Shown one piece after another: positions 1-64,000 of a DNA stretch of 64,000 nucleotides; the first letter of the stretch is position 1, and each line of letters opens with the position of its first letter. The stretch covers positions 1 through 64,000 of the forward strand of contig JAIOAW010000010.1 in assembly GCA_019873625.1 (NCBI GenBank). The letters run 5' to 3'. A model generated the notes under the pieces. The model searched no databases and was not told the origin of the DNA. It was given only the letters and a program-made list of their open reading frames with translations. The position numbers and the translations under genes are program-made. This DNA comes from Chloroflexota bacterium. Lineage in GTDB: Bacteria; Chloroflexota; Anaerolineae; UBA1429.

Positions 1-1
1 C

Positions 2-3000
2 GGCCCGCACTTTGTGGGGGAGGCGGCGACGGCCAAGGTGCAGGCGCAATACTATGCGGGCGGCCCCTTGGCCGGCGCGGAGGTGCATTGGGTGGTGAGC
101 GCCTCGCCGGGCAGTTACCACCCGCCCAAGTGGGAGGACTTCGACTTTGGCATTTGGGCGCCTTGGTGGTTCTCGTTCCGGCGGTGGGGCGAGCCGGCGA
201 TCGAGACGGACCACGTCAAAGAGTTCGATGGCCTGACCGACGCCGCAGGGGTGCACGTCTTGCGCATCGCCTTTGAGGCGGTGGAACCGCCGCGCCCCAC
301 CGTGGTGCGCGCCGAGGCCAGCGTGATGGACGTGAACCGCCAAGCCTGGGCGGCCTCGACGGATATGTTGGTGCACCCCGCCTCGCTCTATGTGGGGCTG
401 CGCAGCCAGCCGATGTTCGTAGAGCGAGGGAAGCCCCTCCGCGTTGAGGCCATCGTGGTGGACCTGGATGGCACCCCCAAGCCGGGCGTGGAGATCGCCC
501 TGCGCGCCGTGCGCCTCAAGTGGCAGTATCTCAAGGGCGAGTGGCAAGAGGTCGAAACGGATGAACAAACCTGCACGGTAACCTCTCAAGCCGAGCCTGT
601 CTCCTGCACCTTCCAGACGCCTACGGGCGGCACCTATCGCCTGAGCGCCACGATCGTAGATGAGCAGGGCCGCCCGAACCTGACCCAAATCACGCGCTGG
701 GTGAGCGGGGGCGAACAGCCCTCGGTGGGGCGCATCGAGCAGGAAGAGGTAACGCTCATCCCCGACCGCGCCGAATATCAGCCCGGCGACGTGGCCCAGA
801 TTCTGGTCCAGGCGCCGTTTGCGCCGGCCGAGGGCATCCTCACCGTGCGGCGTTTGGGGTTGGTGCATGAGGAGCGCTTCCGCATAGAAGGGCCTTCGTA
901 CACGCTCCAGGTGCCCATCACGGAGGATGACATCCCCAACGTGTGGGTGCAGGTGGATCTCGTGGGCGAGGCGCCGCGCCTTGGCCCCGATGGCGCGCCG
1001 GACCCGCGCTTGCCCAAACGGCCGGCCTATGCGAGTGGGAACCTCAAACTGAGCGTCCCGGCCTACGAGCGCACACTGACGGTGGAGGCCACCCCTCGCC
1101 AGGCGGAACTCGAACCGGGCGGCGAGACGACCATTGACCTTCGCGTGCTCGATGCCCAAGGTCGCCCCGTGCGGGGCGCAGAGGTGGCGCTCGTGGTGGT
1201 GGATGAGGCCGTCTTGGCGCTGACGAACTACCAACTGGCCGATCCCATCGGCGTGTTCTACGCCGAGCGCGATGCCGGCGTGAACGATTATCGCTTGCGA
1301 CAGTATGTGCTCCTTGTGAACCCGGAGCAGTTGCTTGACCAGGCTGCGGGGGCGCGCCGGGTGAAGATGATGTCCGCCGTGCCCACCGCGATGCCGGCCC
1401 CTATGGCGACGATGACGGTGGAAATGGCCGAGGCGGCGCCGGGCGCTGAACAGGCGGCGCAGCCTATCCGCCTGCGGAGCGACTTTAACCCGCTGGCCCT
1501 CTTTGCCCCGGAGGTAACCACCGATGCGGATGGGACGGCTTCCGTCTCCGTCAAACTGCCCGATAACCTGACCGAGTACCGCGTGATGGCCGTGGCGGTG
1601 GCCGGGGAACGCCAGTTTGGCAAGGGCGAATCGCGCCTCACGGCGCGCCTGCCCTTGATGGTGCGCCCCTCGGCGCCCCGCTTCCTCAACTTTGGCGATC
1701 GGTTCGAACTGCCCGTCATCCTGCAGAACCAGACGGATGCCCCGCTCGAGGTGCAGGTGGCCGTGCAGGCGGCTAATCTCATCCTCACAGGGAGCGCGGG
1801 CAAAGCGGTTACCGTGCCGGCGCGAGATCGCGTCGAGGTGCGCTTTGGTGCCGCGACCGACCAAGCGGGCACGGCGCGCCTAATGATCGGGGCCGCCTCC
1901 GGCCCCTGGGCCGACGCAGCCCAAGTGACGCTCCCCGTCTATACGCCGGCCACCACGGAGGCCTTTGCCACCTACGGCGTGATAGACCAGGGCGCCATCG
2001 CCCAGCCCATCATCGCGCCGAGCGGGGTCTTTACACAATTCAGCGCGCTAGAGATCACCACCTCCTCGACGGCCCTCCAGGCCCTGACGGATGCCTTCCT
2101 CTACCTGCTCGCCTACCCGTACGAATGCACGGAGCAGATCGCCTCGCGCATCTTGGCGGTGGCCGCCCTGCGAGATGTGCTGGAGGCCTTCCAGGCTGAG
2201 GGTCTGCCCGCGCCCGAGGAGATTGACCGCGCGATGGCGCGCGATATCGAGACGTTGCAGAACCTGCAAAACAGCGATGGGGGCTTCCCCATCTGGACGA
2301 AGGGGCGCGACTCTTGGCCGTTCTACTCTATCCATGCGGCGCACGCCCTGGCCCGCGCCCGCCAAAAGGATTACCCCGTGAGCGAAGAGGCCATTCAGCG
2401 CGCCTTGGCCTATCTGCGAGATATCGAATCCCACTACCCCCATTGGTATAGCCAAGATGTGCGCTACAGCCTTTCGGCCTATGCCCTCTATACGCGCCTT
2501 CAACTGGGCGATGCGGACCCGGCCAAAGCGCGCGCCCTGTTGGATCAGGCCGGTTTGGAGAATCTCCAGCCAGAGGCGCTGGGGTGGATTTACAACGTCC
2601 TTGTGGGAGACGCCGCCTCTCGAGAGGCCCTTCAAAAGATCGAGCGCTACCTGGCCAACCGCGTGGTCGAGACGGCGGGCGCGGCCCACTTCGCCACCTC
2701 TTACCGAGAGGAGGAGGGCTATGTGCTCTTGGCCTCCGACCGCCGCGCCGATGGGATCATCCTCGAGGCGCTCATCAAGGGCCACCCGAAGAGCGACCTC
2801 ATCCCCAAACTCGTGAACAGCCTGTTGGCCCACCGCAAGGCGGGGCGCTGGGGCAACACGCAAGAGAACGTCTTTATCCTCCTCGCCTTGGATCGTTACT
2901 TTGCTACCTTTGAGGCCCAGACGCCCGATTTCGTGGCGCGCGCCTGGCTGGGCGAGGACTATTTGGGGCAGTTCGCCTTCAAAGGCCGCACCAAGGAATA

Positions 3001-3613
3001 TCAGACGCTGAATATTCCGATGGATTACCTCGCTCAAAAGGAGGGCGAGCAAGCCCTCATCCTCAGCAAAGAGGGCCAGGGGCGGCTGTACTATCGCTTG
3101 GGGCTGCGTTACGCGCCCAAAGACCTGCAACTGGCCCCGCTCGATCAGGGGTTCGTGGTGGAACGGCGCTACGAGGCGGTGGATGACCCGGCCGACGTTC
3201 AGCAGGATGCCGAGGGCGTGTGGCACATCAAGGCGGGGGCGCGCGTGCGCGTGCGCCTGACGATGGTGGCCCCTACGCGGCGCTACCACGTGGCGCTGGC
3301 GGATCCGCTCCCGGCGGGCCTCGAACCGCTCAACCCCGCCCTCGCCGTGACGGGGAGTATCCCGCAAGACCCGGCCGATACCTCGCGCGGCGCGTATTGG
3401 TGGTGGCGGTGGACCTGGTACGAGCACCAAAACCTGCGCGATCAGCGGGCTGAGGCCTTCGCTTCGCTCCTGTGGGAGGGCATTCACACCTACACCTACG
3501 TGGCGCGGGCCACCACGCCGGGCGAGTTCATCGTGCCGCCGGCCAAGGCCGAGGAGATGTACGCCCCTGAGACCTTTGGCCGCAGTGGGACGGATCGCGT
3601 CGTCATCGAGTGA
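2..3613 (+). CDS. Alpha-2-macroglobulin family protein, 5' end cut off by the window
   Basis: Large secreted or lipid-anchored protease-trapping protein of the bacterial alpha-2-macroglobulin family. The frame is open from base 2, so the N-terminus, including any signal peptide or lipobox, lies outside the window. Visible are repeated macroglobulin (MG) beta domains, the A2M domain around the LPDNLTEYRVMA stretch, and the thioester motif YECTEQ with its cysteine codon at 2126-2128. An alpha-helical thioester/complement-like domain (LQNLQNSDGGFPIW, then helical repeats) follows. The C-terminal receptor-like domain carries ADPLPAGLEPLNPAL, usual in bacterial members. The family is thought to trap attacking proteases by covalent thioester linkage. 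No pbpC-type transglycosylase partner is visible in the window. The 3' end meets a convergent gene at a shared terminator. Confidence 0.93.
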   Translation, partial: GPHFVGEAATAKVQAQYYAGGPLAGAEVHWVVSASPGSYHPPKWEDFDFGIWAPWWFSFRRWGEPAIETDHVKEFDGLTDAAGVHVLRIAFEAVEPPRPTVVRAEASVMDVNRQAWAASTDMLVHPASLYVGLRSQPMFVERGKPLRVEAIVVDLDGTPKPGVEIALRAVRLKWQYLKGEWQEVETDEQTCTVTSQAEPVSCTFQTPTGGTYRLSATIVDEQGRPNLTQITRWVSGGEQPSVGRIEQEEVTLIPDRAEYQPGDVAQILVQAPFAPAEGILTVRRLGLVHEERFRIEGPSYTLQVPITEDDIPNVWVQVDLVGEAPRLGPDGAPDPRLPKRPAYASGNLKLSVPAYERTLTVEATPRQAELEPGGETTIDLRVLDAQGRPVRGAEVALVVVDEAVLALTNYQLADPIGVFYAERDAGVNDYRLRQYVLLVNPEQLLDQAAGARRVKMMSAVPTAMPAPMATMTVEMAEAAPGAEQAAQPIRLRSDFNPLALFAPEVTTDADGTASVSVKLPDNLTEYRVMAVAVAGERQFGKGESRLTARLPLMVRPSAPRFLNFGDRFELPVILQNQTDAPLEVQVAVQAANLILTGSAGKAVTVPARDRVEVRFGAATDQAGTARLMIGAASGPWADAAQVTLPVYTPATTEAFATYGVIDQGAIAQPIIAPSGVFTQFSALEITTSSTALQALTDAFLYLLAYPYECTEQIASRILAVAALRDVLEAFQAEGLPAPEEIDRAMARDIETLQNLQNSDGGFPIWTKGRDSWPFYSIHAAHALARARQKDYPVSEEAIQRALAYLRDIESHYPHWYSQDVRYSLSAYALYTRLQLGDADPAKARALLDQAGLENLQPEALGWIYNVLVGDAASREALQKIERYLANRVVETAGAAHFATSYREEEGYVLLASDRRADGIILEALIKGHPKSDLIPKLVNSLLAHRKAGRWGNTQENVFILLALDRYFATFEAQTPDFVARAWLGEDYLGQFAFKGRTKEYQTLNIPMDYLAQKEGEQALILSKEGQGRLYYRLGLRYAPKDLQLAPLDQGFVVERRYEAVDDPADVQQDAEGVWHIKAGARVRVRLTMVAPTRRYHVALADPLPAGLEPLNPALAVTGSIPQDPADTSRGAYWWWRWTWYEHQNLRDQRAEAFASLLWEGIHTYTYVARATTPGEFIVPPAKAEEMYAPETFGRSGTDRVVIE

Positions 3614-3620
3614 GAAGGGA

Positions 3621-3650
3621 GGGCCTCCCAGCCCACGAGGCGGGAGGCCC
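3621..3650. terminator. Bidirectional terminator hairpin between convergent genes
   Basis: Perfect 9-bp inverted repeat GGGCCTCCC / GGGAGGCCC with a 12-base loop, followed on the plus strand by TTACTCTTT. It fills the 37-base gap between the alpha-2-macroglobulin gene and the converging gene, so it can serve both. The downstream T-tract is imperfect. Confidence 0.7.
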
Positions 3651-4799
3651 TTACTCTTTGAGCCAATCCAGCCTTTCCAAGGGGATATGCCAAAGGTCCC
3701 AAGAGAGGACGATGCCGGCTATGCCCGTTTGGCGCACGGCCCGCAAGGCGGCGCGCACGGTGGGTTCATCTATGTGGCATATCCCCGGTATCTCGACGAG
3801 GTCCAGCCCTACCCACACAGGCGCATGCCCCGCAAAGGCGCAGGCCCGTTCGGCCTCGATGGCAAACGCGTGTGGGGCGAACCCCTCGGTGAAGGCGTTC
3901 AGGGTAGGGGGCAAGGGCAACCCCAAGAGGCGGCTCAAGGCGCTCAGCGCTTCCCCTTCTTCTCCCTCTTCGGCCATCTGCCGCGCCCAATGGGCCACCT
4001 CGTAGGGCAAACCGGCCGGCCCCCAGGCGCGGAGGTACGTCATCACTTTGACCCAATCGGCGCTGGGCGCCAGCGCCCCGAGCGCCTGGCCGACGAGCGG
4101 CGCCAACGCGGGCGACCACACGTCTAGGCCGACGCGCTTCTTTTCTCGATGCAGCATCTCGGCGGCCCCTCGCACGAGATCGCTGATGACCTCCTCTCGC
4201 CAGCGCGCCCATTCCCCCAAGGGGCCTTCTTCGCCCCGGTAGATGGCCCTAAGCGCCGCAGAGAGGGGCCGAGTGCACAGAATGCGCTGGATAAGGGAGA
4301 GGTCCAGCCCGTTTTGGGCCGCTTGGCGCTGACAAAAGGGGCAGAAGCAGGCCCAATGGGCGTGATCATTCCCCGTGGGCGAGGGCCAACGGATGCGGTC
4401 GAGAAAGGCGCCTGCAAACGGCCCTTCTTGGAGGGCCTTTTGCAGGCGCTCGATGACAAAAGCCCTCGCCTCCGGGTGGTTCGGGCAGAGGAAGGTAAAC
4501 TCGGGCAGATTTCGGTAGGCCGGCGCGGGCTGCCCCGTAGGGCCGATGGCGCGCCAAGAGGGCCACTCCGGCGGGGCGCCCTGGGCCGTAAGGAGGGGGT
4601 GCCAAAGGTAGAGTGCCGCGCCGGCCTCCTGTGCCTCTCGAGCGCAGGAGGCCACCAGGGCTGGCGAGAGGCTCCACCCCAAAAGAACCCCCTCAATGGG
4701 TAGGGCCGCAAGTGCCCTGTGGAGCCGATGCGCCGCCTCTCGCGGCGCGATGTGGGCCAGGTGCGGCCCCGGCTCGAGGTATTGGATGATATAGCGCAT
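3651..4799 (-). CDS. Hypothetical protein, possible TIM-barrel glycoside-hydrolase-like fold
   Basis: 382-residue soluble protein without signal peptide or membrane segment. I do not recognise a named family with certainty. The alternating hydrophobic strand and helix pattern, an internal FLDRIRWPSP stretch, a cysteine group CFCPFC near the middle (a possible metal site) and the C-terminal GIVLSWDLWHIP resemble uncharacterised TIM-barrel proteins grouped with putative glycoside hydrolases. That resemblance is inference. The gene stands alone on the minus strand, convergent with the macroglobulin gene and divergent from the Nif3 gene. The ATG at 4799 opens on MRYIIQYLEPG, a plausible first beta strand, but no strong ribosome binding site is obvious before it. 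Confidence 0.75.
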   Translation of the reverse strand: MRYIIQYLEPGPHLAHIAPREAAHRLHRALAALPIEGVLLGWSLSPALVASCAREAQEAGAALYLWHPLLTAQGAPPEWPSWRAIGPTGQPAPAYRNLPEFTFLCPNHPEARAFVIERLQKALQEGPFAGAFLDRIRWPSPTGNDHAHWACFCPFCQRQAAQNGLDLSLIQRILCTRPLSAALRAIYRGEEGPLGEWARWREEVISDLVRGAAEMLHREKKRVGLDVWSPALAPLVGQALGALAPSADWVKVMTYLRAWGPAGLPYEVAHWARQMAEEGEEGEALSALSRLLGLPLPPTLNAFTEGFAPHAFAIEAERACAFAGHAPVWVGLDLVEIPGICHIDEPTVRAALRAVRQTGIAGIVLSWDLWHIPLERLDWLKE

Positions 4800-4944
4800 A
4801 GAATCCCCCGTCCCTGAGGCGTCTTTCGGCCTGCCGAGGCCCAGGCCTTCGGGAGATGGGCAATCCCGCCTCCTCGTGGGCTACCGCGTACGCAATGGCA
4901 GGCCACGCTATCTTGCGCTACAATGCCCGCGTTCGCAACCTTTT

Positions 4945-4950
4945 AGGAGG
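4945..4950 (+). promoter_or_regulatory. Strong Shine-Dalgarno AGGAGG for the Nif3 gene
   Basis: AGGAGG lies 8 bases before the ATG at 4959 and fixes that start. A TACAAT hexamer at 4919-4924 could be the -10 of this gene, but no good -35 partner is visible. Confidence 0.7.
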
Positions 4951-4958
4951 CAAGGATT

Positions 4959-5750
4959 ATGGCCCTGACGATTCAAGAGATGATTGATCGCATCCTAGCC
5001 GAGACGCCCGGCGGCCTGCGCCAGCCCACGGTGGATACCGTCAAGGTGGGCGACCCCTCTCAACCCGTGCGCGGCGTTGTAACGACCTGTATGGCCACGG
5101 TCGCCGTCATCCGCGAGGCCATCTCGCGTAACGCCAATTTTATCATCACGCACGAGCCGACCTTTTACAATCACCTCGACGAGACGGATTGGCTCGCTGA
5201 GGACCCCATCTACCGCGCCAAACGCGCCCTGCTGGAGGAGCACCACCTCGTCGTCTGGCGCTATCACGATCATATCCACTCCCTGCGGCCTGATGGCATC
5301 TTGGCGGGGGTCTTGCGGCAACTCGGCTGGGGGCCGTATGCCGACCCCGAAATCCGCGGGCTGTGCGTGGTGCCGCCCACCTCCCTGTGGAACCTCGTGG
5401 CTATGTTGAGGGAACGCCTCGGCGTCGCGCACGTCAAGGTGTTTGGGGACCCGGAGATGATCTGTCAGCGCATCGGTTTGGCCGTGGGCGCGGCCGGCGG
5501 CCGGATGCAAATCGCCCTCTTGCGGGAGCAAAAACTCGATCTCCTCGTCTGCGGCGAAATCAACGAGTGGGAGACGGCCGAATACGTCCGCGATGCGGAT
5601 CTCTTGGGGCACCGGCAAGCCCTGGTGATCTTGGGGCACGTGCTCAGCGAGGAGCCGGGTATGGCCTGGCTGGCCGGGTGGCTGAGGGAGCGCTTCCCCA
5701 ATGTGCCCATCGTGCACATCCCGGCGGGAGAGGTGTTTGAGTACGTCTAG
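4959..5750 (+). CDS. Nif3-like dinuclear metal centre protein (DUF34)
   Basis: 263-residue member of the Nif3/YbgI (DUF34) family, hexameric proteins that bind two metal ions per subunit; proposed roles include GTP cyclohydrolase-like or metal-insertase chemistry, none settled. The family signature is seen in the N-terminal third: FIITHEPTFYNHLDETDW, with metal-binding His residues, then a second His-rich segment YHDHIHSLRPDGI. The C-terminal half has the other metal-site half (LLVCGEINEWE and VILGHVLSEEPG). The start is set by AGGAGG eight bases upstream. The stop codon overlaps that of the convergent MFS gene by 4 bases. Annotations as a transcriptional regulator are usually wrong for this family. 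Confidence 0.88.
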   Translation: MALTIQEMIDRILAETPGGLRQPTVDTVKVGDPSQPVRGVVTTCMATVAVIREAISRNANFIITHEPTFYNHLDETDWLAEDPIYRAKRALLEEHHLVVWRYHDHIHSLRPDGILAGVLRQLGWGPYADPEIRGLCVVPPTSLWNLVAMLRERLGVAHVKVFGDPEMICQRIGLAVGAAGGRMQIALLREQKLDLLVCGEINEWETAEYVRDADLLGHRQALVILGHVLSEEPGMAWLAGWLRERFPNVPIVHIPAGEVFEYV

Positions 5751-7063
5751 GGGCGGGCGCCATCGCCCGGCTGGGCGAGTTTGACGTCCTCGGCGAGGGG
5801 GGCGGGGGCGCGGGCATCCTCCAGTGTGCGGATGGAGGGGGTGAAAAGCGCCCCGATGCCCAGGGCAAGGGTGACTACGCCGCCCACAATGAACCAGGCC
5901 CGCACGCCCAAGGCATCGGCCACAGGCCCGGCGATGGCCATGCTGATGGGCGCGATGCCCGTCGTCAGGCTCACCACGAGCGTGAGCACCCGCCCGTGCA
6001 TCTCGGGGGCTACGAGTTTTTGGAGGAGGGCGATCCCCGCGCCGGTTACCATCGTATATAGCGCCGCGCCCAGGAACATCCCGGCCAGGGCCAGGGCAAA
6101 CCCCCGTGCGGGCGCGGCGCCCACCATCAAGATGCCCACCCCCAGGCCGATGGTCCCCGCGATGACCGTCATCGAGCGGCGGCGGAAGCCTCCCCAGGTG
6201 CCCAAAATCAGCCCGCCCGCGATGATGCCCACGCCCCAGGCGGAGTTCAGCCAGCCCAAGTGGAAGGCCGCCCCGCCGAAGGCCTTTGTTACCAAGATGG
6301 GCGTGAGGGATATCGCCGGGTAGGCGAAGAAACTGATGACCATCGAGAGGATGATCACGGCGTTCATCCCCGGCCAGTGCCACACGTAGCGGAATCCCTC
6401 TTGGATATCGGCCCAGATGGAGGTGGGCAGGATGCCCTCGGCTGTGCGCCGCTGAGGTTCGGGGATGGGCGTGAAGAGGAGCGGGCCGATGGCCACGCAT
6501 GCTGTCACAACGTCAATGGCCATCACCCCATGCATAGGTAGGAGCGTGAGGAGCAGCGCCCCCAAAGGGGGCGAGACGATGCGCACCGCGCCGAGCACCG
6601 TCTGGTTCAGCCCCGAAATGCGCGGCAGATGCTTCTCCGGCACCATCAGCGCGGTGGAGGCCTGCGCGGCTGGCAGGTGAAAACACCCCCCGATGGCGCG
6701 CGCCAACATAATGAGGTAGACGTGCCCCACGCGCGCCGCGCCGCGCCAGTAAAGGATGGCCATCCACAGCGAAAAGAGGGCGATGAGTCCATCCGCCAAG
6801 ATCATCACCCGGCGGCGGCTCCAGCGATCCACCAACGCGCCGGCGAACGGCCCCAAGACCACGTTCGGCAGGATGGTAAAGAGCGTCCCCATAGCGAGCA
6901 CTGTGGCCGACCCCGTCCGCGCGGTGAGCCACCAGACGAGGGCAAACCCCGCGATGGAACTGCCAAAGAGCGAAATTTGCTGGCCCGTCCAGATCAGCAA
7001 AAAACGCTTGCGCCAATCGCCATCCTTGGGCAACTGTGGCCATCGCACGGGGAATGTGCTCAT
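5747..7063 (-). CDS. Major facilitator superfamily exporter (MFS_3 / macrolide-efflux type)
   Basis: 438-residue integral membrane transporter with about 12 hydrophobic segments. It begins RKRFLLIWTGQQISLFGSSI, typical of the MFS_3 group (MefA and enterobactin-exporter relatives), and has the cytoplasmic loop motif GALVDRWSRRRVMI between helices 2 and 3. Substrate is unknown; a proton-driven drug or metabolite efflux role is inferred from the subfamily. The gene lies 26 bases downstream of the carboligase gene on the same strand and may be co-transcribed, but nothing links the two functionally. Its stop overlaps that of the convergent Nif3 gene. Confidence 0.88.
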   Translation of the reverse strand: MSTFPVRWPQLPKDGDWRKRFLLIWTGQQISLFGSSIAGFALVWWLTARTGSATVLAMGTLFTILPNVVLGPFAGALVDRWSRRRVMILADGLIALFSLWMAILYWRGAARVGHVYLIMLARAIGGCFHLPAAQASTALMVPEKHLPRISGLNQTVLGAVRIVSPPLGALLLTLLPMHGVMAIDVVTACVAIGPLLFTPIPEPQRRTAEGILPTSIWADIQEGFRYVWHWPGMNAVIILSMVISFFAYPAISLTPILVTKAFGGAAFHLGWLNSAWGVGIIAGGLILGTWGGFRRRSMTVIAGTIGLGVGILMVGAAPARGFALALAGMFLGAALYTMVTGAGIALLQKLVAPEMHGRVLTLVVSLTTGIAPISMAIAGPVADALGVRAWFIVGGVVTLALGIGALFTPSIRTLEDARAPAPLAEDVKLAQPGDGARP

Positions 7064-7089
7064 CGCGCTCCCATCTTGCGCCTAGGGCC

Positions 7090-8763
7090 TTATAGGTTGA
7101 ACTCGCGCACGGCGTCGAGCGAGGCCCCCATGGAGGCATCGGCCTCGCGCTCTACGAGGATATCAATCACGGCGGGCTTGCCGCTTTCCACGGCGCGCTG
7201 CAGGGCGCCGCGAATCTCCTCGGGGCGCGTAACGCGTTCCGCATAGGCGCCAAAGGCCCTCGCCAGGGCGGGGATATCTACCCCCAGCCCATCATAGGTC
7301 AAATCTACGCCGTATTCGTACTCATAGGCGTAGCGCTGGTTCTGCCGAATGAGGCTCAGATAGCCGTTGTTGACCACCACTACAATGATGGGCACCTTGT
7401 GCTGGCAGGCCATAGCGAGTTCTTCGACCATAAACATAAAACCGCCGTCGCCCATCACGGCCACACAGGTGGCATCTGGGCGGGCGATTTTGGCGCCGAT
7501 AGCGGCGGGCAGGTCATAGCCCAGGGTGCCTGCCCCGCCGGAGGCCAGATAGGTGCGCGGGGCGTTGGTCATCTGAAATTGGCCGGACCAAATCTGCGTC
7601 AACCCACAGCCGGTGGTATAAATCGTGTTGGGGCCAAAGAACGCGTTGAGTTCTTTGTAAACGCGCATCGGCTTGATGGGCACTTGGTCGTAATCCATAC
7701 GGCGGGCGAGGGCGGCGCGATCTTGCGGGATGCGCGCGACGCGCGGTTTGGGCGGCAGGGGCGGGGTGCGGCGCTTGGCCTCCTCGAGGAGCGCTTCGAC
7801 GGCCAAACCCGCATCGGCTACGATGCCTAGTTCCGTGGGCACAATGCGCCCGATGTGCTCCGGTTCGACGTTGATGTGGATAAAGCGGCGCCCCTTGGTA
7901 TAGACGTCCAGCCGCCCCGTGTGGCGATCGCTGAAGCGGCAGCCGATGCCCAAGACGAGGTCCGAGCCAAGGAAGAACTGGTTGCCGAAGGGCGAGCCGA
8001 CCTGGATGCCGATGTGCCCCACGTGGAGGGGGTGCTCCGCCGGGATGCCCCCCGTCGCCATATACGTCGTGATCACCGGCAGAGAGAGGTACTCGGCGAA
8101 TTCGACGCATTTTTCCGCCGCCCCGGCCAAGAGCACGCCACCCCCCATAATCATCACGGGGTTTTCGGCCTTCAAGAGGAGGTCTATGGCGCGCGCGATC
8201 TGTGCCCTATCGGGCGGTGTGCGCATAATGGGCAAAGGCGCATCCGCCGCCGGGTCATAGGGGATGTCGGCCAGTTGCACATCAAGGGGCAAATCAATGA
8301 GCACGGGGCCGGGCCGCCCCTCGCGGGCGAGGCGGAAGGCTTGGCGCATAATCGGCGGCACTTGGGTCGGTTCGGTGATGCACCAGGCCCCTTTGCAGAC
8401 GGGCCGCGCGATGGTGGCGATATCCACGCACTGGAAGGCCTCTTTGCCCAACTGGGCGCGCACATTCTGGCCAGTGATGGCGATGAGGGCCATCGAGTCA
8501 ATCTGCGCGGTGTAGAGGCCGGTCACAAAGTTCGTGGCCGCCGGCCCGGAGGTGCAGATGGCCAGCGCCATCTTGCCTGAGGCGCGAAAGTAGCCATCTG
8601 CCGCGTGGACGGCGCCCTCTTCGTGGCGGGCCAAGTAATGTTTGATCTGTTTCGATTGGCCCAGGTACTCGTACACCGGGTTGATGGCCGCGCCGGGGAT
8701 GCCAAAGGCCGCCTCGATGCCCTCGCTTTCCAAAATACGCACCACCACTTCTGCAACGCGCAT
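7090..8763 (-). CDS. gcl: Glyoxylate carboligase-like thiamine diphosphate enzyme
   Basis: 557-residue ThDP-dependent enzyme of the acetolactate synthase superfamily. It is closest to glyoxylate carboligase, which joins two glyoxylates into tartronate semialdehyde with loss of CO2. Gcl-like stretches are PGAAINP, GKEAFQCVDI, PIKPMRVYKELNAFFG, NNGYLSLIRQNQRY and a C-terminal ASMGASLDAVREF. The ThDP-binding motif starts at GDGG and runs to the NN pair. In E. coli Gcl the usual catalytic glutamate is replaced by valine (V51). Here the aligned position in ARHEEGAVH is Glu48, so the substrate may differ (another 2-oxoacid carboligation is possible). None of the usual glyoxylate-pathway neighbours (hyi, glxR, glxK) is nearby. 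Confidence 0.85.
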   Translation of the reverse strand: MRVAEVVVRILESEGIEAAFGIPGAAINPVYEYLGQSKQIKHYLARHEEGAVHAADGYFRASGKMALAICTSGPAATNFVTGLYTAQIDSMALIAITGQNVRAQLGKEAFQCVDIATIARPVCKGAWCITEPTQVPPIMRQAFRLAREGRPGPVLIDLPLDVQLADIPYDPAADAPLPIMRTPPDRAQIARAIDLLLKAENPVMIMGGGVLLAGAAEKCVEFAEYLSLPVITTYMATGGIPAEHPLHVGHIGIQVGSPFGNQFFLGSDLVLGIGCRFSDRHTGRLDVYTKGRRFIHINVEPEHIGRIVPTELGIVADAGLAVEALLEEAKRRTPPLPPKPRVARIPQDRAALARRMDYDQVPIKPMRVYKELNAFFGPNTIYTTGCGLTQIWSGQFQMTNAPRTYLASGGAGTLGYDLPAAIGAKIARPDATCVAVMGDGGFMFMVEELAMACQHKVPIIVVVVNNGYLSLIRQNQRYAYEYEYGVDLTYDGLGVDIPALARAFGAYAERVTRPEEIRGALQRAVESGKPAVIDILVEREADASMGASLDAVREFNL

Positions 8764-8801
8764 CGCCTTCCTGTGCCTCCTTCCTTACCTCGGTGAGCGT
8801 G

Positions 8802-8830
8802 ATTATACCCGACTCTAGCCCAGCGCCAAA
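8802..8830 (-). promoter_or_regulatory. Sigma70-type promoter for the carboligase gene
   Basis: On the minus strand, TTTGGC (8825-8830), 17-bp spacer, then a perfect TATAAT (8802-8807), about 40 bases before the gcl start codon. Confidence 0.6.
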
Positions 8831-8976
8831 GCCCTAGGTGGTAGGTGCGCTTGACAAAGGGCCTCCCCTTTTGGTAGAAGAGTATTGGCCCTGAATAAGG
8901 CGTTTCACCTCGCCATCGGCGGCCTTGGCATTTGCGGCCCCCTATGATGAGGCGTAAAAAGGGCGTTTTCTTGGCC

Positions 8977-9005
8977 TTGCGTTTTGGCCCAAATATCCTT
9001 ATAAT
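8977..9005 (+). promoter_or_regulatory. Sigma70-type promoter for the S1-domain gene
   Basis: TTGCGT (8977-8982), 17-bp spacer, TATAAT (9000-9005). Predicted transcription start near 9012 leaves a short leader of about 28 bases before GTG 9040. A second, weaker candidate lies upstream (TTGACA 8851-8856, TAGAAG 8875-8880, 18-bp spacer). Confidence 0.7.
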
Positions 9006-9039
9006 ATAGTTGCATGGCATTCTAACGAGGAGAGGAAGT

Positions 9040-10266
9040 GTGGAGTCACAGCAGATCACGGGGCAACCATATGGAGGAGGTGATGCATCCGGGGAACCCG
9101 TTCACTCGATGAGCGATTTCCTAGAACAGGATTATTCCAGTCCTGTTCCCAAGCAGGGCGAGACCGTTGAAGGGATCATCGTCAGCAAAACGCCCACCGA
9201 AGTGATCGTGGATATCGGATGCAAATCCGAAGGGGTGGTTCCGGCTAGGGATTTGGAGCGGCTTGACCCCGAATTCCGCAGGAACCTCAAGGTTGGGGAT
9301 AAGGTTTACGTGACCGTCGTCCGGTCGCAAGACGCCGTCGGGAACATCGTCCTTTCTCTCTCTCGAGCCATGCTCGAAAGCGATTGGAAGCGCGCCCAAG
9401 CATTGCTCGAAAGCCAGGAGGCGTTTGACGGCAAGGTTTCGGGGGCTAACCGCGGCGGCTTGATCGTCCACGTGGGGCGCGTGCGAGGGTTTGTGCCGGC
9501 CTCTCAGGTGGCGAGCGTTCGCTTGAGCCGCAATGCGGATGATGCCGAGCGCGAAAAGGCCATGAGCGAACTGGTGGGGCGCACCATCCCCGTCAAGGTC
9601 ATCGAGTTGGATCGTCGGCGCAACCGCCTTATCCTTTCGGAGCGGGCGGCCTTGCGCGAGCGGCGCCAGGAGCGAAAGGAACGCCTCCTTTCAGAACTGA
9701 AAGAGGGCGACGTACGTAAGGGCGTCGTGAGCAGTTTGTGCGATTTTGGCGCCTTTATAGACTTGGGCGGGGCCGACGGGTTGGTGCACCTCTCGGAAAT
9801 CTCGTGGAGCCGCGTAACGCACCCGAGCCAAGTGCTCAAGGTGGGCGATGAGGTGGATGTGTACGTCTTGGGGGTGGATGCACAACGCCGGCGCATCGCT
9901 CTCAGCATCAAGCGCCTCAAGCCCGAACCCTGGAGCGAGGTCGAGAAGCGTTATCACATCGGCCAGATCGTCCGGGGGCGCATTACCAACATCACAGAGT
10001 TTGGCGCGTTTGCCCGCCTCGATGAGGATATCGAGGGCCTCATCCACATCTCGGAGCTTTCGGAACAGCACATCAATCATCCCAGCGAAGTCGTCCATGA
10101 AGGGCAAGAACTGGACCTGCGGGTGATCCGCATTGATGCGGCGAAACAGCGCTTGGGCCTTAGCCTGCGCAGGGTCACCGAGGAGCAGTATGAAGACTTT
10201 GATTGGGAAGCGACCGAAAATCTTGAGGGGGCGGAAGGCCTAGCCGAAGACGAAGACGAGCGTTAG
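9040..10266 (+). CDS. rpsA: 30S ribosomal protein S1-type, four S1 RNA-binding domains
   Basis: 408-residue RNA-binding protein with four consecutive S1 (OB-fold) domains, spanning roughly residues 38-106, 122-195, 209-278 and 294-365. The third and fourth contain GAFIDLGGADGLVHLSEISW and GAFARLDEDIEGLIHISE. The C-terminal tail is acidic. bS1 homologues help bind and unfold mRNA at the small ribosomal subunit. Four domains rather than six is usual outside Proteobacteria. The GTG at 9040 is chosen because GAGGAGAGG (9027-9035) precedes it closely and the promoter's predicted start near 9012 excludes the TTG at 9010. An internal ATG at 9109 has no well-spaced site. Confidence 0.9.
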   Translation: MESQQITGQPYGGGDASGEPVHSMSDFLEQDYSSPVPKQGETVEGIIVSKTPTEVIVDIGCKSEGVVPARDLERLDPEFRRNLKVGDKVYVTVVRSQDAVGNIVLSLSRAMLESDWKRAQALLESQEAFDGKVSGANRGGLIVHVGRVRGFVPASQVASVRLSRNADDAEREKAMSELVGRTIPVKVIELDRRRNRLILSERAALRERRQERKERLLSELKEGDVRKGVVSSLCDFGAFIDLGGADGLVHLSEISWSRVTHPSQVLKVGDEVDVYVLGVDAQRRRIALSIKRLKPEPWSEVEKRYHIGQIVRGRITNITEFGAFARLDEDIEGLIHISELSEQHINHPSEVVHEGQELDLRVIRIDAAKQRLGLSLRRVTEEQYEDFDWEATENLEGAEGLAEDEDER

Positions 10267-10563
10267 AGCCGAGGCTTCGGTTTGGGCCCGCGTTTGATAG
10301 GCGCCCTCCGTAGACAGCCCATCTGGATGGCGCCGGCGCCACTCGTCAGGGCCCCGAACAAGTCAGATATGTTTTGTGAACAGGTTTCGAACAGGGGCCC
10401 GCGTGGCGAAGCCACATGGCCCCTCGTTGCTTATAGAGGAATCAACGATAGCGCCCATGCAGGGCAAAAGGTGGGGCGCGGCCTCGTGGCGCCCACCCCA
10501 AGGCACTGTGTGGGTTTGGCCCGCACAGTGCACGATAGTAAAGTATGAAAGCAAGGTGAAACT
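10267..10563 (+). other. Intergenic leader between rpsA and clpC with three successive hairpins
   Basis: The 297-base gap holds no credible gene. Three inverted repeats follow one another: 10394-10423 (GGGGCC and GTGGC arms around GAA), 10470-10499 (GGTGGGGCGC with GCGCCCACCCC, one bulge) and 10503-10531 (12-bp stem GCACTGTGTGGG / CCCGCACAGTGC, TTTGG loop). The first may end rpsA transcription, though no clear T-tract follows. The last sits 32 bases before the clpC ATG. No CIRCE element or CtsR box is visible. Confidence 0.55.
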
Positions 10564-13053
10564 ATGGCTCCCAATTTCGAGCATTTTACCAAGACGGCGC
10601 GGCAGTCGCTGAGCCTGGCGCAGGAAGAGGCTCGGCGCCTGAATCACGCTTACATCGGCACCGAACACCTCCTCTTGGGGCTGATGCGCGAAGAGGAGGG
10701 GTTGGCGGCGCGGGTGCTCTCTGAAATGGGGCTAACGGTAACCCAACTGCGTATGGCCGTAGAGCGCATGGTGGGGAGCGGTGAGCGCGCGCCGATCTCC
10801 CTCCAACTTTCTGATCAGACCAAGCGCGTGATCGAACTGGCCATTGCCGAATCTCGCAAGCGAGGGCACCCCTTCATCGGCACGGAGCACCTCTTGATGG
10901 CTATGGTGCGCCTGCCCGATACGGTAGCGGCGGCCATCTTGCAGGCCCTGAACGTCAATTTGGACCTCATCTATCGCCGCCTTCAGCAGATGATGAACCA
11001 AGAGGTGGCCGGGGCCGGCCCCTTGCCTCAGCGGCGCGCGCGCCCCAAAGAGATGAACGCCAAGGGTGAGAAATCTCTGCTCGAACAGTTGAGCGTGGAT
11101 CTCACCGAGATGGCGCGCAACGGCGAACTGGACCCCGTCATCGGCCGGCAGACGGAAATCGAGCGGGTTATCCAAATCTTGGCGCGCCGCACCAAGAACA
11201 ACCCGGCGCTCATCGGCGAGCCGGGCGTCGGCAAGACGGCTATCGTCGAGGGATTGGCCCAGCGCATCGTAGCGGGCCAGGTGCCGCGAGACCTGCGCGA
11301 TAAGCGCTTGGTGCGCTTGGATGTGGGTTCGCTGGTGGCCGGCACGATGTACCGCGGCCAGTTCGAGGAGCGCCTCAAGAAGGTCATCGAAGAGATTACC
11401 TCCACTGAGACGGTGCTCTTTATTGACGAACTCCATATGCTCGTGGGGGCGGGGGCTGCGGGCAGTTCGATGGATGCCGCGAACATCCTGAAACCGGCCC
11501 TGGCGCGCGGCGAATTGCAGTGCATTGGGGCCACGACCTTGGATGAGTACCGCAAGCATATCGAAAGCGATGCCGCCTTAGAGCGCCGCTTCCAGCCCGT
11601 CCACGTGAACGAGCCGACGGTGGAAGAGACGCTGGCCATCTTGCGGGGCATTCGCTCGCGCTATGAAGAGCACCACGGCCTCACCATCACCGATGAGGCC
11701 CTGGAAGCGGCCGCGCGCCTGGCGGCGCGCTATGTGCCCGATCGCTTCTTGCCCGATAAGGCGATAGACTTGGTGGACGAGGCCGCCTCGCGCGTGCGCG
11801 TATTCAAGGTGCTCCACCCCGATGGGAAGACGAACATTTTGGATACGCTGCCCGTCCCCAAACAAGAGGAGGAGGACGATTTCGAGGCCGACTGGCTTTC
11901 GAACGCGGGAGACATCGCCGTGCCCTATTCCCTCGAGCAGTTCTCGCTGGATGCCAATGCCCCTGAGGAACCAACGGACCTCAAAGTGACGGCGGAGGAC
12001 ATCGCGGAGATCGTCTCGATGTGGACGGGCGTGCCCGTGGCGAGCATCGCCGAGGAAGAGTCCGTCCGCCTTTTGCGGATGGAGGAAGCGCTTCACAAGC
12101 GCATCGTCGGGCAAGAGGAGGCCATTCAGAGCCTCGCCCGCGCTGTGCGGCGCGCCCGCGCAGGCCTCAAAGATCCGCGTCGGCCCATCGGCTCCTTTAT
12201 CTTCCTTGGGCCGACGGGCGTCGGCAAGACGGAACTTGCCAAGGCCTTGGCCGAGTTTATGTTCGGCACGGAAGACGCCCTTCTACAGTTCGATATGTCC
12301 GAATTTATGGAGCGGCACACCGTCTCACGGTTGGTGGGCGCGCCTCCGGGCTATGTTGGCTACGAAGAGGCGGGCCAACTGACCGAGGCCATTCGCCGCC
12401 GGCCCTATTCGGTCATCTGCTTCGATGAAATCGAAAAGGCCCACCCCGATGCCTTCAATATGCTCTTGCAGATTATGGAGGACGGCCATCTTTCCGATGC
12501 CAAAGGCCGCCGGGTGGATTTCCGAAATACGATCATCATTATGACCTCGAACGTAGGGAGCGACGTCATCACGCGCGATACGGCGCTGGGCTTCCGCACG
12601 GCGCCTTCGCAAGAGGAGGAGCGCGACGCCTACAAAGAGATGAAGAGCAAACTCACGCGGGAACTCAAGCGCCTCTTCCGCCCCGAGTTCTTGAACCGCG
12701 TGGATGAGGTCGTCGTGTTCCACGCCTTGACGCGTGAGGACGTGGAAAAGATCATTGATATCCAACTGGAACGCGTGAACGAGCGCTTGAGCGAGCACGG
12801 CATCCGCCTCGCCTGCACGCGCGCGGCGCATGACCTCCTGATGCAGGAGGGGTTCGACCCGCAGTTCGGCGCCCGGCCGATGCGCCGCGCCATCCAGCGG
12901 CTGGTGGAGGACCCCTTGGCGGAAAAGATGTTGATGACCGAAATCCCCGCCGGCACCGTCATCACGGTGGATGCCGAGGGCGGGCGCATCGTCTTGCGGA
13001 TGCCGGAAGAGATCAACGAGCGCGAAACGCTCCTTTCCGGCGAGACGCGTTAG
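10564..13053 (+). CDS. clpC: ATP-dependent Clp protease ATP-binding subunit ClpC
   Basis: 829-residue Hsp100 AAA+ unfoldase that feeds substrates to ClpP in the cytoplasm. Order of parts: double Clp_N repeat (residues 1-150, [20 protein letters not shown] and IGTEHLL twice), first AAA+ domain with Walker A GEPGVGKT at 218-225, a middle coiled region, and a second AAA+ domain with GPTGVGKT from residue 549 followed by the ClpB D2-small domain. The middle domain is the short ClpC kind, not the long ClpB propeller. The stop is one base from the radA start, so the two form an operon, as in many Gram-positive bacteria; the usual ctsR-mcsAB genes are absent. The ATG follows a leader of hairpins with only a weak AAGGTGAA site. 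Confidence 0.95.
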
Positions 13054-13054
13054 G

Positions 13055-14431
13055 ATGGCCAAGCCTCGCACGCGCTTTGTGTGCCAACAGTGCGGCGCGA
13101 CGCAAGTGCGCTGGATGGGCCGCTGCCCCGAATGCGGCGCGTGGAACGCGATGGTGGAACAGGTTATCGAGGAACCGCCATCGCGTTCCTCTTTGCGCGC
13201 GAGTAGGGGAACGGTCGTCGCCCCGGCCAAGGCCCAGCCCTTGGCGGCCCTTTCTACCGAGGGCGAAAAACGGCTGCCCATCCCTATGGAGGAATTGAGC
13301 CGCGTTTTGGGAGGGGGGCTTGTGCCGGGCAGTGTAACGCTAGTGGGCGGAGACCCCGGCATCGGCAAGAGCACGCTCCTTTTGCAGTTGGCGGGCCTTA
13401 TGGGGCGCGAAGGGGCGCCGGCCCTTTACGTCTCCGGCGAGGAATCTCCCCAACAAATCAAGATGCGCGCTGAACGGTTGGGCATCGCTAACCCACATCT
13501 CTACGTCTTGGCGGAGACGAGCCTGGAGCCGATCTTGTCGCAGATCGAAGACCTCCGCCCTGGCCTGGCCGTCATAGATTCCGTACAGGCCATCTTCTCC
13601 GAAGAGTTCACCTCCTCGGCGGGGAGCATTACCCAGGTGCGCGAGTGCGCAGCGGCCATCTTGCGCCTGGCCAAGGCTATGGGCGTGCCGACCTTTCTCG
13701 TGGGGCACGTCACCAAAGCGGGGCACATCGCCGGGCCGCGTGTGCTGGAGCACATCGTGGATACGGTGCTCTACCTGGAAGGGGAGCGCTACCACGCCTA
13801 TCGCTTGTTGCGCAGCGTCAAAAATCGCTTCGGCTCCACGAACGAGGTGGGCGTGTTCGAGATGAGCGATCGCGGCCTGTTGGAGGTGACCAACCCCTCG
13901 CGCGTGTTCCTGGAAGAGCGCCTGGCCCACGCCACGGGGTCCGCCGTGGCCGTGACGATGGAAGGGACGCGCCCCATCCTGGTGGAGGTGCAGGCTTTGG
14001 TCAGCCCGGCGGGGGAGGTGCCCCGCCGCACCTGCAATGGCGTGGATTTCAACCGCCTCCTCCTCTTGACGGCTGTCCTTTCCAAGCGCGTGGGCCTGCG
14101 CTTGGGCGAGCAGGATATCTTTGTGAACGTCGTGGGGGGCCTGCGCGTCTTCGAACCGGCGGTGGACCTCGCCGTGGCCATGGCCATTGCCTCATCCTAC
14201 TATAACCGCCCCGCGGCCGAAGATTTGGCCATCTTTGGCGAAGTGGGGCTGGCCGGGGAACTGCGCAGCGTAAGCCAGAGCGACCGCCGCCTGCGGGAGG
14301 CGGCCAAACTGGGCTTTACGCGCTGCTTGATGCCCCGCACGCGCGACGGCTTCCCTCACCTCGAGGGGACGACACCCCTCTTGGCGCGCACCCTGGCCGA
14401 GGCCGTGGCCATGGGCCTCGAACCCCAATAA
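13055..14431 (+). CDS. radA: DNA repair protein RadA (Sms)
   Basis: 458-residue RecA-like branch-migration ATPase. It begins with a four-cysteine zinc finger (FVCQQCGA, then RCPECGAW), followed by a RecA-type ATPase with Walker A GDPGIGKST from residue 100 or so, the RadA-specific KNRFGSTNEVGVFEM motif, and a C-terminal Lon-protease-like domain (MEGTRPILVEVQALV onwards). RadA processes recombination intermediates, acting as a helicase loaded at D-loops. Start ATG 13055 is one base after the clpC stop, so translation is probably coupled. The frame is open further upstream inside clpC, but the zinc finger beginning at MAKPRTRFVCQQCG fits the usual N-terminus. Confidence 0.95.
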   Translation: MAKPRTRFVCQQCGATQVRWMGRCPECGAWNAMVEQVIEEPPSRSSLRASRGTVVAPAKAQPLAALSTEGEKRLPIPMEELSRVLGGGLVPGSVTLVGGDPGIGKSTLLLQLAGLMGREGAPALYVSGEESPQQIKMRAERLGIANPHLYVLAETSLEPILSQIEDLRPGLAVIDSVQAIFSEEFTSSAGSITQVRECAAAILRLAKAMGVPTFLVGHVTKAGHIAGPRVLEHIVDTVLYLEGERYHAYRLLRSVKNRFGSTNEVGVFEMSDRGLLEVTNPSRVFLEERLAHATGSAVAVTMEGTRPILVEVQALVSPAGEVPRRTCNGVDFNRLLLLTAVLSKRVGLRLGEQDIFVNVVGGLRVFEPAVDLAVAMAIASSYYNRPAAEDLAIFGEVGLAGELRSVSQSDRRLREAAKLGFTRCLMPRTRDGFPHLEGTTPLLARTLAEAVAMGLEPQ

Positions 14432-14448
14432 CCCTCCCATCTCCGGAG

Positions 14449-14487
14449 CGCGGGCCTCCCGGCCCGCGATACGAGGCGAGCGCCTCG
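14449..14487. repeat. Tandem palindromes between convergent radA and yggT
   Basis: Two perfect hairpins in a row: CGCGGGCC / GGCCCGCG with a TCCC loop (14449-14468), then CGAGGCG / CGCCTCG (14472-14487). There is no T-tract. They may terminate the convergent transcripts or belong to a dispersed REP-like family. Confidence 0.5.
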
Positions 14488-14504
14488 CGCCCTAGACATC
14501 TCCC

Positions 14505-14768
14505 TTATGCAAACCTCCCAATGAGGGTGAGGAGCACCCTCTCCGCCACCGAGATGAGGAGGAGCGCGATGATGGGCGAGATATCCAGCCCGCCGATGGA
14601 GGGCACCAGCCGGCGGATCGGCCCCATAATCGGCTCGGTGATCTCGATGATGAAACGAGCGAAGCGGTTGCGGGGGTTGATGGGCATCCACGAGAGGAAG
14701 ACGCGGATGAGGATGGCGATGTTGAGCACTCGCGCCAGCACTATGATGATATAGTAGGCAACTTTCAT
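14505..14768 (-). CDS. yggT: YggT family membrane protein
   Basis: 87-residue inner-membrane protein with two hydrophobic helices separated by a polar segment, the layout of one YggT repeat: VLNIAILIRVFLSWMPINP, then ITEPIMGPIRRLVPSIGGLDISPIIALLLI. The LSW and EPIMGPIRR..P motifs are the family signature. YggT proteins are linked by context to division and osmotic stability; no biochemical role is established. The ATG at 14768 overlaps the proC stop by 4 bases (ATGA), fixing the start. It is the last gene of a coupled group with yggS and proC, a widely conserved neighbourhood. Confidence 0.9.
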   Translation of the reverse strand: MKVAYYIIIVLARVLNIAILIRVFLSWMPINPRNRFARFIIEITEPIMGPIRRLVPSIGGLDISPIIALLLISVAERVLLTLIGRFA

Positions 14769-15595
14769 AACTTCTTCGTCTCCCCTAGGCGGCGTGCTTT
14801 GAGAAAGGCGGCCATCACCGCCCGCGCCACGGTGGCGCGGAAGGCCCCCTCCTCCAGCACCTGGAGCGCCTCGGCTGTGGTGCCGCCGGGCGAAGTCACG
14901 CGGTTGCGCAGGATGGCCGGGTGCAGGCCCGTCTCGCGCATATAGAGGGCCGAGCCGATGACCGTCTGCAAAGCGAGTTCCTCGGCGATGGGCCGGGCAA
15001 ACCCCATCCATACACCCGCCTCGATGAGCGCCTCGATAAAGAGAAAGACGTACGCCGGCCCTGAGCCACTTAGGGCGGTGGCCATATCAATATCTTCTTC
15101 CTTTTCCACATAGACCTCTCGCCCCAAGGCTCCCAAGATGGCCTTCGCCTGGGCGCGCTGGCCCTCTGCCACGGCGGGCGTTGCCGTCCACACCGAAATG
15201 CCCTGGCCGATCTGCCCGGGCGTGTTGGGCATGGCGCGCACGATGGCCTCGATGCCCAGCCCACGGCGCAGGGTTTCGAGGGTGGCGCCGGCCACGATGG
15301 AAAGGACGAGCGCATCGGTGCGGACGCGCCCGGCTAGGCTGGCCATAGCCTGGCCTAGCACCTGCGGCTTGACGGCCAGTAGGACGATGGGCGCCCCGCG
15401 CACGGCCTCGGCGTTTTCGGCGCAGGCACGCACGCCGAGGGTTTGGGTGAGCGTTTGGCGGCGCTCGGCCATCGGCTCGCCCACCGTAATGTCACTGGGC
15501 TGGCACAACCCCTGCCGCAGCATCCCGTGAATCAGGGCCTCTCCCATCACGCCCCCGCCGATGAGGGCAATGGGCGTGCTCACTTCGCTTGTCAT
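14765..15595 (-). CDS. proC: Pyrroline-5-carboxylate reductase
   Basis: 276-residue cytoplasmic enzyme that reduces 1-pyrroline-5-carboxylate to L-proline with NAD(P)H, the last step of proline synthesis. The N-terminal Rossmann fold shows ALIGGGVMGEALI, then VLLAVKPQVLGQ and VRAMPNTPGQIGQG. The helical C-terminal dimerisation domain carries the catalytic signature ALSGSGPAYVFLFIEAL and VTSPGGTTAEALQVLEEG. Its length is typical for the family. Four-base overlaps with yggS upstream and yggT downstream indicate translational coupling. No other proline gene is close by. Confidence 0.95.
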   Translation of the reverse strand: MTSEVSTPIALIGGGVMGEALIHGMLRQGLCQPSDITVGEPMAERRQTLTQTLGVRACAENAEAVRGAPIVLLAVKPQVLGQAMASLAGRVRTDALVLSIVAGATLETLRRGLGIEAIVRAMPNTPGQIGQGISVWTATPAVAEGQRAQAKAILGALGREVYVEKEEDIDMATALSGSGPAYVFLFIEALIEAGVWMGFARPIAEELALQTVIGSALYMRETGLHPAILRNRVTSPGGTTAEALQVLEEGAFRATVARAVMAAFLKARRLGETKKL

Positions 15596-16362
15596 TGTTT
15601 GCTTCCTCCCTCAAGGGGTTTTTGTTCCGAAGGCCTGGGGCCAAAGATGGCCCGGCCAATGCGCACCATCGTGGCACCCTCCTCGATGGCGACCTCAAAG
15701 TCATCCGTCATACCCATAGAGAGATGATCCCACGGGCTGAAGGGATGCTCCTGGCGCAAGAGGTCGCGGATCTCGCGCAGGCGCCGAAAGAACGGCCTAG
15801 CCCCCTCCGGCTCGGGCACGATGGGCGCCACGGTCATCAATCCGCGCACCTCAAGGTGGGCGAATTGCGCCAAGGGCGCCACTTCTTGGTGCAAGAACGC
15901 CTCCAGGGTCGCCTCGTCCCAAGCGGGGTAGCCCGCCTTGGTCGGCTCGCCGGAGACGTTCAATTCCAAAAGGATGGGCAGGCGTTTGCCAAGTTCCCCT
16001 GCAAAGCGATCCAGCCGCGTGGCCAACCGCAGCGAATCCACCGAGTGGACAAAATCCATTGCCTCGGCCACGGGGCGCGCCTTGCGGCTCTGCACACGGC
16101 CGATCATATGCCACAGCGGGGGATCTTGTTGAAAGGCAGGGCGCAGATGCACCAGTTTGCCCTCTGCCTCTTCGATGCGGTTCTCGCCAAAGTGCCGCAG
16201 GCCGCATTGATAGGCTGCGATGATCTCGCCGAGCGTTCGCTCTTTGGTAACGGCCACGAGGGTAACCTCTCGCCAATTGCGCCCGGCGCGAGCGCAGGCC
16301 CAGGCAATGCGCCGTTCGACCTCGTTCAGGTTGGCTCGAATCGTATGATACATTTCCGACAT
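15592..16362 (-). CDS. yggS: YggS-type pyridoxal 5'-phosphate homeostasis protein
   Basis: 256-residue single-domain PLP-binding protein of the YggS/PLPBP family (alanine racemase-like N-terminal barrel). It acts in vitamin B6 and amino acid balance without known catalysis. Visible are the Schiff-base lysine in LVAVTKERTLGEI, GLRHFGENRIEEAEGK, WHMIGRVQSRKARPV, LELNVSGEPTKAGYP and the phosphate-binding LSMGMTDDFEVAIEEGATMVRIG. The gene starts 6 bases after pgeF ends and overlaps proC by 4 bases, the common yggS-proC-yggT arrangement. Confidence 0.94.
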   Translation of the reverse strand: MSEMYHTIRANLNEVERRIAWACARAGRNWREVTLVAVTKERTLGEIIAAYQCGLRHFGENRIEEAEGKLVHLRPAFQQDPPLWHMIGRVQSRKARPVAEAMDFVHSVDSLRLATRLDRFAGELGKRLPILLELNVSGEPTKAGYPAWDEATLEAFLHQEVAPLAQFAHLEVRGLMTVAPIVPEPEGARPFFRRLREIRDLLRQEHPFSPWDHLSMGMTDDFEVAIEEGATMVRIGRAIFGPRPSEQKPLEGGSKQ

Positions 16363-16368
16363 AGAGGC

Positions 16369-17142
16369 TCACCCTCCCGCGACGATGAGCGCGGCAAAGC
16401 GCCCCGTGCGCCCGCCATCGCCCCGGTGAGAAAAGTAAAGGTCTCGGCGGCAACGCGTGCAGATGGCCGCCGGCTCGATTTCGCCTACGCCCACCGCGCG
16501 AAGTTGGGCGGCGTTTGCCTCCCATAGGTCAAAATGGGCCTTGCCATCGGCCCCCGCGCGGAGGAGGTGATCCATCTGGGGGAAGGCTTGGCGCACGGCG
16601 GAGACGACTTCTGGCCCGATTTCGAAACAGCACGGCCCGATGGAAGGGCCGATGCACGCGATGATCTGGTCGGTGCGGCAATGCGCTGCCTCGGCCATCG
16701 CTAGCGCCGCCTTGGCGGCGACGCGGGCCAGGGTCCCTCGCCAGCCAGCATGGGCAATGCCCACGACCCCAGGGCCGGCAAGCAGGATGGGCACGCAATC
16801 CGCATAGCGCTGAAGGAGGGCAAGGCCCTTTTCCGTAGTAAAGAGCGCGTCCGCCACGCCCACCACGCGCCCGCCATCCTCTGCGCGGGCGCGCACCACG
16901 CGGCAACCGTGCACCTGCCGTCCGCTCACCACGCGGTCCGCCCCCAGCCCTAGGGCAGCATAGATGGCGGCATGGTTGGCCTCTACGCAGGCGGGGTCGT
17001 CTCCTACCGTGTGGCCCACGTTGAGCGAGGCAAACGGCCCCTGGCTGTGCCCGCCCAGCCGGGTAAAGACGGCATGCGGCACCCCTCGGGCGGCAAGCGC
17101 CTCAAAACAGTCAAAAGGCGGCGGCCCCTCGTGGTGGATCAC
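16369..17142 (-). CDS. pgeF: PgeF/YfiH family purine nucleoside phosphorylase-polyphenol oxidase
   Basis: 257-residue copper/zinc-binding protein of the YfiH (LACC1-like) family. Members show purine nucleoside phosphorylase and adenosine deaminase activity; in E. coli PgeF removes misincorporated L-Ser from peptidoglycan precursors. Family motifs seen: FTRLGGHSQGPFASLN, SGRQVHG, YADCVPILL, GIAHAGWRGT and IGPSIGPCCFEIG, carrying the metal-binding His and Cys residues. The GTG at 17142 is chosen because it overlaps the stop of the upstream radical SAM gene as GTGA; the open frame runs 18 codons further upstream without a better start. Confidence 0.9.
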   Translation of the reverse strand: MIHHEGPPPFDCFEALAARGVPHAVFTRLGGHSQGPFASLNVGHTVGDDPACVEANHAAIYAALGLGADRVVSGRQVHGCRVVRARAEDGGRVVGVADALFTTEKGLALLQRYADCVPILLAGPGVVGIAHAGWRGTLARVAAKAALAMAEAAHCRTDQIIACIGPSIGPCCFEIGPEVVSAVRQAFPQMDHLLRAGADGKAHFDLWEANAAQLRAVGVGEIEPAAICTRCRRDLYFSHRGDGGRTGRFAALIVAGG

Positions 17143-18707
17143 CCTGCCTTCTCCCCTCCCTGAGCGGCGGGCGCGCCCAATTGGATGAATTCCCACGGCA
17201 GGGGTGCGCCCTCCGGGCGTGCGCGGAGGTAGTCATCCATCGCTAGGCCGGCGCGTGCTATAGCCTGAGCCAAACCGCGCGTTGTGGGCACTGGGAGGGA
17301 GGCCAACACTTCGCCCACGCGGCGATCTCCACGGGCGAGCACGCCCTGCAAGCGCGCTTCGGAGAGGCCCTCGGCGCGAAAGATCACGTGCAAGGCGCGG
17401 CAGCCTTCGCGCAAGCGCGCTATCCGCGCCTCGAGCACCTCAGCGGGGGCCATCGCCTCGCGTTGGTAGGGCGTATGCGCCTTGGGCACAAAGGGCGTTA
17501 CGTTCACCACCACCTCGCGTTGAAAGATGTGCACGACCTCGCTCACCACCTGCACGATGGCCTCGATGTCCTCATCCGTTTCGCCGGGGAGGCCGATCAT
17601 AAAATAGAGTTTCAGCGAGGCAAAGCGCCCCCGCGCGGCCTCGGCCGCATAAAGGATATGCTCGTGGCTCACCCCTTTGCGGATGGCGCGCCGCAGGCGT
17701 TCCGAGCCGGCCTCTGGCGCCAGCGTCAACGAACGTGAGCCGCTCTCGGCGAGCGCGTCGAGTAGAACCATCGGCAAAGGGTGCACCCTGAGCGATGAGA
17801 CCGAGATCGCCGCGCCCATCTCGCGCAGGCGCGCCACGAGCGCCTCAATCTGCGAGTAATCGGATACCGCCGCCCCTACCAAACCGATTTTGGGGAGGTA
17901 TCGCAATCCCTCCTGGGCCTGGGCAAGGATGCTCTCCAGGCTGCGTTCGCGCATAGGGCGGTACCACTGCCCCGCCAGGCAGAAGCGGCACCCTCGCAGG
18001 CACCCCCGCGAGATTTCGATGAGGAACATATCGCCGAATTCGGCGCGCGGCGCGATGATGCGCGTGGCGGCAGGGAACTCGTCGAGATTTTCCAGCCAGA
18101 GCCTCTGCACAGGTCGGTGCCCATCGTGAAGGGCGCCCACGTATACGCCGGGCAGGGCCGCCAGGGCCTCGAGCGTTTCGGCGCGGCGGCGCGCCCACCC
18201 CGCGCGGAACACCTCCACCAGTGCCCCCAGAATCGGCTCTGCCTCGCCGATGACGATCGCATCGGCTATCGGCGCGAGGGGCAAAGGGTTCGCCGAAACG
18301 GCCGGCCCCCCCAAGAGGATGAGCGGATCGCCCTCTTGGCGCTCTTCAGCGCGAACGGGCACGGGCACGCGCCGGAGCATAGCCACCACGTTGACATAAT
18401 CCATCTCAAAGGGCACCGAGATGGCCAAAACTGCCGCTTCGCGCACGGGCTTTTGCGATTCGACCGTGAGGAGCGGTGCATTTGGGGGGAGCGGCTGGTC
18501 GAACCAGGCAAACGTGCGTTCGCACGCCACGCCGGGCAGGGCGTTCAGCCCACGGTATAGGGTGTGCACAGCCAGGCTGGACATCCCCACGGCATAACTG
18601 TTCGGGTAAGCCAGGACGATGGGCAGCCGCCCGCCCCAATCTCGCACGATGGCGCCCCGTTCGGTGGCCAGGAACTGACGGGCCGTAACGATATGGGGCC
18701 AATCCAT
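17139..18707 (-). CDS. B12-binding-type radical SAM protein
   Basis: 522-residue radical SAM enzyme with an N-terminal cobalamin-binding-like Rossmann region (IVLAYPNSYAVGMSSLAVHTLY, then LILLGGPAVSANPLPLAPIADA and VIGEAEPIL). The central barrel carries the cluster motif CLRGCRFC in FLIEISRGCLRGCRFCLAGQ. Downstream are LTLAPEAGSERLRRAI and MIGLPGETDEDIEAI, as in the TIGR03960-like group of uncharacterised radical SAM proteins. Substrate unknown. The ATG at 18707 has GAGGAG about eight bases upstream; the frame extends 10 codons further to a TTG without a site. It overlaps pgeF by 4 bases and leads the pgeF-yggS-proC-yggT group. Confidence 0.85.
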   Translation of the reverse strand: MDWPHIVTARQFLATERGAIVRDWGGRLPIVLAYPNSYAVGMSSLAVHTLYRGLNALPGVACERTFAWFDQPLPPNAPLLTVESQKPVREAAVLAISVPFEMDYVNVVAMLRRVPVPVRAEERQEGDPLILLGGPAVSANPLPLAPIADAIVIGEAEPILGALVEVFRAGWARRRAETLEALAALPGVYVGALHDGHRPVQRLWLENLDEFPAATRIIAPRAEFGDMFLIEISRGCLRGCRFCLAGQWYRPMRERSLESILAQAQEGLRYLPKIGLVGAAVSDYSQIEALVARLREMGAAISVSSLRVHPLPMVLLDALAESGSRSLTLAPEAGSERLRRAIRKGVSHEHILYAAEAARGRFASLKLYFMIGLPGETDEDIEAIVQVVSEVVHIFQREVVVNVTPFVPKAHTPYQREAMAPAEVLEARIARLREGCRALHVIFRAEGLSEARLQGVLARGDRRVGEVLASLPVPTTRGLAQAIARAGLAMDDYLRARPEGAPLPWEFIQLGAPAAQGGEKAG

Positions 18708-18736
18708 GCGCGCTGCTCCTCGGGCGTGTGGCGTCA

Positions 18737-18765
18737 AGCATACTGCGCGGAAGGGGGCCTGTCAA
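18737..18765 (-). promoter_or_regulatory. Promoter for the radical SAM-pgeF-yggS-proC-yggT group
   Basis: Minus strand: TTGACA (18760-18765), 17-bp spacer, TATGCT (18737-18742), about 30 bases before ATG 18707. Confidence 0.65.
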
Positions 18766-18773
18766 ACAAGGGG

Positions 18774-18803
18774 TTGGACGCAGATCCACGCATCGGTTAG
18801 AAT
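18774..18803 (+). promoter_or_regulatory. Promoter for the acetyltransferase gene
   Basis: TTGGAC (18774-18779), 18-bp spacer, TAGAAT (18798-18803). It lies back to back with the minus-strand promoter in the same 100-base gap. Confidence 0.6.
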
Positions 18804-18836
18804 AGCGCACGTTGCATTTTGACAAGGGGTAGGGGA

Positions 18837-19838
18837 ATGCGAACGCGCCGCCATTATGAAATCGTCTCTCATACGGATTTGGGCGATCTGGCTCACCAAA
18901 TCTATACCCTCACCGCGGCCTGTTTTGCGGCCTATCCGGGTGTCATCGAACCCTCCGAGGCGCACCGCGTGTGGTATCTTCACCGGCCGGGGATGGATGC
19001 CGCCCTCTCCAGCGCCGCCCTGTTTGGCGATCAGGTGGTATCGAGCGTGTTCGTGACGCGCGTGACGATGCGCCTGGGTGGGGACCTCGTGCCGGTGGGT
19101 ATGGTGGATACCGTGATGACCCACCCCGACCATCGGCAGCGCGGTTTGGCGAGCGCCGTGCTCTCGCGCGCCCTCCAAGGGATGAAGACGGAGGGCCTGG
19201 CGGCCGCGGCCCTTTCCACCCTCCTCGGTTCGATGCCGTACCGCTTTTACGAGCGCTTGGGGTTTCGCCTCGTCACGCCGATGGATTATTTTCAGCGGCG
19301 GCAACCTGCCGCACCCGCCTCAACCGCACCTGAGGCGCTCTCGCCCGCAAGGGATGCCGAGGCTATGGCCTTTTTGAACGGCCACTTTGCCGAATATGAG
19401 GGGTACATCCCCTATGATGAGGCCCTTTGGCGATGGCGCAAGCGCGAGCGCCCGGCCGAACTGCCGGCTAAACATTGCCTCTTTCGCGATGAGCGAGGGG
19501 CCATCGCTGCCTTCGTTTCCCTTTGCCAGGCGCCCATCCTCACCGCTGGCGGCCCTGAGCCGGTCACCATCCTGACGGACCTCGCCCTGCCGGAGGATCC
19601 CGAAGGCGCCCAGCTGGCGTTGGAAGGCCTGCTCGCCCAGGTGCCGGCTGGCCGGGCCGTAGGCGCCTTGTCTGCCCGGTGCAACGAGGCGGAAGGGCGT
19701 CTCCTCGCGGCGCAAGGGTTTCAGCGCCAACATATCGAAGCCGCGATGGTCTTGCCGTTTTGGCCCGCCTTGCGGGCCGCTCTCGAAAAACCGCCGCAGC
19801 GCTGGTATCCCGTGGTGGAATCGGTCATCGGCGTTTAG
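18837..19838 (+). CDS. GNAT family N-acetyltransferase, Eis-like
   Basis: 333-residue protein with an N-terminal GNAT fold. The acetyl-CoA pyrophosphate-binding loop is visible in GMVDTVMTHPDHRQRGLASAVL (Q/RxxGxG/A type), followed by MPYRFYERLGF, the conserved GNAT strand and helix. The second half is another alpha/beta region of GNAT type, giving an Eis-like tandem layout. Members acetylate amines on antibiotics or small molecules; the substrate here is unknown. ATG 18837 follows an AGGGGTAGGGGA purine run, preferred over an in-frame start 18 bases upstream. A promoter sits about 35 bases before it. Confidence 0.85.
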   Translation: MRTRRHYEIVSHTDLGDLAHQIYTLTAACFAAYPGVIEPSEAHRVWYLHRPGMDAALSSAALFGDQVVSSVFVTRVTMRLGGDLVPVGMVDTVMTHPDHRQRGLASAVLSRALQGMKTEGLAAAALSTLLGSMPYRFYERLGFRLVTPMDYFQRRQPAAPASTAPEALSPARDAEAMAFLNGHFAEYEGYIPYDEALWRWRKRERPAELPAKHCLFRDERGAIAAFVSLCQAPILTAGGPEPVTILTDLALPEDPEGAQLALEGLLAQVPAGRAVGALSARCNEAEGRLLAAQGFQRQHIEAAMVLPFWPALRAALEKPPQRWYPVVESVIGV

Positions 19839-19876
19839 CCGATGCAAGAACCTGTTCGGAAAGGGAGGGATTGACT

Positions 19877-20455
19877 ATGCAAATCGTTACGCACGTTTTT
19901 GAGACGCCCGGCGCGCACAATACGGATGAAACCTTGCAGGTGGCGTTTGATCGGGCGAAGGCCTTGGGCATTCGCCAGGTGGTGGTGGCCTCTTCTCACG
20001 GGGGCACGGCGCTCAAGGCCCAAGCGCTTATGGGGCCGGCGGGGGTTCGCGTCATCGCGGTGAGCATCGGCCACGGCTGGGAGAGCCTGGGCTGGTGTAT
20101 GACGCCCGAGGAGCGCGCCCGCTGTGAGGCGGCAGGGGTGCGCGTGGTTACGGGCATCCACGCCCTGGGCGATGGGGTCGGCTCGGCCTTTTCAGAAAAG
20201 TACGGCGGCCGCGCGCCGGAGGAGATCGTCCGCGAGACGCTGTACCGCTTCTCGCAAGGGATGAAGGTGGCCGTGGAATGCGTTCTGATGGCCGCCGAGG
20301 CGGGCCTCCTAAAGATGGATGAGGAGGTCATCGCCATCGCCGGTTCGGGCGGTGGGGCCGATACGGCCATCGTTTGCAAACCGGCCTATCCCCGCACCTT
20401 CCACGAATTGGAAATCCGCGAGATCCTTGCCAAACCCCGCGTGTTGAGCGAGTAG
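19877..20455 (+). CDS. Stand-alone pyruvate kinase C-terminal-like domain protein
   Basis: 192-residue protein resembling only the C-terminal alpha/beta domain of pyruvate kinase (PK_C), with no catalytic barrel. It opens TPGAHNTDETLQVAFDRAKALGIRQVVVASSHGGTA, where the SSHGGTA loop matches the fructose-bisphosphate/phosphate-binding loop (SxxG/TxT) of that domain. Free-standing PK_C proteins occur in archaea and Chloroflexi; their function is not established and a ligand-sensing role is inference. ATG 19877 follows GGGAGGGA at 19863-19870. The gene may be co-transcribed with the acetyltransferase gene 38 bases upstream. Confidence 0.82.
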   Translation: MQIVTHVFETPGAHNTDETLQVAFDRAKALGIRQVVVASSHGGTALKAQALMGPAGVRVIAVSIGHGWESLGWCMTPEERARCEAAGVRVVTGIHALGDGVGSAFSEKYGGRAPEEIVRETLYRFSQGMKVAVECVLMAAEAGLLKMDEEVIAIAGSGGGADTAIVCKPAYPRTFHELEIREILAKPRVLSE

Positions 20456-20465
20456 GCGCAAAAAA

Positions 20466-20491
20466 GGGGGCGACGGTACACCGTCGCCCCC
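20466..20491. terminator. Strong bidirectional intrinsic terminator
   Basis: 11-bp perfect stem GGGGGCGACGG / CCGTCGCCCCC with a TACA loop, preceded by an A-run (20461-20465 and upstream bases) and followed by TTT. It serves the convergent PK_C-domain and RraA-like genes. Confidence 0.9.
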
Positions 20492-20502
20492 TTTGGGGCT
20501 TT

Positions 20503-21249
20503 TTAGGTGCGCTCTTGGCTTTGGGCCTTGCGCCAGACCTCATATTCGGCGCGGGCCTCTTCGTTCAAGGGATAGTATTTGCGCAAATCTCCCCCTTGAG
20601 AAAGGCGCAGGCGCGTGAATTCCTCCCATTCCGAATGGGCAAGCGCCCGCTCGACGAGTTGGGAGGCTAGGGCGATGGGCACGACCACGGCGCCGTCGTC
20701 GTCGGCAATGATGATATCGCCCGGCATCACGAGGACGTTGCCGCAAGCGATGGGTACGTTCACGGCATGGGGAAAGATGTTCGTCTGCGTGTGAAAGTTT
20801 GGCGTAACCCCTCGCAGCCATAGGCCCAGGCCGAGTTCTTTGACCTGCGGAAAATCTCGGATGCAACCGTCTATCACCACGCCGATGCCACCGCGCCCCT
20901 TAAAGTAGGTGAGCATCATCCCCCCAAAGACGCCGCTCATCATATCGCCGCGCGCGTCCACCACCACCACATCGCCCGGCTGGGTGTGATAGAGCACATG
21001 GCGGTGCAGTTGACGTTCGGGGTCTTGGTATTCGCCGATATTGTGAAGGTCTTCGCGCTTGGGCATAAATTGCAGCGTCAGCGCCGGGCCGACGATCTTT
21101 TTGCCCGGGCTGAACGTCACCGGGCCGACGATGTGCGGGTTGCGGATGCCCAAACGGTGCAGTTCGCCGGCGGCGGTGGCGGCGCTGATATTGTAAAGCG
21201 CCTCGATCATCTCTTTGGGCGGGCGTTGGATATCGGGTGTTTCGATCAT
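20503..21249 (-). CDS. RraA family protein (HMG aldolase / demethylmenaquinone methyltransferase-like)
   Basis: 248-residue member of the RraA-like fold, which includes the RNase E regulator RraA and class II 4-hydroxy-4-methyl-2-oxoglutarate aldolases. Visible: SAATAAGELHRLGIRNPHI, PGDVVVVDARGDMMSGVFGG, GIGVVIDGCIRDFPQV (aldolase metal/substrate loop GG..R..D), and VMPGDIIIADDDGAVVVP. The GDxxxAxxxG..R-D residues expected for a metal-dependent lyase are present, so an aldolase or decarboxylase role is more likely than RNase regulation, since the longer C-terminus and neighbours are metabolic. The start codon at 21249 follows a purine-rich AAGGGGGAACG. Confidence 0.87.
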   Translation of the reverse strand: MIETPDIQRPPKEMIEALYNISAATAAGELHRLGIRNPHIVGPVTFSPGKKIVGPALTLQFMPKREDLHNIGEYQDPERQLHRHVLYHTQPGDVVVVDARGDMMSGVFGGMMLTYFKGRGGIGVVIDGCIRDFPQVKELGLGLWLRGVTPNFHTQTNIFPHAVNVPIACGNVLVMPGDIIIADDDGAVVVPIALASQLVERALAHSEWEEFTRLRLSQGGDLRKYYPLNEEARAEYEVWRKAQSQERT

Positions 21250-21294
21250 CGTTCCCCCTTGCAGTAGTCTTTCAATGGGCAGTCTGACGGCGAA

Positions 21295-21323
21295 AAGATA
21301 ATCCTATGTACGGGCAGCGTCAA
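21295..21323 (-). promoter_or_regulatory. Promoter for the RraA-like gene
   Basis: Minus strand: TTGACG (21318-21323), 17-bp spacer, TATCTT (21295-21300), about 45 bases before the start codon. Confidence 0.6.
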
Positions 21324-21356
21324 ACGGATTTTTGAGAACAAGTCCTGAAAAATCTA

Positions 21357-21384
21357 TTGACTTTTCCCCTTTGTGTGCTATAAA
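21357..21384 (+). promoter_or_regulatory. Promoter of the structured RNA at 21391-21491
   Basis: TTGACT (21357-21362), 16-bp spacer, TATAAA (21379-21384). The predicted start near 21391 falls right at the beginning of the closing stem of the RNA candidate. Confidence 0.7.
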
Positions 21385-21390
21385 TAAAAA

Positions 21391-21491
21391 TAGAAGATGC
21401 CATCAAACCCGAAAACCGTGATGAGGTCACGGAAACCCCATAGGGGTAGCCTGTGGAGGCGTAGGGTTTGAGGCATTTTCATTTTTACAGA
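21391..21491 (+). ncRNA. Candidate small structured RNA with cloverleaf-like fold
   Basis: Compact RNA candidate with its own promoter and a U-rich end. The closing helix pairs ATGCC (21397-21401) and AAACCC (21405-21410) with GGGTTT (21465-21470) and GGCAT (21473-21477), with a small internal loop between. Inside it are three hairpins: CCGTGA-TGAGG-TCACGG (21416-21432), CCCC-ATA-GGGG (21436-21446) and GCCT-GTGG-AGGC (21449-21460). TTTTCATTTTT follows. It is far AT-richer in its flanks than the surrounding genes. It could be an sRNA, an unknown riboswitch for the downstream dehydrogenase, or a small mobile palindrome. I do not recognise an Rfam family. Confidence 0.6.
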
Positions 21492-21692
21492 TAGTTACGA
21501 AAGCGGCTTTCATCACAATAGATGTGTAGAAAGCGTCCCTTTTGCTCTTCTTTGTCGTTCATCCTTGCCTGGAGAGATATTCCTGATTGACTTTTGCCAA
21601 ATCTAACCCCTCACTTGAGCCGCGTCAAGCGGGAATGCCGCCCTTGCTTTTGGCCCACGAGGTATGGTATCCTGCGGGCAGGAGGCGAGCCG
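21492..21692 (+). other. Non-coding stretch before the dehydrogenase
   Basis: No gene or clear promoter seen. The stretch is AT-richer than its surroundings up to about 21600 and then resumes the usual composition. GGAGGCGAG (21681-21689) is the ribosome binding site of the next gene. Confidence 0.5.
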
Positions 21693-22736
21693 ATGAAAGC
21701 CCTGATGAAGACAGCCCCCGGCCGGGGGCATGTGGCCCTGTGCGACGTGCCCGAACGCGCACCGCAGGCGGATGAGGTGCGTATCGCGGTGAAATACTGC
21801 GGCATTTGCGGCACCGATCTGCACATCGAGGCCGATGAGTTCCCGAATGACCCGCCGGTGATTATGGGCCACGAGTACTGCGGCACCATCGTAGAGGTGG
21901 GGAGTGCGCTCGCCGGCGCTTGGCAGGTGGGTGAGCGCGTGGTGGGCGAACTCCACACGGGCGCTTGCGGCACGTGCTTCTTGTGCCGGGCGGGCAAACC
22001 GCACATCTGCCCCCATAAACGCGCCCTCGGCTCGCGCACCGATGGCGCCTTTGCCGAGTTTCTCACCGTGCCGGGTTGGCTGGTGCACCGCATCCCCGAT
22101 GGGGTGCCTTGGGAAGTGGCTGCCCTTTCGGAACCGTTTGCCATTGCCGCGCACTGCTTGGTCGAACGGGGGGCGCTCGGCGGAGTGCGGCGGGTGCTCA
22201 TCTCGGGGTCCGCGACGATGGGGTTGATGAGCGTCATTTGGGCGAGGCGCTTGGGCATAGAGGAAATCCTTGTCTCGGGGACGGACCTCGATGCAGCGGA
22301 GCGCTTTGCGCTCGCGCGGGAACTGGGGGCCACTTGTACGGTGAACGTCCAGCGCGAGGACCTTCGCCAAGTGGTGATGGAGCGGACGGAGGGCCAGGGG
22401 GTGGATGCCTGGGTCGAGTGCTCCGGGTCGCCCGCGGCCATCTCGCAAGGGGTGCCCCTCGTCAAACGGACGGGCCAAGTCGTGCTCATCGGCCTTGTGG
22501 GGGAGGAGACAATTCCCGTGCCGTGGAACACGCTCCTTTACCACGAACTGGGCCTTGTGGGGTGTTTCAGTTCGCCGCCTTCCAGTTGGGCCTTGGCGCT
22601 CTCTGCCGAGGCGGAGGAGGGACATAAACTCCGCCGCCTGGTGACGAGCATCTTGCCTTTGGAGCGTTGGGCGGAGGGTTTTGCGATGATGCGCCAAGGG
22701 CAAGGCGTGAAAATCCTTTTGGATATGCAATCTTAG
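21693..22736 (+). CDS. Zinc-dependent medium-chain alcohol/polyol dehydrogenase
   Basis: 347-residue MDR-family enzyme of the threonine/sorbitol dehydrogenase type, NAD(P)-linked oxidation of a secondary alcohol. Catalytic zinc residues are in KYCGICGTDLHI and MGHEYCG. The structural zinc lobe has four cysteines in GACGTCFLCRAGKPHIC. The Rossmann nucleotide loop reads SGSATMGLM, a loose GxGxxG. The ATG at 21693 has GGAGG a few bases upstream; the frame extends further upstream but without a better site. Substrate unknown; nearby VOC, aldo/keto reductase and 2-hydroxyacid dehydrogenase genes suggest sugar-acid or sugar-alcohol use. Confidence 0.9.
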   Translation: MKALMKTAPGRGHVALCDVPERAPQADEVRIAVKYCGICGTDLHIEADEFPNDPPVIMGHEYCGTIVEVGSALAGAWQVGERVVGELHTGACGTCFLCRAGKPHICPHKRALGSRTDGAFAEFLTVPGWLVHRIPDGVPWEVAALSEPFAIAAHCLVERGALGGVRRVLISGSATMGLMSVIWARRLGIEEILVSGTDLDAAERFALARELGATCTVNVQREDLRQVVMERTEGQGVDAWVECSGSPAAISQGVPLVKRTGQVVLIGLVGEETIPVPWNTLLYHELGLVGCFSSPPSSWALALSAEAEEGHKLRRLVTSILPLERWAEGFAMMRQGQGVKILLDMQS

Positions 22737-22756
22737 CGCGCGCGCGGAGGGTGGCC

Positions 22757-23185
22757 GTGTTCACGCGGATGGATCACGTGGCGATGAGTGTGCAGGATAT
22801 GGAGCGGTGCATCGCCTTTTACTGTGAGGTGATTGGCTTTGAGAAGGTGTTCGACCGCACCTTTACTGAGGGCCTTGCACGGCTCATCGGCGTGCCCGGT
22901 GCGGAGGCGCGCGTCGTCCATCTGCAATTGGGCGAAAATGTCCTCGAACTCTTTTCCTATCGCTTTCCGCAGGGGCGGCCGCCGCGCGCCGATGTGCGCC
23001 AAAGCGATTACGGGTTGACGCACATCGGCTTTCGCGTCCAGGATTTTTGGGGCACCTATCGCACCCTTCAACATCGGGGCGTGCGCTTCTTGGGGGAACC
23101 GGTGGAGATCCGCCCCAAGGTATGGGTGGCTTACTTTTACGGGGCCGAACACGAAGTGTGTGAAATGCGCGAGATCCTCGCGTAA
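22757..23185 (+). CDS. VOC superfamily (glyoxalase/dioxygenase-like) protein
   Basis: 142-residue single vicinal-oxygen-chelate domain built of two beta-alpha-beta-beta-beta units: MDHVAMSVQDMERCIAFYCE in the first, LTHIGFRVQDFWGTYRTLQ in the second. Candidate metal ligands are the His of MDHVAM, a Glu of VLELFSY, the His of THIGF and the Glu of CEMREI. Members include glyoxalase I, methylmalonyl-CoA epimerase and extradiol dioxygenases, so the reaction cannot be named. GTG 22757 is chosen for its 6-base spacing from GGAGG (22746-22750); ATG 22769 is an alternative. It follows the dehydrogenase by 20 bases and is likely co-transcribed. Confidence 0.8.
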   Translation: MFTRMDHVAMSVQDMERCIAFYCEVIGFEKVFDRTFTEGLARLIGVPGAEARVVHLQLGENVLELFSYRFPQGRPPRADVRQSDYGLTHIGFRVQDFWGTYRTLQHRGVRFLGEPVEIRPKVWVAYFYGAEHEVCEMREILA

Positions 23186-23211
23186 CATTCAAAAATAAGG
23201 AGAATAGCGAG

Positions 23212-24204
23212 ATGTCTTATCAGCCCGCAGAAACGCGTTATGATACGATGCAGTACCGGCGCTGCGGAAGGAGCGGCTTGCTCCTGAGCGCCATTTCGCT
23301 GGGGTTGTGGCACAATTTCGGTGGGGTGGACGTGTTTGAAAACGCCCGCGCCGTGGTACGGCGCGCCTTTGACCTGGGCGTTACCCATTTCGACCTGGCC
23401 AATAACTATGGCCCGCCGCCCGGCTCGGCAGAGGAGACCTTTGGCCAGATTTTGCGCAAAGATTTGGCCCCTTACCGCGATGAGATCGTGATTTCTTCCA
23501 AAGCGGGGTACCGTATGTGGCCGGGGCCATACGGCGAGTGGGGGTCGCGCAAGTACATCGTGGCCAGTTGCGATCAGAGCCTCAAGCGCCTGGGCGTAGA
23601 TTATGTGGATATCTTTTACAGCCACCGGCCGGACCCCAACACCCCTCTGGAAGAGACGATGGGCGCGTTGGATTACCTTGTGCGCTCGGGCCGGGCGCTC
23701 TATGTGGGGATCTCATCCTATAACCCGGAGGAGACGCGCCGCGCCGCGCAGATTTTGCGTGGCTTGGGCACGCCCTGCCTCATCCACCAGCCCTCGTACA
23801 ATATGTTCAACCGCTGGATTGAGGATGGCCTGCTGGACGTCTTGGCGGAAGAGGGGATGGGGTGCATCGTCTTTTCGCCGCTCGCCCAGGGCCTCCTGAC
23901 GGATCGCTACCTAGAGGGCATCCCTGAGGATTCGCGCGCCGCCAAGCCGCACGGGTTCTTGCGCCCTTCGCACATCACGCCGGAGCGCCTGGCCAAGGTG
24001 CGCGCCCTGCGCGAACTCGCCCAAGCCCGTGGGCAAAGCCTGGCGCAGATGGCCCTGGCCTGGGTTTTGCGGCACCCCGGTATGACCTCCGCGCTCGTGG
24101 GCGCAAGCCGCGTCTCGCAGATTGAGGAAAACGTCGGCGCCCTGGCCAACCTCTCCTTTAGCGAGGACGAACTCCAGGCGATTGACCGCATCCTAGCGGG
24201 CTAA
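23212..24204 (+). CDS. Aldo/keto reductase, L-glyceraldehyde 3-phosphate reductase type (YghZ)
   Basis: 330-residue NADPH-dependent aldo/keto reductase barrel, very close in wording to E. coli YghZ (Gpr): MQYRRCGRSGLLLSAISLGLW, FDLANNYGPPPGSAEETFG, SSKAGYRMWPGPYG, DYVDIFYSHR and VGISSYNPE. The catalytic Tyr is in NNYG, Lys in SSKAG, His in YSHR, Asp in HFDLA. YghZ reduces methylglyoxal and L-glyceraldehyde 3-phosphate. AAGGAG lies before ATG 23212. It probably belongs to one transcription unit with the dehydrogenase and VOC genes. Its stop overlaps that of the convergent TPR gene by 4 bases. Confidence 0.92.
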   Translation: MSYQPAETRYDTMQYRRCGRSGLLLSAISLGLWHNFGGVDVFENARAVVRRAFDLGVTHFDLANNYGPPPGSAEETFGQILRKDLAPYRDEIVISSKAGYRMWPGPYGEWGSRKYIVASCDQSLKRLGVDYVDIFYSHRPDPNTPLEETMGALDYLVRSGRALYVGISSYNPEETRRAAQILRGLGTPCLIHQPSYNMFNRWIEDGLLDVLAEEGMGCIVFSPLAQGLLTDRYLEGIPEDSRAAKPHGFLRPSHITPERLAKVRALRELAQARGQSLAQMALAWVLRHPGMTSALVGASRVSQIEENVGALANLSFSEDELQAIDRILAG

Positions 24205-24842
24205 TCGTCTTCCTCGTCCTCTTCTTCGCCCTCCTCCTGAGGGCGCGCCTTTTCTTGCCGCGCCCTCGGAGGGGGTTCGGCCTTTTCATCGCGTTGGCGC
24301 AGAGAGGGGTCGAGTTGAAAGGCGCGGCGCCTATCTTCGCGCGCGCCTAGGCGATCTCCCAAGGCGGCGCGCGTTTCGGCGCGGTTCAAGTAGGCGAGGG
24401 CGTAATCCTCATCCAGGGCGAGGGCCTTGTCAAAGGCAGCCAGGGCCTGTCGGAACTCGCCGCGCCGGGCATAGAGCAAGCCCAGGTTGTGGTAGGCCAG
24501 CGTGTGGGCCGGCTCCAGTTTGAGGCATTGGAGATAGTCTTCCAAAGCCTCATCGAGCTGGCCGAGGTCAAAACGCACGTTGGCCCGGTTGTAATAGGCG
24601 TCGGCCCAATCCGGCGCGAGGGCGATGGCCTTGTCGTAATCGGCCAGGGCCTCTTGGGGGCGGTCTTGTTCTTCCAGCGCCAGGCCGCGCCATAGGTAGG
24701 CCTCGGCGCATTGCGGGTCGCGGGCGATGACCTGGGTAAAGGCCTCGATGGCCTTATCGAGGGCCTCCTCTTCATAGTGCGTTATGCCGCGCTCGAGGAG
24801 GTCGGCAGCCAGGCAAGGTCTCTGGGGCATCTCTTGGGCCAT
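24201..24842 (-). CDS. Tetratricopeptide repeat protein
   Basis: 213-residue protein made of about five TPR units (for example LERGITHYEEEALDKAIEAF, YLWRGLALEEQDRPQEALAD, YYNRANVRFDLGQLDEALED, YHNLGLLYARRGEFRQALAA and YLNRAETRAALGDRLGARED), ending in a charged tail GEEEDEEDD. TPR arrays are protein-binding scaffolds; no partner can be named. No signal peptide is visible, so it is probably cytoplasmic. ATG 24842 lies 14 bases after the stop of the 2-hydroxyacid dehydrogenase gene, suggesting co-transcription. The open frame extends back into that gene but not as TPR sequence. Confidence 0.85.
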   Translation of the reverse strand: MAQEMPQRPCLAADLLERGITHYEEEALDKAIEAFTQVIARDPQCAEAYLWRGLALEEQDRPQEALADYDKAIALAPDWADAYYNRANVRFDLGQLDEALEDYLQCLKLEPAHTLAYHNLGLLYARRGEFRQALAAFDKALALDEDYALAYLNRAETRAALGDRLGAREDRRRAFQLDPSLRQRDEKAEPPPRARQEKARPQEEGEEEDEEDD

Positions 24843-24856
24843 TCCGCGCTCTCCCC

Positions 24857-25855
24857 CTAGCGGCGCCGCCGCGCCATCACGGCGGGGTTGGCCACGAACT
24901 CTGGAAGCTCCCCACGGGCCAGGGCCAGCGCCGTTTCGCCCACTCGGCGGTAAAGCGCTGCAAAAGTCGCATCCGCGTAGGAGGCCGAATGGGGCGTGAG
25001 GATGACGTTTTCCATACGGCAGAACGGGTGATCGGGCGCGATGGGTTCCTTTTCGAACACATCCAGCCCGGCGCCGGCGATTTTGCCCTCTTGCAGGGCC
25101 GCGATGAGATCGGCCTCGTTCACCACGGCGCCTCGGCTCGTGTTGATGAAATAGGCCGTGGGCTTCATCTGCGAGAAAAAGCGCGCATCGAGCATTCCCC
25201 GCGTGTGGGCATTGAGCGGCAAATGGCAAGAGACGTAATCGGAACGGGCCGCGAGTTCTTCAAGGGATACCGGCTCCACGCCGTACTCCGCAAAGACCTC
25301 TTGGGCCACGTAGGGGTCATAGGCGATAACGTGCATCTCGAGCGCCTGGGCGCGCCGCGCCAGCGCGCGGGCGATGTTCCCAAAGGCGATAAGGCCCAAC
25401 GTCTCCCCATGGATCGGCCCCATCGGCGAATTGATGGCCCGCGCGGCGGCCCAGCCTTCCGTGCGGATGAGCCGATCGTGCCGAGTGATCTTTTTGGCGC
25501 AGGCCAGGAGCAGCGCCAGGGCGTGGTTGGCCACCTCGCGCACGCAAAAATCGGGAAAGTTGACCACCATCACGCCGAATTCCGTGGCCGCGTCCAAATC
25601 TATCGTATCTACGCCGATGCCATAGCGGATGACGGCCTTGAGCCGGGGCGCCCCAGCAAAGACCTCGCGCGTGTATGGTTCGCTATAACACAGGGCGATA
25701 TCCGCATCGCGCACGGCTTCCAGCACCTCCTGCGGCGTGGTGCAGCGCCCGCGCATAAAGAAGGCGATATCCGGCGCGTTGAGCGCGGCGCGCTCAGCCA
25801 CGAGGGGCGCATCGGGCCGCGCCCCGGTATGGACGATGATGATCTTCTCTGGCAT
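24857..25855 (-). CDS. D-isomer-specific 2-hydroxyacid dehydrogenase
   Basis: 332-residue NAD-linked dehydrogenase of the D-glycerate/phosphoglycerate group. Catalytic residues are seen as Arg in INTSRGAVVNE, Glu in GLDVFEKEP and His in VILTPHSASYADATF. The nucleotide loop reads GLIAFGNIARAL, where the usual GxGxxG has alanine at the first and third glycine positions, a variant that may shift cofactor preference. ATG 25855 is preceded by GGGGAGATT; an in-frame start 12 codons upstream has no site. Substrate unknown, perhaps glyoxylate/hydroxypyruvate. Divergent from the restriction-modification pair. Confidence 0.9.
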   Translation of the reverse strand: MPEKIIIVHTGARPDAPLVAERAALNAPDIAFFMRGRCTTPQEVLEAVRDADIALCYSEPYTREVFAGAPRLKAVIRYGIGVDTIDLDAATEFGVMVVNFPDFCVREVANHALALLLACAKKITRHDRLIRTEGWAAARAINSPMGPIHGETLGLIAFGNIARALARRAQALEMHVIAYDPYVAQEVFAEYGVEPVSLEELAARSDYVSCHLPLNAHTRGMLDARFFSQMKPTAYFINTSRGAVVNEADLIAALQEGKIAGAGLDVFEKEPIAPDHPFCRMENVILTPHSASYADATFAALYRRVGETALALARGELPEFVANPAVMARRRR

Positions 25856-25921
25856 AATCTCCCCTTTTTGCACAAAGCGGCCCAAAGCCAAGGCCGCCTT
25901 TGCCGCGAGTTTTCGCGCGTT

Positions 25922-25949
25922 ATCATAATCCAGAGAGGGGGGATGTCAA
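25922..25949 (-). promoter_or_regulatory. Promoter for the 2-hydroxyacid dehydrogenase-TPR unit
   Basis: Minus strand: TTGACA (25944-25949), 16-bp spacer, TATGAT (25922-25927). Confidence 0.7.
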
Positions 25950-25973
25950 TTTACGCTGAACGAACACGAAAAC

Positions 25974-26002
25974 TTGAGCGGCCTTTCGTCCTATGGTATA
26001 GT
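25974..26002 (+). promoter_or_regulatory. Promoter for the restriction-modification pair
   Basis: TTGAGC (25974-25979), 17-bp spacer, TATAGT (25997-26002), 35 bases before the methyltransferase start. Confidence 0.65.
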
Positions 26003-26036
26003 CTTTGCGGTGCTTCGAAACTTGGAGGCGAGAGCA

Positions 26037-27272
26037 ATGGCAAAATCGAGTAGTTCACAGATCCCCTTGCTTCAAAGTACCCAAAACGGCATGCCGACGA
26101 TTCCTAGCAAAGTAACGCCCGATACTCCTCTTGAGGCTTTGAATCTAAACTGGAGTGAACGTGATTTGCCTGAAAGAGAACGCACAAAGCACGTTCACAG
26201 GTTGCATCCTTATTTGGGTAAGTTCATTCCGCAGTTGGTCGAGATCTTTTTACGCAAATACTTTCAACGAGGGCAAACAGTTCTGGATCCTTTCTGCGGC
26301 TCGGGTACGACGCTCGTTCAAGCGAATGAACTGGGCATCCACGCAATAGGCTACGACATTTCCTCTTTCAATGTTCTATTGTGTCGAGCCAAAACAGCGC
26401 ATTATGATTATGTGAGACTTCGGCGCGAAGTGATGAATATTCTTGAGAGAACACGTCTCTCCTCCTTGGGAGAACAACAGCTAAAATTATGGGGTAGAGA
26501 GCAAGAAACAAAGATGTTCCTTGCTGTTACCGATGATGATTATCTGCGACGATGGTTCGCCCCTCAGGCTCTATATGAACTGCTTACTTATCGCTATTGG
26601 ATCGAACATGGGGATTATGAATATAAGGATCTACTCAAGATCATCCTCTCACGTTCGGCTCGGTCAGCGCGTTTGACGACTCATTTTGATCTCGATTTCC
26701 CTAAAGAGCCGCAGACAGAGCCATATTACTGCTATAAGCATTCACGCATATGCAAGCCTACGACGGAGGCTCTCAAGTTCCTGCATCGCTACAGTTTGGA
26801 TACTCTTCGTCGCATCCGAGAGTTTGCCGCAGTACGCACGGATGCTCAAGTGAGCATTATTCATGGCGATGCGCGAGAGGCCGATTTCCCTCCTGTGGAT
26901 GGCGTCATCACCAGCCCTCCTTACGTTGGGTTAATTGATTACCATGAGCAACATGCTTATGCTTATCACCTATTAGGCCTAGAGGATAGGCGTGAATGTG
27001 AGATTGGTGCGGCGGCAGGAGGTAGAGGAATAAAAGCGCAAGAAGAATATAAGCGACAAATAGCCCAAGTTTTTCGCCGAGCGGCAAGTGTAATGCCTCC
27101 GGGAGGCCATATGATCGTCGTAGCAAATGATTCTGCGAATCTGTATGGGGAAATAGCGGTCTTATCAGGATTAGAGGTTGAGTATGTGGTTCACCGCCAG
27201 GTCAATCGCCGCACGGGGCGGAGAGCAGGTGAATTCTATGAGTCAGTATTTATCTGGCGTAAACCATCTTAG
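26037..27272 (+). CDS. Site-specific DNA methyltransferase (N4-cytosine type likely)
   Basis: 411-residue DNA methyltransferase, the modification partner of the adjacent endonuclease. Motif X-like RLHPYLGKFIPQLV is near residue 57, motif I DPFCGSGTTL at 84-93 binds S-adenosylmethionine, and the catalytic motif IV is TSPPY at 292-296. TSPPY favours N4-cytosine over N6-adenine methylation, and the long stretch between motifs I and IV is the probable target-recognition region. ATG 26037 has GGAGG 8 bases upstream. Composition is far AT-richer than the neighbours (24 of 60 bases are G or C at 26401-26460, against 41 of 60 at 23881-23940), a sign of horizontal acquisition. Confidence 0.9.
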   Translation: MAKSSSSQIPLLQSTQNGMPTIPSKVTPDTPLEALNLNWSERDLPERERTKHVHRLHPYLGKFIPQLVEIFLRKYFQRGQTVLDPFCGSGTTLVQANELGIHAIGYDISSFNVLLCRAKTAHYDYVRLRREVMNILERTRLSSLGEQQLKLWGREQETKMFLAVTDDDYLRRWFAPQALYELLTYRYWIEHGDYEYKDLLKIILSRSARSARLTTHFDLDFPKEPQTEPYYCYKHSRICKPTTEALKFLHRYSLDTLRRIREFAAVRTDAQVSIIHGDAREADFPPVDGVITSPPYVGLIDYHEQHAYAYHLLGLEDRRECEIGAAAGGRGIKAQEEYKRQIAQVFRRAASVMPPGGHMIVVANDSANLYGEIAVLSGLEVEYVVHRQVNRRTGRRAGEFYESVFIWRKPS

Positions 27273-27283
27273 TGGGGGAAGAG

Positions 27284-28099
27284 ATGTCCGATTCAAGCCC
27301 GATGAAAGAGGCTATTCAAGCCGTCATTCGTGAGATGATGGAAAAGGTTCTTCATAGAGTCTTGATTGAGGATCCGTTTCTGCCTGAGAAACATAAAGCG
27401 GAGAAACCCCTCTATGCAGCGCTTGTGCCGGATGAGATCTTCAAAGGCGCACACTTTGAGAGGCGGTTTGTAACGCCTTTTGGCAAGGCTTGGCAGAGTT
27501 TGGCTATTGTGGCGGCCCAATATGGCCTTGGATATGGTGAGAGCGATCATGCAATTCAAGGGATTGTCAGAGAGGACAGGCTGAGGCGTATCACGGAAAC
27601 ACTTAATCGTTTGGAGCATCGCTCGCCGGGAGCCCCGAGAACCTTGCCAAACTGGGATGTGGAATTGGCGTACATTTTGGAGGGGGGTGGGGAAAGTATC
27701 CCCGTAACCGTTGTTTGCGACGTGTATGCCAAAGGTCGAGATGGCAAGCGTTACGCTTTCGAACTAAAAGCGCCTTTGCCCAATAGCGATCAAACGAAGG
27801 TTAGTAAAGAAAAATTGTTCAAACTCTACGCCATGGAACCTCCTCAAGTGGATGAGGCCTATTTTGCATTACCTTACAATCCCTACGGGCGGCGAGAGGA
27901 TTACCGTTGGAGTTTCCCAGAGCGTTGGTTCGATATGCAACGCGATGTTGTAGTTCTTATAGGTGATGAATTTTGGGAAAAGATAGGAGGCATAGGCACC
28001 TACCAAGCTTTTATTCAGGCCATCGATGAGTTGGGCCGAGAATACAAAGATAGGATCTACACTGAGTTTTTGGGAATCCGCCCACCCGAAACAGAATGA
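27284..28099 (+). CDS. Type II restriction endonuclease, TdeIII-like
   Basis: 271-residue endonuclease resembling the TdeIII/MjaII group, which to my knowledge recognises GGNCC. Family-like wording: YAALVPDEIFKGAHFERRFVTPFGKAWQSLA near residues 45-75, then PNWDVELAYI. A PD-(D/E)xK nuclease core is visible as Asp146 in VVCDVYAK and Glu160-x-Lys162 in FELKAP, followed by a conserved NSDQTK. ATG 27284 is chosen for its spacing from GGGGGAAGAG; a GTG at 27272 overlapping the methyltransferase stop is the alternative. It shares the low GC of its partner gene. Confidence 0.8.
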   Translation: MSDSSPMKEAIQAVIREMMEKVLHRVLIEDPFLPEKHKAEKPLYAALVPDEIFKGAHFERRFVTPFGKAWQSLAIVAAQYGLGYGESDHAIQGIVREDRLRRITETLNRLEHRSPGAPRTLPNWDVELAYILEGGGESIPVTVVCDVYAKGRDGKRYAFELKAPLPNSDQTKVSKEKLFKLYAMEPPQVDEAYFALPYNPYGRREDYRWSFPERWFDMQRDVVVLIGDEFWEKIGGIGTYQAFIQAIDELGREYKDRIYTEFLGIRPPETE

Positions 28100-28106
28100 C
28101 CTTTCT

Positions 28107-29138
28107 GTGCTCCGCGAATTCCTGTTTGAGGCTGGCCGCTATTTCGCCTCTTGCCACGCGGCGACGGTAGTAGAGACCCTCGAGGGCGATCTCTTGTGCG
28201 CCTGGTTCGCTGGGACGCACGAAGGCCACCCGGATGTGGCCATCTGGATGGCGCGCCGGCATCGCGAGGCGTGGGGAGAGCCATACATCGTGGCCGACGT
28301 GCCCGGTGTGCCCTTGTGGAACCCCGTCTTCTACCGCGATGCGCAAGGCGTCATCTGGCTCTTTTACAAGGTGGCCCCCAGCATCCCCGCTTGGACGGGC
28401 GCCTTCCTTCGCTCGGCGGATGGCGGCCGCACCTGGAGCGCCCCCGTCTTCCTCCCGGCGGGGCTCCTTGGCCCCAGCAAGAATAAGCCGATCACCCTCT
28501 CGAATGGGGATATCCTTTCGCCCACCTCGTGCGAGACATGGCGCTCTTGGGCCTGCTGGGTGGAAATCAGCCCCGATGGCGGCGCCACGTGGCAGCGCGT
28601 TGGCCCTTTGGCGCCGCCGGGCGAATGGGCAAGGGAAGTCCCTCTCGGGCCGGAAGATGCCGCTTCTGCCGTGTGGGATGCTGAACGGGGCGCCCTGCGT
28701 TTGCCCCAAGCGACGTACGGGGTCATCCAGCCCACGGCGTGGGAGTGGGCGCCCGGCTGCGTGCGGATGCTGATGCGCGCCACGGCGACCATCGGTGCCG
28801 TGTGCGTGGCCGATTCGCACGATTACGGCCGCACCTGGTCGCCCTTGCGCCGCACGAGCATCCCCAACCCCAATAGCGGGCTGGACGCGGTGCGCCTGGC
28901 CGATGGGCGCATCGTTTTGGCCTGCAACCCCACGGCCGAAGGCCGCACACCGCTCTCGCTCCTCGTCTCGCGCGATAATGGGGAGACGTGGCCCGCTCGC
29001 CTCGATATCGAGACGGCGCCCGGCGAGTATTCCTATCCCTCGATCATCCAAGGGTGCGAGGGGCGCATCCACTGCGTCTATACTCACCGCCGGGAGCGGA
29101 TCGCCTACATCGCGCTTATGCCGGAGGAATTGCCCTAA
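28107..29138 (+). CDS. Sialidase-family (BNR/Asp-box) six-bladed propeller protein
   Basis: 343-residue protein with four Asp boxes (RSADGGRTW, SPDGGATW, SHDYGRTW, SRDNGETW), the mark of the sialidase beta-propeller fold. The N-terminal SCHAATVVE...LLCAWFAGTHEGHPDVAIW matches the large bacterial group of exo-alpha-sialidase-like proteins without a signal peptide. True sialidase activity is uncertain; many members act on other glycans. The GTG at 28107 starts a protein of family-like length; the open frame runs back into the endonuclease gene but as unrelated sequence, and no good ribosome binding site is seen. GC content returns to normal here, so this is the right edge of the island. Confidence 0.82.
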   Translation: MLREFLFEAGRYFASCHAATVVETLEGDLLCAWFAGTHEGHPDVAIWMARRHREAWGEPYIVADVPGVPLWNPVFYRDAQGVIWLFYKVAPSIPAWTGAFLRSADGGRTWSAPVFLPAGLLGPSKNKPITLSNGDILSPTSCETWRSWACWVEISPDGGATWQRVGPLAPPGEWAREVPLGPEDAASAVWDAERGALRLPQATYGVIQPTAWEWAPGCVRMLMRATATIGAVCVADSHDYGRTWSPLRRTSIPNPNSGLDAVRLADGRIVLACNPTAEGRTPLSLLVSRDNGETWPARLDIETAPGEYSYPSIIQGCEGRIHCVYTHRRERIAYIALMPEELP

Positions 29139-29150
29139 CAGGGTCGCGCC

Positions 29151-29894
29151 TTAGCCCATATACTGCCCGCCGTTGATATCGAGCACGAGGCCGGTGATGT
29201 ACTCGGCAAGCGGCGAGGCCAAAAAGAGCACGGCATTTGCGACATCTTCCGGCCGGCCCAGGCGACGGAGGGGAATCTGCCGAATGTAGACCTCCTCGTG
29301 GTCGGCCACTTGGCGCACTACGGGCGGCGTGGTGATGATGCCCGGCGCGACGGCATTCACTGTGATGCCGTAAGGCCCGGCCTCTCTGGCCAAAGTGCGC
29401 GTGAGGCCGATGATGCCCGCCTTGGATGAGGCGTAATGGATGCCCGCCTCGAGGCCGCCTACGCGCGCGGCGAGCGAGGCAAAGGTGATGATGCGCCCCC
29501 GACGCCGGGCCTTCATCCCCTCGATAAAAGCCTGGCAGACGAGAAAGGTGCCCCGCAGGTTCACGTCGAGCACGCGGTCCCATTCTTCGAGCGAGACGGC
29601 GCCGATGCCTGGCGTGTAGGCGATGATCCCCGCCGCGAGGACGAGGATATCCACCTCGCCCAGGCGTTGGGGAACGGCCTCGGCCAGGGCGGCCACTTGG
29701 GCGGCATCGCTCACATCGCAGGTAAAGGCCACAGCCCCTGGGCAGTGTGTCGCCGTCTCCAGGGCGCCTGCGCCGTTGATATCCACGGCCGCCACACGCG
29801 CCCCGGCCTCGGCCAGGGCATACGCGCAGGCCCGGCCGATGCCGCTCGCGGCCCCCGTGACCAGGGCGACCTGAGAAGAGAGATCAATCCGCAT
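29151..29894 (-). CDS. Short-chain dehydrogenase/reductase
   Basis: 247-residue classical SDR. The NAD(P)-binding loop is TGAASGIGRA near the N-terminus, the active site has Ser in ITFASLAA, Tyr and Lys in YASSKAG, with NVNLRGT-type Asn in LDVNLRGT and the PG motif in VAPGIITTP. An Asp after the second strand (AAVDINGAG) favours NAD over NADP. It resembles FabG and sugar dehydrogenases; the substrate is unknown. It follows the lipoprotein gene on the same strand after 24 bases and converges on the sialidase gene 12 bases away. Confidence 0.92.
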   Translation of the reverse strand: MRIDLSSQVALVTGAASGIGRACAYALAEAGARVAAVDINGAGALETATHCPGAVAFTCDVSDAAQVAALAEAVPQRLGEVDILVLAAGIIAYTPGIGAVSLEEWDRVLDVNLRGTFLVCQAFIEGMKARRRGRIITFASLAARVGGLEAGIHYASSKAGIIGLTRTLAREAGPYGITVNAVAPGIITTPPVVRQVADHEEVYIRQIPLRRLGRPEDVANAVLFLASPLAEYITGLVLDINGGQYMG

Positions 29895-29918
29895 CGCATC
29901 CCTCCCTTGTTCCCCGCA

Positions 29919-32087
29919 CTAAGGCCCCAAAAGGCGCACCTCGGCGAGTTTCCCATCGCGCACGTGGGCGACGTAACGCGGCGCGCCCTCGACCCGCGAG
30001 AAATAGACGGCCTCGCCCTCTTCACGCTCGGCAATGAGGCGCACTTCCGGCGCGAGAAGCCCCAATTGTCGTACTTGGGCCACCACGGCGGGGTCCGCCA
30101 CGAGGTCTTCGATGGTTTGGCCGTGACGCATCCGCCGCAAGGCCTCGTCCAATACGGCGTAAGGGGTGCGTTCGGTCATTTCCCAATATGCCTCGGCCAG
30201 CGGCGCGCCGGCGGGCAGCCGACTCTGCCGCACGTAAGCATCCCCCTGGCGCACCCACGTGGCTACAAACAGGCGATGCAAACAGACGTGGCATTCCTGA
30301 AAGACGTCATTTTCCAGGCCGAAAGACGTGCCGCGCACTTGGAGCGTGCCCAGCCCCTCGCCGGCAAAGCGCACTTCGCCGTCAGTCGCTACCCAATCGC
30401 GCTGGCCTTGGGGCGCCCATATGACCTGCCAACCCGCCTCGCCGCGCCTCAGAAGGGCGAACGAGGGCTGAACGGCGGAGGCCCCGATCACCCCGGCGAT
30501 GAGGCCGAGTTCATCCCCTTGCAATCGCGCATCGAGCACGATCTGCCCGCTCGTCAGCGGGTAGGCTGTGCCGCCCTCGAGGGCGTAAAGGGTAAGGGGC
30601 GGCAGGCCCGCGATGACGAGATCCTCCTTGAGCCGGAGCAGGCTAGGCTGGCCGAGGGGCACCTCCCAGCCGGCCTCGCTCATATACCCTCGCAGGCGTT
30701 CGCAGATGGCCTCGAGCGAATCCTCGCGGTGGGCATTGATGTATTCGGCCACCCGTTGGGCGAGCGCAGAGGGATCCCCAACCGTCCCGGCAAAACGGGC
30801 TGGCCAGGGGTCCAAGGAGAGGGTCGGGATACTAAAGGCGGAAGAGGCCATCCAGCCCAAAAGGATCGCTTCCGCATCGAGCGAGAGGATACGGTAACCC
30901 CCGCCATCGGGGCGCACGGCGAAATAGAAGCCCGCTCCCCGTTCGTCACGCTGGTAGCCTATGATATAGGCTCCGTCAGGGGTCCAGCCCACGAGCGTGG
31001 CAAGCGGCGAGGACACGTCCAGCACCTGCTGCGCCTCGCGGCGAACCATATCAAAGATCCACAGCCCCAAGCCGCGGGTGCTCTCGTACTCATAGAGGCC
31101 GTCTCGCAGGAGGTAGGCGATGGACTGCCCATCTGGCGACCAGAGGGGGGTTGCGCTGTGCGTCTGGGGTGGGTTTTGCAAAAGGGTTTCTGGGCCACGC
31201 TGGGCAGAGACCTCGGTTGCGAGGAGGGATTGCCTTTTTTGCGCCTCGTCATACGAGGTTGTGAGAAGCCAGCGACCCTCCGGCGAGAGCGCCGCCTCCC
31301 CTTGGCCGGAGATGGCCACCTCGCTCACGGCTTGGCCGCCCAGGAGGTCATACGTGAGGAGGGATCTCAGGCGATCGTCCGCGCCAAAGGGGATGAGCAT
31401 CACTCTTTGCGACGAGTCATCATAGCGCAGAAGGAGCGCCCCGGAGGTGTTCTTGAGCGAAGCGCGGGCTAAGGGCGAGTCATCTTGCACGTTGATGGCG
31501 TAAAGGGCTACGCCTTGCCCTATGGGGGAGGATGTGTCCCCCAGCACGGCCAAATAGAGCAGGCCCTTGCCCGTCTCTCCCCAAAGGAGGTGCACATCGA
31601 GCACCTCGCCCTCCAAGGGGATGTTCAGGGTCTGGGCGGCGCCGCGCGCCAAATCGAGCACGGTGAGGATGCGCCCATGGGCAGTGGCCAACAGCCCTTT
31701 GGAGAAACTCCACGTCTCTAAATCGGCCATTTCGACGAGGGGCTGGGGGTTGTTCCCCCAGGCGTCCCCTCGGAAGATCGTGCCCAGCCGGGCATAGACC
31801 ATCTGCCAGGTCTCGCCCGAGGGCGCTGCGGAGGGCTGAGGAGAAGCGACCGCACTCGGAGAGGGGGAGGGGATGGCCGATGGAGACGGCTCTGAGGCCG
31901 GTTTGAGGAGGACAAGCGTCGGCGAGGGCCGGCTCAGCGGCATAGTCGCCGTGGGCGTGAGCGGCGCGGGGGACGTAGGCCCCTCTGGGGTGGGGGTAAC
32001 CGTCGGCGTAGGGCGCGAGAGGGTCCCGCACCCTATGGCGAGGAATGCACTTAACATAATGAAGAGATAAACCCTGCGAACCCTCAT
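29919..32087 (-). CDS. Lipoprotein with WD40-like beta-propeller domain
   Basis: 722-residue predicted lipoprotein. A type II signal peptide (RRVYLFIMLSAFLAIGC, cysteine at residue 20) is followed by a Pro/Thr/Ser-rich linker of about 70 residues, typical of Chloroflexota envelope proteins. A TolB/WD40-like propeller follows, with repeats such as SPDGQSIAYLLRDG and GWTPDGAYIIGYQ. The C-terminal third is not recognised. Anchored on the outer face of the membrane, role unknown. ATG 32087 overlaps the URO-D-like gene's stop by 4 bases, which fixes the start although the frame is open upstream. Confidence 0.82.
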   Translation of the reverse strand: MRVRRVYLFIMLSAFLAIGCGTLSRPTPTVTPTPEGPTSPAPLTPTATMPLSRPSPTLVLLKPASEPSPSAIPSPSPSAVASPQPSAAPSGETWQMVYARLGTIFRGDAWGNNPQPLVEMADLETWSFSKGLLATAHGRILTVLDLARGAAQTLNIPLEGEVLDVHLLWGETGKGLLYLAVLGDTSSPIGQGVALYAINVQDDSPLARASLKNTSGALLLRYDDSSQRVMLIPFGADDRLRSLLTYDLLGGQAVSEVAISGQGEAALSPEGRWLLTTSYDEAQKRQSLLATEVSAQRGPETLLQNPPQTHSATPLWSPDGQSIAYLLRDGLYEYESTRGLGLWIFDMVRREAQQVLDVSSPLATLVGWTPDGAYIIGYQRDERGAGFYFAVRPDGGGYRILSLDAEAILLGWMASSAFSIPTLSLDPWPARFAGTVGDPSALAQRVAEYINAHREDSLEAICERLRGYMSEAGWEVPLGQPSLLRLKEDLVIAGLPPLTLYALEGGTAYPLTSGQIVLDARLQGDELGLIAGVIGASAVQPSFALLRRGEAGWQVIWAPQGQRDWVATDGEVRFAGEGLGTLQVRGTSFGLENDVFQECHVCLHRLFVATWVRQGDAYVRQSRLPAGAPLAEAYWEMTERTPYAVLDEALRRMRHGQTIEDLVADPAVVAQVRQLGLLAPEVRLIAEREEGEAVYFSRVEGAPRYVAHVRDGKLAEVRLLGP

Positions 32088-33091
32088 CGTTCCGGCGGCC
32101 CCCACCAGGCCTCGAAAAAGGCCCGGATATTCTCGAGCGGCTGATCCTTGTTGAACTCGGCCTGGCCGATGACGCCGCCCCGATCGTCCCACAAGGCGGC
32201 TTTGACGCGTTCCACGGCCTGGCGCACATCCTCCGGCGTGCCAAAGGGCAGGATGTGCTGACGATCTATCTCGCCCCAGAAGGTGATGCGCCCCTTGAAG
32301 CGGCGGCCGATTTCCTCGATGGGCATAGTGAACAGTTGCGAGTTGATGGCATCCACACCGATCTCGATGAGGTGCTCGTACAGGGGCAAGATGTAACCAT
32401 CCGAGTGCATAAAGGCGAATTTGCCGTGGGCATGGGCTAGGTCGCAGTAATCTTTGTACAACGGCTTAAAGTATTCCACCCACATCGCCGGCGAGATGAG
32501 CAGGGCGTGCTCGCCGCCCCAATCGTCCATAAAAAAGACGGCGTTGACATCCGTCTTGACGACGTATTGCAAATGCCTCATATAAAAATCGTGCACCATC
32601 TCTAAAAGGATGCGCACCTCGCGGACGCCCCAGGCCAGGTCCAAATACAAGTTCTCGCTCCCCCGCAGGAACTGCATCCGCTCAAAGGGGCGTGGGCAAC
32701 CGAGGTACACGAAGCGATCGTGGCTGGCGCAGGTGCGGTTCACCTCTTCGAACCCCTTGCCGAGGAGGTGGTAGGGGGGCTTCCAGTGGGCGAGTTGGCT
32801 CCAATCGCTCAGGGCGGGATATTTGACCTCCCCGATCATCCCCCGCTGGATGTTCACCCAACGGCTGCCCCAAGGGTCCGTCCACTCGCCCGGCTCATAG
32901 AGGGGGGATTCATCCGCCGGATCCCGGTAGCCGCTCGGGCCGAAATCGGGGGGATACAGGTCGAGCAAGGCCCGGAGTTCCTTCTCTCGCCCGAAGAAGG
33001 CGGCAGGCAAGAGCCACACGTCGCGCGCCGGGCGGTCAACGCCCTCGAAGCGCAAGGTGCGGATGACGCGTTCGCGCGGGGTTAGGGCCAT
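32084..33091 (-). CDS. Uroporphyrinogen decarboxylase-like (URO-D/MtaA fold) protein
   Basis: 335-residue URO-D-fold TIM barrel. It starts LTPRERVIRTLRFEGVDRPARDVW, the usual opening of corrinoid-methyltransferase MtaA-like proteins. FAFMHSDGYILPLYEHLIEIGVDAIN carries the HSDG/HSCG-type zinc region, and ITFWGEIDRQHILPFGT follows. The N-terminal arginine pattern of true HemE is not evident. Such proteins move methyl groups from corrinoid proteins or carry out related unknown reactions. No corrinoid protein is adjacent. It leads a coupled unit with the lipoprotein (4-base overlap). Confidence 0.85.
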   Translation of the reverse strand: MALTPRERVIRTLRFEGVDRPARDVWLLPAAFFGREKELRALLDLYPPDFGPSGYRDPADESPLYEPGEWTDPWGSRWVNIQRGMIGEVKYPALSDWSQLAHWKPPYHLLGKGFEEVNRTCASHDRFVYLGCPRPFERMQFLRGSENLYLDLAWGVREVRILLEMVHDFYMRHLQYVVKTDVNAVFFMDDWGGEHALLISPAMWVEYFKPLYKDYCDLAHAHGKFAFMHSDGYILPLYEHLIEIGVDAINSQLFTMPIEEIGRRFKGRITFWGEIDRQHILPFGTPEDVRQAVERVKAALWDDRGGVIGQAEFNKDQPLENIRAFFEAWWGPPER

Positions 33092-33123
33092 ATTTTCTCC
33101 TTGGCGTGTTGAAGTGTCATCAT

Positions 33124-34365
33124 TTAGATGCGGCGCAGCAGCGCGACCGTCTCGATATGATAGGTCTGCGGGAACATATCCACGGGTTGAACGCTCTCCA
33201 GGCGGTAACCGTGCGCCGCAAGGCGGGCCACATCGCGCGCGAGGGAGGCCGGGTCGCAGGAGACGTAAACGAGGCGACGCGGCCTCTGCCGGCCGATGGC
33301 CTCGATGACGGCTGGCTCACAGCCGCCGCGCGGCGGGTCGAGGATGGCCGCCTCGTAGGGCCTATCCAGGGCAGGGAGGGCCTCCTCTACGGGCGCCTCG
33401 ATGAGCATCACCTCGGCCTCGCCGCCCAAAATCCGCCAGGCGTTCGCCTCGGCATCGCGCACGGCCCAGGGCGAGCCTTCGATGGCGATAATCGGCGTAT
33501 CGGCCCGGCCCACCGAAAAGGCCAGGGTCCCCACGCCGCAGTACGCATCGAGCAAGGTCTCCCCCGGCTGAAGGTCGAGATAGCCCCGCACCACGCTCAC
33601 CAGGCGCTCCACCTGCTCGGTGTTATTTTGGAAGAACGACGGCCCCGAAATCTGGAACGGCCTACCTTCGACCATCTCGAACAGGGCGCTGGAGCCGGCC
33701 ATCACGGTGAGTTCGCCTCGGTCGGAGAGGTAGAGGCAAGAAACGGGCGCCGTCACCTCGAGCACCGGCGGCAAGGCGCCGCGCCCCTCAAAAATGACCA
33801 TCTGCTGATGGGTGCGGAGGCCCGCCCGTAACACGATGCGCCTGAGGCCAGAAAAATCCACATCTAGGCTATCGCGAAGCGACCACACAAAAGGGTGCGT
33901 GATGGCGCACGTCTCGACGGGCACGACGGTATGGCTGGCCTGTGCATAGAAGCCGATGTGCCCCTCGCGATCGAGCCGCAACTGCACGCGGTTGCGGTAG
34001 GCCCACGGCTCCGCCATACCCAGGATGGGGCGCATCGGCGGTTCGGCCTGGCCGCCGATGCGTTGGAGTAAATTCGCCACGATGCGCTCTTTGAAGGCCA
34101 ACTGGGCGCTGTAGGCGATGTGTTGCCAATGGCAGCCGCCGCACGCGCCAAAGTAGGGGCATTTGGGCGAGACGCGCTCTGGGGAGGCCTGGACGACCTC
34201 AAGGAGCCTCCCCTGCAAAGAGTGCCCCCGGCCCGGCGAAAGGGCCACCGTAACGACTTCGCCAGGAATCGCCAGCGGCACAAAGACGGCCTGCCCCTGC
34301 CAAAAGCCTACCGCGGCGCCGCCATGCGCCATATCGGTTAGGGTGATCGTCGCCCGCTCGGCCAT
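33124..34365 (-). CDS. 23S rRNA (uracil-C5)-methyltransferase, RlmD/RumA type
   Basis: 413-residue class I SAM-dependent RNA methyltransferase that makes 5-methyluridine in RNA. Order: N-terminal TRAM domain (residues 1-55), a [4Fe-4S] cluster with CPYFGACGGC and a later Cys in VETCAITH, and a SAM-binding domain with LLDAYCGVGTLAF. The DPPRGG motif and the nucleophilic Cys in LVYVSCDPASLARD complete the active site. Whether it modifies U1939 or U747 of 23S rRNA, or both, cannot be told. ATG 34365 lies one base after the nrdR stop, so translation is likely coupled to nrdR. Confidence 0.92.
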   Translation of the reverse strand: MAERATITLTDMAHGGAAVGFWQGQAVFVPLAIPGEVVTVALSPGRGHSLQGRLLEVVQASPERVSPKCPYFGACGGCHWQHIAYSAQLAFKERIVANLLQRIGGQAEPPMRPILGMAEPWAYRNRVQLRLDREGHIGFYAQASHTVVPVETCAITHPFVWSLRDSLDVDFSGLRRIVLRAGLRTHQQMVIFEGRGALPPVLEVTAPVSCLYLSDRGELTVMAGSSALFEMVEGRPFQISGPSFFQNNTEQVERLVSVVRGYLDLQPGETLLDAYCGVGTLAFSVGRADTPIIAIEGSPWAVRDAEANAWRILGGEAEVMLIEAPVEEALPALDRPYEAAILDPPRGGCEPAVIEAIGRQRPRRLVYVSCDPASLARDVARLAAHGYRLESVQPVDMFPQTYHIETVALLRRI

Positions 34366-34366
34366 T

Positions 34367-34828
34367 TTACGCCTCGCGGCGCTGCTGTTCGACGATCTGA
34401 TCCACCTCGCGTTTGAGGGTTTGGATATCCGCGAAGGAGCGATAGACCGAGGCGAAGCGCACATAGGCCACGTCATCAATCTCGCGCAGACGCTCCATCA
34501 CCATCTCGCCGATGGTGCGGCTGGGAACCTCCGCCTGCCCCAAGTTGTAGAGGTTCGTCTCAATCTCGCTCACCACCTGCTCAATGCGCTCCGCCGAGAC
34601 GGGTCGCTTGGCACAGGCGCGCCGTATCCCCTCATACAACTTTTGCCGGTCGAACGGTTCCCGCCGCCCATCGCGCTTGATGACGAGCAGATTCACGCGC
34701 GCCACCTGTTCATAGGTAGTAAATCGCTGCCCGCATGCCTGGCATTCGCGCCGGCGACGGATGCCATCGCCCACCTCGCGGGTATCCACCACGCGAGATT
34801 CCGTGTGCCCACAGAAGGGGCATTTCAT
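34367..34828 (-). CDS. nrdR: Transcriptional repressor NrdR
   Basis: 153-residue repressor of ribonucleotide reductase genes. An N-terminal zinc ribbon (MKCPFCGH and CQACGQRF) binds NrdR boxes, and the ATP-cone domain ([26 protein letters not shown]) senses ATP/dATP. Length and wording are typical. It follows ftsZ by 17 bases and precedes the RNA methyltransferase by one base, at the distal end of the division cluster. No nrd gene lies in the window. Confidence 0.96.
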
Positions 34829-34845
34829 CGCACACCTCTCCCTAT

Positions 34846-35940
34846 TTATGAAAGGCCTTGCCGCAACCAGGGCGGCACTTCGAGGGTCTCTCGAGCGGTC
34901 TCTCGCGGCGGGAGTTTGATGATCTTGGATTCGCGTTCCGTCTTGAGGGGTTCCTCTCGCGCGGCGGCCTGCCGCGGTTCCGCCTCAAACCCCGTGGCGA
35001 TGACCGTGATTTGGATCTCGTCGCCCATCGCCTCATCCTGGTCGGCGCCGAACTTGATATTCGCATCCGCACTGGCCATGCGCTGGACGGCGGCGGCCGC
35101 GTCGTAAATCTCGTGCAGGCTCATATCGGGGCCGCCCTTGAAGTTCAGAAGCACGGCCCGCGCCCCTTCGATGCTCACCTCGAGGAGTTCGCTGTTTACA
35201 GCCTGCATAATGGCATCCATAGCGCGCGTTTCGCCCTTGCCGCGGCCGATGGCCATCAGGGCGGAGCCGCCGTTCTGCATAATGGTGCGCACGTCGTTGA
35301 AATCCACATTGATGATCCCCGTGCGCACGACCAATTCCGAAATGCCCTGGATGCCCTGGCGCAAGATGTCATCGGCCTTCAGAAAGGCAGCGCGGATGGA
35401 GGCCTTGGGCGGCAAAATCTGAAGAAGGCGGTCGTTCGGGATGACGATCAGCGTATCCACATTGTTGCGCAGGCGCTCGATCCCCTCCATCGCCACCTTC
35501 ATACGGCGCATCCCCTCAAAGCCAAAGGGTTTGGTGACCACGCCCACCGTGAGGGCGCCCAGTTGTTTGGCGATCTGCGCCACGAGCGGCGCCCCGCCCG
35601 TGCCGGTGCCGCCGCCCATCCCGGCCGTCACAAAGACCATATCGGCGCCCTCGAGGGCCGATTTGATCTCTGCCGCGGATTCCTGCGCCGCCTTTTCACC
35701 ACAGGCCGGGTTCCCGCCGCAGCCTAGGCCGCGCGTGAGTTTGTTGCCGATGCAAAGGCGGATCGGCGCTTTCGAATGGATGAGCGATTGGGCATCCGTG
35801 TTCACGGCGATGAACTCGACGCCGCCCACCTTCTCTTCGATCATCCGATCTACGGCATTGCAGCCGCCGCCGCCTATGCCCACCACTTTGAGAACGGCTT
35901 TTTTGCTTCTGAGATAGTCTGTTCCGTTGAGGTCGTCCAT
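34846..35940 (-). CDS. ftsZ: Cell division protein FtsZ
   Basis: 364-residue tubulin-like GTPase forming the division ring. Visible: [14 protein letters not shown] (first GTP loop), the tubulin signature [26 protein letters not shown], the T7-loop region [11 protein letters not shown], and a C-terminal tail ending [12 protein letters not shown], matching the conserved peptide that binds FtsA and other partners. The loop usually written GAGANPEIG reads [13 protein letters not shown], with two extra cysteines. It follows ftsA by 21 bases. Confidence 0.97.
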
Positions 35941-35961
35941 ACGTTGTGCTCCTTTGCTCCC

Positions 35962-37194
35962 TTACCGACGAGGTAAAAACGCCGCTTTGACCCAATTGAA
36001 AAACCGTTTCGTCCAAGGCGCTTGCGGCCAGGCCCTTTCTATCTCGGCCGCTTGCGCCCGCTGCCCCCATAGCAAAAGGCCCACGCTCGTGGCATAGGCG
36101 GGGCTGCTCAAGGCCTCTACTAGGCCATGCAGCCGCCGCGGCGTGCCGACGCGGACCGGAAAGGCCAACTTTTCTTCGGCCAAATCTCGCAGGCCCCGCA
36201 GCGAGGCCGTGCCCCCCGTGAGCACCACCCCCGCCGCGAGGAGGCTCCCCAGGTCGCTGCGTTCGATTTCCTGGGCGACCATTGCGAGCATCTCATCCAG
36301 CCGGGCGCGGATGATTTCGCACAGTTCGCGGCGGGGCACGGTGTGCGCATGGTCTTCGCCAAAGATGACGATCTCGATGACCTCGCTGGGGTCAATCTGC
36401 TCGGGGAAGGCGTGCGCGTAGCGCACTTTGGCATCCTCCGCCGCGGCAAAGGGCGTCCGCAGCAACAGGCCGATATCCTGCGTTACGTGGTTCCCCCCCA
36501 CAGGGAGGACGCTCGTGCCCCACACGGAGCCGTTCAGGTAAATGGCCACGTCCGTCGTGCCGCCACCGATATCCACCAGCACCACGCCCATATTGCGCTC
36601 TTCGTCGGTCAGGGTCGCCTCGGCCGAGGCCAACGGCTGAAGGACCAACTCGAGCACTTCGATTTGGTTCATCTCGACGCAGCGCACCAAGTTTTGCACG
36701 GCCGTATCCGCCGCCGTTACGATGTGCGTCTCCACCTCTAGGCGGTAACCCATCAGCCCCAGGGGATTGCGAATGCCCCCTTGCCCATCCACCGTGTAGC
36801 CCCGTGGGATGGTGTGCAAGATGCGGCGGTTGTGCGGCAAGGCCACGGCCTCCGCCGCCTCGATCACGCGGGCGATATCGTCGCGATCCACCAGTCGGTC
36901 TCCATGCCCGATGGATACGGCCCCCCGGCTAGTTTGCGAGGCAATGTGGCTGCCCCCCACCGAGAGATAGACCTCCGAAATCGTATGGCCAGCCATCCGT
37001 TGGGCGCGCTGGATGGATTCGCCAATGCAACGCGCCGCCAACTCGATATCCGTCACTACCCCTTTGCGCACCCCCTGAGCCGGCACAACGCCCATCCCCA
37101 CGATGTGCAGAGGAGCGCCGCTCTCGGCGGTGCGGCCGATTAACGTGCATACCTTGGTACTGCCTACGTCTATTCCCGCGATGATCCGTTCCAA
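35962..37194 (-). CDS. ftsA: Cell division protein FtsA
   Basis: 410-residue actin-like ATPase that tethers FtsZ to the membrane. It begins IIAGIDVGSTKVCTLIG (phosphate-1 loop), has the SHS2 domain (VYLSVGGSHIAS), the phosphate-2 segment VLVDIGGGTTDVAIY and the adenosine motif VVLTGGTASLRGLRDLA. It ends in an amphipathic helix FFNWVKAAFLPRR, the membrane-targeting sequence. Start and length are typical. It lies between ftsQ (20 bases upstream) and ftsZ. Confidence 0.96.
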   Translation of the reverse strand: MERIIAGIDVGSTKVCTLIGRTAESGAPLHIVGMGVVPAQGVRKGVVTDIELAARCIGESIQRAQRMAGHTISEVYLSVGGSHIASQTSRGAVSIGHGDRLVDRDDIARVIEAAEAVALPHNRRILHTIPRGYTVDGQGGIRNPLGLMGYRLEVETHIVTAADTAVQNLVRCVEMNQIEVLELVLQPLASAEATLTDEERNMGVVLVDIGGGTTDVAIYLNGSVWGTSVLPVGGNHVTQDIGLLLRTPFAAAEDAKVRYAHAFPEQIDPSEVIEIVIFGEDHAHTVPRRELCEIIRARLDEMLAMVAQEIERSDLGSLLAAGVVLTGGTASLRGLRDLAEEKLAFPVRVGTPRRLHGLVEALSSPAYATSVGLLLWGQRAQAAEIERAWPQAPWTKRFFNWVKAAFLPRR

Positions 37195-37214
37195 GGTCCT
37201 TCCCTCCCGTGGTG

Positions 37215-38003
37215 CTACCGGGGTTTGATGGCAGGCCGATTGGCGTTGCGAAGGTCAATATAATCCACAGCCGCTGAGCGCGCGGCCAACTGGGCACTTA
37301 CCGCCTTCAGGATGGCCACCTTCGTGGGCACGTCGCCCTCGTACCCCCAAAAGATGGGCACCTTCTCCGCGCCATAGTGGGCGATGACCCCCTCTTCGAG
37401 GGCGTAATCCACCTCGGTGAGTTCGGGCAAGGCGCGCGAGAGCGCAAGGATGTAATCCCACGGGACGCCGAGCACATAATCTCCCGGCGTGGCCGCCAGC
37501 CCTTTGAGATCATGCACCACCAGGCGCCCCTTGGGGTCCGCCGTCTCACCGAACACGCGGCCCTGGGGGCCGATCCACCAATATCGCCCGCCGCTTTCCC
37601 ACACCAGCGCCACGTTATGCTCCTTGATGGTGACCCGCACGCGGTTCGGCAGCGTGCACTGCACCGTGGCGCTTTCGAGGAGAGAGAAGGTGCCCTCCAG
37701 GTCGCGCTCCAGGCGGTGCACGGGCACCGTAAAGATCGAATGCCCCGCAACGGTCAGCCGCGCGGCGATCTCAGCCTCGTCGAGAAGGGTTTCTCCCACG
37801 ATTTCCACTTCCTGCACTCGAAAATGTTCCGCGCTGAGCAGCCTATAGCCCAAAAGGCAAGCGGCGACCAGGAGCACCCCCGCCGCGACCTTGCTCCAAG
37901 GGAACGCTCGGCCCCTGGCTTCAGCTGCCGGCGCGGCTAACGCCTCGGCGTAGGAAGCCAAACGGCGCTCGGAACGTGCTCCCCTGCGGGTTCGCGCTTT
38001 CAC
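37215..38003 (-). CDS. ftsQ: Cell division protein FtsQ/DivIB
   Basis: 262-residue bitopic membrane protein of the divisome. A basic cytoplasmic tail (KARTRRGARSERRLA) precedes one transmembrane helix (VAAGVLLVAACLLGYRLL, residues about 39-56). A POTRA domain follows (FRVQEVEIVGETLLDEAEIAARL, then the FtsQ domain with CTLPNRVRVTIKEHNVALVWESGG). It links early and late division proteins. It lies between ddl and ftsA, the usual place. Confidence 0.93.
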   Translation of the reverse strand: MKARTRRGARSERRLASYAEALAAPAAEARGRAFPWSKVAAGVLLVAACLLGYRLLSAEHFRVQEVEIVGETLLDEAEIAARLTVAGHSIFTVPVHRLERDLEGTFSLLESATVQCTLPNRVRVTIKEHNVALVWESGGRYWWIGPQGRVFGETADPKGRLVVHDLKGLAATPGDYVLGVPWDYILALSRALPELTEVDYALEEGVIAHYGAEKVPIFWGYEGDVPTKVAILKAVSAQLAARSAAVDYIDLRNANRPAIKPR

Positions 38004-38016
38004 AGCCGGTCTTCTC

Positions 38017-39159
38017 CTAAGGCTGGTCGAAATCGTACGACGTCTTGGAACGGTGCTTGTCTTCGTACCGTTCGATGGCCAGTTCGATAAGGCGATCCAA
38101 CAGTTCGGCGTAAGGAATGCCGCTCGCTTCCCACAATTTGGGGTACATACTGATGGGCGTGAACCCCGGGATGGTGTTCAACTCGTTGATGTATAACCGC
38201 CCCGTGTCTTTACATAAGAAAAAGTCCACCCGCGCCATACCGGCGCAGTCTATCGCCAAAAAGGCGCGGATGGCCAACTCCCGCACTTGGGCCGAGGTGG
38301 CCTCATCCAGCGGCGCCGGGATGAGGAGTTCGGAGCCTTCATCCAGATACTTGGCGCGGTAGTCATAGAATTCGTGGCAGGGGATGACCTCCCCCGGCAC
38401 CGAGGCGATGGGGGCGTCGTTCCCTAGCACGGCGCACTCGATTTCCCGGGCGTTGACGCCCGCCTCGGCCAAGAGCCGCCGGTCGAAACGCGCTGCGACC
38501 TCCAGCCCCTGGCGCAGTTCCTCGCGGTGATGCGCCTTGGTGATGCCGACGCTTGAACCGAGGTTGGCCGGCTTGATAAAGATGGGGTATTCCAGGCGCG
38601 CCTCGATTTCGGCAAGGATCGTCTCCGGCTCACGCTGCCAGCGGCTGCGCAGAACGGGCACGAAATCCACCACGGGCAGGCCGTTGGCCCGCAACACCTG
38701 CTTTTGCGCGATTTTGTCCATCCCCAGGGCTGACCCCAAGACCCCCGCGCCCACGTACGGGAGATCGGCCAATTCCAACAAGCCTTGCACGGTGCCATCC
38801 TCGCCAAAGGGGCCATGTAGGATGGGCAGCACCACGTCCACATCGGGGAAGCGCCCCCGCGACGTGCCGGGCACGAGATCCCGCCCCGGCGCAGGTTCAA
38901 GGGCTGTACAGGGCGCGGCTTCTTCCCTCTCCTCCCCTTCGAGGGCGGCCAAAGGATGGTCCCCTTCACCGCGAAGGAGCGCCATAGGGTCGCCGGAGGT
39001 GATCCAGCGCCCCTCTTTGGTGATGCCGATGGGGTAGATCTCGTATTTCTCTTGATCCAGCGCGGCCATCACCGAGCGGGCCGAGATGAGCGACACCTCA
39101 TGCTCGCCCGATTTGCCCCCAAAGAGGATGGCCACGCGGCGCTTGCGCGGTTGAGTCAT
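38017..39159 (-). CDS. ddl: D-alanine--D-alanine ligase
   Basis: 380-residue ATP-grasp ligase that makes the D-Ala-D-Ala dipeptide for peptidoglycan. Motifs: VAILFGGKSGEHEVSLISA at the start, LPILHGPFGEDGTVQGLLE, IKPANLGSSVGI in the ATP-grasp core, and the magnesium-binding end YINELNTIPGFTPISMYPKLW. A region of about 40 residues before FPDVDVVLPILHG is longer than in E. coli DdlB, as in many Gram-positive enzymes. It overlaps the murB stop by 4 bases. Confidence 0.96.
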   Translation of the reverse strand: MTQPRKRRVAILFGGKSGEHEVSLISARSVMAALDQEKYEIYPIGITKEGRWITSGDPMALLRGEGDHPLAALEGEEREEAAPCTALEPAPGRDLVPGTSRGRFPDVDVVLPILHGPFGEDGTVQGLLELADLPYVGAGVLGSALGMDKIAQKQVLRANGLPVVDFVPVLRSRWQREPETILAEIEARLEYPIFIKPANLGSSVGITKAHHREELRQGLEVAARFDRRLLAEAGVNAREIECAVLGNDAPIASVPGEVIPCHEFYDYRAKYLDEGSELLIPAPLDEATSAQVRELAIRAFLAIDCAGMARVDFFLCKDTGRLYINELNTIPGFTPISMYPKLWEASGIPYAELLDRLIELAIERYEDKHRSKTSYDFDQP

Positions 39160-40154
39160 CGTAGCCTCCGCTTCTCGCCCTCTGAGCCGGCTTCGCCGAG
39201 GGTGTAAACGGTCTCAAAAGGCTCTGCTTCCCAATCTCCCACGAGTTCCACCTCCGGCTCGAGGTGTTGGGCAAAGGCAAGCCACACCTCGCGCTGTACT
39301 TTTTCCATCAAGGCGCGCACGTCGGCCGCCGTAGCACCCCCCACGTTCATAAAAAAGTTGGCATGTTTCGGCGAGACCTGCGCCCCGCCGATGCAGCACC
39401 CCTTCAGACCGGCCTGCTCGATGAGGAACCCGGCCGGATATTGGAGCGTTCGCTTGAACATACTCCCCGCGCAGGGACCTTGCGGCGTGCGCTGTGTGCG
39501 CAGGGCCGTAACGCGCTCCGCCTCCCGCGCCAGGGCCTCTCGGTCGCCACGCTGGAGGGCCAACGTCGTCTCCAGCACCACGGCGCGGCGCGGCTGGCCG
39601 CTTTGACGCTTGAGGGCGCTCGTGCGGTAGCCGAAGGCGAGCGCCTCGGCGCCGACCTCTCGCACCTCGCCCGAGGGGAGAAGGAGTTTTACAGAGCGCA
39701 CCACGTCGGACATATAGCCCCCATAAGCGCCGGCATTGCCCACCACGGCGCCGCCCACCGTGCCGGGGATGCCCACGGCCCACTGCAACCCCGCCCAACC
39801 CTCGGCCACACACCAACGGGCCAGTTCCGCCAAGGGTTTGCCCGCCTCCACGTGCAGAGTGCCATCGGGCGCTATGCTCAAGTGGCTGCACTTGTTGACG
39901 AGGACCAGCCCGCGCACGCCGCGATCGGCCACGAGGATGTTCGTGCCGCCCCCCAAGATGAGCACGGGCACGCCCATCTGCCAGGCCAGGCGTACGCATT
40001 GGATCAACTCCTTCTGCTCTTTTACCTCTAGGAAAAGGTCCGCCGGACCGCCGATGCAAAAGGAGGTATGGCAGGCCAGTGGCTCATTGACGCGGAGCCG
40101 GCTGTCGTACCCCTCCCGGCGGAGGGTTTCTGCCAAACGTTCCACAGCGTTCAT
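39156..40154 (-). CDS. murB: UDP-N-acetylenolpyruvoylglucosamine reductase MurB
   Basis: 332-residue FAD enzyme that reduces enolpyruvyl-UDP-GlcNAc to UDP-MurNAc using NADPH. FAD-binding wording: PVLILGGGTNILVADRG, GIPGTVGGAVVGNAGAYGGYMSDVV, and FGYRTSALK. The proton donor lies in GPCAGSMFKRTLQYPAGFLIEQAGLKG, where the position usually serine (GSxFKNP) is the Ser of AGSMFK. The layout without the Tyr-loop insert fits type II MurB. It overlaps both murC and ddl by 4 bases. Confidence 0.96.
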   Translation of the reverse strand: MNAVERLAETLRREGYDSRLRVNEPLACHTSFCIGGPADLFLEVKEQKELIQCVRLAWQMGVPVLILGGGTNILVADRGVRGLVLVNKCSHLSIAPDGTLHVEAGKPLAELARWCVAEGWAGLQWAVGIPGTVGGAVVGNAGAYGGYMSDVVRSVKLLLPSGEVREVGAEALAFGYRTSALKRQSGQPRRAVVLETTLALQRGDREALAREAERVTALRTQRTPQGPCAGSMFKRTLQYPAGFLIEQAGLKGCCIGGAQVSPKHANFFMNVGGATAADVRALMEKVQREVWLAFAQHLEPEVELVGDWEAEPFETVYTLGEAGSEGEKRRLR

Positions 40155-41554
40155 CGCTCATCCCTCTCTGCCAACTCCTCCAAAAGGCGCTCGCCCACCC
40201 GGTTGCCGTCTCCCGCGCTGAGCGTGAGAAGGATGTCTCCTGGGCGGAGCGCCTCCAAGAGGTAGGCCACGGCGCGCTCGTGCGTAGGCAGATGGCGCAC
40301 GTGCGGATGGTGCATCGCTCGCACCAAATCGGCGGCGCTCAAGGTACCGTGTTCCTTGGCCCGCGCGGCATAGATATCCATCACGATCACTTCGTCGGCC
40401 TCATCGAACGAGCACGCAAACTCCTCGAACAAGGCCGCCAAGCGGCTGTAGGTGTGCGGTTGAAAGACGGCTACCAGCCTTCGCCCCGGGTAGCGCAATC
40501 GCGCCGCCGCCAGGGTAGCGCGGATTTCGGTGGGGTGGTGGGCATAGTCGTCAATCACCACCACGCCGGCGCGCTCGCCCTTTACCTCAAAGCGGCGTTC
40601 TGTGCCGGCATACTGGCGGAGGTGCTGCGCCGCCTCTTGGGGGGAGAGGCCGCATTCCGCCGCCGCGAGGGCGGCTGCCGTGGCGTTGAGCGCATTATGG
40701 GCGCCGGCCACCCTGAGGGTGAATTCTCCCCAATGTTGCCCCTGGTGGCTCACGGTAAAGTGCATCTCGCCTTGGGCGCCCAAAGTGGGCCGGCCCACGC
40801 AGTAGTCTGCCCCCTCCTCGGACCCATAGGTGATCGCGCGCGCGGCCAAGGGGCGCTCAGCCAACAGGAGGCGCACTTGGGGGCTATCTATGCAGGCGAT
40901 GATGGCCCCCGTAGGCGATACCCGCTCTAGGAACATCCCAAAAGCCTCGCGTAGGGCGGCGATATCCGCAAAGCAATCCGGATGATCCATCTCGATATTC
41001 GTGATGACGGCGATCTGCGGGGCCAAGCCCAGGAACATACGGTCGTACTCGTCGGCCTCGATGACAAAGTATGGCCCCTCGCCGGCCTCGGCGTTGGTGC
41101 CCCACGCCGAGATCACCCCGCCCACGATGAAACTGGGCCGCTTCCCCGCGCCGCGCAGGATGGTGGCGATCATAGCGGAGGTGGTCGTCTTCCCATGGGT
41201 GCCGGCCACGGCAATGCCCAGGTGCCCCTCGAGCAGACGGCCCAGGAATTGCTGCCGCTTGAGCACGGGGATGCCGGCCCTTTGCGCCGCAAGGATCTCG
41301 ACGTTATCCTCCGGGATGGCCGAGGAAACGACTACGAGTTCCGCGCCGTTCACGTGCTCCGCCGTATGCCCCACAAAAGTGCGCACGCCGAGCGCCCTCA
41401 GCCCCTGGGTGATGGGCGTCTCGCGCAGGTCCGAACCGGAAACGGCATAGCCCTGCATAGCCAGCACCCGGGCGATGGCCGACATACCGATGCCACCGAT
41501 CCCCACGAGGTGGATGTGCTGCGGCCATTGGGTTGTGGGCGTGCCCTGTGTCAT
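40151..41554 (-). CDS. murC: UDP-N-acetylmuramate--L-alanine ligase MurC
   Basis: 467-residue Mur ligase that adds L-Ala to UDP-MurNAc. The N-terminal Rossmann domain starts HIHLVGIGGIGMSAIARVL, the central ATPase has GTHGKTTTSAMI and EADEYDRMFL, with ITNIEMDHPDCF, and the C-terminal domain contains VIDDYAHHPTEIRATL and VFQPHTYSRLAALF. These are characteristic of MurC rather than MurD/E/F. Its start overlaps the stop of the membrane gene upstream by 4 bases. Confidence 0.97.
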   Translation of the reverse strand: MTQGTPTTQWPQHIHLVGIGGIGMSAIARVLAMQGYAVSGSDLRETPITQGLRALGVRTFVGHTAEHVNGAELVVVSSAIPEDNVEILAAQRAGIPVLKRQQFLGRLLEGHLGIAVAGTHGKTTTSAMIATILRGAGKRPSFIVGGVISAWGTNAEAGEGPYFVIEADEYDRMFLGLAPQIAVITNIEMDHPDCFADIAALREAFGMFLERVSPTGAIIACIDSPQVRLLLAERPLAARAITYGSEEGADYCVGRPTLGAQGEMHFTVSHQGQHWGEFTLRVAGAHNALNATAAALAAAECGLSPQEAAQHLRQYAGTERRFEVKGERAGVVVIDDYAHHPTEIRATLAAARLRYPGRRLVAVFQPHTYSRLAALFEEFACSFDEADEVIVMDIYAARAKEHGTLSAADLVRAMHHPHVRHLPTHERAVAYLLEALRPGDILLTLSAGDGNRVGERLLEELAERDER

Positions 41555-42111
41555 CGAATCACCCGTGCGAGAAGCAGTAAGATGCTCAGGTAGAGCAGAA
41601 GACTCTGCCCCAAAAGGATCGGCTGCCCCAGGAAGGGAATCGGCAGAAATGGCAAGATGCCCTTGGCCAGGCTGGAAAGTTTATCTGCCGAAAACCCCAA
41701 CCAGGTGATGGGGTAGCCGAATTTATCCATATAGAACCAGATCGTCCCCACGATGAGGTAGCCGTTCAAGGTACCCGTCAGGGCGCCGAGGATCATCTTC
41801 TGCGGCCCTTGGGCCAGTTGCCCGCCGAAGGCCAACGTCTCCCCTTCGTAGGAGATGAACGCCGTGGCGATGATGACGCCGATGAAAAACCAGCATTTGA
41901 GCAGGTTGTGGCTCTGCGTGGCCACGTAGCGCGTCCCCAGGGCCAGCACGCGGTTGATGCCCGTATCCAGGAATGGCTCAAACTGGTTGAGGAAAAAGAG
42001 CATAAACATCATCACCATCGTTACGCCCAATTCCTTCAAAAAGCCACGCACCAAGCCAATCAGCGTGAAGATGAAGACGAGTACACCAAAGAAAACTTCA
42101 AGGGGTGCCAC
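41551..42111 (-). CDS. Membrane protein in the dcw cluster, CvpA-like
   Basis: 186-residue hydrophobic protein with about four or five transmembrane helices. Its opening FFGVLVFIFTLIGLVRGFLKELGV resembles the CvpA (colicin V production) family, but the match is weak and no function can be stated. It overlaps murC by 4 bases and the next membrane gene by 14 bases, so all are translated together with murG, murC and murB. Its place between murG and murC suggests a role in lipid II handling, septal membrane organisation or a scaffold; this is inference from position only. Confidence 0.8.
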   Translation of the reverse strand: MAPLEVFFGVLVFIFTLIGLVRGFLKELGVTMVMMFMLFFLNQFEPFLDTGINRVLALGTRYVATQSHNLLKCWFFIGVIIATAFISYEGETLAFGGQLAQGPQKMILGALTGTLNGYLIVGTIWFYMDKFGYPITWLGFSADKLSSLAKGILPFLPIPFLGQPILLGQSLLLYLSILLLLARVIR

Positions 42112-42724
42112 TAGCCCCTCCTTTGCTGCCCTGACCCTTGGCGCCGGATGCGTTGACTAGCCCCACCAGGAGGAGCACAAAGATGAACACGATGAACACG
42201 CGCCCCACCGTCTTGGCGTTGGAAAGGATCGCCTGAACCTCTCCGCTGGGCAGGTTGATAATCGCCTCGCGCGCCGGGAAGACGATGGGCACCACATATA
42301 GCATCACCAGGTAACCGATAAAGGCCCCGATGAGCGCCCCAAAGATGCGAAAGACAAAGTTGCGCGGCCCGGCGATGCGCCGCTGGCCGATGAAATAGAA
42401 GACGAGGACGATCCCGAACATCACGATGAGGCTAGCGATTTTAATCTGCGTGCCCGTGCGAATGAGGTCGGGGGATTGTTGCGCGGCCTGGCAGGCCGCC
42501 AGGAGGTCGCCCCCGCCGAAGGCGATTTGCAAGAGGCGGTAGGAACGGTTGATGAACCCCATCAGCCCGCCTTGTGAGGCGCGCACGAGCAGAAAGCCGA
42601 GGCCCGCGCCGACGAGAAGGAACAGTTGGCGGTTTGCCCCTTGCCAAAAGCCCAAAAGGGCAAAGAGGGCCAAGCCGGCGCCCAAAAAGAGGTATTGGCT
42701 GAGCGTCCACGTGGCATTAGGCAT
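42098..42724 (-). CDS. Second unrecognised membrane protein in the dcw cluster
   Basis: 208-residue protein with about five transmembrane helices ([94 protein letters not shown]) and a short Gly/Ser-rich cytoplasmic tail. No family recognised, although the layout again recalls CvpA proteins, and it may be a distant relative of its neighbour. It overlaps murG by 8 bases and the following membrane gene by 14 bases. Tight coupling implies it is needed in step with cell-wall synthesis. Confidence 0.8.
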
Positions 42725-43829
42725 TGGGCGCCTCCTCGGCTAGGGAGACGAGCGCCTGGGCGATGGCCCGGGCGGCCTGCGGGCGCGCCAGGCGGCGCAT
42801 AGCCTGGCGCATCGCCTGAAGTCGTTCGCCATCGGTCAGGAGGCCGCGCACCGCCTCCAAGAGCCGCTCGCCCAGCAAGGCATCTTCGATGACCACCGCG
42901 CCGCCCTGTTCGGCGAGGTATAGGGCATTGGGGCGCTGGTGCTGGCCCGAATAAGGGTAAGGCACCAGGATGGCCGGCAGGCCCGCGGCGGGCAACTCGC
43001 CTAAGGTCGCGGCGCCGGCCCGGGCCACGGCCAAATCCGCCGCGACGAGCGCCATAGGCATCTCGTGAAGGTAGGCATAGAGATGATAACGCGCTTGCAG
43101 AGGCTCTGGCAAGGCCTCTCGGCAGGCCTTCAGGGCCTCGAAACTGTGTTGCCCGCTGACGTGGATCACTTGGGCCATCCCTAAAAGCGCCTCGAGCGAG
43201 GCCTTGACGGCCTCGTTGATGGAGCGCGCCCCTGTGCTGCCCCCGAGGACGAGAAGGACGGGCGCATCCTCCGCAAGCCCTAGGGCGGCGCGTGCCTGGG
43301 CGCGATTCACCCCCCAGAAGGCGCTGCGCACGGGGTAGCCCGTCACGACGGCCTTGGCGCCAAAGGGCGCCCCAGCGGCCTCGAACGTAACGGCTACTCG
43401 CTTGGCCAAGTGCGATAAAAAGCGCACGGCTAACCCCGGCTCCATATCGGGCAGGTAGATGAGGCAAGGGCAGCGCCTCAGCCAGGCCGCCACAATAACC
43501 GGCGCGGAGACGTACCCCCCTGTGGCGAGCACGGCGCCGGGCCGAAAGGCGCCGATGAGCCGGTAAGCCTGCCCAACGCCCCGAGCCAGGCACGCTATAC
43601 TGCGCAAGGCCTGGAGGGGGTTCGCCCCTCGGAGCGGCCCCGTCGAGATGCCCTCAAAACGGAGGCCCTCCCGCTGGACGATGTCCTCCTCCATCCCGCC
43701 TGGCCGCCCTACCCAAAGGATATCCTCGCGGCGCACCTCCCAGCCATTCGGCGCCGTGAGCGCCTCGATGACCGACAGGGCCGGGTAGACGTGCCCTCCT
43801 GTTCCGCCCCCCGTTACGAGGAACCTCAT
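42717..43829 (-). CDS. murG: UDP-N-acetylglucosamine transferase MurG
   Basis: 370-residue GT-B glycosyltransferase that adds GlcNAc to lipid I, forming lipid II at the inner membrane face. The N-terminal loop [61 protein letters not shown], and the UDP-GlcNAc-binding [25 protein letters not shown] are all typical. ATG 43829 overlaps the ftsW stop by 4 bases and is preferred to upstream in-frame codons inside ftsW. Confidence 0.96.
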
Positions 43830-44956
43830 AGGCCGCGCTCCTGGCGCCGGTGATGATCGGCGCGCGAGATGTTGAGGAGGATCCCCACCATAGTGAGCAG
43901 GCTGATGAGCGACGAGCCGCCGTAACTCACAAAGGGCAATACCGTGCCCGTCACGGGCACGGAGTTGGTCATTACGGCGACGTTGAGCGCCGCCTGAAAG
44001 GCCACCCAAGAGACCAACCCCACGGCCAAGATGCGCCCAAAGGAATCTCCGGCGCTGCGCGCGATGCGGAACCCCCGCCACACCCACAGCGCGTACAGGG
44101 CAATGATGGCCAACGCGCCGATGAACCCGAACTCTTCGGCGATGATGGCAAAGATGTAATCCGTATGGGGCACGCGCCCCAAGTGGAGTTTCTGAAGGCT
44201 CCGCGTAAACCCTACGCCGAACCATCCGCCCCGGTTGAGCGCCACAAGGCCTTGCACCGTCTGGAATCCTTTGTCCAGCGGGTCGCGCAATGGGTCGGGC
44301 CAAATGGCGATGCGCTTACGCATATAGGGCACGACGTTGGCCACGCCCAGTAGGGCGCTGCCGCCCACGCCAAAGGTGATGAGCAACTGCTTGCTATCGG
44401 CACCCGCCACAAAGAACATCGCCGTGGCCGTGGCCACAAGGAGCGTGGTGGAGGAGAAATCCGGCTGGGCGACGACTAGCCCGGCGATAACCCCCAAGAG
44501 GAGCGCAAAGGGCACCAGGCCGAAGGTCAACTTGCGGATGTTTTGGCCGACCGAATCCAGCCAGACGGCGATGTAAATGATGGCGCCGATCTTGGCGAAT
44601 TCGAAAGGCTGGACGGACCCCCCAAGGAGCCAGCGGCTACGCAAAAGGGCCGTTACGATGAGGAGAAGGAGCGTAAACCCCAGAATGACCAGGGCCACCG
44701 TGCGTTGGCGGTAAAAATGGTAATCTATCCGCCAGGCGAAGAGCATACCCGCCAAGCCGAGGGCCGCAAACCCCATCTGCCGTTTGAAAAAGTAGGCCGG
44801 CCCGGTAACGTCTTGCCAGCCGAGGAGGGGGAAACTGTAAGAAGCCGAATAGATCATCACGAGGCCGATGAGCACAAGGGCCAGCGTGAGGACGGCAATC
44901 CCCCAATCGGTGCGCGCCATACGGGGCATACGTAAACCAGCCACGGCGTTTCTCAC
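43826..44956 (-). CDS. ftsW: Lipid II polymerase FtsW (SEDS family)
   Basis: 376-residue polytopic membrane protein with about ten helices that polymerises lipid II at the septum with its partner penicillin-binding protein. SEDS features: [34 protein letters not shown] with the catalytic Asp, [23 protein letters not shown], and [20 protein letters not shown] 44956 is chosen because it overlaps the murD stop as GTGA, like other joints in this cluster; a TTG at 44968 or an ATG at residue 10 are alternatives. Confidence 0.94.
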
Positions 44957-46401
44957 TCCAAAGCCCAAACGAGTTCGCGGAAGCGCTCGCCCCGCGCCTC
45001 GAAATCCGCAAAGGCGTCAAAACTCGTGCCGCCCGGCGAAAGGAGCACCACCTCGCCGGGCCGCGCCAACTCGGCCGAGAGGGCTACGGCCTCTTCAAGT
45101 GTCCGCACCGAGCGCAGCATCGTATCGGCGTGGGGCGCGCGGCCCTTGGCCTGGTGCAGGGCGCGTTCGATGATCGGCACAGCCTCGCCAAAAGCGATGA
45201 CCAGCCGCGCCCGTCGGAGCACCCAATCGGCCCATTCCTCCCAGGGGAGGTGCTTATCGCGCCCGCCGGCGAGGAGCACAAGCGGCTCTTCGTAGGCGCG
45301 CAGGGCGGCGATGGCACGCTCTGGCGAGGTGGCGATGGAATCGTTCACATAGGTTACCCCACGGTGCACACGCACCGTCTCCAACCGGTGCGGCACGCCG
45401 GTGAATTCCAAGGCCGCTTGCCGAATGGCCTCGCAGGCCACCCCGCAGGCCGCGGCCAGGCAGGCGGCGCAAAGGACGTTCGCCACGTTATGCATCCCGC
45501 GCAGTGGGAGGGCGCGCCGCGAACAGAGCACCTCTTCCCTGTCCCCCGCGCGCAGGATGAGGTCTTGGCCCCGTAAAAAGGCCCCTTCGCTCACCTCCCC
45601 TTCCAGGCTGAAGCGCAAGACGTGCCCCTTGGCTCGCAGGGCCATCTCCCGCGTGTAGGGGTTGTCGGCGTTCAGGATGGCCCAATCTCCGGCCTTCTGG
45701 TGAGCCAGAATCTGCCATTTGGCCGAGGCGTAATCTTCCATCGTGGGGTGCCGATCCAGATGGTTGGGCGTGATGTTCGTGATGGCGGCCACGGGCGGGC
45801 TGTAGCCCTCGATAGAAAGGACCCGCGAGGCCGCCGTGCGGCGCGCCTCCACCTCTGGCCCCTGATAGGCCGGCGTAAAGAGTTCGAGTTGAAAACTCGA
45901 GAGTTCCATCACAGCCACCTCGGGGGGTGGCTCCTCCAAAAGGCGCGCGGTCAGCGGGGAGCCGATATTCCCGCCCACCCAGACGTTGCGCCCGCCGGCG
46001 ATGAGCATACGGCCGGTTAGCGCGGTGGTGGTCGTCTTCCCGCTCGAGCCTGTGATGCCCACGATGAGCGAGGGCACCACCTGCGTAAAGAGCCTCGGCT
46101 CGCTGCTGATGGGCACCCCGCGTTGCCGCGCCTCTTGCACCACGGGCGCCGTGGGGGGCACCCCAGGGCTGATGAAGAGGATATCGCACTGGCTTACGTC
46201 GGGCGTGGGGTTGCCCAAATCGAGCGCGATGGGCAACCCTTGGATGAGCGCCAGGTGCTTGGCCAACTGCTCTGCGGGCTTATTATCATTGAGCGTGACT
46301 TGGGCGCCGGCCTGCGCCAAAAAGCGCGCTAGCGCCGTGCCCTCGCGGGCCGCGCCGATGATGAGCGCCCTCACGTGTTGCCAACCTTGAAAACCCGTCA
46401 T
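44953..46401 (-). CDS. murD: UDP-N-acetylmuramoyl-L-alanine--D-glutamate ligase MurD
   Basis: 482-residue Mur ligase that adds D-Glu to UDP-MurNAc-L-Ala. An N-terminal Rossmann-like domain (ALIIGAAREGTALARFLAQAG) precedes the ATPase with GITGSSGKTTTTAL (most MurD proteins have SNGKTTT), VMELSSFQLE, and ITNITPNHLDRHPTMEDYASAK. The C-terminal domain has YVNDSIATSPERAIAAL and VVLLSPGGTSFDAFADFEARGE. ATG 46401 overlaps the mraY stop by 4 bases; the frame is open 19 codons further upstream inside mraY. Confidence 0.96.
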   Translation of the reverse strand: MTGFQGWQHVRALIIGAAREGTALARFLAQAGAQVTLNDNKPAEQLAKHLALIQGLPIALDLGNPTPDVSQCDILFISPGVPPTAPVVQEARQRGVPISSEPRLFTQVVPSLIVGITGSSGKTTTTALTGRMLIAGGRNVWVGGNIGSPLTARLLEEPPPEVAVMELSSFQLELFTPAYQGPEVEARRTAASRVLSIEGYSPPVAAITNITPNHLDRHPTMEDYASAKWQILAHQKAGDWAILNADNPYTREMALRAKGHVLRFSLEGEVSEGAFLRGQDLILRAGDREEVLCSRRALPLRGMHNVANVLCAACLAAACGVACEAIRQAALEFTGVPHRLETVRVHRGVTYVNDSIATSPERAIAALRAYEEPLVLLAGGRDKHLPWEEWADWVLRRARLVIAFGEAVPIIERALHQAKGRAPHADTMLRSVRTLEEAVALSAELARPGEVVLLSPGGTSFDAFADFEARGERFRELVWALE

Positions 46402-47375
46402 CGCCACCACCACCCAATCATTACCCCAATGGCTGCGGCCAAGGCCGAGACGAGCCAAAACCGCGTGGTCACTTGGGTCTCGCTCCAGCCGCCCAGTTCA
46501 AAATGATGATGGAGCGGCGCCATGCGCAGGACCCTTCGCCCCTCGCCGTATCTGCGCCGCGTGTATTTGAAATAACTGACCTGGATAATATCCGAAAGCG
46601 CCTCCGCCACCAAGAGCGCCCCGATGACCGGCAGGAGCAAAATATGTCCCGAAAGGAGTGCCATCGCGGCCAAGCCGGCCCCCAGGGCCTCGGCGCCTAT
46701 ATCTCCCATAAAAATCCGCGCGGGGTGGATGTTGTACCACAGAAACGCGCACAAGGCCCCCGCCATCACGAACCCGAAAAGCCCCACGCGATCTTGGCCT
46801 GAAAGGAGCGCCAAAGCCCCCATAGCCAAATAGGCGATGGCCGAGACCCCGCCGGCCAGGCCGTCCACGCCATCGGCCAGATTCACGGCGTTGGAACTCG
46901 CCACGAGGAGAAAGGTCCCCAGGGGAATGGCCCATAGGCCGAGGTCCACCTCGCCGCCCCACCAGCGCAGGGTGATGTGAGTGCCGTTGCCCAGATAGAG
47001 GATCACGGCCACCCCAAAGGCCACCGCCCACTGCATAGGGAATTTATCTCCAAACCGCCAGCCGACGCCGGTCGCATCCTTCAAGCCGCGCAGATCGTCT
47101 ATGGCGCCCAGAAGGGCAAAAAGGATCACGGCGGCGAGCGCCCAAAGGGGCCGGTAGATGCCCATCGCCGCGAGGATGAGCGTTATGACGGTCGCCACGC
47201 CCACGAAGTAGATTCCACCCATCGTGGCGGTGCCCACCTTGGCCTGGTGCGCTGCGGGGCCATCGCTCCGAATCCTTTTGCCGATGCCGTATCGCAAAAG
47301 GGTGCGGATGACCCACCCGCCCCAAGGCACGGCGGCGACGAAAGTCAGTGCGAAAAGGAGCAGGGCCTCGATCAT
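46398..47375 (-). CDS. mraY: Phospho-N-acetylmuramoyl-pentapeptide transferase MraY
   Basis: 325-residue integral membrane enzyme with about ten helices. It transfers phospho-MurNAc-pentapeptide to undecaprenyl phosphate, giving lipid I. Signature residues: HQAKVGTATMGGIYF, ALLGAIDDLRGLKD, SSNAVNLADGVDGLAGG (magnesium-binding aspartates), FMGDIGAEALGAGL and the triple-histidine motif MAPLHHHFELGGWSE. ATG 47375 overlaps the murF stop by 4 bases; upstream in-frame codons lie inside murF. Confidence 0.96.
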   Translation of the reverse strand: MIEALLLFALTFVAAVPWGGWVIRTLLRYGIGKRIRSDGPAAHQAKVGTATMGGIYFVGVATVITLILAAMGIYRPLWALAAVILFALLGAIDDLRGLKDATGVGWRFGDKFPMQWAVAFGVAVILYLGNGTHITLRWWGGEVDLGLWAIPLGTFLLVASSNAVNLADGVDGLAGGVSAIAYLAMGALALLSGQDRVGLFGFVMAGALCAFLWYNIHPARIFMGDIGAEALGAGLAAMALLSGHILLLPVIGALLVAEALSDIIQVSYFKYTRRRYGEGRRVLRMAPLHHHFELGGWSETQVTTRFWLVSALAAAIGVMIGWWWR

Positions 47376-48823
47376 CCGCTCCCCTCCAGGCCATAGACAA
47401 TTTCTTCCATCGCCATCCCCCGCGACCCCTTGATGAGTACGACGTCTCCCTCCCGGAGGAAGGTTTTCAGCCAATCGAGCGCCTCTTGGTTCGTCTCCAC
47501 CATCGTGATATCCTGCGGCGGCAGGCCCGCCTCGCGGGCGCTCTCGGCGATCCAGCGGGCGCGGTGGCCCACGGTGAGGAGGTGTTCCACCCGCGAGGCG
47601 CAGAGGGCGCCCACCTCGCGGTGCGCCTCCCGCTCATAATCGCCCAGTTCCAGCATATCCCCCAGCACGGCGATGCGGCGCCCGGCCAGAGAGGCCAACA
47701 GGTCCAGCGCGGCCTGGCAAGAGGCAGGGCTGGCGTTGTACGTATCATCCAAGAGGAGCGCGCCGCTCGATAAGCGTTTGGGCACGAGGCGCGGGCCGCC
47801 GCCCATCGCCTCAAGCCCACGGGTGATCTCTTCCCAAGTCAATCCCTCGGCCAGGCCCACGGCCACGGCGGCAAGGGCCGGCATCACGGCATGGCGCCCC
47901 AAAAGGGGCGTGCGCAAGGCGGCCTCTTGCGGCGCCTGTGGGAAGCGTTCCGTCTGAACCGCGAGTTCGAAGACGATGCCCCCCAGCCCCAAGGTTTGCA
48001 CATCCAGGGCGCAGAGGTCGTTCTCTGGCCCAAGGCCGAAGGTTACCACGGGTGCCGCGCTGAGGGCGGCCATAGCGCGCACGCGCGGATCATCTCCATT
48101 CAAGATGGCCAAGCCCTCCGGCGGTAGGGCCTGCACGAGTTCCGCCTTGGCCTGGGCGATGCGCTCGATGCTTCCCAGCCGCTCCAGGTGGGTTGGCCCC
48201 ACGTTCATTACCACGCCCAGGGCGGGCTGGGCCAAGTCGCACAGGAGGGCGATCTCGCCCAAGGCATACATCGCCATCTCGAGCACAGCCCGTTCGTAGC
48301 GCGGCGTGAGCGTGAGGAGGGTTAGGGGCAGGCCGATCTCGTTATTCGCATTGCCCTCGTTTTTGAGCGTAACAAAACGCTGGGCCAGCACGGCGGCGAT
48401 GGCCTCTTTGGCCGTCGTCTTGCCGACGCTGCCCGTAACGCCTATCACCCGCAGGTGTGGGTGGTCTCGCCGATAGGCCTTGGCCAAACGCTGGAGCGCC
48501 GCGAGCGTATTTTCGACGCGGATGGCGATGGGCGCCTCCACGCGTTCAGGCAGATGGGCGGCCGCCAGGTCCAACGTGGGCACGCCGGGCACCTCCCGCT
48601 GGATGAGCGCGGCCTTGGCGCCCGCTGCAAAGGCCTGGGCCACGTACAAGTGGCCATCGGTGCGCTCCCCTGGTAGGGCCACGAAAAGGCTCCCCTCGCG
48701 CGCCTGGCGCGAGTCAATACACACCTGCTCGAGGCGCACGGCCTCGGCCCCCTCGATGGCGCGCGGGGCGCCCAGTTGTCTCAAAGCATAGGCTAAGGTA
48801 AACACGTCTTTCCCCAAGGTCAT
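47372..48823 (-). CDS. murF: UDP-N-acetylmuramoyl-tripeptide--D-alanyl-D-alanine ligase MurF
   Basis: 483-residue Mur ligase that adds D-Ala-D-Ala to the UDP-MurNAc-tripeptide. The N-terminal substrate domain contains CIDSRQAREGSLFVALPGERTDGH; the ATPase has GVTGSVGKTTAKEAIAAVL and NANNEIGLPLTLL, VMNVGPTHLERLGS; the C-terminal domain has LLLDDTYNASPASCQAAL, typical for MurF. ATG 48823 is 8 bases after the ftsI stop; the frame stays open further back through ftsI as unrelated sequence. The expected murE gene, usually between ftsI and murF, is missing. Confidence 0.96.
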   Translation of the reverse strand: MTLGKDVFTLAYALRQLGAPRAIEGAEAVRLEQVCIDSRQAREGSLFVALPGERTDGHLYVAQAFAAGAKAALIQREVPGVPTLDLAAAHLPERVEAPIAIRVENTLAALQRLAKAYRRDHPHLRVIGVTGSVGKTTAKEAIAAVLAQRFVTLKNEGNANNEIGLPLTLLTLTPRYERAVLEMAMYALGEIALLCDLAQPALGVVMNVGPTHLERLGSIERIAQAKAELVQALPPEGLAILNGDDPRVRAMAALSAAPVVTFGLGPENDLCALDVQTLGLGGIVFELAVQTERFPQAPQEAALRTPLLGRHAVMPALAAVAVGLAEGLTWEEITRGLEAMGGGPRLVPKRLSSGALLLDDTYNASPASCQAALDLLASLAGRRIAVLGDMLELGDYEREAHREVGALCASRVEHLLTVGHRARWIAESAREAGLPPQDITMVETNQEALDWLKTFLREGDVVLIKGSRGMAMEEIVYGLEGSG

Positions 48824-48831
48824 CTCGCGCC

Positions 48832-50577
48832 CTAGGGCGCGGGTGGAATGCCAAAATAGTTCATCAGGAACGCAAAGAGACGACTGAACTCGGGGGCGGC
48901 CGCCTGCACGCCCCCTTCGCCTTCGCGCGGCTTGTCGAACTTGACGAGCACCACAAAGCGCGCCTCTGGGAGCGGGCCATATCCCACGAATGAGGCGATG
49001 ACGTCCTTGCCCTCGTATCCCTCCGGCGTGGGGATGTTCGCCGTGCCCGATTTGCCGGCGATGCGGTAGCCCGGCACCAGGGCGGGGCGCATCCCCAGTT
49101 TGACGGCCTCTTCGAGGAGGTGGGCCATCTGCGTCGCCGTCTCCGGCGAGACGACCTGGCGCAGGGGCGTGGGGCTTGTTCGCATGGCGCCTTGAGGGGT
49201 GCGCATCTCGGAGACGATGTATGGCTTCATCATCAGGCCACGATTGGCCAGCGCGCCGTAGGCCACCGCCACCTGCAAAGGCGTTACGGCGATGCCCTGG
49301 CCGAAGGCATTGCGCCCCAAGTCTGACATATGCCAATAGGGGTCGCCCGGTACGCGCATCAGGCCCCGTTCCTCCCCGATGAGGTCCACTTGGGTGTGCT
49401 CCCCGAACCCGAAGCGTTTGAACGTCTCGTAAAAGCGCGTCGGCCCCAGAAGGGAGGCCACATGGGCTGCGCCGACGTTGAGCGAATAGGCCAGAAGTTG
49501 CGTCATCGTGGTAAGGCCATAGGCCTTGCCGTTCTCATTCTTGATCTCTTCCTCGCCGACGGTGATAGAACCCCGATCGTCGTACGTGTCCGTGGCGCGG
49601 ATGACCTGCGCCTCCAATGCCGCGGCTAGGGTCATCGCTTTGAGCACCGACCCCGGCTCATACACGGTTCCAATGCAGGGGTTGCGGTGCTCTTCGATGG
49701 AAGAGACGGACCAATATTCCGCCGGATCGTAGGTGGGGAAGTTGGCCATGGCCAAAATGGCCCCCGTGCGCGCATCCAGCACGATGATGTTGCCAGCAGC
49801 CGCCTTGTTCACCAAGATTCCCTCTTGCAGGATGCGCTCGGCCTCATACTGGATGTTGCGATCCAGCGTTAGGACCAGGTCCGCACCGGGCTGAGGCGGG
49901 CGGTACCCGCCGAGCACGGCCATCACGGGCTGGCCCCAAGGCCCTCGGATACCCTGCCATTCTCCATCTTGCCCGCGCAGTTCCCGGTCATAATAGCCCT
50001 CAAGGCCGTACTGGCCATCCCCGTCGAGATCCACAAACCCCAAGACGTGCGCCGCCAAGGTCTCATCGGGGTAGACGCGCCAATAGCCGTATTCGATCTG
50101 CACGCCCTTTTGGCGGAGCGGCTCCAGTTCTTGGCACACCTCGGGCGGCACGGTAACGGCCAAGATTTTGCGTTGTTCGCGCGGAGGGGCCGACGCGACG
50201 CGCTCCACGCTCTCCACGGGCTGGCGGAGCACCTCGGCCACGCGGGCGATCTTTTGCGCGCGCCCCCACTCGATACGGCCATCCTTATCCATCTTGTCAA
50301 TCCGATCCAAGAGTTCGGGCACGAGAAAGATACGGCACCCATAGGTGGAAACGGCGAGATAGTTCCCCGTCGCATCCAGAATGGCCCCCCGAACGGCCGG
50401 GATGCGCTCTGGGATGTTGCTGGCCTCGGCCCCATAGCGGACGTATTCGGGGTGCGGAAAGAGTTGCCAGCCAGCCAGCCGCAGGATGAGATAAATTGCC
50501 ATCGTGCCCATCACGCCCATAAGGAGCACGATGCGCCCATATTGCAGGGCTTCTTGATTGCCGTTCGTCTCGGCCAT
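48832..50577 (-). CDS. ftsI: Penicillin-binding protein 2B/FtsI (septal transpeptidase)
   Basis: 581-residue class B penicillin-binding protein that cross-links septal peptidoglycan with FtsW. One N-terminal transmembrane helix (IVLLMGVMGTMAIYLILRLAG), a pedestal/dimerisation domain (RIPAVRGAILDATGNYLAVS), then a transpeptidase domain. Its active site shows SxxK as EPGSVLK with Ser310, the SLN triad in LLAYSLNVGAAH, and KSGTA in RIAGKSGTANI. No PASTA domains follow. ATG 50577 has GGGAAGAAAGG upstream; the frame starts 9 codons earlier without a site. Confidence 0.95.
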   Translation of the reverse strand: MAETNGNQEALQYGRIVLLMGVMGTMAIYLILRLAGWQLFPHPEYVRYGAEASNIPERIPAVRGAILDATGNYLAVSTYGCRIFLVPELLDRIDKMDKDGRIEWGRAQKIARVAEVLRQPVESVERVASAPPREQRKILAVTVPPEVCQELEPLRQKGVQIEYGYWRVYPDETLAAHVLGFVDLDGDGQYGLEGYYDRELRGQDGEWQGIRGPWGQPVMAVLGGYRPPQPGADLVLTLDRNIQYEAERILQEGILVNKAAAGNIIVLDARTGAILAMANFPTYDPAEYWSVSSIEEHRNPCIGTVYEPGSVLKAMTLAAALEAQVIRATDTYDDRGSITVGEEEIKNENGKAYGLTTMTQLLAYSLNVGAAHVASLLGPTRFYETFKRFGFGEHTQVDLIGEERGLMRVPGDPYWHMSDLGRNAFGQGIAVTPLQVAVAYGALANRGLMMKPYIVSEMRTPQGAMRTSPTPLRQVVSPETATQMAHLLEEAVKLGMRPALVPGYRIAGKSGTANIPTPEGYEGKDVIASFVGYGPLPEARFVVLVKFDKPREGEGGVQAAAPEFSRLFAFLMNYFGIPPAP

Positions 50578-50616
50578 AGCCTTTCTTCCCGCCCGATCTC
50601 CCATAGGGTCTGGCCG

Positions 50617-51162
50617 TTACCGGCCCCAGAGCGAACCCAACCATCGAGACACCCTTTCGGGCCACGTACCCGCCGGCTTTTGGGGCGCCACGGTGGGCGG
50701 CGCCTCGCTCACGGCAGGGAGCGCTGGGGCGCTCGCCTGCGGCGCCAAGTCCAGATACAGCCTCTGCGTGCGGTCGCCCGCCTCGGGCAAGCGATATTGG
50801 ATGTGCTCGCCCTCCCGCAAGATGCGCTGCAAAGCGCCCAAGCGGGCGATCTCCGCCTGGAGGCTCACGATTTCGTGCGTCAGGTTCTCCTTTTCCTGCT
50901 CTAGGAGGAGGATTTCATGGGCTTGCGCGATGACCCGCGAGGCCTGCTCCAGATAGAGCCAGCCCGCCAGCGCCACGAGGATGCTTGCCACCAGGCCAAA
51001 GAGCACGGGCCTTACCTCCACGCGAAGCCCCACGAACTTTTTTCCGCGCACGCCGCCGCGGAGAATCAGCAGAGAATCATCGCGCTCATCGAGCGCGCCT
51101 TTGCGGGTGCGCCCTGCATCCTGTGAGGGCCGGTTTTCCTGAATAGAAGGCAGGGTGGGCAT
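50617..51162 (-). CDS. ftsL: FtsL-like divisome protein
   Basis: 181-residue bitopic protein between rsmH and ftsI, the usual ftsL position. A basic cytoplasmic N-terminus of about 50 residues precedes one membrane helix (VLFGLVASILVALAGWLYL). A leucine/glutamate heptad coiled coil follows (AQAHEILLLEQEKENLTHEIVSLQAEIARLGAL), with a Pro/Ala-rich external tail. FtsL sequences are poorly conserved, so the call rests on layout and position. It would pair with a DivIC/FtsB partner, not found in the window. Confidence 0.78.
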   Translation of the reverse strand: MPTLPSIQENRPSQDAGRTRKGALDERDDSLLILRGGVRGKKFVGLRVEVRPVLFGLVASILVALAGWLYLEQASRVIAQAHEILLLEQEKENLTHEIVSLQAEIARLGALQRILREGEHIQYRLPEAGDRTQRLYLDLAPQASAPALPAVSEAPPTVAPQKPAGTWPERVSRWLGSLWGR

Positions 51163-51180
51163 TTTTCACCTGCGATTGGG

Positions 51181-52151
<971 letters not shown>

Positions 52152-52155
<4 letters not shown>

Positions 52156-52589
52156 AGGTGGTATCCCATCTTGTTCAATTCGTCGAGGATGAGCGCCATA
52201 TTCTCGCGATCTCGCTGGGATTGTTCGGCCCATCGTTCGGGTGACCAAATCTCGATGTACGCGTTGGCGCCCACGATGATGGCCTGCTCGCGGATATCCG
52301 CATACTCGCGCAAAGGCGTGGGGATGAGGATGCGCCCCATCTGATCGGGGGTCACCTCGAAGGCTCGCGAAAAGAACTGCCGGTTGAAGGCACGCGCCGC
52401 CGCGCTCGTTGTGGGCATCGCCGCGGCCTTGCGCGAAATCTCCTCCCACAAGGGGCGCGGGAAGACCGCCAGGCAGGGATCATGACCGCGCGTCAGCACC
52501 AGGCCTTGCGCCAACTCCTCGCGCATCCGCGCGGGGATGGTAAGCCGCCCCTTGGCATCCAGCGTGTGTGTATATTCCCCCAAAAACAC
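52152..52589 (-). CDS. mraZ: Transcriptional regulator MraZ
   Basis: 145-residue AbrB-fold DNA-binding protein with two MraZ repeats: FLGEYTHTLDAKGRLTIPARM at the N-terminus and a second around FEVTPDQMGRILIPTPLREY. It forms ring-shaped oligomers and controls the dcw promoter by binding GTGGG repeats. GTG 52589 gives the canonical opening MFLGEY, with AAAGGCGG upstream. It is the first gene of the division cluster; a strong promoter and a palindrome containing GTGGGA lie just before it. Confidence 0.96.
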
Positions 52590-52619
52590 CAGTAAGCCGC
52601 CTTTGCCCTACCCCAGCAG

Positions 52620-52653
52620 GGGAGTGGGACGTATACCATTTCGTCCCACTCCC
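52620..52653. promoter_or_regulatory. 12-bp palindrome with GTGGGA half-sites, candidate MraZ operator
   Basis: GGGAGTGGGACG (52620-52631) and CGTCCCACTCCC (52642-52653) form a perfect inverted repeat with a 10-base centre, between the mraZ promoter and its start codon. Each half contains GTGGGA, the type of box MraZ binds, although known MraZ sites are direct repeats. It could equally fold as an RNA hairpin in the leader. Confidence 0.55.
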
Positions 52654-52670
52654 TGACATTCAATGCCACC

Positions 52671-52698
52671 ATTATATCCCGCCCCTGGCGATGTGCAA
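52671..52698 (-). promoter_or_regulatory. Main promoter of the dcw cluster
   Basis: Minus strand: TTGCAC (52693-52698), 16-bp spacer, TATAAT (52671-52676), about 80 bases before mraZ. Almost all genes down to the rlmD-type gene are overlapping or within about 40 bases, so this may drive a transcript of up to 19 kb. Confidence 0.75.
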
Positions 52699-52756
52699 GC
52701 CGTTTTGCCACTTGAGAGGGGATTTTTTATGAATTTTTACGCAGGCGCTTGGGGCA

Positions 52757-53989
52757 TCAAGGGGTCGCTCGGCGGCCGCAGCAATGTTTGTACTTTTTGC
52801 CGGAGCCGCATGGGCAGGGGTCATTGCGCCCCACGGGGCGGCGAGGGTCTGGGGGATATTCCTCGGGCGGGGTGCCCATACGTTCCAAAAGGCGATCCCT
52901 CAGGGCGAGGAACTTTTCGTGGCTATGGGCAAAGAACTGTTGGTAGGCGCGGCAGAGGTAGTGGCGGTTGCCGCTCCACGGCCCTACGAAGCGCGGGCAG
53001 CCCTGGTGGCAGAGGGCTAGCCAAGCACACGCGGCACATTCGGGCCGCGGCTTGGCCTTGGCCTCGGCAAAACGCCGCAAGGTGGCGCTTTCAAAGGCCT
53101 CCTCAAGGGGCAAGGTAGAGAGGTTCCCGAGCCGCAAATCTTCTTGGACGAAAAAGTCGCACGGGTACAGATCGCCATTATACTCGACGACGAGGTATCC
53201 CCCGCATTGCTCCTGGTAGCAACACATAGGCGCCTCTTGCCCGAGGTAAACGGCGAGGATTGCATCGAAATCTCGAATGGAGACCTCCGGCTCGCCGCCG
53301 TTGTACCAGCGGTCGAACACCTCGCACAGAAAATCGCCAAACTGCTCGGGGCGCACCGAAAAGGCCGTGGGGCGGCCGGTGGTGGGATCTCTTTCCACAC
53401 AGGGGATGAACTGTAAAAAGCGAAATCCCTCTCCCACCAAATAATCATAGATTTCGGCGCCGTGGCTGCCCGTTACATCGTTCACCACGCTCAAGATGTT
53501 GTATTCCACGTGGTAGGCATCGAGCAGGCGGAGCGCCTCGCGCACGCGCGCATGGGTGGGCGCACCGTGCACATATTGGCGATAGTGGTCGTGAAGCGGG
53601 GCCGGCCCGTCGAGGCTCACACCCAACAGAAAATTGTACTGGCGCAAGAAGCGCGCCCAATCCGCATCCAGAAGAAGGCCATTCGTCTGCAAGCCGTTGC
53701 TCACCGATTGGCCGGCTGTGCCGTACTTTTTTTGGAGCGCCACAACCTGCTCGAAAAACTCTAACCCGCAGAGGGTCGGTTCGCCCCCCTGCCACCCGAA
53801 CACCGCCTGCTCACGGTCGAGGGCCATCCCTTGCTGGATGAGCACTTCCAGCGTTTGCCGCGTCATACGGCGCTGATGCCCCGCGCGGTAGGGGTCTGAC
53901 GGGCGGTCGTGGTAAAAGCAGTAGGTGCAATGAAGGTTGCAATCGCCCGAAGCGGGCTTGATGAGCAAACTGCGCGGCAAAGTGGGCAT
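52757..53989 (-). CDS. Anaerobic sulfatase-maturating-type radical SAM/SPASM enzyme with SEC-C tail
   Basis: 410-residue radical SAM protein. The cluster motif is CNLHCTYC (residues 17-24) after LIKPASGDC, then GWQGGEPTL and SNGLQTNGLLL, as in anaerobic sulfatase maturases that oxidise a Cys or Ser of sulfatases to formylglycine. The SPASM region carries the further cysteines (CCYQEQCGG, YPCDFF, CAACAWLALCHQGCPR). The C-terminus ends in NDPCPCGSGKKYKHCCG, a SEC-C zinc motif like that of SecA. No sulfatase gene is in the window. Its own promoter lies upstream and mraZ begins about 170 bases downstream. Confidence 0.88.
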   Translation of the reverse strand: MPTLPRSLLIKPASGDCNLHCTYCFYHDRPSDPYRAGHQRRMTRQTLEVLIQQGMALDREQAVFGWQGGEPTLCGLEFFEQVVALQKKYGTAGQSVSNGLQTNGLLLDADWARFLRQYNFLLGVSLDGPAPLHDHYRQYVHGAPTHARVREALRLLDAYHVEYNILSVVNDVTGSHGAEIYDYLVGEGFRFLQFIPCVERDPTTGRPTAFSVRPEQFGDFLCEVFDRWYNGGEPEVSIRDFDAILAVYLGQEAPMCCYQEQCGGYLVVEYNGDLYPCDFFVQEDLRLGNLSTLPLEEAFESATLRRFAEAKAKPRPECAACAWLALCHQGCPRFVGPWSGNRHYLCRAYQQFFAHSHEKFLALRDRLLERMGTPPEEYPPDPRRPVGRNDPCPCGSGKKYKHCCGRRATP

Positions 53990-54022
53990 CGAGGCAGCAT
54001 CCCCTTATGTCAGGTAAGGGCT

Positions 54023-54051
54023 ATCATAGCGGGGGGAAGGGGGATTGTCAA
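54023..54051 (-). promoter_or_regulatory. Promoter for the SPASM enzyme gene
   Basis: Minus strand: TTGACA (54046-54051), 17-bp spacer, TATGAT (54023-54028). Confidence 0.75.
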
Positions 54052-54065
54052 AACACCTTGGAGGG

Positions 54066-54110
54066 CGAGGCCCTGCCTCGTCTACACAGGCCGGGAGACC
54101 CGCGTGTCTC
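54066..54110. repeat. Pair of small palindromes beside the sigA terminator
   Basis: CGAGGC-CCT-GCCTCG (54066-54080) followed by GAGAC / GTCTC (54095-54110). The first arm resembles the second hairpin at 14472-14487. Possible REP-like element. Confidence 0.35.
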
Positions 54111-54125
54111 GATCAAAACAAAAAA

Positions 54126-54152
54126 CTCCCGCAGGTTTTGGGCCTGCGGGAG
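54126..54152 (-). terminator. Intrinsic terminator of the sigma factor gene
   Basis: 10-bp perfect stem CTCCCGCAGG / CCTGCGGGAG with a 7-base loop; on the minus strand it is followed by a T-run (plus-strand A-rich 54115-54125). Confidence 0.9.
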
Positions 54153-54161
54153 GGGAAAGGC

Positions 54162-55355
54162 CTACACGAGGTAATCGCGCAGTTGGCGGGCGCGGCTGGG
54201 GTGCCGCAGGCGATCCAGGGCCTCGTGCTCGATTTGGCGGATGCGTTCACGCGTGAGGCCGAACTTTTGGCCGACCTCCTCTAGCGTGTAACTGCGCCCA
54301 TCATCCAGGCCGAAGCGCAGGCGCAGGATGCGCGCCTCTCGTGGGGTGAGCGTGGCGAGCACCTCTTGCAGTTTGGTCTGCAGCAGGCGCTGGTAGGCCG
54401 TATCGGAGGGTGTGAGCGTCTCTTCATCGGGGATGAAACTCCCGAGTTCGCTATCCTCCTCCTCGCCCACGGGTTTTTCCAGCGAGAGGGGCCGCTGAGA
54501 TACCTTGAGCATCCATTGCACTTTGGAAGGCGGCAGGTCCAGTTCTTCCGCGATCTCCTCCGCCGTGGGCGGTCGGCCCCAATCCTGCTCCAACTGCTGG
54601 GCCACTTGGTACACCTTGCGAATGCGGTCGCTAAGATGCACCGGCAGGCGGATCACGCGCCCCTGATCAGCCAGAGCGCGCGTGATGGCCTGGCGGATCC
54701 ACCAGGTGGCGTAAGTGCTGAAGCGGTGGCCGCGGTGATAATCGAACTTTTCCACCGCCTTGATGAGACCCAAGTTGCCCTCTTGGATGAGGTCCAAAAA
54801 GGGCACGCCCTGGCCGAGGTAGCGCTTAGCGATGCTCACCACGAGGCGCGTGTTGGCGCGGATAAGATGGGCCCGGGCCTCTTCGCCGCGCGCCACGAGT
54901 TGCTGCAGGCGATCCTTCTCCTCTTCGGTGAGGCCGTTCGCGCGGCTCAAGCGGGCTTGCGCTTGGCGGCCCATCTCATAGTCGCGCGCCAAGGATACCT
55001 CTTCTTCGGCCGTAAGAAGGGGCACGCGGGCCATCTCTTTGAGGTAGAGGCTGATCGTATCATCGCTGGCGATCTCGCTCAGCGAGGCCTCGGTCATATT
55101 CAGGGGAACCGGCTCCTCTTCCCCTTCCGCGGCGACCTCCGGCTCTACCTCAGGCTCCTCGGGCTTTTGGTCGTCATATAGAACCTGGATGCCTTCCTCG
55201 CTGAGATGGATGAAAAGGTCCTCCAACTCGGCCAGGTTTTCCTCGGCTTCCGGGAAGTAGGCCATGAGATCGTCCAAGGTCAAGAACCCCTGCCGCTCGG
55301 CCTTGGCCAAAAGAGGCTGGATATCAATGGTTTGTTTCTCTGTCGGTGCTGCCAT
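54162..55355 (-). CDS. sigA: Principal RNA polymerase sigma factor (RpoD/SigA)
   Basis: 397-residue sigma70 family factor. A region 1.1-like N-terminus (residues 1-60) and an acidic linker precede region 1.2 ([22 protein letters not shown]). Region 2 has the core-binding and -10-reading sequence [40 protein letters not shown]. Region 3 has [27 protein letters not shown], and region 4.2 the -35-reading helix [28 protein letters not shown]. The perfect consensus promoters found across this window fit its activity. It lacks the long non-conserved insert of proteobacterial RpoD. Expression passes through a structured leader. Confidence 0.96.
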
Positions 55356-55414
55356 ATTCCCACCTATCGAAATCGCGAAAGGGACAAGGCGCCTTTCACG
55401 CGAGATTCAAAAGT

Positions 55415-55444
55415 ACTCCGCCGATGTCTGGCCATCGGCGGAGT
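55415..55444 (-). terminator. Terminator-like hairpin inside the sigA leader (possible attenuator)
   Basis: Perfect 12-bp stem ACTCCGCCGATG / CATCGGCGGAGT with a 6-base loop, followed on the minus strand by ACTTTTG. It stands about 60 bases before the sigA start and downstream of both promoters, so transcripts must read through it. Confidence 0.6.
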
Positions 55445-55567
55445 GATGATGCCAAATCAGTGGGCACATAACACCGCATCAGGCCAGACTTTGGCACAAG
55501 CAGACGATGCTTCTATGACGGTGCTGGACCCTAAGCACGGCTGGCCAGTGCTCTTTTACCCCACTTC
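55445..55567 (-). ncRNA. Structured leader RNA upstream of sigA
   Basis: About 120 bases of leader between the proximal sigA promoter and the terminator-like hairpin. Pairings visible: AGTGGG (55459-55464) with CCCACT (55560-55565) closing the domain; AGCAC (55534-55538) with GTGCT (55548-55552); AAGCA (55498-55502) with TGCTT (55508-55512). An alternative CACCG/CGGTG (55472-55476 with 55519-55523) competes with an inner GCAC/GTGC pairing. The pairing choices suit a regulatory leader or independent small RNA. I recognise no known family; 6S RNA was considered and not supported. Confidence 0.45.
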
Positions 55568-55573
55568 ACCGCC

Positions 55574-55602
55574 ATTATAGCATACTTTTATAAATATGTC
55601 AA
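55574..55602 (-). promoter_or_regulatory. Proximal sigA promoter, perfect consensus
   Basis: Minus strand: TTGACA (55597-55602), 17-bp spacer, TATAAT (55574-55579). Confidence 0.85.
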
Positions 55603-55711
55603 GTATTTTTTGAGGGAAAATCTCAAATTTAGGGGATTTCGTCAGAACCGGATCAAGCCGCCTTTCCCCCCTCTATCGGCGCAGGCAGCCGGAGATAAGC
55701 GCCAATAGCAT

Positions 55712-55740
55712 ATTATACAGGATTTATCGTATATTGTCAA
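55712..55740 (-). promoter_or_regulatory. Distal sigA promoter, perfect consensus
   Basis: Minus strand: TTGACA (55735-55740), 17-bp spacer, TATAAT (55712-55717), 138 bases upstream of the proximal one. Confidence 0.85.
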
Positions 55741-55810
55741 CCCCTTTTTGAGGCAATTTTTAAAAAATCCGCCAAAATGCGGGTGCCAGCATACTGCCGC
55801 GCTCGCCCTT

Positions 55811-55839
55811 TTGACATTTCTCCTTTTTTGGGTTATGGT
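55811..55839 (+). promoter_or_regulatory. Promoter of the moxR operon
   Basis: TTGACA (55811-55816), 17-bp spacer, TATGGT (55834-55839). The predicted start near 55846 places the riboswitch aptamer at the very 5' end of the transcript. Confidence 0.75.
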
Positions 55840-55849
55840 AACCACTGTC

Positions 55850-55936
55850 AAGGCGATGAGGCTCGCCGGGGGGCAGGTGCCCCCGAACCGTTGCCTAGCG
55901 ACTGATGGCCTCTGCCCCCTGGGGGTAGAGGCCTTT
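55850..55936 (+). ncRNA. Fluoride riboswitch (crcB motif) with overlapping terminator
   Basis: Aptamer: P1 GGCG/CGCC (55852-55855, 55864-55867) enclosing ATGAGGCT. Then comes an extra hairpin GGGGGC-AGGT-GCCCCC (55869-55884), the conserved AACCG, and P3 GTTGC-CTA-GCGAC (55890-55902). The invariant TGATG (55903-55907) and GCCTC (55908-55912) follow; GCCTC pairs with GAGGC (55858-55862) as the pseudoknot. CTGATGGCCTCT matches the core of the Thermotoga petrophila fluoride aptamer. Expression platform: GGCCTCT / AGAGGCC with a GC-rich inner stem (55907-55932), then TTTT. The terminator uses the pseudoknot strand, so fluoride should switch the operon on. The extra hairpin between P1 and AACCG is unusual. 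Confidence 0.9.
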
Positions 55937-55979
55937 TCTGCAAGATAGGGCCGTTTGCATCCCATACGGTGAGGAAGAG

Positions 55980-56954
55980 ATGACTCTGGATATTCACCCC
56001 GTGCAGCGCTTTGGCGCCCTGGTGCGCGAAAATGTGGGGCGCGTCATCGTGGGCAAAGAGGATACGGTGGAGTTGATGCTGGTGGCGCTCCTGTGTGAGG
56101 GGCACGTCCTTCTGGAAGATGTGCCCGGCGTCGGCAAGACGATGCTCGCCCGCGCCCTGGCGCGCAGTTTGGGCTGCTCCTTCCGGCGCATTCAGTTCAC
56201 GCCGGACCTATTGCCTACCGACATCTTGGGCGTGAGCGTGTACAACCAAGGCACGGGCGCCTTTGAATTCCGGCCCGGGCCGATCTTTGCGCAAATCGTC
56301 TTGGCGGATGAGATCAACCGCGCCGGCCCCCGCACGCAGAGCGCCCTTCTTGAGGCGATGCAGGAGCGCCAAGTGACGGCCGACGGCCGCACCTATCCCT
56401 TAGAGCGCCCCTTCCTGGTGCTGGCGACCCAGAACCCCATCGAGTTGGAGGGTACCTTCCCCTTGCCGGAGGCCCAGGTAGATCGCTTCCTGATGCGCTT
56501 GGCCCCCGGTTACCCCGACGAGGAAGAGGAACGCGCCATCTTGCGGCGCTTTCGCACCGAAGACCCGCTGGAGCGACTGGAGCCGGTGGTCAGCGGCGAG
56601 GAGGTGTTGGCCCTTGGGGCATTGTGCCGGCAGGTGTACGTGCACGACGTGGTGGAAGGGTACATCTTGTCGCTGGTGCGCGCCACGCGGGAACATGAGG
56701 ACCTGCGCCTGGGGGCCAGCCCCCGTGGGAGCCTGGCGCTCTATCGGGCAAGCCAAGCCCTAGCCGCCCTGCGCGGGCGCACGCACGTCCTGCCCGACGA
56801 TGTGCAGTACCTCGCCGGGCCTGTGTTGACGCACCGCCTCATCCCCAGCGCGCGGTTGCGCCTGCGCGGCGAGACGGCGGCGGATATCCTGAAGCGCATC
56901 GTGGCCCAGGTGCCCGTGCCCGTAGAAGAGACCTGGCAACAGCCCGCATCATGA
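55980..56954 (+). CDS. MoxR family AAA+ ATPase
   Basis: 324-residue AAA+ chaperone-like ATPase of the MoxR branch. Walker A GVGKT lies at residues 50-54 in [18 protein letters not shown], the family stretch [20 protein letters not shown] follows, Walker B is [10 protein letters not shown] near 110-120, and sensor 1 is VLATQNPIE. MoxR proteins work with von Willebrand/DUF58 partners in cofactor insertion, envelope stress or complex assembly. It is the first gene after the fluoride riboswitch and overlaps the DUF58 gene by 4 bases. GAGGAAGAG precedes the ATG. Confidence 0.93.
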
Positions 56955-58165
56955 CCGGTAAGCGTTGGTGGGGCAGCCTTCTTATCCTGTTCATCATAGC
57001 CCTCATCGCTCGCGAGGGGCTTCTCATCGTGTTCGTGTTGGTGCTGGCCCTGGCCGGGGGCCTTTCGGAACTGTGGGCGCGGCACTGCTTGACGAACGTC
57101 TTCTATAGGCGGCATTTCGGCACCAATCACCTCGCCTTTGGCGAGGAGACGACCCTGACGGTGGAGTTCGTCAACGCCAAACCCCTCCCCTTGGCCTGGC
57201 TGGCCGTGCGCGATTCCTTCCCACGCGCCGTGACGCTCCTCGAAGGCACCGTGCAAGGCAGCCCCAGCGAAGATCGCGGCACGCTGACGAACGTCGTCTC
57301 CTTGCGGTGGTATGAGCGCGTCCTGAGGCGTTACCACATTCGGGGCGATCATCGCGGCATTTTTGAATTCGGCCCGGCCGAGATGCGCTCTGGGGATATC
57401 CTGGGGTTCCGCATCCAAGAGAAAGCACTTCCCCAGGTGGATACACTCGTGGTGTATCCCAAGATCGTGCCCGTGGAGGCGCTTGGTTTGCCCGCCGATC
57501 GCCCTATGGGCGAGTGGCGCGCCCTGCGGCGCGTGGTAGAGGACCCTTTGCGCTTTGCTACCGTGCGAGATTATCAGCCCGGCGACCACCCTCGGAGCAT
57601 CCATTGGAAGGCCACAGCCCGCCTAGGGCGCTTGCAGACCAAGGCCTATGACCCCAGCGCCACCCTGGCCCTGATGCTCGCTGTGGATGTGCAAACCCTG
57701 CCCGGCGCGTACGAATATCGCCCGAACGCCCTGGAATACACCATGATGGCGGCGGCTTCGCTTGCGGCGCATGCCTTGGAGGAACGCCACCTCGTGGGGC
57801 TATGCGCCAACAGCATTGATGCTTATGGGCACCAACACCTCTATATGCCGCCGGGGCGCCATCCTCAACAACTTCAGGCCCTCCTCGTGGCGTTGGCCTC
57901 CTTGCGCCCCCTGCGGGGCCTACCTTTTGAGGCGCTCTTGGAGATGATGACCCCGCAACTCCCCTTTGGGGCCACCGTGGTGGCGCTCACGGCCTTTTTG
58001 CGAGACGAGATTCTCGAGGCGCTCCTCACCGTGCAGGGGGCGGGGCACCCGGTTATCCTCTTGCCAGTGGGCGATGCACCCCTGCGCGTACCCGAAGAAT
58101 TGGCCTGTTACCCCTTGCGAGGTATAGATGGCTGGCGCGATGTGGAAACGCTTCAATTGGCTTGA
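56951..58165 (+). CDS. DUF58 domain protein, MoxR partner
   Basis: 404-residue membrane-anchored protein. Two hydrophobic N-terminal helices ([15 protein letters not shown] and [15 protein letters not shown]) precede a beta-rich middle and the DUF58 core, whose signature is seen in [37 protein letters not shown]58 is distantly related to von Willebrand A domains and almost always lies next to MoxR. It overlaps moxR by 4 bases and the next gene by 38 bases. Confidence 0.9.
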
Positions 58166-59600
58166 TGGGGCCGTGGTGCCCTTCCTTGCCGGGGCTATGC
58201 GCGCCGCGTGGATGACGCCGCTCATCCATACGGCGCTCAACAATGTGCTCATATGGCCGCAGGGCACGCACTATCCCTTTGGGCTGGTCCTCTTGCTCCT
58301 CCTGGGGGCGGCAGGCACTTCGTATCTCTTGCGTAACCAGCGCGCGGCGCGCCTGAGGAGCGCGATGGTGGGGATGGCCGTCATCGCCCTGGTGTGCCTC
58401 TATCTCTTCCCCGGCGAGGCCGCGTCTCCCCAAGCCTGGGTGAAGGGCCTTTTGGCGGCTATGGCGAACACCGAGCAGGGGGTGCACCCGGCCATACCCG
58501 TCATCCTCATCACGGCGGCGCTCTGGGCGCGCGGGGCTACCCTCGAATTTGACGATTCAGATAGCCTATGGCGCTCCTTCCTGACGGGCATCGCCGCGCT
58601 GGTTTTCGTCCTTTTGGTTTCGCGCTCGCCCTATGTGAGGAACGGCGAGAGGATGCCGGGGGCCATCTCGGCCTTTCTCTTGTGGGGGTTCTTGGCCTTG
58701 GCCCTTTCGAGCGTGGCGCGGGCGCTCTGGTTGGAACGGCTGCGCAGCGGCCGCTCGCCCAGCCTCAGCCGCCATTGGCTGGGCGTCGTCGTCATCGTCT
58801 TGGCCACCGTGGTGCTCGGCGGGATGATCCTTGGCCAACTCTTTGCGCCACAAGCCGTAGCGCGGCTGTTGGCCGCTGTGGGCATCGTCTTGGGGGCCGT
58901 TTGGCAGGTGATCGCCTTCGTGGCGACAGGGCTGGTGTATCTCCTCTTTTTGATCATCGGCCCTTTGATCCAGAACTTTCGCCTGCGCACGGAGCCATTC
59001 CAGCCCAAGGCCCAGGAATTTATGCCCAATTTCACCGAGCAGTTCCAAGACCTTTTCGAAAAGCAGGCCGAACAAGGGCAGGGCGCGAACTTGGGGTGGC
59101 TCCTGCCGGTGCTTGTCATCCTCTTTGTTACGGGGTTGCTCGTTCTCTTTTGGCGCCGCCGGCGCCGAGAGCGCATTGCCCCCTTGGAGGAGAGCCGGGA
59201 GATCATCTGGTCGCGCGATTTGATGATTGAGCAGTTGCGCGGCCTGTTGCGCCGCAGGCCCAAACGCCAGCCCCCCTTGCCCTACTTCCCCCTGGAGGGC
59301 GCGGGGGACCCTCGCGTGCGCATTCGGCGCGCCTACCAAGGACTTCTTCGCCTAGCCAGGCAGGAGGGGTGGCCCCGCCGTCCGTGGCAAACGCCCCTCG
59401 CCTATCTGAAGGCGCTCCAATCGGCGTGGCCCAGCGTGGGCGAGGCCCTCGAGACGTTGACGGGGGCCTATATCTCGGCGCGGTACAGCGCTCAAACGCC
59501 CTCTCCGGAAGAGGCCGAGGCGGCGGAACGGGCCTTTTTGCATATCCAACAGGCCTTGGCTGAGGGCCTGCAACCGGCCGATGGCGCCCCCGCGCACTAA
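58128..59600 (+). CDS. Membrane protein with C-terminal DUF4129 domain, no transglutaminase
   Basis: 490-residue protein with about eight to ten membrane helices in the first two thirds, then a cytoplasmic DUF4129-like helical segment (GAGDPRVRIRRAYQGLLRLA...AYISARYSAQTPSPEEAEAAE). In the usual MoxR operon this membrane/DUF4129 pair brackets a transglutaminase domain (TgpA type); no Cys-His-Asp transglutaminase core is seen here. A cytoplasmic/periplasmic stretch FQPKAQEFMPNFTEQFQDLFEKQAEQGQG lies between the last helices. ATG 58128 has GAGG 5 bases before it and lies inside the DUF58 reading frame. Confidence 0.82.
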   Translation: MAGAMWKRFNWLDGAVVPFLAGAMRAAWMTPLIHTALNNVLIWPQGTHYPFGLVLLLLLGAAGTSYLLRNQRAARLRSAMVGMAVIALVCLYLFPGEAASPQAWVKGLLAAMANTEQGVHPAIPVILITAALWARGATLEFDDSDSLWRSFLTGIAALVFVLLVSRSPYVRNGERMPGAISAFLLWGFLALALSSVARALWLERLRSGRSPSLSRHWLGVVVIVLATVVLGGMILGQLFAPQAVARLLAAVGIVLGAVWQVIAFVATGLVYLLFLIIGPLIQNFRLRTEPFQPKAQEFMPNFTEQFQDLFEKQAEQGQGANLGWLLPVLVILFVTGLLVLFWRRRRRERIAPLEESREIIWSRDLMIEQLRGLLRRRPKRQPPLPYFPLEGAGDPRVRIRRAYQGLLRLARQEGWPRRPWQTPLAYLKALQSAWPSVGEALETLTGAYISARYSAQTPSPEEAEAAERAFLHIQQALAEGLQPADGAPAH

Positions 59601-59621
59601 ACTTGGCAAAAGGAGCCTCCT

Positions 59622-60743
59622 ATGCAGTACCGCGATTATGGCAGGACGGGGTTGAAAGTCTCTGCTTTAGGGTTTGGCGCGATGCGCCTGCCCACCCGCC
59701 CCGATGGCACCTGCGATGAGGATCGCGCCGTGCCCATCTTGCGGCGAGCCATCGAGTTAGGGGTTACCTATTTTGACTCGGCATATGACTATTTGCGCGG
59801 CACGAGCGAAGTGGCGGTGGGGCGGGCCATCCGGCCTTATCCACGAGAGAGGATCGTCCTTTCCACCAAAATTCCCATTGGCGGCTTGAATGCGGGAGGG
59901 TTGCGCGAGCGCCTTGAGACGCAACTCAAGCGCTTCAACACGCCGTATATTGACGTTCTGCACTTTCACTCGCTCTCTTTGGACGCCTTCCGCCGCTACG
60001 GGGCGGGGAAGGGGGGCTGTGTGGAGGGCGCCCGCCGCGCCCAAGGGGAAGGGCTAATTCGCCACCTCGCCTTTTCTTCGCACGATTCGCCGGCGAACGT
60101 CCTTCGGCTCATCGAGACGGGCGAGTTCGAGGGCATCCTTTTGCAATACAACCTGCTCGACCGCCGCATGGCCGAATGCTTTTGGGCGGCGCATACGCGC
60201 GGCCTGGGCACAGCCGTAATGGGCCCTGTGGCCGGCGGGCGTTTGGCCCTGCGCCGCGAGGCTGGGGGCCTTTCTGTGCCGGCGCTCGCGCTGCGCTGGG
60301 TCCTCTCGAACCCACATATCAGCGTGGCCCTTTCGGGTATGAGCACGGTGGCTATGGTGGAAGAAAACGCCGCTGCGGCCAGCCGCACCGATCCTTTGAG
60401 CGAAGAGGAAACTGCCGCCGTGCAAAGGCTCTTGGGAGATATGGCCGGCCTGCGCGACCTCTATTGCACGGGGTGCGGCTACTGTATGCCTTGCCCCAAC
60501 GGCGTGGATATCCCCGGGAATCTGCTTCTCCTCAACCACCTTCGCCTATTGGGCGAGGAGGAGGTCGCCCGCCGGGGCTATGCCCGGCTTGTACGGGGCG
60601 AGGTGCCCTTCCGCCTCGGGGAGATGACGCTCAACGGCCGCGCGGCGGCGGATTGCGTGCGCTGTGGGGCCTGCGAACCCAAGTGCCCCCAACGGCTCCC
60701 CATTATGGACCAACTGGAGCAAGTGGATGCGGCGCTGGGCTAG
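59622..60743 (+). CDS. Aldo/keto reductase with C-terminal ferredoxin-like [4Fe-4S] domain
   Basis: 373-residue two-part protein. Residues 1-270 form an aldo/keto reductase barrel (MQYRDYGRTGLKVSALGFGAMRL, FDSAYDYLRGTSE with catalytic Asp and Tyr, STKIPIGG with Lys, HFHSL with His). The C-terminal 90 residues carry cysteine clusters CTGCGYCMPCPNGV and CVRCGACEPKCPQRLPI, the second a typical ferredoxin motif. Such proteins are common in anaerobes; the electron partner is unknown. It begins 21 bases after the DUF4129 gene and is probably part of the fluoride-switched transcript. It converges on the next gene. Confidence 0.9.
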   Translation: MQYRDYGRTGLKVSALGFGAMRLPTRPDGTCDEDRAVPILRRAIELGVTYFDSAYDYLRGTSEVAVGRAIRPYPRERIVLSTKIPIGGLNAGGLRERLETQLKRFNTPYIDVLHFHSLSLDAFRRYGAGKGGCVEGARRAQGEGLIRHLAFSSHDSPANVLRLIETGEFEGILLQYNLLDRRMAECFWAAHTRGLGTAVMGPVAGGRLALRREAGGLSVPALALRWVLSNPHISVALSGMSTVAMVEENAAAASRTDPLSEEETAAVQRLLGDMAGLRDLYCTGCGYCMPCPNGVDIPGNLLLLNHLRLLGEEEVARRGYARLVRGEVPFRLGEMTLNGRAAADCVRCGACEPKCPQRLPIMDQLEQVDAALG

Positions 60744-60749
60744 CGCCGG

Positions 60750-61637
60750 TCAGGGGCACGTCTGGTTGGCCCACCAGGCCTGCCAGGCCCCCACATCTTG
60801 CCCGAGCGATTGGCCGGTGATCTGCATCAACACGGCGTGGATGAGAAAGCGCTCGGTCTCGTCAGCCGTGCCCAGGGCCTCGATAAGGTAAGGCACGGCA
60901 TGGCAATCGCCAATTTCCCCCAAAGCCCAGGCCGCCGAGACGCGCACCGGCTCGCTTTGATCGCGCAATAGGCCGCCCAAGGTCGGCACGGCCTCGGCGT
61001 TTTTGAGGCGCCCCAACACGCGGATGGCATACCCCCGCACGCGAGATTCCATCGTCGGGTCCGTGGCCACGGCCAAGAGGTGCGGCACAGCATCCATCTG
61101 CTGAAGCGCCTCCAGCCCTTCGCGGCGCACGGCGTAAAGCGCGGTGGCCGCGCGGGCGCGCGCCTCAGGGTCGTTGCTCTGGAGTTCTTGCACGAGCCGA
61201 GCGATCCCCTCTGGCCGGCCGATGCGCGCCAAGGCCACGGCGGCCTCCTGCGCTGGGCTGGTGGTGGCCAGGCCGAACTGCGCATAGAGTTCCGTGCGGT
61301 CATCCAAAAGGGCCATTAGGGGTTCCACGGCCGCGCCTGCCTCAGGGCCCATCAGGCCCAGTTCATGGGCGGCCTGGGCGCGCTCCACGGCCTGTTCCGA
61401 GGAGAGTTGGCCGATTAACTGGCGCACGGTAGGCGGCACCACCGTAACCGTGGGCGAGGGCGTAGGGCGCGGCCGCGTGGGCGAAGGGAGCGCCGTCGCC
61501 GTGGGTTGAGGCGGCGTGGGCGAGGGCGGTGTAGGCGGCCGGCAGCCGGCCCATACCACGGTGAGGGCCAAAAAAGCAAGGCGCCAAACCCATCGGTTCG
61601 TTGAGGAGCCGATTCCCCCCCCAATGCTATGGCTCAT
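60750..61637 (-). CDS. HEAT-repeat lipoprotein
   Basis: 295-residue predicted lipoprotein. The signal peptide ends in LALTVVWAGC (lipid-modified Cys near residue 32) and is followed by a Pro/Thr/Ser linker of about 35 residues. At least five HEAT/PBS-lyase-type helical repeats come next, for example VERAQAAHELGLMGPEAGAAV, PEARARAATALYAVRREGLEAL, SRVRGYAIRVLGRLKNAEAV and EPVRVSAAWALGEIGDCHAV. HEAT arrays bind proteins; partner unknown. ATG 61637 has GAGGCGG a few bases upstream; the frame stays open through mscL as unrelated sequence. It shares the linker style of the propeller lipoprotein at 29919-32087. Confidence 0.85.
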   Translation of the reverse strand: MSHSIGGGIGSSTNRWVWRLAFLALTVVWAGCRPPTPPSPTPPQPTATALPSPTRPRPTPSPTVTVVPPTVRQLIGQLSSEQAVERAQAAHELGLMGPEAGAAVEPLMALLDDRTELYAQFGLATTSPAQEAAVALARIGRPEGIARLVQELQSNDPEARARAATALYAVRREGLEALQQMDAVPHLLAVATDPTMESRVRGYAIRVLGRLKNAEAVPTLGGLLRDQSEPVRVSAAWALGEIGDCHAVPYLIEALGTADETERFLIHAVLMQITGQSLGQDVGAWQAWWANQTCP

Positions 61638-61708
61638 CAAACCGCCTCGTGTTGAGGTAGAAATTTGCGCCGTAACCTTATGCTCTCGTAAGGCGTGCGC
61701 CCAACGGC

Positions 61709-62200
61709 TCATCCGGCCGATTCGGTCGGCGTTTCGAGGGTCGAGGTGCAGTAAGGGCAGCGCGTCGCCTTGATTGGGATCGTCGAAAAGCAGTAGGGGC
61801 ATTCCTTTGTGGTGGGCACCGCAGGGGCCGGCGCTGGCTTGGCGCGCAGGCGGCTGAGGGCCCGGACGACCCAAAAGAGCACCCAGGCGATGATCAGAAA
61901 ACTGATGATGCTGTTGAGTAAAAGGCCGACGTTGAGCGTAACGGCCCCCGCCTCTTTTGCCGCTTGAAGGGAGGCATAAGGGGGGGGCGCCCCAGCGCCC
62001 GCTTTGAGCAGGATATAGAGGTCCGAGAGATCTACATTCCCCACGAGCCAGCCGATGGGCGGCATAATGATATCCGTTACGAGCGAGTTGACGATTTTCG
62101 TAAAGGCCTGGCCGAGGACGAGGCCGATGGCCAATTCGATCGCGTTCCCTTTGATGGCAAAATCTTTGAACTCTTGCCAAAGGCTCAATGCTTTTTTCAT
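61709..62200 (-). CDS. mscL: Large-conductance mechanosensitive channel MscL with zinc-ribbon tail
   Basis: 163-residue pentameric channel subunit that opens under membrane tension to relieve osmotic shock. The N-terminal helix and TM1 read EFKDFAIKGNAIELAIGLVLGQAFTKIVNSLVTDIIMPPIG, an almost textbook MscL opening. TM2 is LLLNSIISFLIIAWVLFWVVRAL. The C-terminal helix is replaced by a zinc ribbon KECPYCFSTIPIKATRCPYC, found in many MscL proteins of non-proteobacteria. The HEAT lipoprotein gene lies 71 bases downstream. Confidence 0.95.
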   Translation of the reverse strand: MKKALSLWQEFKDFAIKGNAIELAIGLVLGQAFTKIVNSLVTDIIMPPIGWLVGNVDLSDLYILLKAGAGAPPPYASLQAAKEAGAVTLNVGLLLNSIISFLIIAWVLFWVVRALSRLRAKPAPAPAVPTTKECPYCFSTIPIKATRCPYCTSTLETPTESAG

Positions 62201-62261
62201 CGGCAGGCTCCTTTCGCAATCTGTGGTGCAGGGCGCATCATAGCCCTAGGGCGATGCGCCG

Positions 62262-62468
62262 TCAACCGGTGCAGCCTTGGCACGGCGTTTCTCCGCATCG
62301 TGCGGTTCGGGCGCCCTCCGGGGTGTAGCCATGCGCGGCGAGCCACCGCCTTACGCCCACGCGTTGCCTCTCCAAAAGCCGGCCTACGGCGCGGGCGTGG
62401 TGTGCCCACTGGCTGGCCCAGCAATCCAAAGCGCACGTAGCCAATCCGCCGCACAAAAAGGTCCCCAT
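62262..62468 (-). CDS. Small cysteine-rich protein of unknown function
   Basis: 68-residue protein with six cysteines: three early (LCGGLATCALDC) and three in the tail (RCGETPCQGC), around a basic helical middle (RAVGRLLERQRVGVRRWLAAHGY). No family recognised. It looks real because AAGGAGGAAGGG sits just before ATG 62468 and it fills the gap between the URO-D-like gene (25 bases upstream) and mscL. The cysteine spacing could bind zinc or an iron-sulfur cluster. It may be co-transcribed with the URO-D-like gene and be its accessory, an inference from position. Confidence 0.6.
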   Translation of the reverse strand: MGTFLCGGLATCALDCWASQWAHHARAVGRLLERQRVGVRRWLAAHGYTPEGARTARCGETPCQGCTG

Positions 62469-62493
62469 ATCCCTTCCTCCTTCGGATAGGGCG

Positions 62494-63561
62494 CTAGTCG
62501 TAGCGCCCCAAGGCCTTGGCGCGGGCCACGAACTCACGAAATACGGCAAGCGAAACGCTATCAGGCACGGAGTGATCGGTGCCGGCGATGTAGCCGCCCC
62601 CCTCTTTCATCACCGGGATGAGGCGTTCCATCTCGGCCCACATCGCCTCAGGGTCATCGTAAAGGCGCGCATCCAGCCCACCCCAGAAGGACATCTTGTC
62701 CCCGTACTGTGCCTTGAGCGCCAAGGGATCCATCCCCGCCTTCACCTCGAGGGGGTTCAAGAGGTCCACGCCCAAATCGGCCCATTCGCTCACAAAGGGG
62801 GTTACGTTTCCGCAGGAGTGGTACATCACGGGGAGGCCTTTGGAGTGCGCCCATTCTACGGCGCGCTGATCCGCCGGTTTGAACAGATCGCGGTACATTG
62901 CCACCGACATAAACTGCGCCCCTTTATAGCCCATATCGTTCCACCACTGCACCCCGTCAAAGTGGTAGCCCGCCTCCCAAATCATCTCCATAAGCGCGAT
63001 GCTCAAATCCAACATCGTATCGGCCATCTCTTTGACCCATTCCGGCTCCTCGACCATAGCCAAAAAGAGCGGCACCCCTACAAAGTGGGAATAGGTTACC
63101 TCGAACCCGAACCACAGGCTGCCGTTGATCCAAGCGCCCTCCTCGCGCCAGCGGCGCCAATTCGCCTGGAGGCGCGCCCAATCAATGCGATCGGGGGAGG
63201 GGGTCATCCGCTCTTTCGCCTTGCGCCAAGAGTCGGGGTCTTGCACGGTAAAGGCCTCGCGGTGCGGCGTGCCCGCGGCGTGGCGCCATTCGCGCAGAGT
63301 TACCCCCCAACGTGAGGTATACACGCGGTAGCGGTCGGTCTCCTCGAGGACGCGTTCGGGGTAGCGAGGGCTATTATCGGCGGTGATGACGACGATCTTA
63401 TCCACGCCGAGGTGATCTTCCCAATCGCCCTCGGCGGGCAGACCCTCGCGGCGCCAACGCTCCAGCGTGGTGGCCCAAGGGATATCCGCCACGGGGATAC
63501 GGTCGGCCTCGCGATGGGCCAAGATGCGCCCGATGCGTTCGCGGGTGCTCATACGATCCAT
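62494..63561 (-). CDS. URO-D-fold protein, corrinoid methyltransferase-like
   Basis: 355-residue uroporphyrinogen decarboxylase-fold barrel of the MtaA/MtbA-like group. It opens STRERIGRILAHREADRIPVADIPW and has the zinc-site region PVMYHSCGNVTPFVSEWADLGVDLLNPLEV (HSCG), then MSFWGGLDARLYDDPEAMWAEMERLI and YIAGTDHSVPDSVSLAVF. Compared with 32084-33091 it has the fuller HxC zinc motif. Physiological substrate unknown. A TGAGGAG site is only one base from the ATG at 63570 but about ten from that at 63561, so the latter is chosen. Confidence 0.87.
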   Translation of the reverse strand: MDRMSTRERIGRILAHREADRIPVADIPWATTLERWRREGLPAEGDWEDHLGVDKIVVITADNSPRYPERVLEETDRYRVYTSRWGVTLREWRHAAGTPHREAFTVQDPDSWRKAKERMTPSPDRIDWARLQANWRRWREEGAWINGSLWFGFEVTYSHFVGVPLFLAMVEEPEWVKEMADTMLDLSIALMEMIWEAGYHFDGVQWWNDMGYKGAQFMSVAMYRDLFKPADQRAVEWAHSKGLPVMYHSCGNVTPFVSEWADLGVDLLNPLEVKAGMDPLALKAQYGDKMSFWGGLDARLYDDPEAMWAEMERLIPVMKEGGGYIAGTDHSVPDSVSLAVFREFVARAKALGRYD

Positions 63562-63591
63562 AATGCGCATTCTCCTCAGAATAGAATTTCT

Positions 63592-64000
63592 TTATGGCCC
63601 CTGCGACCGGCAAAAGGCCTCTAGGGCGGGCGAACGGTAAATCCCCTCGCCGATGGGCACATAGTGGGTTTGCAGGAACTCGTCAAGCGGCCGCAGGTAA
63701 ACCCGCGTATCGTACCGTTCCCAGACGATCGCCTCTTGGCGCACCACGAGGGCAAGTGCGCCTTCCTCGTCGAGCGCCTGGATGACCTCCCCCAAACCCA
63801 CCTCGGCTACCCAAGGCCACATAAACACATACCGCGAGACGGGTTTCATCCCGCTGAAAAAGTAGGCGTACACGCTGCCGCCGCCGGGGTAGACGCCCAG
63901 CCGCGCCTCGGGGTGATGGCAGGAGAGCGCGCGCATCTGCTCGGCCTGCTCGCGCCACGGGCGGAACGTCTGCGGCGAAAGAGATTGGCGAAAGGCGACG
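63592..64000 (-). CDS. C-terminal part of a probable membrane glycosyltransferase (GT39/ArnT-like), 5' end outside window
   Basis: The frame is open to the window edge (first visible residues VAFRQSLSPQTF), so only the last 135 residues or so are seen. The fragment has a GGGSVYAYFFSGMKPVSRYVF...PWVAEVG stretch followed by VIQALDEEGALALVVRQEAIVWERYD and an ending THYVPIGEGIYR. This is the pattern of the soluble C-terminal domain of lipid-linked glycosyltransferases in Chloroflexota. The membrane part is outside the window, so the call is tentative. It lies 30 bases upstream of the URO-D-like gene. Confidence 0.55.
   Translation of the reverse strand, partial: VAFRQSLSPQTFRPWREQAEQMRALSCHHPEARLGVYPGGGSVYAYFFSGMKPVSRYVFMWPWVAEVGLGEVIQALDEEGALALVVRQEAIVWERYDTRVYLRPLDEFLQTHYVPIGEGIYRSPALEAFCRSQGP

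Follow-up and report, generated by a model that had tools for sequence, protein, structure and literature searches.

The window, by which we mean the whole 64-kb stretch of DNA that was analysed, carries an uninterrupted open reading frame on the reverse strand at 7090-8763 that runs from ATG to TAA and encodes 557 amino acids. The predicted protein contains the TPP_enzyme N, M and C domains, all three above their Pfam cut-offs, which places it in the ThDP-dependent decarboxylase superfamily; on its ORF, domains and model matches it is a homologue of glyoxylate carboligase (Gcl) of the Glu-type, with glutamate at the position of Val51 in E. coli Gcl. The codon for this residue, Glu48, was computed from the ORF start and the alignment to lie at 8620-8622 on the reverse strand. 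A TATAAT that reads by eye as a possible -10 box is located on the same strand at 8802-8807, 39-44 bases ahead of the ATG, and a Shine-Dalgarno-like AAGGAGG can be read between the two. An MFS transporter gene (5747-7063, reverse strand, 438 aa) starts 26 bases past the stop codon of the Gcl-like gene and, from this spacing, is perhaps co-transcribed with it; a search of 45 further loci, Glu- and Val-type, found no homologue of the transporter at E<=1e-3. A large protein encoded at 14-3613 resembles, by eye, the alpha-2-macroglobulin family. All 64 kb were searched with 16 query proteins, comprising pathway enzymes of relatives, an IclR regulator and an iron-containing alcohol dehydrogenase, and the one match to come up at E<=1e-4 was a D-2-hydroxyacid dehydrogenase of generic type (24983-25771, 34% identical); an earlier note on this DNA, which had reported no glyoxylate-pathway genes nearby, was thus right as far as was searched.

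ThDP enzymes as a rule depend on an activating glutamate, and Gcl is the stock example of one that does without it. In phmmer alignments with E. coli Gcl (2pan, 8beo), ARHEEGAVH of the window protein (with Glu48) falls on ARHVEGASH, with no gaps around the site and an identical frame (ARHxEGA). In a 62-row alignment the Glu48 column is the column of E. coli Val51 and holds Glu in 30/30 Glu-type proteins, Val in 12/12 Val-type proteins and Glu in 20/20 acetolactate synthases (ALS). Both alignments bear out the equivalence of Glu48 and Val51 claimed in the earlier note, and the misplacement that it had named as grounds for doubt did not appear, the two columns coinciding.

The statement that the rest of the protein reads like Gcl also held. 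Among solved structures the best matches are to Gcl, with six distinct sequences at 502 to 497 bits, and an acetolactate synthase comes next at 324 bits; the 12 residues that are fixed (>=90%) in all four Gcl groups and unlike ALS (E52, Y88, E112, L162, Q258, Y292, I398, A418, L421, F451, L478 and I479 in E. coli numbering) are present 12/12. Letters of Gcl and not of ALS include Glu49 (E52), His281 (H285), Ala411 (A418), Leu414 (L421), Leu471 (L478) and Ile472 (I479), position 475 is not Trp, and Arg280 (R284) is common to ALS as well; the separating residues presumably line the substrate pocket. An AlphaFold2 model built with 16 sequences (pLDDT 81.1, pTM 0.87) was searched with Foldseek, and ranks 1-7 were Gcl structures (E 4.7e-56 to 2.9e-53), followed by AHAS (2.6e-45). 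The top two NCBIfam models are both Gcl models and both fall below their cut-offs, PRK11269 with 680 bits (cut-off 791) and TIGR01504 with 577 bits (cut-off 711), for which E. coli Gcl scores 1208 and 1282, respectively; the third is the ALS model TIGR00118, also below cut-off (502.6 vs 538.35). Measured as a textbook Val-type Gcl, the window protein therefore falls short in the residue at the site (Glu48) and in both NCBIfam equivalog cut-offs; measured as an ALS large subunit, it falls short in the TIGR00118 cut-off, in membership of the ALS clade and in the pocket Trp.

Relatives were collected from several sets of sequences. A pattern-based scan of genome_contigs, which picks up close relatives only, returned 20 loci from Chloroflexota, two Moorella species, Mahella, Bacillota MAGs, a Spirochaetales MAG and an Oscillospiraceae MAG. 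The site is covered in 19/20 of these and is Glu in 19/19, so Glu48 is not a sequencing accident. In L058 the start lies downstream of the site, and the Oscillospiraceae copy (L055:163-1818), which has an in-frame stop in the codon right after the Glu, is either a pseudogene or an assembly error. From 400 genomes drawn evenly across the phylum (E<=1e-110, at most 3 candidates scored per genome), 38 gave matches; 13 of them (the window is one) share at least 49% identity and belong to the Gcl family, with Glu in 13/13, and the other 25 are 37-42% identical and ALS-like (17 of these were fetched). The 396 class genomes, also with at most 3 candidates scored per genome, gave 13 matches at E<=1e-130, again with Glu in 13/13; the class and phylum sets overlap, and several genome_contigs loci are the same records as in these sets. 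A plasmid search returned 134 records at E<=1e-100, and 195 were returned at E<=1e-90 with the Nonomuraea protein as query. Thirteen Gcl-type plasmid records were read at the site, with Glu in Enterococcus gilvus and Nonomuraea and Val in 11. The E. coli copy and the P. aeruginosa plasmid copy are both Val-type.

The main tree was inferred with IQ-TREE under a mixture model from 62 proteins (the window protein, 29 other Glu-type, 12 Val-type and 20 ALS), with the trait column removed and the root placed on acetolactate synthase. Gcl, Glu- and Val-types together, is separated from the 20 ALS with support of 100/100, and the Val-type clade is likewise supported at 100/100. The window subclade, EA, comprises 11 Chloroflexota (100/99) and joins Moorella, Mahella, Bacillota, Spirochaetales and E. 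gilvus (100/97), with Moorella and E. gilvus bracketing it. A second Glu-type branch, EB, holds 6 Chloroflexota (100/99). The third, EC (5 Chloroflexota and Nonomuraea), groups with the Val-type at 100/99 and is the Glu-type branch nearest to it; EB, EC and Val-type together are supported at 93/82. A quick tree with further outgroups has the same order (Gcl apart from ALS 100, EC with Val-type 100, EB with EC and Val-type 62), and the tree of a third set, in which ALS has 9 rows, groups EC with Val-type at 100/100. Sixteen rows of the quick tree were dropped from the main tree, namely 15 outgroup rows (L078 included) and the long ALS-like row L138. In no tree are L017 and L055-L058 (partial or broken), duplicate records of a genome, L068 (from EC, with Glu), L143-L146, L129, L006 and many ALS-like loci. 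L078, from genome G293 of the same phylum, is a long-branch Glu-bearing protein without an NCBIfam match at 1e-150; the quick tree places it as sister to all of Gcl.

On these trees a single change from Glu to Val, on the Val-type stem, is enough. AU tests do not reject a topology that unites all Glu-types in a single clade with the Val-type as sister (p 0.159, lnL 15.8 worse; in the third set p 0.301, lnL 11.3 worse), nor EC as one clade (p 0.544), and the sister of the Val-type may be L065 alone or all of EC. Under either topology parsimony makes Val the derived state, because Glu is found in 20/20 outgroup rows and in all Glu-types. Among columns that are at least 80% conserved in ALS, EC, Val-type and EA plus its Bacillota relatives, 7 have Val-type agreeing with EC and EA agreeing with ALS and 0 have Val-type agreeing with ALS and EA with EC, which agrees with the Val-type being nested among Glu-types. 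Seven columns hold a letter peculiar to the Val-type (V51, D82, D113, M150, W281, V299 and A399) and keep the ALS letter in EA and EC; EB retains the ALS letter at five of these seven positions, and E. coli is an exception at 281, where it has Phe. The outgroup and the tree indicate that Glu was retained, and never lost, in the window lineage. A phylogeny of Gcl-like proteins scored for this residue, as the earlier note had proposed, thus puts Glu- and Val-types in one clade (100/100) with Val arising in one stem change; its description of the glutamate as restored has to be replaced by retained, since Glu is in the outgroup and all Glu-types and one change explains Val.

Gene context was compared by searching 46 loci, with flanks from nothing to about 10 kb and the window represented by its first 23 kb, with 16 query proteins taken from relatives' loci; the window's genome and a Val-type locus supplied one query each, and donors of queries match themselves by construction. 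Pathway genes are present at 6/6 EC loci examined (L068 lies outside the set). Two Chloroflexota loci (L103, L104) have hyi-glxR-Gcl adjoining glycolate oxidase, Nonomuraea (L089) has hyi-glxR-Gcl, L102 has urate/allantoin genes around Gcl without glxR, L105 has urate/allantoin genes around Gcl plus glxR, and L070 has glxR-Gcl-glycerate kinase. In L102 the urate/allantoin genes exceed NCBIfam cut-offs, as do the ones scanned in L105, the L105 glxR and the L070 glycerate kinase; hyi, glxR and glcD of L103 have these as their best NCBIfam models yet fall below cut-off, and the context of L104 and L089 rests on tblastn. The three EC proteins that were scanned all pass PRK11269 (838, 895 and 855; cut-off 791) and all fall below TIGR01504 (709, 707 and 671; cut-off 711). 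The proteins of EA (L012), EB (L059), Moorella and E. gilvus are below both NCBIfam Gcl cut-offs.

In the wider window clade (Bacillota/Spirochaetota/Enterococcus), pathway genes are present at 3/9 loci, the two Moorella and E. gilvus. Moorella stamsii and M. sulfitireducens have Gcl-hyi-glxR, with hyi at 373 and 369 bits (cut-off 353; a 2-oxo-tetronate isomerase model passes too) and glxR at 442 and 450 bits (cut-off 341). The M. stamsii Glu-type Gcl (L049:6001-7671) passes the ALS model TIGR00118 (554.8 vs 538.35), a likely ALS misannotation, as the gene sits in a gcl-hyi-glxR cluster. The E. gilvus plasmid has the order allantoin permease-allB-MFS-PucR-IclR-Gcl-TIM barrel-D-2-hydroxyacid dehydrogenase-glycerate kinase, in which the glycerate kinase exceeds its NCBIfam cut-off, the dehydrogenase has no match over cut-off and nothing in NCBIfam matches the TIM barrel at 1e-20. 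Three others of the nine loci have a distant TIM barrel only (25-29%), and an IclR regulator, of a family that also matches AllR beside E. coli gcl, is found at 4/9. No pathway genes were detected at the 13 loci of the window subclade (four contigs < 6 kb) or at the 6 loci of EB (one < 6 kb), save a generic D-2-hydroxyacid dehydrogenase (29%) in L101. Val-type controls have hyi or glxR at 10/12 loci; one has HIUase only and one nothing.

Two other kinds of neighbour recur. Iron-containing alcohol dehydrogenases adjoin or lie near Glu-type Gcl at L041:4101-5270, L047:1607-2836, L048:4769-5926 and L101:4955-6130, and might stand in for GlxR as tartronate-semialdehyde reductase. A protein of ~880 aa adjoins Glu-type Gcl in two Chloroflexota branches (L151:8045-10687 and L097:1733-4426), and a piece of it lies 4 kb from Glu-type Gcl in Mahella (L051:11865-13664); the L151 and L097 copies are 59% identical, and the L051 piece is 32% identical to L151. 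No Pfam match was found at 1e-6 for the L151, L097 and L051 copies and no PDB match for the L151 copy. In L151, alpha-L-arabinofuranosidases flank the pair of Gcl and ~880-aa protein, which may be an undescribed glycan-active enzyme. It was considered as a general partner of Gcl and discarded, being present in only 5/396 class genomes and in 1/13 Gcl holders among those.

Outside contig C10, which carries the window, the same genome encodes a GlxR over cut-off (342.8 vs 340.75 bits; best match on contig C30) and a MOFRL glycerate kinase (C23), and by eye the neighbours of these two genes show nothing suggestive. Its one GlcD match (402 bits) is below the 567.9 cut-off. Among 41 genomes, glxR is over cut-off in 5/9 holders of the Glu-type gene vs 14/32 non-holders, MOFRL glycerate kinase is present in 8/9 vs 26/32, and Hyi is over cut-off in 0/41. 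The genomic glxR and MOFRL kinase permit the pathway and are no argument for it, because they are equally common in non-holders; the phylogenetic profile of downstream enzymes across the 41 relatives was set aside as uninformative for the same reason. A separate ALS in the window's genome (L135) lies inside the ALS clade.

Gene context and tree placement argue for Gcl function of the Glu-types, which probably produce tartronate semialdehyde, because pathway genes are found at the EC (6/6), Moorella and E. gilvus loci. The window subclade, with no pathway neighbour of its own at 13 loci, would by its bracketing between Moorella and E. gilvus use glyoxylate too. We consider it quite likely that the gene at 7090-8763 codes for a Glu-type glyoxylate carboligase (tartronate-semialdehyde synthase) that has kept the ancestral ThDP-activating glutamate. 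The activating glutamate of ThDP enzymes bonds N1' and promotes the imino tautomer and the ylide. Following this established ThDP chemistry, in the window protein Glu48 would hydrogen-bond N1' of the ThDP aminopyrimidine and favour the imino tautomer, giving the C2 ylide; glyoxylate would add to C2 and lose CO2 to form the enamine, which would attack a second glyoxylate to yield tartronate semialdehyde, to be converted to phosphoglycerate via a reductase and glycerate kinase. Val51 of the textbook Gcl would have arisen by one replacement, on the stem leading to the Val-type. Several Glu-bearing relatives sit in glyoxylate operons, so the loss of Glu looks like a later event in one branch and not a rule of the family. 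It seems reasonably likely that Gcl arose and worked with the canonical glutamate and that Glu51 was lost once, late, on the Val-type stem along with several other branch-specific replacements, leaving two natural solutions to one reaction in living bacteria.

A reading of the window protein as the catalytic subunit of acetolactate synthase, or as a generic 2-oxoacid decarboxylase, could point to the canonical Glu, to the mostly ALS models that follow the two Gcl ones and to the Moorella relative that passes TIGR00118, and is nonetheless very improbable: the window protein lies outside ALS at 100/100, and not inside it, the outcome that the earlier note had named as refuting its reading, scores below the TIGR00118 cut-off itself, has none of the ALS pocket Trp, Met and Val, and shares its genome with a distinct ALS (L135) in the ALS clade. 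No more credible is a Gcl ancestor that had lost Glu, with the Glu-types regaining it. The AU tests leave room for the Glu-types as a single clade, but by reasoning a regain would cost two changes vs one with such a topology too, and still more on the best tree, and six more columns peculiar to the Val-type (82, 113, 150, 281, 299 and 399) keep the ALS letter in EA and EC, with EB agreeing at four of the six and E. coli keeping Phe at 281.

A better-founded rival, though still an unlikely one, is that the window subclade is a Glu-type carboligase shifted to another substrate (e.g. glycolaldehyde, hydroxypyruvate or formaldehyde from sugar breakdown) and that true Gcl is confined to EC, Moorella and Enterococcus. 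The lack of pathway genes (present at 0/13 window-subclade and 0/6 EB loci), the iron-containing alcohol dehydrogenases in the gene's vicinity at L041, L047, L048 and L101, the arabinofuranosidases on both sides in L151 and residues 386 (Cys for Ile393) and 385, unlike those of Val-type Gcl, would all fit such a shift. However, the pocket residues of Gcl and not of ALS are kept (L414, L471 and I472; position 475 is not Trp), and Cys386 is likewise found in 7/7 Bacillota/Spirochaetota/Enterococcus rows, including Moorella and E. gilvus with their pathway context. The earlier note had left a choice between an ancestral-type Gcl and a carboligase with other substrates; the rooted tree, the 12 residues and the relatives' operons favour the ancestral type, and the second option keeps some probability for the window subclade, given a pathway gene in 0/13 loci.

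The 2008 paper by Kaplun is the key work on Gcl, and Streptococcus allantoicus is reportedly an old source of Gcl activity. In a 2012 family-wide analysis, standard position 51 of the superfamily is given as Glu in 94% and Val in 3%, and Val at this position is called characteristic of the entire Gcl family (PMC3534367); if the Glu-types are Gcl, they contradict that statement. Activities of P. aeruginosa Gcl and GlxR in vitro are described in PMC12694930. PMC8092247, which cites Moorella sp. too, reports Gcl as much more abundant in dichloroacetate-grown 'Ca. Dichloromethanomonas', with glyoxylate an intermediate. No description of a Glu-bearing Gcl was found in the open-access literature among the matches listed, nor in the available portions of PMC8092247, PMC3534367, PMC6270654 and PMC12694930. 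A natural Glu-type lineage is the missing comparison for what losing Glu gained and whether the accompanying replacements were needed. For annotation, the NCBIfam models under-call some Glu-type proteins or, as in Moorella, label them acetolactate synthase.

Compared with known systems, the window protein shares with E. coli Gcl (PDB 2pan; EC 4.1.1.47) the fold, the clade, 45% identity and the residues that separate Gcl from ALS, and some Glu-type relatives also share the operon partners hyi, glxR, glycerate kinase and allantoin genes. It differs from E. coli Gcl in length (557 vs 593 aa) and at Glu48/Val51, Asp279/Asn283, Trp392/Ala399, Asn78/Asp82, Ala109/Asp113, Cys386/Ile393 and Asp417/Thr424. 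The ALS (acetohydroxyacid synthase) large subunit has the canonical Glu, ThDP and fold in common with the window protein but is only 33-40% identical to it, has Gln beside the Glu and a Met/Met/Val/Trp pocket, and forms a separate clade. The EC proteins of Chloroflexota and Nonomuraea, of which the three scanned pass PRK11269, belong to the same family as the window protein and have Glu at the site, whereas they are 49-55% identical to it, have the pathway context and form the branch closest to the Val-type.

Follow-up and report, generated by a model that had tools for sequence, protein, structure and literature searches.

The 443 bases that separate the start of an RraA-like gene (21249) from the ATG of a dehydrogenase gene (21693) in the 64,000-nt stretch of Chloroflexota DNA analyzed here (the window) raise a simple question: what is the compact, RNA-like element within them, and with which gene does it work? 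The first-pass annotation had described the gap as gene-free and the element as a four-way-junction RNA of about 90 bases that belonged to no known class, perhaps a new riboswitch or sRNA class. The promoter (TTGACT-16-TATAAA), long closing helix, three perfect hairpins and U-rich end that it listed are all present in the sequence (Table 1). The length of the gap also stands, but the gap is not gene-free, since its minus strand holds the remnant of a DUF3800 gene.

Table 1. Features of the RNA locus and its flanks, in window positions.
Feature	Position	Strand	Basis or remark
RraA-like aldolase family gene (PF03737), outside the module	20503..21249	-	flanking gene
RNA promoter, TTGACT (21357-21362), 16 nt, TATAAA (21379-21384)	21357..21384	+	read in sequence
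Four-way-junction small RNA gene, ~90-96 nt	21391..21486	+	z = -7.7; covariance models R1-R3; covariation
Closing helix, 5′ arm, bulged A at 21402	21397..21410	+	fold and alignment
Hairpin 1, CCGUGAUGAGGUCACGG, best-conserved part of the RNA family	21416..21432	+	alignment of members
Hairpin 2, ACCCCAUAGGGGU	21435..21447	+	fold and alignment
Hairpin 3, GCCUGUGGAGGC	21449..21460	+	fold and alignment
Closing helix, 3′ arm	21464..21476	+	fold and alignment
U-rich terminator-like end, overlapping the convergent remnant's stop codon	21476..21486	+	sequence, locus comparison
DUF3800 gene remnant, MNDKEEQKGRFLHIYCDESR joined to FRNYL and stop	21485..21562	-	translation; tblastn; intact genes of homologous loci lie at this site in this orientation
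Zinc MDR dehydrogenase gene, threonine-dehydrogenase-like, outside the module	21693..22736	+	flanking gene; relatives without the RNA

The element is a genuine bacterial small RNA that has a promoter and a terminator-like end of its own, and it is not in Rfam. Its closing helix pairs ATGCC.TCAAACCC with GGGTTTGAGGCAT (13 pairs, a single bulged A), all three inner hairpins are perfect, and TTTTCATTTTT lies 3′ of the closing helix. The minimum free energy is -48.2 kcal/mol (z = -7.7), none of 200 dinucleotide shuffles was as stable, and when both strands were scanned along the whole window it ranked as the strongest GC-corrected 96-nt fold; the structure is therefore not a product of chance. The second-best GC-corrected fold of the window, at 24493-24588 (+), lies antisense to a TPR-like repeat gene. 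The promoter was absent from the list produced by a consensus promoter scan of the window because its -10 box ends in A. It is conserved across the family, with a TATAAT-like -10 box 6-9 nt upstream of the RNA in most members; the promoter of the Nitrospinota copy reads TTGACTTTCCCCCTTCTTTCGCTTTAAAT vs. TTGACTTTTCCCCTTTGTGTGCTATAAAT in the window. ARAGORN found no tRNA or tmRNA in the window, and an Rfam scan gave no family for the RNA at the gathering threshold and nothing relevant in the gap up to E = 10. The resemblance to hammerheads and fluoride aptamers noted in the first-pass annotation was coincidental, and the Rfam model of neither matched; the GAAA...GUA pieces behind it correspond to the junction strands CGAAAA...GUAGG, and the Rfam family DUF3800-VIII has CGAA...GUAG too.

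Homologues were sought by BLASTn in 40 relatives, plasmids and phages, and no matches were found. A covariance model built from the window RNA alone returned four members with strong matches (E 1e-22 to 1e-27), all in genomes of a different family within the class. The shared core was also run as a DNA pattern through genome and viral collections, its matches then being filtered by the covariance model. The confident members number 13, the window and 12 others, with matches at E 1e-17 to 1e-30, which are rough values from home-made models. They come from Anaerolineales and from other Chloroflexota, a Chloroflexus among them, with one each from a Nitrospinota, a Candidatus Stahlbacteria and an IMG/VR viral contig. 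The homologues preserve the fold with compensatory changes of the kind that the first-pass annotation had asked for: standard pairs fill 98.3% of the pair cells in the 13-sequence alignment, two-sided changes are seen at 12 of the 28 pairs, none of 500 shuffles reaches these pairing values, and pairing falls below 46% when partners are slid by one column. The unpaired bases that are conserved are CGAAAA at the 5′ junction, the loop UGANG in hairpin 1 and, on the 3′ side, the junction strand that ends in AGG; the variable parts are only loops and outer flanks.

The distribution of the family is patchy and crosses phyla. The RNA is present in 4 of the 14 genomes of the richest bacterial family and, under strict filters, in 2 of the 400 genomes of a phylum sample (its match L072 and L022 are one locus), and it is single copy in the source genome. 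Since members were found through a core-sequence pattern, more divergent ones are under-sampled. Weak covariance-model matches (L007-L012) were rejected; L007 and L010, read in detail, are without the conserved core and look like chance, and the remaining core-pattern matches failed the covariance model. The viral copy, L049:7702-7796 (-), lies alone on a phage-like IMG/VR contig that has exonuclease and RecT genes; its fold is kept, with no obvious promoter or U-tract.

To which gene, then, does the RNA belong? Its multi-helix junction lies on the same strand as the MDR dehydrogenase gene and ~200 nt upstream of it, as a riboswitch or leader RNA for that gene might, but such a role is extremely improbable. 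The RNA has its own U-rich end over that distance ahead of the gene, the orthologues of the dehydrogenase in relatives (62-70% identity, same family) have no RNA and sit close behind other metabolic genes, and none of the other members lies ahead of a dehydrogenase gene of this kind, the setting in which the first-pass annotation had proposed to look for homologues. On these grounds the riboswitch reading fails, as the RNA does not hold a conserved 5′ leader position before one class of gene; of the "new riboswitch or sRNA class" originally suggested, the autonomous sRNA outside Rfam stands.

The constant neighbor is instead a convergent DUF3800 gene. Of the other 12 members, nine have the RNA tail-to-tail with a DUF3800 gene or what is left of one, the 3′ ends overlapping by 5-9 nt; counting the window, the figure is 10 of 13 and the overlap 2-9 nt. 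Facing DUF3800 genes (PF12686) have their stop codon overlapped by the RNA in L003, L014 (= L004), L027, L033, L035 and L037, broken ones stand at the corresponding place in L022, L025 and L046, and no DUF3800 was found near the RNA in three members (L005/L015, L006/L016 and L049). The two genes are also paired when viewed from the protein, as a 298-genome sample of the class contained just two closely related DUF3800 proteins (E < 1e-150), and the RNA accompanies each of them. Covariation together with a recurrent DUF3800 neighbor places the RNA among the DUF3800-associated RNA motifs as a kind. The second DUF3800 gene of the source genome (contig C8:8993-9637; L073) is of a different type, PADLOC DUF3800_VII, and no comparable RNA was found at its 3′ end. 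More distant DUF3800 genes of the class (L052-L055 and L060) face a structured RNA that converges on their stop codon, and Moorella phage MCACPph1 (L065) has one at 3205-3305 (-), convergent with its DUF3800 gene (z = -8.4); the RNAs of distant DUF3800 genes are smaller and occupy the corresponding place. Those of L052-L055 (Chloroflexota) and L065 form three-way junctions, are unlisted and have no Rfam match. Rfam DUF3800-VIII matches L060:2332-2396 (-) at 66 bits and, below threshold, L064:2335-2417 (-), arranged as in the window family.

In the window, the protein gene survives as a remnant in which the first 20 codons are fused in frame to the last codons (stop TAA), the middle having been deleted. 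By tblastn, 12 of 12 residues are identical to residues 3-14 of the L037 protein (GRFLHIYCDESR) and 13 of 14 to that of L033, and FRNYL fits FR.YL, the usual C-terminal end of DUF3800 proteins. Since the remnant begins like the L037 protein and ends in the way usual for the family, a DUF3800 gene that has since lost its middle once stood in the window. The RNA is therefore an orphan, intact and possibly still transcribed, but without an effector of its own. Internal deletions like this one, with both ends and the RNA kept, are found in L022 and L025. Loss of the protein and retention of the RNA in all three loci is what would be expected if the protein were the costly part.

What the protein does is suggested by its relatives and neighbors. 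DUF3800 proteins of the family loci match PADLOC PDC-M04A, a predicted phage-defence candidate (PDC), at ~1e-50. Type III restriction genes lie near the RNA in L005 (strong match) and L006 (weak), and neighbors elsewhere are a type IIG enzyme (L027), a type I/II methylase (L033), an OLD/GajA-like ATPase (L035) and PDC-S05 (L072); the start of the DUF3800 gene often abuts an upstream restriction gene. In the window, a DNA N6/N4 methyltransferase gene at 25974-27272 (+), ~4.5 kb downstream (PADLOC MTase_II, 1.4e-96), may be a further trace of defence genes. The DUF3800 protein of the module is predicted to have an RNase H-like fold: the nearest structures to a weak AlphaFold model from five sequences (pLDDT 56) are RNase HII and RNase HI, none of which passes E 0.001. 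The model is in line with the RNase H fold stated for DUF3800, which has been linked to Cas12a2 systems (PMC10910872), and with that of phage P1 RlfA (PMC3710099). A PDB sequence search with the protein returned no match, none of the viral relatives sought by peptide patterns was confirmed, and little or no literature was found on DUF3800 function or on DUF3800 with retrons.

On balance, we favor the view that the RNA and the RNase H-like DUF3800 protein form a two-gene module in which a fixed RNA partner binds and controls the protein, in an anti-phage or toxin-like role. Wherever the module is complete, its genes face each other with overlapping 3′ ends, and the RNA, which has a promoter of its own, folds into a rigid four-way junction with conserved junction strands and a conserved hairpin 1. 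It would most likely bind the DUF3800 protein, and could then either hold it inactive, as an antitoxin does, or position its substrate, as a cofactor does. The RNA family with its fold and promoter, the tail-to-tail arrangement of the genes and the remnant are shown by the sequences, whereas physical binding, a nuclease activity with its control, and a part in defence are what we infer here. The occurrence of the RNA without the protein in several genomes and on the phage contig agrees with an inhibitor role, although it does not prove one. We put forward only tentatively, as a rather doubtful extension, that DUF3800 proteins with tail-to-tail RNAs are widespread RNase H-fold defence toxins, each inhibited by its RNA, and that the phage RNA is a decoy, which for L049 is possible. 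If so, cells would keep a harmless RNA after loss of the toxin, and a phage could disarm its host with the RNA alone, encoded in an exonuclease-RecT region.

Other explanations of the pair were considered. That the RNA and DUF3800 gene are a mobile element, and the copies without an internal coding part its non-autonomous derivatives, would account for the patchy spread and for the three copies that have lost internal sequence yet retain both ends. A direct repeat of 13 nt (12/13) at 21356-21368 and 21586-21598 does flank the RNA and remnant in the window, though perhaps by chance. A mobile element is nevertheless unlikely, as the other loci have no shared flanking repeat and no fixed outer boundary, the single other locus with a flanking repeat of at least 8 nt has an unrelated sequence, the source genome has a single copy, and the DUF3800 start often adjoins a restriction gene. 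A predicted nuclease fold adjoining a structured RNA, in a protein family tied to Cas12a2 systems (PMC10910872), might bring to mind an RNA-guided nuclease, with the RNA as cofactor or guide to a nucleic-acid target; a guide is quite unlikely, because no stretch within the RNA varies as a spacer would. We think it very unlikely that the RNA is only a bidirectional terminator at which the DUF3800 mRNA also ends. It does sit exactly between convergent genes, with a long closing helix and T-rich stretches on both strands, but a terminator needs neither the conserved unpaired junction and loop bases nor a promoter of its own with three covarying inner hairpins.

RNAs beside DUF3800 genes had already been catalogued, without an assigned role. 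What the present family adds is that the tail-to-tail geometry is fixed, that there is a link to restriction genes and to a protein listed as a phage-defence candidate, that the protein has repeatedly been lost beside an intact RNA, and that a phage has the RNA alone. These additions lead to concrete questions, namely whether the RNA binds the DUF3800 protein and whether it switches the protein on or off. The job of the pair should be easier to test with a source genome in which a gutted protein gene lies beside an intact RNA gene.

The proposed module has parallels among known systems. In type III toxin-antitoxin systems (ToxIN), a nuclease is controlled by an adjacent small structured RNA, the antitoxin RNA consisting of tandem repeats upstream of the ToxN-like gene. 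The module proposed here is similar in that a small structured RNA from an adjacent gene would control a nuclease, but the window RNA is single and without tandem repeats, it converges on the 3′ end of the protein gene instead of preceding it, and the DUF3800 fold is RNase H-like rather than that of ToxN; the RNA therefore falls outside the type III class. Phage P1 RlfA and NamA-like proteins offer a likeness on the protein side, as they belong to the DUF3800 family, have an RNase H fold and are linked to conflict systems (PMC3710099). RlfA differs from the protein of the module in that the two share only ~28% identity. On the RNA side, a close parallel is DUF3800-VIII (RF03075), one of a set of DUF3800-associated RNA motifs reportedly described by Weinberg et al. 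in 2017. The same work is named as the source of the DUF3800 RNA motifs in PMC10910872. Like the window RNA, DUF3800-VIII is small and convergent with a DUF3800 gene, with its 3′ end at the stop codon, and it shares the long closing helix and the CGAA...GUAG junction strands; it has one inner hairpin in 64 nt, whereas the window RNA has three in ~90 nt and a different conserved hairpin. The window RNA belongs to none of the DUF3800 families of Rfam release 15 (I, VIII and IX confirmed by name), whose models gave no match to it even at E 10. Novel with respect to Rfam only, so that a published match outside Rfam is possible, it is best read as a new and larger family of a known kind, the DUF3800-associated RNAs, because it shares its junction strands with DUF3800-VIII, which has only one inner hairpin.
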